Shown: piece by piece, positions 1-21,886 of the stretch
Numbering within the stretch: the stretch's first letter is position 1
Layout: every line of letters begins with the position of its first letter
Origin: Geosiphon pyriformis
Lineage: Eukaryota > Glomeromycota > Glomeromycetes > Archaeosporales > Geosiphonaceae
Length of the DNA: 21,886 nt
Reading direction: 5' to 3'
Assembly (NCBI GenBank): GCA_016748015.1
Contig: JAAOMT010000664.1
Location: 987,817 to 1,009,702, forward strand
Notes under the pieces: model-generated
Told to the model about the DNA's origin: nothing
The model's input: only the letters and a program-made list of their open reading frames with translations
The model's database searches: none
Position numbers and translations under genes: made by a program

Positions 1-44
1 TTTTTTTTTTTTTTTTTTTTTTTTTCGTGGGTAAAAACTTTATT
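1..44 (-). other. Poly(A) tail-like end of a retroposed transcript (candidate)
   Basis: The window opens with 25 T. Read on the minus strand this is an A tract preceded, 13 bases upstream, by AATAAA (plus-strand TTTATT at 39-44). That spacing is typical of a polyadenylation signal and tail, so the end of a reverse-transcribed mRNA, LINE or SINE is possible. No coding body is recognisable upstream of it on the minus strand. A plain T-rich microsatellite is the alternative, since T runs are common throughout the first 3 kb. Confidence 0.3.
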
Positions 45-80
45 TTCAATGTTATAAATTAATCATAAATTATAAACAAG

Positions 81-140
81 ATTTAATTTAATTTAATTTA
101 TTTTTATTTTTATTTTTATTTTTTTTATTTTTATTTTTTT
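81..140. repeat. TTTAA / TTTTTA simple repeat
   Basis: Consecutive TTTAA units grade into TTTTTA and longer T units. Similar TTTTTA tracts recur at about 2484-2513 and 3056-3079, so this short motif is a recurrent low-complexity element of the left 3 kb. Confidence 0.85.
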
Positions 141-253
141 TCAACAACATATTTTAGATTAGCTCATGATTGATAATCCTGTTCAAAAAAAAAAAAATTA
201 CTTCAAAATTGTATGCGGTCTTTTTGAGACTCATGACGTTTGTTTGTCATTAA

Positions 254-272
254 AATAATAATAATAATAATA
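254..272. repeat. (AAT)n microsatellite
   Basis: About six uninterrupted AAT units in intergenic DNA. Confidence 0.85.
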
Positions 273-1959
273 CCGAAACATGAATGCTATTTATAAAAGG
301 ATCCTTCACGAAAGAAATGATATTTTATTTTTAAAAAAAATTTTCACAGCATTTCATTTTAAATTTTTATTTGAAATTAGAAAGAGGTTTTAAAAGAGAT
401 GGATAAATTTAGATCACAGATTCTTAAATTAGTTTCATTTCATTAATCAAAAAAAAAATTTTTAATATTCTTCTTCAAAAATTACCAATTTTAAAAAACC
501 TAATTGAAAAGTTGTAAAAACTATATATATTTTTGATTAATTAAGAAAAAAAAATTTTTTTTTATGGTTGTGAAACATTCAAAAAATTTAAAAAAAAAAA
601 TTCAATCATCAAAATCTAAATATTTCACACGCCCAAGCACAACGAAAATAAAATTTCCACCTTTGCATTTCGAAACAATGAGATGCACGTCGTCATAAGC
701 CACTTTGATTGATCTTAACGGCAGGGTCTCACATCAGTGGTGTGAACTCTACATTTTGATAAACAAATATACCCCACATCGTGCACGGCGCAAAACTCTC
801 ATGTTATGCACAATGGAATTCTTTGCATTGTTCCCAGTGGTACCAAAAACTGAAATGAAATATCAACGCAAAATTTCTTTTTTTGGAACTGGAGTAAAAG
901 AAAAAAAAATCAAAGTTGACTTTTTTACAAGAATTAAATCTCAATTAAAATATCATTGTTTTAAAAAATTATAAAATACTAATTATAATAATCTCCATAT
1001 ATATATATTTATATATTTATATATTTATAAAATATTGCCAATGATGTTCCTAATACTTTGTGAAATTACTTAAGCATAACATTTTGGCAAAAAAAAAAAA
1101 TTTTACAGAGTACCGAGCCCGGAAGGTTCTCCAACTTCCGATCGTGTCTGTACGCCGTTTCTTCCCCGCATTTATTATGTGCAATCTTTTTTGTTGATCA
1201 GCTGCATGATTGATTAAATCTTTTACCCGATTTAAGAACAATATGTTTCATTTTAGAGCAGTATATTATTTTTAGATAATTCAGATAAACAAGATCTATA
1301 TGGTATTGAGATGTGCTTGTTTTATTGTTGAAATCTTTTTTCTGGCTAATTTTCGACAAATTAAATTTTTTCGAAATAAGTTAACTCTGAAAAAAAAAAA
1401 AAAATTTAATTACCATTGTATTTGATAAAACAATATTAAAAGAAAATATTCGGTGAAAAGTTCTTTTTAACGCATATTTCTTGGCATCTAGATCAAATTA
1501 ACATTGTCGATGTTTATTAGTTATTGCTCGAGCACAGTTTTTCCCCAGATTTGTAAACGTTGACCGATGTGATGCACATGTACATCTTAGCGTAAGACCT
1601 CAAAAACTCCTTTATGAAAAAGAAAAGGGAAAAAAGAATAAATTTTTTTTAATTATTAAACATTCACCAAATTTTTTTTCTCTTAAAACTTTTCCCTTTC
1701 TGGATTATTATTATTTTTTTATGCTTAATTAAAAAAAAAAATAAAGAAGGTTATGAATAAAGATTTTTTAATTTTTTCATTGTTTGGAAAATTCAAAGAG
1801 AAATTGATTTTTAAATAATAAATAAATAACTCCTTTCTATTGTTCATTGAAAATTGTCCCAAAAGGGAATTTCTCTTTTTGAGAAAGAAAAAACCCCAAA
1901 GACGCCACAAAAGATTACAATGAATCTAAAGATTTCATAAAACAAATACAAATTATTTC

Positions 1960-1960
<1 letters not shown>

Positions 1961-2002
<42 letters not shown>

Positions 2003-2034
2003 CTATTATTATTATTATAATTATTATTATTAAA
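1961..2034. repeat. (ATT)n microsatellite, long
   Basis: An ATT tract of about 74 bases with two small interruptions (TAC near 2011 and TAA near 2029). It is the longest trinucleotide tract in the window. The interruptions suggest it is not freshly expanded. Confidence 0.95.
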
Positions 2035-2483
2035 AAACTTTTTTTCCTATGCATATAAATTCGGCGTAATGCAAATCTATTTGGCGTAGAAATTCAATTA
2101 AAACAGATGTGAACGTCGTCAATACTTCAATTTTCCAAAAAAAGAAATCATAATTTTTCTTGCATAAACAAAAATGTGTTATTTTTTGTCATGTGTCCTA
2201 ATTTTTTCGAAATAGACAATTGCTCATTGTTTAAAAAATAAAAGACTCAGAAAATCAATCGTCTATACAATTTAGCCAATATGAATTTATATGTGCGCCT
2301 TCGGCCTTTTTGTATTTTCCCCAGCTTCTTTTAAGATTTCCAATTATAAAACAAAACCTTTCTGAAACTGACTTTAATATATAATTTTGGGTTCGATATG
2401 CATTAAAAAGATCTGAAAAGATGGCACCCTTGCATCTTCTCTCATTGTGCAGTAAAATGATCTGAAACCTGTGAGGTGTCTTT

Positions 2484-2513
2484 ATTTTTATTTTTATTTT
2501 TATTTTTATTTTA
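2484..2513. repeat. (TTTTTA)n simple repeat
   Basis: Five successive TTTTTA units, the same motif as at 96-138 and near 3056-3079. Confidence 0.85.
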
Positions 2514-2597
2514 TATTGAAACTCATTGAAAAATCAATTCAAATTTTCAAAGGAACTTCAAAGACAATTATCGGCTATTGAGACTCATTGTTCAAAG

Positions 2598-2617
2598 TTT
2601 TTTTTTTTTTTTTTTTA
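2598..2617. repeat. T20 homopolymer
   Basis: Twenty consecutive T. Unlike the run at the window start, no AATAAA lies beside it on the minus strand, so retroposition is not supported here. Confidence 0.9.
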
Positions 2618-3428
2618 CTGTCCAACTTAATGCAATGCAACAGAGCAATTTTTGGAAAAATTGAATTGAACCAAAAAAGCCTTCCCTTACCTCACGGCTT
2701 ATTCAAAAAGGAGTTATCTTTTATCGATCAACTGCATAAATATTCTTACCATCAGAGAAAATTTTTTCTTCTACAATTGGACAATTCTTTTTTACCTTTC
2801 TTATGGCTAAAAAAAAACCTTGAAATTATGGTTTAAAATTATTAAAATGGAACTGCTATTATAAGCCTCATATGGCAACTCACGATAATAGAAAGTACGA
2901 GGACATGGTAAATTTTGAATAATTTTAAAAAAAAAAAATTTTGTTCGTAAATTAAAAAAATTTATTAATCGGATAATTGATGATAAAAATAATTTTCAAA
3001 AATACCATTCAATCATTCAAATAATATTTTTAAACACTTTTATACTATATTGTATATTTTTATTTTTATTTTTATTTTAAACGGTACACACATAAAAAAA
3101 ATATTTTTATCCATCTTAATTTGACTAATGAAAAATACAAATATGATTTATCTGTAAATTTAAAAAAATTCATTATAATAATCTGAAAAAATGGTAATTA
3201 ATTTGTAAATTAATGCTATTTTTTAATTTTATTCTAAAGATGAGAAATTTTTTTGAAAATAAAAAATAATTATATGTGAAATCATAAGTATCTGATAAGA
3301 ATTATTTAAAAAAAACTTTTTTATTATTGCATTTATATATTAAAATGATATTTACTTGATTAAAAATTCACATTTGAAATTTAATATAATTAATTTTGAG
3401 TCTACAAAAACAATTATAATAATAATCA

Positions 3429-3430
<2 letters not shown>

Positions 3431-3460
<30 letters not shown>
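3431..3460. repeat. (ATT)n microsatellite inside a relic BTB intron
   Basis: Ten ATT units abut the relic BTB exon at 3481-3680. On the minus strand they begin about 20 bases after that exon's splice donor, where intron 1 of the two better BTB copies has a short TAATAAT. The tract probably grew from that intronic seed. Confidence 0.85.
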
Positions 3461-3461
<1 letters not shown>

Positions 3462-3480
3462 GAAAATAAAGTAACCCTAC

Positions 3481-3680
3481 CCGAGAATAATCTCGAATAT
3501 TTTTGCTCTAATATTAAGCTTCTTAAAAATCAACATATGTTCCTTCTTTTTAACACAGTTATTTGACAATGCTCGTCGAAAATAAGGAGAGCGAGCACGA
3601 AAAATGATATAATGAGCTTGAAACTTTTTAAGCTTGGCTTTTTCCACAGCTTTAATAATCACGTTATATTCATGAATGGA
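3481..3680 (-). pseudogene. Relic first exon of a BTB-domain gene
   Basis: The minus strand encodes about 61 residues clearly homologous to exon 1 of the gene at 6263-7815. Shared stretches include KFQAH, FRARSPYFRRALSN, KKKEH, LIFKK and AKIFEIILG. The exon still ends in CTCGG followed by GT, the same splice junction as the intact copy. On the 5' side the frame breaks: where the intact gene reads CAT TCT GAT GAA TAT, this copy reads CATTCATGAATAT, a two-base loss, and homology fades beyond about 3700. No second exon (rest of BTB, BACK, TLDc) follows downstream on the minus strand; an ATT microsatellite sits in the intron position. It is a dead single-exon remnant of a family that is expanded in Glomeromycotina. 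Confidence 0.8.
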
Positions 3681-3699
3681 TGACGTATAGTAATCTCAA

Positions 3700-4204
3700 A
3701 AGATATGCGTGAATAAAGAGATTTGTTCAACAAAAAATAATTTTAGGCAAATTCACCTGAATCACATATTCACATCACACGTTCTCTTTGTAGTAAAAAA
3801 TAAAAGCTTTTAACAAAATAGACATAATATATTTGTTTGTTAAGTAGGTATTGAGTTTTTTTTTCCTGAAAACTGACCCTTATATAAGTAAAAAAACAAA
3901 AATTTTTTATAAAAATGTTATAAAAAGAAATTTCTTTGAATAGGTTTGAGTGAAAATTTGAATGTATTTTTTAAAGCCAAAAACCCTTTCACAAAAGCTT
4001 TTAAAAGATAAATATGTATAGTTCTTACATTATTTCATGTGAGTTAGGATTAAAAAAATTCAGGACATTTTTTTTTCAATTTTAATTCATTCAGGAAAGG
4101 CTAATAAATTTACTTCATCAAAAATGTTAATCTCTTCGTAAAATCAATCGCGAATCTTCGATTTTGGAAATTTCTCTAATTCAAAGTTTGTCCGTGAAAA
4201 TGTT
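3700..4204. other. Short intergenic region upstream of the lipase-like gene
   Basis: AT-rich DNA between the BTB relic and the TATA-like box of the lipase-like gene. I see no open frame or structured element I can support. Confidence 0.5.
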
Positions 4205-4214
4205 TATATAAATA
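4205..4214 (+). promoter_or_regulatory. TATA-like box of the lipase-like gene
   Basis: TATATAAATA lies 93-102 bases upstream of the chosen ATG (4307). The identical 10-mer precedes the BTB copy at 10983-12492, and TATAAATA precedes the right-edge gene. Two upstream ATGs (4246 and 4299) open short frames of about 11 and 17 codons in other frames, so either transcription starts late or the leader carries uORFs. Confidence 0.45.
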
Positions 4215-4306
4215 AACACAAGCTGAATTAAAAAGGACAGTTTAGATGTTTCATTTTATACTTGAGACACTTAATACTTAAAAAATATTTCAGACTTAAT
4301 GATAAA

Positions 4307-5744
4307 ATGCATTCCCAAATTAAATATTTTTCAAATTTTTTATTTGCCTTAATGATGGCTTGCTTTTATTATGATCAAAGTCTATACAAGATATTCTTTC
4401 GGTCGTTGCAAGATCCAGAGGTTTTCAGTAGTGGTATTTTAGAAATAAAGGAAACTAAAGATAATTTAATAGATGGTGCAAAAAATTTTAGCGTTATAGG
4501 TATGGAAAAATCATATAAATTGAAACCATATTGTTAAACTAAATTAATGCTTATTTTTTGGAAAAAGTGAAAAGAAATGATATTCATGGAATGCAAATCC
4601 CGGTAAAACCAAAATTAATACAATCAGCAAAAATACATATCTCTGAAGAGAACATACCAAAATTTCTGAAAAGGATGGCTGAAGTCGCAAACTATCCCTA
4701 CTGTTCCCCACATAAAAATGAAATTGGACAACATATTAAAGAGGAAAACATCATTGGTAAATTTTATCGAACCTTTCTTTTTTATGATTTTTCAGGGATT
4801 TTACAATGAATTTTGAATTCAATGATGATTTTCGAATTAAATAGCTCACATCAATCAAAGGGAATTTGATAGAGGAGACATCCTGATTTATTTTCGAGGA
4901 GCACATCTCACTAAGGAAGAATGGAAAAGAAGAACCTTTCATCTTTCTAGGTTAGATTGGCACGAAGAATCTGACAAGATGGTCCTTGTGGATCATACAT
5001 GGGTTAAGCATGTTAAACAAATGATGCCTTATATCTTCAAGAAAATCGAATATATTCTTGATACAACAGATGCTTTACGCTTTGAACTTTTTTTCATTGG
5101 TCATGGAATAGGGGGAGGTAAATTGTTAATTGTATAGTCATTTGGGTTTGAATTGATGCATTAAATCCATGTGTTGATTACAAAAATTTATATTTATAAA
5201 GCATATGCTACTATAGCCTCTTTGCTTTTTCGACATACTATTTTAACCTCAAGTTCTGAAAGTTTGAAGAGAGGTGCTTTTGGATTTTGTCTAGTAACTT
5301 TCGGTGCCCCACGAATTGGAAATTTGGATTTTGTAAAATTCAGCAAAAGGGTGATGAGTAATCATCGCATTTACCGTGTGACTCATTCAAATGACGATAT
5401 TCCTCGAGAGTCAATGCCCAAGAGTAAATTATTACATCTTGAAAAAGAGTACTGGATTTCTAAACCAAATTGTGATTGTGATTCCCAAGATATTAAAGAT
5501 TATGATATCTACAGTTGTATTCAAAGAACAAGTCAAAATAAAATTGATGAGCACCCGGTAAGCACAAAAATCTGGATAGTTTTTTGAGCTCAAAAATTAA
5601 TCTTATTGTTCTGGCTACAAATAATTTTTTTTTCAGGAGTGTAACCTTGGTACCATTAACAATTCAAATGAAAATATTGCTCATTTCGGGCCATATTTTG
5701 GAGTAACAATAGGTAATTGTACTGGTTTAGAGGGTGAACCTTAA
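4307..5744 (+). CDS. Secreted class 3 (fungal) lipase-like protein lacking the nucleophile serine
   Basis: Five exons by frame and splice sites: 4307-4499, 4568-4756, 4845-5117, 5202-5557, 5637-5744, giving 1119 bases and 372 residues. The protein starts MHSQIKYFSNFLFALMMACF, a plausible signal peptide. Class 3 lipase landmarks in order are a strand reading DILIYFRGAH (oxyanion region, FRG), the nucleophile elbow GHGIGGAYA (213-221), TFGAPRIGN, then HSNDDIPR with D283 in the Asp position, and AHFGPYFG with H353 in the His position. The usual elbow is GHSxGG; here codon 5105-5107 is GGA (Gly215) instead of Ser. The rest of the fold and all splice junctions look intact, so this is either a non-catalytic homologue or an enzyme using another chemistry. 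The start was chosen as the first ATG in frame after the stop at 4229. No exon contains an internal stop. Confidence 0.8.
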
Positions 5745-6153
5745 TCAAATATTGGCAATAGTTTTTTAAAAACATATAATTCAAAGAAAAATCCAGCCCT
5801 AAAAATTAATTAACGTATTAATGCTTTCATATAAATAAATTAATTAAAGTGTTTAAATATGTTTATTAAACTGGATCTTCCATTGATAATAAAAGGATAT
5901 TTTAATTTTTTCTGTTTTCATGTTTTATAGCACTAAGTCATTAGATATAGATAGTACAAAAATAAATAATTGGGAAACATTAAATCACTTCTTACTTGTA
6001 TTTTTCCTTAAAAGTTTAGTTAATTTATTAGCATAAACATATTGTGCATAATAATATATTATTTTCCTATTGTTAAAACCAATTTTGAATTACATTGTGT
6101 GTATTACTAATAACTTGATTTTTTATAAATAACAATTATAATCAAAGTAGCAG
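5745..6153. other. Intergenic region between lipase-like and BTB-TLDc genes
   Basis: AT-rich, about 400 bases, containing the 3' untranslated region of the lipase-like gene. ATAAATAAATT near 5830 could serve as a polyadenylation signal. Nothing else is recognisable. Confidence 0.45.
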
Positions 6154-6159
6154 TATAAA
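6154..6159 (+). promoter_or_regulatory. TATA-like box of the BTB-TLDc gene
   Basis: TATAAA lies 104-109 bases upstream of the ATG at 6263, a distance similar to that at the lipase-like gene. This is a sequence match only. Confidence 0.35.
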
Positions 6160-6262
6160 TTCAATCGCGAAAAGATCATATCTACAAAACATATGTTGAT
6201 GAGTTGAAGCTAAAGACACATCAAAGTTTTTACATTTCTTTACCTTTTTATATTAATTATCA

Positions 6263-7815
6263 ATGGCTAAGTTTACCGAAACTCTTATCCATGACCTTGA
6301 CGAGTTATTGCAACATTCTGATGAATATAATCTGATTATTGAAGCTGGAGAAAAAGCCGAGCTTCAACAATTTCAAGCTCACTCGATTATTCTTCGTGCT
6401 CGTTCTCCTTATTTTCGAAGAGCATTGTCAAATGAATGGGCCAAAAAGAAGGAACATATATTGATTTTTAAGAAGCCTAATATTGCAGCAAAAATATTCG
6501 AGATTATCCTCGGGTGGGGTTAATTTATTTTCTTCCTAATAATCATATAAATATAAAGAAAGATGAAAAAATTTAAATATCTTAATTTTTAATGCTAATT
6601 TTTAGATATATGTATACCGGAATGATTGATTTGAATAAAGAAAAGGGGGTGGATGTCTTGCAAATACTGATAGCGGCTGATGAGCTTGAACTTCTCGAGT
6701 TAATCAATTATTGCCAAGAGCATCTTATTGAAAAGGAATCTAAATGGCTGCAAGAAAATGCTGTTAAAACCATGCAAACAGTTTCTTATCATGAAGCTTT
6801 TGGAAAACTGAAGGAGCATTATTCTCGAATGGTTGAGGATAACCCAGATTTTATCTTTAAATCAAATGACTTCCTTTCTTTGGAAGAATCGGTTCTTGTG
6901 TTCTTGCTAGAAGTAGGTGACCTTAATATGGAGGAAATTGAAGTGTGGAAATCTCTAATCAAATGGGGTATTGGAAACACGCCAAGACTTGTCGAAAAGA
7001 AGTTAGTGAGTTGGAGCGCAGAAGATTTTGCTGCACTTGAGAAAACCATTCACAAATGCATCCCATTGATAAGATATTGTGACATCTCTGGGGGTGACTA
7101 TTTTGACCATGTCATACCATATAAAAAAGTTTTACCAAAGAACTTCAAGAATGTAATCTGGGCATACTATCTTAAATCTATACGTCAACCACCGCTTGAT
7201 ATTCTTCCACCCCGAGCTCGTTTCGCCCAATCTCTGATCATAAAATCACGACATGTTAATATCATCTCTTCATGGATTGACAAAAAGGCTGCTACAGCGA
7301 ATTACGAATATCCCTACACCTTCAACCTTATATATCGAGGCAGTCGTGATGGCTTTACAGGAAGAAGTTTTCGAAATATATGTGCCGAATACGTAAAGAC
7401 CGTTGTCGTAGCCAAGATAGCTGGATCTGGGAAAATTGTGGGAGGCTATAATCCCACACAGTGGGGTGATCGTGTTAATAGATTCACTGAAAGGGGTTAT
7501 AAATCTTTTCCTGTTAATAGAGTCACTAAAGTTGGTTATAACCATTTTAGTGCGCCTGATGCTTTTATTTTTAACTTGGGTGATGGGAAAAATTCTAACC
7601 TTATAAAGGTTGCTCATAGTACAAGTGGAAATCAAATAGCGTATGATCCCAATTGTGGACCATATTTTTATAGTGATTTATTCTTTGGCAATAGTTCTAA
7701 CGAGATAGAATCATGCTGGTATAAGCCGAGCTCCTATAAACCTCAAATTTTTGATAATGAATTTAGTTTTCACCTTGATGAGTTGGAAGTATTTCGGGTA
7801 ATAAAAAATATATAA
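6263..7815 (+). CDS. BTB-BACK-TLDc domain protein, intact
   Basis: Two exons, 6263-6513 and 6606-7815, join across a 92-base GT..AG intron and encode 486 residues. The junction restores LGYMYTGMIDLN, the expected end of a BTB fold. Domains: BTB/POZ about 23-124 (IIEAGEKAELQQFQAHSIIL, RARSPYFRRAL), BACK about 131-230 (WLQENAVKTM, FKSNDFLSLEESVLVFLL), TLDc about 303-484 (IISSWID, YRGSRDGF, GKIVGGYNPTQW, DAFIFNLGDG, ending ELEVFRVIKN). BTB-BACK proteins commonly act as Cullin-3 substrate adaptors, and TLDc domains are linked to oxidative-stress resistance and V-ATPase regulation. This combination is abundant in Glomeromycotina. Substrate and location are unknown. Residues 374-399 carry a 13-residue imperfect tandem duplication in a TLDc loop. 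A damaged copy lies at 10983-12492 on the other strand. Confidence 0.9.
7474..7551 (+). repeat. 39-base in-frame tandem duplication in the TLDc loop
   Basis: Copies at 7474-7512 and 7513-7551 encode VNRFTERGYKSFP and VNRVTKVGYNHFS. By eye 29 of 39 bases and 7 of 13 residues match. The frame is kept. It sits between GGYNPTQW and DAFIFN, a loop that in the copy at 10983-12492 is occupied by a hexamer-type microsatellite. Confidence 0.7.
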
Positions 7816-10800
7816 AACTACCATATCAATGGCTAAGCAAAACGTGGCTTTTTGTAAATGAGATTTTATTTGGTATTTATAATTCTTTTAATAATTATGT
7901 GTTTACTTCTATCTGATTTGGCTTGAATCTTACTCAATAATATATTTTTGATAAATCTAGAAAATTATATTCAGAGCCAATGTTTAAAAACTATGCTTAT
8001 TTGTTTTCTAAAAAACCAATTAAAATGCAACCGCATTTTATCTTTGCTTTTCTACTCATTCGAGATAAATAAGACAAGCAATATCTCTTATTCTTTCGAT
8101 ATCTTTAACTCGTATCAAATTTTTCAAAGAAAATTTATTAATATGTTACATATTATGATATGACTTGAGATTTTGGTTGAAATTCAAGTTAAATTTCATT
8201 TAAATTGTGTGTAATTTTTAATTATTCGGTATTTAAGGTACAAACGCCGGGTTGCCAGGAAAATCTTTATAGGGTGAGAATATTTAATTTAAGATGCTGT
8301 AAGGTTTTAAAAATGCTTAAAAACAATACAGTGATATCATCACAAACTTAAATTACATATATAATTAATTTCAAACATCATTAAAGATATACAACTTTTA
8401 TAGTTATTATACAAGTCCAAAATTCACTATTTTTTCCAACTAATATTTTAATATATAATTTGGATCTAGATTGTCAGATAAAATGAAACCCCTAGATTTA
8501 AGGCTATAATAAAATCACAAATTGTCAAAGAATTTATTTTCTTCAGTTTAATTTAATGTCTTTGTAAATTATAAAAATTTAATAAAATGTTATATATAAT
8601 AAAAAACTTGAACTGATTCTAGTAAAAATTAAAATTAAAAAATGTAAGTTTTATATATTTATGTTTAAAATCCAAAAATTTAAAATTTATAAATATTTTT
8701 TCAATTTCATAAAGTGTTTTTAATAAATATTTAGCTAGTTTTATTTCTTAAAAAAGTTAAAAATTAATTTAAATTGAATTTTGCAAAAAAATTTTAAATC
8801 TACATTTCATTATTATTAAAAATTAATATACATAAGATAAGTACAAACCAAAAATTAATCTTTTCAAATAACAAGAATTTATTTCCATAATACTGATATG
8901 TATTCAAAAACAAAGCTTATATCTTCAATTTAACCAAGATAAATAACATAATACCATGTGTTTTGACTTTCATGCCTTTGTCAATTGCTTTAAAGCATGC
9001 TGTTATTTTATTTGAAACAAATCTTTGTCCTCGAATTATTTATTAACTATTTGTATATATCGCAATTTTATTATTTTTACTTAATCCAATCAATTGTATA
9101 ATGTTTATAAACTCAAATAACTTTTGAATGTTTTTTTACTATAAAAGTATGTAACAAATCTGTTGTTAACAACTTCAAATATTTTATGTATGTTTTTAAA
9201 ACATTTAAAAATTACATCTTTTAAATTTCATTTTTTTGTTTTTTGAATATATATTCTAATATATCACTTTTTTTGTTTTCTAATCAATTGTTTAATAAAA
9301 ACTAGATACAGTATTTTAAAAATCTTTTTATATTTAAAATATGACTGTACTCAGTACTTTCAAACCTAATATAGCATTAAGCTTTTAAAAAGATTGAAAT
9401 TCATATTGTTTGCATTTTAGCGCATTGATCCAAAAAATTTCCAATTAAACTACTAGTATTAAAAAATTCAAATGGCTTTCTGTTTGCAATTGACCAAAGG
9501 TTTTAAAAACATAAAAAATGAGTAATGAATGGCTGCAATTAGGAAATCTTTATTTATTATTTAATGCGTTAACTAAGTGTGATCCAACCACCTAATTATA
9601 CATCATAATAAAAAATAGTTTTTCATTATGTATTAGGAGCGGCTCACGCGCTCTCTACATGTGACCAGCCATCCGGGAGAAATCTTTAAATAAATTCATT
9701 TTTGCTCTTCTTATTTTTTTCAAATTTATATCTCATTTCTCATACATTTATGCATTAGAAAAAACCATTATTAAAATTAAATAAAACAATTGTTTATTTA
9801 TAATAACTTTACGACTTAATTTATTAACAAAAAAATTGAACATTCTGCCTCATTTTTTAGATTAAAAATGCTTAGATTCTTAATTGACAACATTATTCCC
9901 AAGTATTTATGTAATTTTTTAAATTTAACTAAAACTTAAACTAATACTTCGAATTTACTAACTAATTGAAATTACAAATGGTTTCTCAACATAGATTAAT
10001 AAATTATTGATTGTAAAAATTCATTTATTGTGCTTAAAATCTTTTAAGCAGCTGTGCAATTATGTATGGCTCAAATAATATTGTTTACAAAAGTTTTAAC
10101 AGCAAAAAATGTTAATTTATTAGCTTTTCTACCTATTTTTTCTAACTTGTCTGAAAATCTGGTGTTCGTTTTGTATTTCAAAACTTTTTATTGCACTTAA
10201 TTATGCAATCGTTGAAAAAGTTTTATTTTAATGTTTAATATATTTAATAAATAATTTGATAATAACTGTTTGAAGTTATTAAATTTATTAAAAATATTAC
10301 TTTTTTGGTTTAATTAAAACCTTTTTTAATCAATTATCATTAAATTTTTATATTATTTTGATTTTATTTTGCTTGTTTCTAATTGAAATTTTGATAATTG
10401 TATTTATAAATTATTATTTCTTTTAAAGGTTTAAAAATTTTTGTTATGAGCTTTTTTCAATTAATAATTTATATTTAAAACAAAGTAATTTTATAAAATT
10501 AATAAAAATAGAACTATTAACATTATTTCATATAAAAACATTTGTTTCTAATTATCATTAAGATGTTTTTGGATCCACTCCATTTATGCTTGTTTGTAAA
10601 CATAGATGAGCATGTGAAATAGTACTATAAAATACCTTACTCTTTTTTGCACATATATTTTTTGAGCCAATCGCCTCGGCATGGTTTATTGTTTTAGTTT
10701 TTTAATGTATTATGTATTTTAGAAAAAAATATGTTTATTTAGACATTTAACTCTTTGGAATTATGTAAATCTTCATTTCACAGGTATGAAAAAGCTTTAC

Positions 10801-10982
10801 TTTGGCTTTGTTTCCTAGATGCTAACATTTCACACAAGCAGTGATTCGATAAAAGATCAAAGCATCGAAAATTGAGTGATGTATATTTTATACTTTTAAA
10901 TCACGTGCAAGTTTTTTTGTAACACTTAAATGGAAAAATATTACATTTTGAAAAACTTTTAGGTATTATAAACTTACTTTTT
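7816..10982. other. AT-rich spacer between inverted BTB-TLDc copies
   Basis: About 3.2 kb with no supportable gene. The open frame at 7948-8163 (+) is probably 3' flank or chance: it starts without ATG context and shows no family. A GC-rich island of about 50 bases stands out at 9635-9683. The rest is low-complexity AT DNA with short A/T runs. Confidence 0.55.
9635..9683. other. GC-rich island in AT-rich spacer
   Basis: The stretch from AGGAGCGGCTCACGCG through CCATCCGGGAGAAATC is far richer in G+C than its surroundings. I could not fold it into a tRNA or match it to rRNA. A fragment of a dispersed repeat or a small RNA gene is possible, but neither is shown. Confidence 0.25.
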
Positions 10983-12492
10983 TTAATAACTTGAAATATC
11001 AACCTGAAATCTAACTCGAGTCGTAGTATCAAAAATATCAAGTTTGAATTGGGTCGACTGATACCAGCATGATTCTTTTTCGTTGCAATTATTGTAAATC
11101 AATAAATCAGGATAAAAATATGAACTAACACTTTTACGATATACTTTTGTTTTTGACTTGTATTATGAGCCATCTTTGGGAGGTCAAGTTTTTCCCAATA
11201 CCCAAATTAAAAATAAAAGCATCAGGCGCATTAAAATATTTTTCAGAATTAGAATTAGAATAAGAATCAGAATCAAAATCAGAATATTTAAACCACAGTG
11301 TGTGGAATAATAGCCTCCCACAATTTTCCCAGATCCAACTATCTTGGCTACTATAACAGTCTTTACGTAATTGGCACGTATATTTCGAAAACTGCTTCCT
11401 GTAAAGCCATAACCACTGCCTCGATATATAGGGTTGAAGGTGTAGAGAGATTTTTAATTCGTTGTAGTCTTTTTATCGATCCATGAAGAAATGATATTGA
11501 TATGTGGTGAGTTTATGATCTCAGATTTAGCAAAACGGGCTCGAGATGGAAGGATATGAGTTGGTGGTTGAGGTTTAGTCTTAAGATGGTATGCCCAGAT
11601 TTCATTCTTGAAGTTCTTTGGTAAAACTTTTTTATATGGTATGACATGGTCAAAATAGTCATCCCCAGAGATGTCACAATATCTTATCAATGGGATGCAT
11701 TTGCGAATGGTTATCTCAAGTGCAGCAAAATCTTCTGCGCTCCAACTCACTAACTTCTTTTCGACAAGTCTTGGTGTGTTTCCAATGCCCCATTTGATTA
11801 AAGATTGCCACAATTCAACTTCCTTCATCTTAAGGTTATTTATTTGAAGCAAGAACACAAGAACCGATTCCTCCAAAGAATGAAGGTCATTTGATTTAAA
11901 GATAAAATGGGGGTTATCCTCAGCCATTCGAGAATAATGTTCCTTCAGTTTTCCAAAGGATTCATAATGAGAAACTGTTTTGATAGTTTTAACACAATTT
12001 TCTTGCAGCCATTTAGATTCCTTTTTAATAAGATGCTCTTGACAATGATTGATTAACTCGAGAAGTTCGAGCTCGTCAGCAGCTATAAGTATTTGCAAGA
12101 CATCAACCTCCTTTTCTTTATTCAAATCAATCATTCCGGTATACATATATCTAAAAAATAGCATTAAAAATTAAGATATTTAAATTTTTTTATCTTTTTT
12201 TATATTATATGATTATTAGGAAGAAAATAAATTAACCCCACCCGAGGATAATCTCGAATATTTTTGCTGCAATATTAGGCTTCTTAAAAATCAATATATG
12301 TTCCTTCTTTTTGGCCCATTCATTTGACAATGCTCGTCGAAAATAAGGAGAGCGAGCACGAAGAATAATAGAGTGAGCTTGAAATTTTTTAGGCTCGGCT
12401 TTCTCCCCAGCTTCAATGATCACATTATATTCATCAAAGTGTTGAAATAGCTCAGTAAGATCATGGATAAGAGTTTCGGTAAACTTGGCCAT
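10983..12492 (-). pseudogene. Truncated BTB-BACK-TLDc copy, TLDc part disrupted
   Basis: Exon 1 (12492-12242) and exon 2 (from 12150) are joined by a 91-base GT..AG intron, matching the intact gene. BTB and BACK are fully open and very similar to it. Early in TLDc, after IISSWIDKKTTTN, a TAA at 11456-11454 replaces the Tyr codon TAC, so the open product is 315 residues. Homology then continues in the same frame (YTFNPIYRGSGYGFTG, KIVGGYYS) to a hexamer-type repeat at 11244-11286, where the frame shifts. More shifts follow, and recognisable TLDc pieces (NAPDAFIFNLG, ESCWYQSTQF, FQVDISSY) run to a stop at 10985-10983. The damage is confined to TLDc, so a BTB-BACK-only protein could still be made; I call it a pseudogene of the full architecture. 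Its 5' flank also resembles that of the intact gene, so the duplication included upstream DNA. Confidence 0.85.
11244..11286. repeat. (AGAATC/AGAATT)n hexamer-type microsatellite in TLDc relic
   Basis: About seven variant hexamer units (AGAATT, AGAATA, AGAATC, AAAATC) sit inside the degraded TLDc coding region. On the coding strand they would read as alternating Ile-Leu. Downstream of them the TLDc homology resumes in a different frame, so repeat slippage or insertion probably caused the frameshift. Confidence 0.8.
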
Positions 12493-12544
12493 TGGGAGTT
12501 AACAGAAAAAGTTAAAAAAACCATAAAAACTTCATTCTTTATAA

Positions 12545-12554
12545 TATTTATATA
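12545..12554 (-). promoter_or_regulatory. TATA-like box of the truncated BTB copy
   Basis: On the minus strand TATATAAATA lies 53-62 bases upstream of the ATG. It is the same 10-mer found upstream of the lipase-like gene, so a promoter may survive at this damaged locus. Confidence 0.4.
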
Positions 12555-14920
12555 ATTTTAGAAAATTATGGGATACATTATTCCCCGAAATTAATAGCGA
12601 TTGGGTATAATTTAGATATCTGGTCTGTTTTCTTTTATACCATCATAACATTTTAACATAAAAACCCCAGGATTTTATGTTAAAGCGTAAGATATCTATC
12701 ACAGAATCATTTGCAAAACTTATTAGTTGAAATCGGGTAAAATCTTCTTCGGTTTGAGGCATCAACATTTTTGTAAAACATATCTTTCTTCGAAACAAAT
12801 AAAAATTTTCCAACTATTAAATATTGTGAAATTAATAATATTGTTTAAATGATATGCACAAAATGGGATGTTTAAAATAAGATAATAGTTTTTGCATGAA
12901 ACAACAAGTTTAGTATTAAATTATTTCATAAATGTCTTAAAATTGAAATATTGTGATAGGTTAAGAATGCACAAACTTGAAGCATTAATCTATTAAAATT
13001 TTCAGGAATATTTGGCCAACTATTTTCAAAAAAAAAATTCAAAATTTGTTTTTTCTGCAAGATTAACATTTACACCATAATAATTGAATAACTTTATATG
13101 CAAAATTTTTTAATTGAAAAGTTTTATATACTAATAAGATTTTAAGTTCTTTCAAAGCAATATTAATTAAAAAAATTGAATCAAGATAGTATTTATAAAA
13201 AAGATTTAATTGTAATCGCAAAGCTACAAATCATAGTCTATAGGTTTAAGTAGCTACGGTACACAAAGAATGACCATTAAAAATTATGCATGCGAAATTT
13301 CAAAAGGGCATGATTTAATAAAACCCTTATTGTTTATATGACTTTTGTTAACCAATTGTGTTTACTTTTGACAGGCATAATCACTATTTCTTAAATATTA
13401 GTCTAACTCATAAACATTCTGTAAATCTAATAAATTTAGTTAAATACTAAAATTTAAACTTGATAATTTTTGAAATTTAATACAAAAAAGTATATTCTAT
13501 TAATAGAGAAAATTATATTTTGGTATAATTATTTCTTAATAATTATAATTATTTTAATTAAAATTAATTTTTTAAATCAAAAAAAATAATAATTAACAAT
13601 TTTTAAATTAATATTTCACAGATATAATTCTTTTAAAATAACATATTGAGAATATTTTTATATATTTTTGCAAATCATAATAATAACCTGTAATCTTACC
13701 ATTATTTAAATTATTACTAACATGATTTTATACAAGTAATTATTCACTCATGTTAAATAACATCATTTTTATAAAATCTATTTTAACAAATTTGAAATGT
13801 TTTTTTTGTATAATTATTAAATGGTGACAAGTATGATTCAACTACATCTTACAAAATGTGACATCAGAAATTACCTGCATTATATTTCTCAAACAACAGA
13901 AACCTAAATAACTCAAAAATATGCCCACATTTTCTAACTTCACTATCAAAACACTGATTAATCATGTAGATAATGGTAAAATTCCTAACTAAATCTGCAA
14001 TTTTCAATTATCCTTCTTAAAAATCTCATACAAACTCCTAAATACAAAACTCCTTGCCAAATTGACATCCTGATTCTTTTGAATTGGGGTATCATATTTC
14101 TCAGTTGCCTAAAAACAAGAGTTTATAAGGCAATTTGTTTTCTTGCTTTTATCAGTAAAAATCTCTCCAAACCACCATGATTGAAGAAAACAAGTTTTTA
14201 AGACTATTGGAATTTTTTGATTCTTTTTTTTTTAAAGGAATTGTTTCTTACAAAACCTATTCCTATAACGTTAAAGTTATTGAAGTTTATTTTCAGGTTT
14301 AATAAATACTAAATCAAAAATTCCATAATCTTCTTTGCGATTGGAGATTAGTCTTTGGAGCGTAAAAAATTATTCATTTTATAATGACACAATTTATAAC
14401 TTAAAAACTTAAGTTTTAAAACAAAGTATAAAAAATATTTGAATTTTGGTGGTTACTTACTCAATCCCAAAAATCTTAAAAATCTTGTGCAATCAACTTA
14501 TTATAATAAATCAAGATTTTCTACCTAATGACTTCATGATATAACTTTTAAGAGATTAGGTATTTATAGCCTTAATAATTTAAAAACAAAAAAGAACTTG
14601 GGCAAAAAATTACTTTCAAGTGCGTTAGGATTGAATTCTTTCCAACCAATCATTTTTAGTCATGATCATTCTATTATTAAGCGAAGAATTTTGCTTGAAA
14701 TGATACAAAGATGACATCAGGTTTCTTTATCAAAGTATCATTCAACATTCATAAGGCACTCAATAAATAAAACTTTTGTACAAGATAAAAACGTGATCCC
14801 CCAATTCCATTTTGATCTACTCTAGCAAGAGAACGCAAACCTTTTATCACAAACATCTACCCATTGATTTTCTATCCTTTCTACTCGGCACCTACTACGC
14901 AAATTATTTTCTTTTAAACA
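12555..14920. other. AT-rich region holding one dispersed repeat copy, no gene
   Basis: Apart from the repeat at about 13240-13830, I find no open frame or RNA. The last 120 bases (about 14790-14920) are more C-rich on the plus strand and lead into a pyrimidine-rich tract and CAG just before the ATG at 14945. This looks like leader or intron sequence of the next gene. Confidence 0.5.
13240..13830 (+). repeat. Dispersed repeat, copy 1 (inverted partner near 20950-21525)
   Basis: The reverse complement of about 20950-21525 aligns with this segment over most of its length, in the same order. Strong matches include GAAATTTCAAAAGG, TATGATTTAAT/CATGATTTAAT, TTAACCAATT, CATTCTGTAAAT, AGTTAAATACT, and AATAATAACCTGTAATCTTA running on into CCATTATT. 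Copies differ by small insertions and substitutions. No coding frame is shared, so this is an old non-coding or non-autonomous element of unknown class. Ends are approximate. Confidence 0.75.
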
Positions 14921-14944
14921 TTTTTGCAGGACTTTTCAAAATTC

Positions 14945-16740
14945 ATGACACAAATTCAATCAAAAGACTCGGATTTAAACTTAACAAATGACTTTTCCGT
15001 GTCTGACTCTTCTCTTAGGATCGATTCTAATATTAAAGAAAGTTCCACGGAATTAACTTTGGATCCTGCTACTCAAATACCTGATAAGGCTAGCGTTGAT
15101 CTTGGTAGTCCCCAAAAATTTGAACACATCTATGAGAAAGACGAAACACCACACGAAACAATATATATGGTCACTCATCATATAGTTCACCATCGTCTAG
15201 AGATCCCAGTCATTAATCCTCCATTAACTCCTCCTCGCAAAACTTGGTGGCAAAAATTGAGAAATGGTGTTCGAAAACTAACTTCACGCCTTCTAGGTCG
15301 CATTCACAAAGTTGAAGACTCCATTGACAATACAATTCATAAAACAACGGAAAAAGTATCACATGCAGTTCATGACGCAAAAGATGCTGTGCAGGATAAA
15401 ATTCATTCTGCAGAATATAAGATTTCCGATGCAATTCACTCAGCGACCGATAAAATACAGTCTGCGGAGCATAAGATTACAGCAAAGTATGAAACGGCAA
15501 AAGAGAATCTCGCTAATCAGAAAGAAAAAGTTAAGGATGCTTTGCGCAATGCCGAAGATTCGACAAAAGAAAAGTTATTCGAAGCGAAAGATAAAGCTGC
15601 GGAATTTGTACAAGATGTTGAAGAAAAAGCCCAAATCTTTGGACAGAAAATGAAGGAGGTGGTGACCTCACCGTTTCGTGCCGCGCGTGAAAAAGTTTTT
15701 AAAGCTGCAAAAAAACAAGTTCGGAAAACGGCCAATACTGTTGATGAGTCGATTGCAGATCAAGTCATTCCTCCGGTAGGCGCATTTGGTAATTGGTGGG
15801 CTGCTGATAAAAACCAAAATAAACATTCCAATTTTGAAGAAGTTGAATGGCGCCCAACCCGAAATGCCGTTGGCAATTTGGTTCGTGAAATTATCGGTGC
15901 CAAAGAACAAATTAGTGGTGCTATTGAAGGTTCAACGGCACCCGGAAAGTCTATGGCAACTAGCGCATTTTATTGTGCAATCTTTGTTTTATATTTCGTT
16001 CGATTGAGAGTGCGTCTTTGGAATCAGCGTAAAAGAACTTCGGTCTACGTTGGCGATGGTACTATCGAAATGTTGAAAGCCATGCAAGATAGTATTCAGA
16101 GGTCTCCCTCCACTACAACTGAAACGTCAAATCTATCCGCAGAAGATACCACAGTTAACGGTGCATCGCCACAACAACTGAGAATGAATGTCACAACCTC
16201 CAAAATTACTATGAATCAAGGTAAACGCGTGGGAATTTAAGTTTAAAAGTTCATAAATAAATTTCAAATTTTCTATCTAAAGAAAATGTGGGGGCAATTT
16301 AAATCTTGGTTGCTTTAAAAATAATTAAAAGCTTTTCCGTCCCATTAGCTTCTAATTCTCGAACCAGCATTTCTCGTTCTTTGGCAGGAACAAGTCGACA
16401 TCGTCCAGTATATCAGGCGCCTTCAGCACGTGATTACGAGAATCTGATGAAACTCGTGGAAGCGTGTACAGTATACACAATTACTGTACCAATTGGTATC
16501 CTACTTCTCTCCTTTTTGGAAATGAATGGAATTCAAAATACCTTGTTGCACGTGTTGTATATCATTCTTGGTTATGCCACATTATTGCATATCCACGGTG
16601 GATTGTTCGGCACTTCACGGGAGTTTATACTAGGCAGAAAAGATGTGGCACAACAAATAGCATGGGCATTCTTAATTGTAGTTTGTTTATCGTGTGGGTG
16701 GATTGCATTGAGTAGTGTTTTTGATTCTTGGAACATTTAG
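14945..16740 (+). CDS. Amphipathic 11-mer repeat protein fused to a MAPEG-like membrane domain
   Basis: Two exons, 14945-16220 and 16349-16740, join across a 128-base intron (GTAAAC..CATTAG) with frame kept: 1668 bases, 555 residues. Residues 1-110 are Ser/Asp/Thr-rich. Residues 113-263 are Lys/Ala/Glu-rich with an 11-residue period (KVSHAVHDAKD, AVQDKIHSAEY, KISDAIHSATD), as in LEA-3 or apolipoprotein helices. TM1 is 339-355, then RVRLWNQRKRTSVYVGDG. After a long Ser/Thr linker come three helices (about 466-483, 491-508, 526-545) with VPIGILLLSFLEMNG, LHVLYIILG and HIHGGLFG. GDG, P, E..G, LH and H..G spaced over four helices recall MAPEG. Because GDG is in exon 1 and the rest in exon 2, the domain supports the splice. 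The Arg/Asn/Glu of the glutathione-site motif are not visible, so catalysis is doubtful. A pyrimidine-rich tract ending TTTTTGCAG at 14921-14929 suggests an upstream exon, possibly moving the start. Confidence 0.65.
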
Positions 16741-17607
16741 GGAAGATGTAACGAAAGGCTATTTTTAAAAGAATGTTGGGATAACAAAATTTTTGAGATT
16801 TGAAAAGTCAGAGCGATATAATCTCTGGCCAATGATTTTTAGCGAATCTTGAGTATATTAAACCGCAATCAAAAAAAGGCGGTCATTTAATTTAAATATT
16901 GTTTTAAAGTTTGAATGGCATTGGTGGCAAATTTTTTTATTATCAATTCCAAATAATTCCTTTTACAGGTAAAGCCGAAGAGAATTCACATGATTTGCTT
17001 TAAAAAGAGGGTCACTAATTAACGTGTTAAACCACATCTTATTTGACCTAATTAGTGAATACTGAAACAAAGCTTTTTTATCAGCCTCGTTGCTTTGCTA
17101 CCAATGTGTTTAAATTTATGGGTTTCGTGTTTTTATGTACTAAAATATTATAATATAAATATTAAAAACGCTTCGATGCTGAAATCAGGAGGGCAAAATA
17201 CATTTTCTTAGAGTACATAATTCTTAACATAGACTTGATGTTATAAATTCTGACACTAATGTGATTCTATCCTTGCTATAATCACCATTACCACCTTTAT
17301 CACCTTGGCATTTCAATATGAATTTTTTATTTATGCTAAAGGTTTTTAGTTCAAAATAGAAAAGATTTAGTTTGCATTTTTTTTAGTGAAATAATCAAGT
17401 TACAGACTATTAAGAAGGTTAGATTAATTTTAACTTTAAATTTTGTCTTTAAAATTCAATGATACAAAGATCAAAAACTTTTTTTTCAAAAGAATAGAAA
17501 TTACTTCAAAATATTTATATATCATTAATAAAGTCTTCATCTGTTTATATAAGAAAAATTTTATATCAAATGAATTTTATACCAAATTTGAACCATGTCA
17601 AAGCTGA
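16741..17607. other. 3' flank and intergenic DNA
   Basis: AT-rich and without a supportable gene. The first part is the likely 3' untranslated region of the MAPEG-like fusion gene. A slightly GC-richer patch near 17165-17200 has no recognisable content. Confidence 0.5.
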
Positions 17608-17922
17608 TTATTTTATTTTATTCAAACATAAATAAGGTAAAAAATGATATTTCAATAGGTTCATATTAAATAAGGCTTTCTTCTCTTGAACTTCTTTGAT
17701 GGTTAAATTGGTTCCATCGGTAATTATGAGAGATAAAAGTATTTTAGGAAGAAGAATTAATGTTCCATCAGAGTCTCTTATATTTAGTTTTGTCTTTTCG
17801 TTAATATTGTTAGTAGTTTTTTCTTTTAATGAATATTTCTCAGGAATGCTAATGCCTAATTCTGCTAGGACATCATATAGGATTTTTAATTCGATCGTAG
17901 CATCTAAGGCTGCATGATCTAA
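17608..17922 (-). pseudogene. Orphan open reading frame or partial exon, unknown family
   Basis: The minus strand is open for 104 codons, from just inside a TGA at 17925-17923 to a TAA at 17610-17608. It has no ATG near its beginning and carries codons richer in G+C than the flanks. It reads LDHAALDATIELKILYDVLA, then ELGISIPEKYS, NIRDSDGTLILLPKI and ITDGTNLTIKEVQEKK. This looks like real protein, charged and non-repetitive. The beginning (DHAALDA...L) faintly recalls the last motif of DEDD exonucleases (HxALxDA), but one residue is missing, so I do not assign it. Several AG dinucleotides at 17906-17930 could act as splice acceptors; no upstream exon was found. Internal exon or gene remnant are both possible. 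The predicted plus-strand frame at 17696-17917 is its shadow. Confidence 0.4.
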
Positions 17923-17925
17923 TCA

Positions 17926-19005
17926 TTTAGTGGTCACAGTATGTTAAATTTTGGTTTGCAAAAGGTTGGGAATTGAAAAGATTAAAATTTTCCCAATAAA
18001 ATATTTGAGAAAAAGGGCTTATTAATAAGTTTATATTGCGATTTATACTTAGCTTGTATCACTAATCTCGACAAAGGTAATAATCGTTAGTCAAACTATA
18101 TTATAATACAAAGCTTATTAGTATAATTCCAGCCACTTTTATATTCACTTTTATCCTAAGGTATTAGTTTCTGAAGTCGGATTGCTAAATTAGTTCATAT
18201 CAGGCCGGAAACACTTTAACCTTATTTACAAAATAGATCGCAAAACTTGAAACAATTTTATTTTGTATATTAAATTTCTGTGGTTTTAAAAAAATTCATT
18301 TAAAGTCTTGAAAAGCTACCAAGTAGCCTAATTTCATTCATTATTTTGGTAAATACAAACTTAAGCCAACGTTGCAGAATTATCAATTAGACATGGAATA
18401 CATTCAATATTTGCAAAATTGTAAATCGTTATCGTATCGTATTTTCATTCTAGAACAGTGTCAAATGTGTGTTTAATCTTAAGTCAATGGTTTCAATTTT
18501 TATTGATGTATGTTTGATAGATAAAAATTACAGAAACATTTTCAATCTGATAATTATTTCAAATAAAAAATATATAATGTCAAACCAGCTTTACTTCTAA
18601 TACACTCTTGAAATTTTCATGACATGATTAAATTTCAGTTTACATAAATTTTTAAACAATTAATTAGTTATTAATTTTTATAAAAATATTAAAAAACACT
18701 TTAATTTTAAATTTATCTTGAGGTTAAGATTTAAAATTCAAAATTATTTGTTAAAAAATTTGGGACTATTAAAACTATTTTATAGTTCATAGTTTAGATT
18801 TTACCAATGACTTAAAAAAAAATCTTGTTAGACAGGAAAGTTTATTATAAAGTTGTTTAGATAATTAATTATATACTTGCATATAAATTATTTTCAAGTT
18901 TTTTAAAAAAGCTAAATTTCAAAGAACGTGACGAAATCGTCAATCTTTTCTGATTAAAACCTTTTCAACACTAAAAAATCAATTCTAGACTATTATAAAA
19001 CGTAA
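17926..19005. other. AT-rich intergenic region
   Basis: About 1.1 kb with frequent stops in all frames. I see no gene, RNA or structured repeat. Confidence 0.5.
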
Positions 19006-19347
19006 ATGAAATTTGGACGCACCTCAGAATGGCTTGTCCAGCAGCTAGACGCTCAAAAACAACTATCTACAACCGATTTCATGCAGAAAATAATTGCCTT
19101 GTAGAAACATCTAGCCTTGCATTTATTTAATACACCAGTTGCTATGTGGAAATATCTAACCAAGCTCGTATTAGGTGCACTGGTTGTTGAAATTTTAAGC
19201 ACATAAAGAACCCGTATTTTGCTTATCTCGACCACCGGGGATGCTACCGATCGACGACTTTCAAATGTTGCTTTTAGGAATAGATTAGATTACTATGATA
19301 TAATTAGGGATTTAACTCGCTATTTGATCGATAAATATTCAAGATAA
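19006..19347 (+). pseudogene. Decayed coding sequence with two in-frame stops
   Basis: From ATG 19006 one frame runs 113 codons with only two internal stops (TAG 19102-19104, TAA 19204-19206) before the final TAA at 19345. The translation is protein-like on both sides of the stops: FGRTSEWLVQQLDAQKQL, then NTPVAMWKYLTKLVLGALVV, then TTGDATDRRLSNVAFRNR and LDYYDIIRDLTRYLIDKYS. The segment 19010-19270 is also visibly GC-richer than its surroundings, as exons are elsewhere in this window. I do not recognise the family. The open frame on the other strand (19053-19235) is most likely the shadow of this one. A transposon-derived or host gene remnant cannot be distinguished. Confidence 0.35.
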
Positions 19348-20378
19348 AAGACATGAAATTACTCTTCCTTAATCAGTCCAGATGCTTTTTATATAAGCAA
19401 CAATATAAGGATTGAATATTAATTCCCACAAGAAATTTCAGAGTAATTCTATGAGACTAATTTATCTATTCATAGTAGCCAAATATAAAAAGTTTTTAAA
19501 AAACACATTTAAATAAAACGTAAAAAAGAAGGAAGTAATATTCTTTTTTCTGTGTTTAGTTTTCCACCGAATTCTATTTCTTCCTAAATCGGTGCTTTTG
19601 TTAGGGTCAACAACTTTCAGTAATTCATTTTTCAGTTCAGAGTTAGTGATTTTATCGATATTCTAGTTTCGTAATTTATATACAATTTTTTTACTATATC
19701 AAGTTGATAATGAGAATTAAACCAAATGTGTTTTCCCTCTATAATAAGATAGGTTCAATTTTCTCCTTACTATCTATTCATTCAAAAAGCATATTCTTAA
19801 CAATTCTACTAGTAAGCCTTTCATTTCTTGAGAAAATAATCAATAATAATTTTTTTTCTTGTTGACTAATTTATTATCAGCAAAAAATCATAGATACATA
19901 AAAATAAATTCTACTCTTTAACTATATATCTCTACCATAATTAATATATGGTTCTAATGTTACAAAGTTGTTCAATTGATCAATCTTGATAATAATATAT
20001 TTTGACCCCAATAAAATATTTTTTCATGTCAGAGCAAATTAGACAAACATTCATCCTTTAACCGATCAATTTTTCTCTTTGCCTTCTTCTGTTATGAAAA
20101 TTACTTTTTTACCGCCCACGGAGGAATCTCTCTAATATTTTTTAATATTGCATGTGGTTTTGCTAAGAATTTAGATATTTTTTTCAAGTACCAAATTTAA
20201 AAACTTATAACACAATTTAAAAATCCCCCAAGTTTCGAGAGCTTTCAAATATTTCAGAGATTATGACTTTGAAACTCAATTTTAATTGTTCTAAGAATAT
20301 AGCAAGAAAAGTTTTCACCAAACTTAATTAAAATTGAATTGAATTGAATTAAAAATAAAAAACACAGTAAAATTGCAG
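19348..20378. other. AT-rich region with a weak minus-strand coding-like stretch
   Basis: Mostly featureless. At about 19465-19665 on the minus strand a frame is open for roughly 66 codons and begins with a plausible peptide (KITNSELKNELLKVVDPNKS, then TDLGRNRIRW). It then turns Phe-rich and has no start. It may be a small exon fragment; support is too thin for a gene call. Confidence 0.3.
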
Positions 20379-20399
20379 TATTATTATTATTATTATTAT
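20379..20399. repeat. (ATT)n microsatellite
   Basis: Seven ATT units immediately left of a long perfect palindrome. Confidence 0.9.
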
Positions 20400-20403
20400 G
20401 AGA

Positions 20404-20441
20404 TAAAACTTATAAAATAAAAATAAATTTTATAAGTTTTA
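20404..20441. repeat. Perfect 15-bp inverted repeat (hairpin)
   Basis: Arms TAAAACTTATAAAAT (20404-20418) and ATTTTATAAGTTTTA (20427-20441) are exact reverse complements around an eight-base loop. The element is AT-only except for one C/G pair. Next to the ATT tract it may be the end of a small transposable element, or simply a palindrome in AT-rich DNA. Confidence 0.7.
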
Positions 20442-20949
20442 ATATTGTGATAAAAAATTTTTTGGCAAGAAATTACTTTAACAAGAATATTATATCAAAT
20501 ATCAATTTTATGAAAACAGTATATTTTCAATATCCAACATATAAATAAAATTTTCAATTTTTGATTGATAAAGATCTGTTTTAAGTAAAGTAAAATAATA
20601 TTTTTGAATGTTATAAATTTTTTTATTTAAATTATCTATATTAATTAAATACTGAATTTAAATTTTTTTATGTTTTTAGCTAGTTTTCTAATAAGTAACA
20701 GTGAAAATAAGGTTGAATAAATAATTTTATTTATGTCAATCATATAAAAAAAAATAAAATTAATTTTAAAATTAATTGGTTAATAATAAAAAAATAAATA
20801 ATAATAATAAAGAAAACAACAAAAAAGCTTTTAAATTTAAATTGCTTTATTGATGAAAATTTTAGATATTGTGAATTTAGTATTTTTAAAAAAAATTTTT
20901 AATAAATTAAGGAGAATAAAATTTAATACATAAATTTTTTGAATGTTAA
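20442..20949. other. Very AT-rich DNA without genes
   Basis: Dense A and T runs and short AAT tracts (about 20785-20812). Nothing coding is visible. Confidence 0.5.
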
Positions 20950-21525
20950 TAAATTTTATAATTGATTTATATAATTATATAAAAAACCATAATAAATTGT
21001 ATAAAATGATTTTATTTAACATAAATAAATAATTATTTGTGTAAAAAGCATATAAACGAATTTTTATTAATAATTTCAAATTTTTTGCATATTAAAATAA
21101 TGGTAAGATTACAGGTTATTATTATAATTTGTAAAAATATATAAAAAATAAAAATATTTGTCAAAAATTTCATTACTTTTTTGTTATTATTAAAAGTTAA
21201 AAGGTTATTATTGTTAACCTTAAAAAGTTTGAAAGAAAATAAATTTTCAAAGTTTTTTAAATTTCGAAAGATATCAAGTTGAGTATTTAACTGAACTTAT
21301 GATATTTACAGAATGCTTATGCTTTATTCACAGATCTGTTAAAAGAAAATATAATTGGTTAAGAAAAAGTTATATAAGCTATATGGGTTTTATGATTAAA
21401 TCATATCCTTTTGAAATTTCTCATCGGGAATTTTTATTATTACTCGTTTAGGCAATAATACAATGAAACTTGTTTGGCGTATTTCTTTGTGTGTACCTAC
21501 TTTACCTATTTAGTATAATTTATAA
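20950..21525 (-). repeat. Dispersed repeat, copy 2 (inverted)
   Basis: In reverse complement this segment matches 13240-13830 in the same order, with gaps. It carries about 50 bases absent from copy 1 near 21020-21075 (between ATGTTAAATAA and the AATAATGGTAAGATTACAGG block, as read on each strand). It ends about 70 bases before the TATA-like box of the right-edge gene. Ends are approximate. Confidence 0.75.
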
Positions 21526-21592
21526 CGAATCATAGTTTGATAATAAAGACATTTTTTAAAGTTAATAAATTAATTTTTTAACAGAGAAACAA

Positions 21593-21600
21593 TATAAATA
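21593..21600 (+). promoter_or_regulatory. TATA-like box of the right-edge gene
   Basis: TATAAATA lies 81-88 bases upstream of the ATG at 21681, matching the arrangement at the other genes in the window. Confidence 0.4.
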
Positions 21601-21605
21601 AGAAC

Positions 21606-21640
21606 TCGGCGTTTAGGCAAATTACTTTTTTAAACGTCGA
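21606..21640 (+). promoter_or_regulatory. Hairpin in the leader or start region of the right-edge gene
   Basis: TCGGCGTTTA and TAAACGTCGA pair over 10 positions (one G-U) around a 15-base loop. The hairpin starts six bases after the TATA-like box, so it overlaps the expected transcription start. It could be a palindromic protein-binding site or a leader hairpin. No function is shown. Confidence 0.35.
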
Positions 21641-21680
21641 ATAATAATCTATTTATATTTTATCCGTTCTTATTCATACC

Positions 21681-21886
21681 ATGGAAAACAAAGAAATTAA
21701 GAGAACAACTCGTCCAGAAACACATGATTGCAATGAGTGTGAAAAATGTCAAGACAGTATTAAAAACAATCAAAAGAATTGTGGGTAATATGTGTATGAC
21801 ATGCAAGTTCATATTTTTTAAAAAACTTTATAAGAACTTTTCAAGCAGCAATAAAGAAGTTGATGAAATAATTAGGAATCCAATCT
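21681..21886 (+). pseudogene. Start of a kinase-leader-like gene with a one-base frameshift (partial)
   Basis: From ATG 21681 the frame reads 35 codons, including HDCNECEKCQDSIKNNQKNC, to a stop at 21786-21788. Shifted by one base it continues GNMCMTCKFIFFKK, then LYKNFSSSNKEVDEIIRNPI, and is open to the window edge. Joined, this gives paired CxxC motifs followed by a WTSGN-like 'F..F..SSSNKEVDEIIR' segment. From prior knowledge, that is the usual N-terminal leader before the protein kinase domain in the amplified kinase families of Glomeromycotina. The break falls at GGG (21783-21785); removing one G would restore the frame. An intron cannot explain it, since the only GT..AG pair there spans 23 bases. 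The kinase domain itself would lie outside the window, so that part is inference. A sequencing error is the main alternative to a real mutation. Confidence 0.5.

Follow-up and report, generated by a model that had tools for sequence, protein, structure and literature searches.

A predicted gene that would join a long amphipathic arm to a divergent membrane domain of the MAPEG superfamily lies on the forward strand of the window, the whole 21,886-nucleotide stretch of Geosiphon pyriformis DNA analysed here. It occupies positions 14945-16740 and would encode an acidic N-terminal stretch, then an amphipathic helix of about 165 residues and then a divergent four-helix domain. We favour, with moderate confidence, a non-catalytic, FLAP-like MAPEG protein equipped with an amphipathic arm. 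The evidence base is one gene in one genome and consists of DNA sequence only.

Two open frames were listed in this region, 14945-16240 (431 amino acids) and 16447-16740 (97 amino acids). An earlier note on this DNA had proposed that they join in frame across 16221-16348, and this was borne out. Excision of the 128 bases bounded by GT at 16221-16222 and AG at 16347-16348 leaves an unbroken frame of 555 amino acids, and one MAPEG profile match is split between its two sides. Exon 1 (14945-16220) holds residues 1-425 and the first base of codon 426, with the N-terminal extension, TM1, GDG and the start of a loop insert; exon 2 (16349-16740) holds the remaining loop insert, TM2, TM3, TM4 and the stop. 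Mainly because the two exons match adjoining stretches of a single MAPEG profile, they almost certainly belong to one gene. From the open frames and the in-frame GT-AG join we infer splicing of the intron in vivo. The intron also divides the MAPEG landmarks as had been described, with TM1 (about 340-356) and GDG in exon 1, and P473, E483..G486, LLH and H..G in exon 2.

The homology of the four-helix domain was assessed with a YecN-type profile of 25 bacterial sequences. Two sources were used: prokaryote contigs searched with E. coli YecN (80 loci of 234 relatives) and 299 genomes of E. coli's phylum searched for MAPEG, 146 of which matched at E<=1e-6; a YecN-like query found a match in 75 of these 299 at E<=1e-8. 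Of 116 open-frame hits, 113 satisfied a filter that required both a long match and the motif Asn preceded by a basic residue; removal of rows more than 75% alike reduced these to 25. One of the 25, L101_1, is without GDG and has the longest branch. The window protein scored 38.3 bits in total with this profile. TM1, RLRVRLWNQRKR and GDG (residues 339-378; 15959-16078) match model positions 5-43 with 16.5 bits, and the TM2-TM4 region (residues 458-539; 16444-16689) matches positions 42-123 with 21.6 bits. None of 2000 shuffles of the joined domain reached 38.3 bits in either mode (best 11.5 global, 20.2 local), and the reversed sequence gave 4.0 bits. Taken alone, the exon 1 part was equalled by none of its 2000 shuffles, global or local; the exon 2 part was exceeded by no global shuffle and by one local shuffle of 2000 (33.2 against 23.7). 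Among open frames of the bacterial loci scoring below 60 bits with the profile the best reached 25.3, and the 25 listed all came from loci fetched with Pfam MAPEG.

An alignment to E. coli YecN, which was chosen by visual resemblance, scored 88 and was not matched in 1000 shuffles in either mode. Less favourably for the homology, hhalign aligned no more than 63 columns, all in exon 2 (probability 80%, E=1.4e-5). Hydrophobicity analysis of the spliced protein gives four hydrophobic regions. The features shared with YecN-type bacterial MAPEG proteins (PF01124; E. coli YecN) are four predicted TM helices, GDG behind a basic stretch that follows TM1, P and E..NG within TM2, LLH..G within TM3, and a profile match that runs across both exons.

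The curated models did not detect the domain. The HMM search of the spliced protein against Pfam MAPEG (PF01124), which the earlier note had put forward as a check, gave no match at E<=10. A copy with the loop removed scored 13.5 bits against a cut-off of 23.4, over profile positions 2-127 of 129; in this and the other loop-deleted copies, used in YecN-profile and tree runs, the cut points were chosen by the analyst. Searched over the 124.7-Mb assembly of 406 contigs, the same Pfam model found three other exons and not the window gene. No curated domain was reached in an NCBIfam search of the protein, and a PDB sequence search with the domain matched no MAPEG. Exon 2 alone was modelled as three helices (pLDDT 63.6), and a structure search with this model returned two matches only, at E 4.2 and 7.4, with no MAPEG among them. 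One scan of viral contigs for relatives of exon 2 found none. The domain is very probably a YecN-type MAPEG homologue by its profile match, outside the curated family. A member that is split, looped and divergent can escape a curated model, and here the match needed the joined exons and a subfamily profile. Two further MAPEG exons of the genome, L002 and L003 (C366), score above the Pfam cut-off and are apparently of other MAPEG types by sequence.

The earlier note had claimed a large amphipathic extension of 330 residues. An extension of 338 residues does precede TM1; its regular amphipathic part is confined to about residues 99-263. Residues 1-96 are acidic (net -9), nearly all with pLDDT below 50, and residues 97-125 are basic (net +7) and include WW. 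The amphipathic arm (residues 98-263; 15236-15733) is delimited by an 11-residue repeat and by helices predicted at 98-206 and 215-263 in a single-sequence model. Over residues 120-270 the autocorrelation of hydrophobicity is 0.49 at lag 11 and 0.35 at lag 22, and the helical peak lies at 99 degrees with a moment of 0.327, a value as high as which was seen in none of 2000 shuffles. The repeat is clearest in 119-206 and weaker in 207-263, and its register shifts half way. When exon 1 alone was modelled with AlphaFold (pLDDT 52.1), a single helix was obtained at 98-206, with block-mean pLDDT of 70-87 over 101-200. Compared with the PDB, this model gave 137 matches at E<=10 and none at E<=0.001, and the present reading draws on its predicted helices alone.

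In the class A arrangement of apolipoprotein helices, Lys and Arg lie towards the edge of the polar face and Asp and Glu towards its centre. Measured from the middle of the hydrophobic face of residues 119-206, 13 of the 17 large hydrophobics deviate by no more than 30 degrees; of the charged residues, 10 of the 15 Lys/Arg occupy the sector at 60-120 degrees and 12 of the 17 Asp/Glu that at 120-180 degrees. The phase of the wheel was fitted to hydrophobicity, and the placing of the charges is the sole independent sign. The hydrophobic face of this segment is narrow and consists of Ile/Val with Ala/Thr. Residues 207-263 are looser, with 3 of 14 hydrophobics, 7 of 15 Lys/Arg and 8 of 9 Asp/Glu in the same sectors. 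The charge placement of the arm thus appears apolipoprotein-like (class A), and the 11-residue spacing would equally fit a hendecad coiled coil, so that the pattern alone does not decide.

An 11-residue amphipathic repeat also occurs in LEA group 3 proteins. Repeats of this length are described as common to perilipins, synuclein and apolipoproteins in the available portion of PMC5889406. With perilipins, alpha-synuclein, exchangeable apolipoproteins and LEA group 3 the arm shares the 11-residue repeat with Lys towards the edge and Asp/Glu towards the centre; in contrast to theirs, its helix is joined to a four-TM domain, and it misses the curated family scores. Pfam Apolipoprotein (PF01442) gave 22.8 bits against a cut-off of 90 and Pfam Perilipin 8.3 against 33, and no LEA model was among the 22 Pfam families at E<=10, a search in which filters drop most weak matches. 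The description of the extension as LEA/apolipoprotein-like therefore holds for the 11-residue pattern and the charge placement but not for family membership. A transposon or repeat was rejected, since beyond the gene itself the genome search gave two weak arm matches, at E=0.12 and 0.74 (counts that are lower bounds).

In one alternative the arm is a hendecad coiled coil rather than a helix on a lipid surface. Three N-terminal helices of the MAPEG trimer would form a right-handed rod serving as a spacer or docking stalk, which we regard as a possibility of some substance, short of an expectation. The hydrophobic positions 7, 10, 0 and 3 of the 11-residue register correspond to a/d/e/h, which make up the core in hendecad coiled coils. 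Among the weak NCBIfam cross-hits are ZorA, archaeal ATP synthase H and F0 b, which we take to be long-helix or coiled-coil proteins, but all of them lie far below their cut-offs. A three-stranded rod would also agree with the trimeric state of MAPEG proteins given in the portion of PMC5554250 that was available. The apolipoprotein-type charges and narrow Ile/Val and Ala/Thr face of 119-206, and the shift of register half way, argue against such a rod.

The arm of the favoured protein would lie on the non-cytosolic side of the membrane. In the accessible part of PMC5554250, MAPEG proteins are described as homotrimers and MGST1 as having a cytoplasmic TM1-TM2 loop. Because the positively charged RLRVRLWNQRKR opens the TM1-TM2 loop, and this loop is cytosolic by MAPEG topology, the arm is rather more probably non-cytosolic than cytosolic. 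The protein would form a membrane trimer like other MAPEGs, set in an internal membrane with its TM1-TM2 loops in the cytosol and its three amphipathic arms either spread on the lumenal leaflet or bundled into a stalk. This orientation is awkward, because the 338-residue N-terminal domain carries no recognised signal peptide and would have to cross the membrane.

The reverse arrangement seems doubtful to us; here a cytosolic arm would attach in trans to a lipid droplet or other organelle, and the MAPEG domain would serve as its membrane anchor. The charge pattern is apolipoprotein-like, and perilipins attach to lipid droplets through similar 11-residue repeats, as stated in the part of PMC5889406 available. 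The position of RLRVRLWNQRKR after TM1 and the MAPEG topology, however, place the N-terminus opposite the cytosol. A four-TM protein is not expected within the monolayer of a lipid droplet, which speaks against a coat of the droplet itself. Of the earlier note's suggestion that the protein also coats or senses a lipid surface, coating is consequently a poor fit, since a droplet coat needs a cytosolic arm and no four-TM anchor, and the N-terminal side is predicted to be non-cytosolic.

The absence of catalysis in the favoured reading was deduced from the glutathione site. At the former motif site (residues 463-470; 16459-16482), located by the profile alignment and by an ungapped alignment to L001, the genome's own YecN-type MAPEG, the motif RAxxNxxEYxP reads EACTVYTITVP: Arg is replaced by E463, Asn by V467 and Glu by I470, while P473 is retained. 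The two alignments agree on these residues without gaps. A MAFFT alignment with 22 of the 80 enterobacterial YecN loci opens a gap of three columns ahead of the Pro and gives K460, A464 and V467 instead. The Arg/Asn/Glu triad is absent in both versions, and in the MAFFT version the place of Arg is taken by Lys (K460). Invariant positions in a hand-picked 14 of the 25 profile sequences are R27, N51, P57, E67, R87, H90, G93, R102 and G105, and R47 and E54 are almost invariant; the invariance of Asn is partly built in by the profile filter.

As stated in the accessible text on rat MGST1, the Arg is conserved in all MAPEG proteins with catalytic glutathione-dependent activity, and activity is lost on mutation of the Asn (PMC5554250). 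Because Arg, Asn and Glu are replaced and Arg and Asn have these roles in MGST1, normal glutathione catalysis is unlikely, and the protein probably lacks normal GST activity. An Arg is aligned in the TM3-TM4 loop in both the profile and MAFFT alignments, across gaps in a longer loop. By LTC4S numbering this column is presumably that of the catalytic Arg near the start of TM4, so some activity may remain.

The TM1-TM2 loop carries an insert of 79 residues (379-457), rich in Ser/Thr and interrupted by the intron; it fills the gap between the two profile matches, and its first part comprises residues 379-425 (16079-16220). Codon-position GC of the two parts of the insert is highest at the second position (0.400/0.511/0.333 and 0.515/0.606/0.273), unlike the rest of the frame. 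A weak Pfam DUF7206 match covers GDG and the S/T-rich loop at 16022-16362 without the intron (E=0.003, 18.6 bits, cut-off 25.6). The model matched nothing in the genome or in 14 controls, a search by which absence is not shown; this identity was set aside. The MAPEG-like four-helix domain of the earlier note accordingly stands as homology through the subfamily profile, but not as an ordinary MAPEG, given the score below the Pfam cut-off, the replaced glutathione residues and the 79-residue insert. Compared with YecN, these differences are joined by the 338-residue extension.

FLAP, a MAPEG protein with no enzymatic function, binds lipid but does not catalyse glutathione reactions; it has about 160 residues and no extension. 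It offers a precedent for the proposed role of the window protein, which is likened to it by description and not by sequence. Lacking a glutathione site, the protein would, in the manner of FLAP, bind or present lipid or serve as a scaffold. A FLAP-like lipid-binding function combined with an arm at the membrane surface is a tentative proposal. More speculatively, and improbably in our estimate, the glutathione-free trimer would pass bilayer lipid to three lumenal apolipoprotein-type arms or organise lipid on them; if true, this would be a membrane-anchored lipoprotein-like device and a new architecture in the MAPEG superfamily.

To our knowledge most MAPEG proteins are small enzymes much alike in size, and FLAP is the chief exception that is not an enzyme. 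In the fungus Talaromyces marneffei one MAPEG protein of 191 residues is described in the part of PMC10449922 available. Among the matches listed from titles and abstract starts of open-licence PMC articles no MAPEG with an amphipathic N-terminal extension was found, which is not proof of novelty. The combination of extension and MAPEG domain was unseen elsewhere, and is new to that extent, within this genome, one viral scan and open-licence PMC text. If the favoured reading is true, another MAPEG has turned into a lipid-handling or scaffold protein, its glutathione site traded for an amphipathic arm, and what the MAPEG fold does without glutathione becomes testable.

The closest comparison within the genome is L001 (C344:288740-288994, minus strand), which keeps RAHANFVEY intact and, unlike the window gene, has a short N-terminus in its exon; four open codons precede the Met of that exon, and an upstream exon is possible. 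Its coding sequence is, like that of the window gene, interrupted in the TM1-TM2 loop, after GDG. The eight GT-AG joins listed for L001 leave 7 to 54 extra loop residues, and the best-looking acceptor, TTTCAG (74-base intron), leaves 41. With the YecN profile L001 scores 114.7 bits when joined without a loop insert and 97.5 bits with the 41-residue insert. An insert in the TM1-TM2 loop may be common to both genes. The TM1-GDG stretches of the two are similar, with 14 of 31 residues identical (score 67, reached by none of 2000 shuffles in either mode). The exon 2 part resembles L001 weakly, with a score of 51 that 4 global and 23 local shuffles, out of 2000 each, equalled or exceeded. By local score, L001 is nearest to the TM1 stretch (67; next 62) and enterobacterial YecN to the exon 2 part (84, against 48 for L001). 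A search of the genome with the L001 protein did not match the window gene. In the tree the window protein is unplaced, belonging to no starred set, and we therefore do not claim that it arose by duplication of L001. Its end branch measures 3.8 (median 0.97). The long branch is as expected if catalytic constraint is gone.

The same branch length, together with the replaced active-site residues, could be attributed to decay. The gene would then be a MAPEG duplicate in the course of pseudogenisation that had picked up its extension from adjacent DNA. The deviant codon-position GC of the S/T-rich insert would fit this, as would the lack of a second copy in the genome search, the counts of which are lower bounds. 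Against it, 555 codons are free of stops, the TM helices and GDG are retained, and the 11-residue repeat is ordered. Codon-position GC over the whole spliced frame (0.493/0.396/0.317) also resembles that of the BTB exon of the window (0.457/0.329/0.319). A decaying gene is in our judgement improbable.

Around the splice junction GC is 0.42 in 16083-16220, 0.281 in the intron (16221-16348, 128 bases, GTAAAC...CATTAG) and 0.469 in 16349-16446. Later in-frame AG acceptors are present at 16387, 16408, 16426, 16462 and 16471; the acceptor at 16348 is favoured over them because GC drops inside the proposed intron and is higher on both sides. Two separate products, a 431-residue protein ending at 16240 and an independent 97-residue protein from 16447, are very unlikely and two separate genes were rejected: each frame is open alone, and retention of the intron, with its in-frame stop at 16238-16240, would yield a shorter protein with a single TM helix, but the MAPEG profile is divided cleanly between the frames, the 97-residue frame begins just before TM2 and so is without TM1, and GC falls within the intron and climbs before 16447. 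A sigma-70-type promoter scan was disregarded, the gene being eukaryotic.

Upstream of the predicted start, in 14920-14944, a strong-looking splice acceptor TTTTTGCAG ends at 14929, and the 15 bases from there to the ATG make five open codons. An additional exon or an intron of the 5' UTR may therefore lie before the ATG at 14945, and a hidden N-terminal signal is possible.

Elsewhere in the window two BTB genes, at 6220-7815 (plus strand) and 11027-12535 (minus strand), form an inverted pair that is 77-90% alike by piece. The plus-strand copy contains BTB, BACK and TLDc, whereas the 236-amino-acid open frame of the minus-strand copy contains BTB and BACK only. For one BTB gene of the window the scanned range gave one GT-AG solution, GTGGGG...TTTTTAG, of 92 bases. 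A third, shorter stretch at 3434-3676, which holds no listed frame of 80 amino acids, is 85-88% like parts of both genes and is perhaps a remnant.
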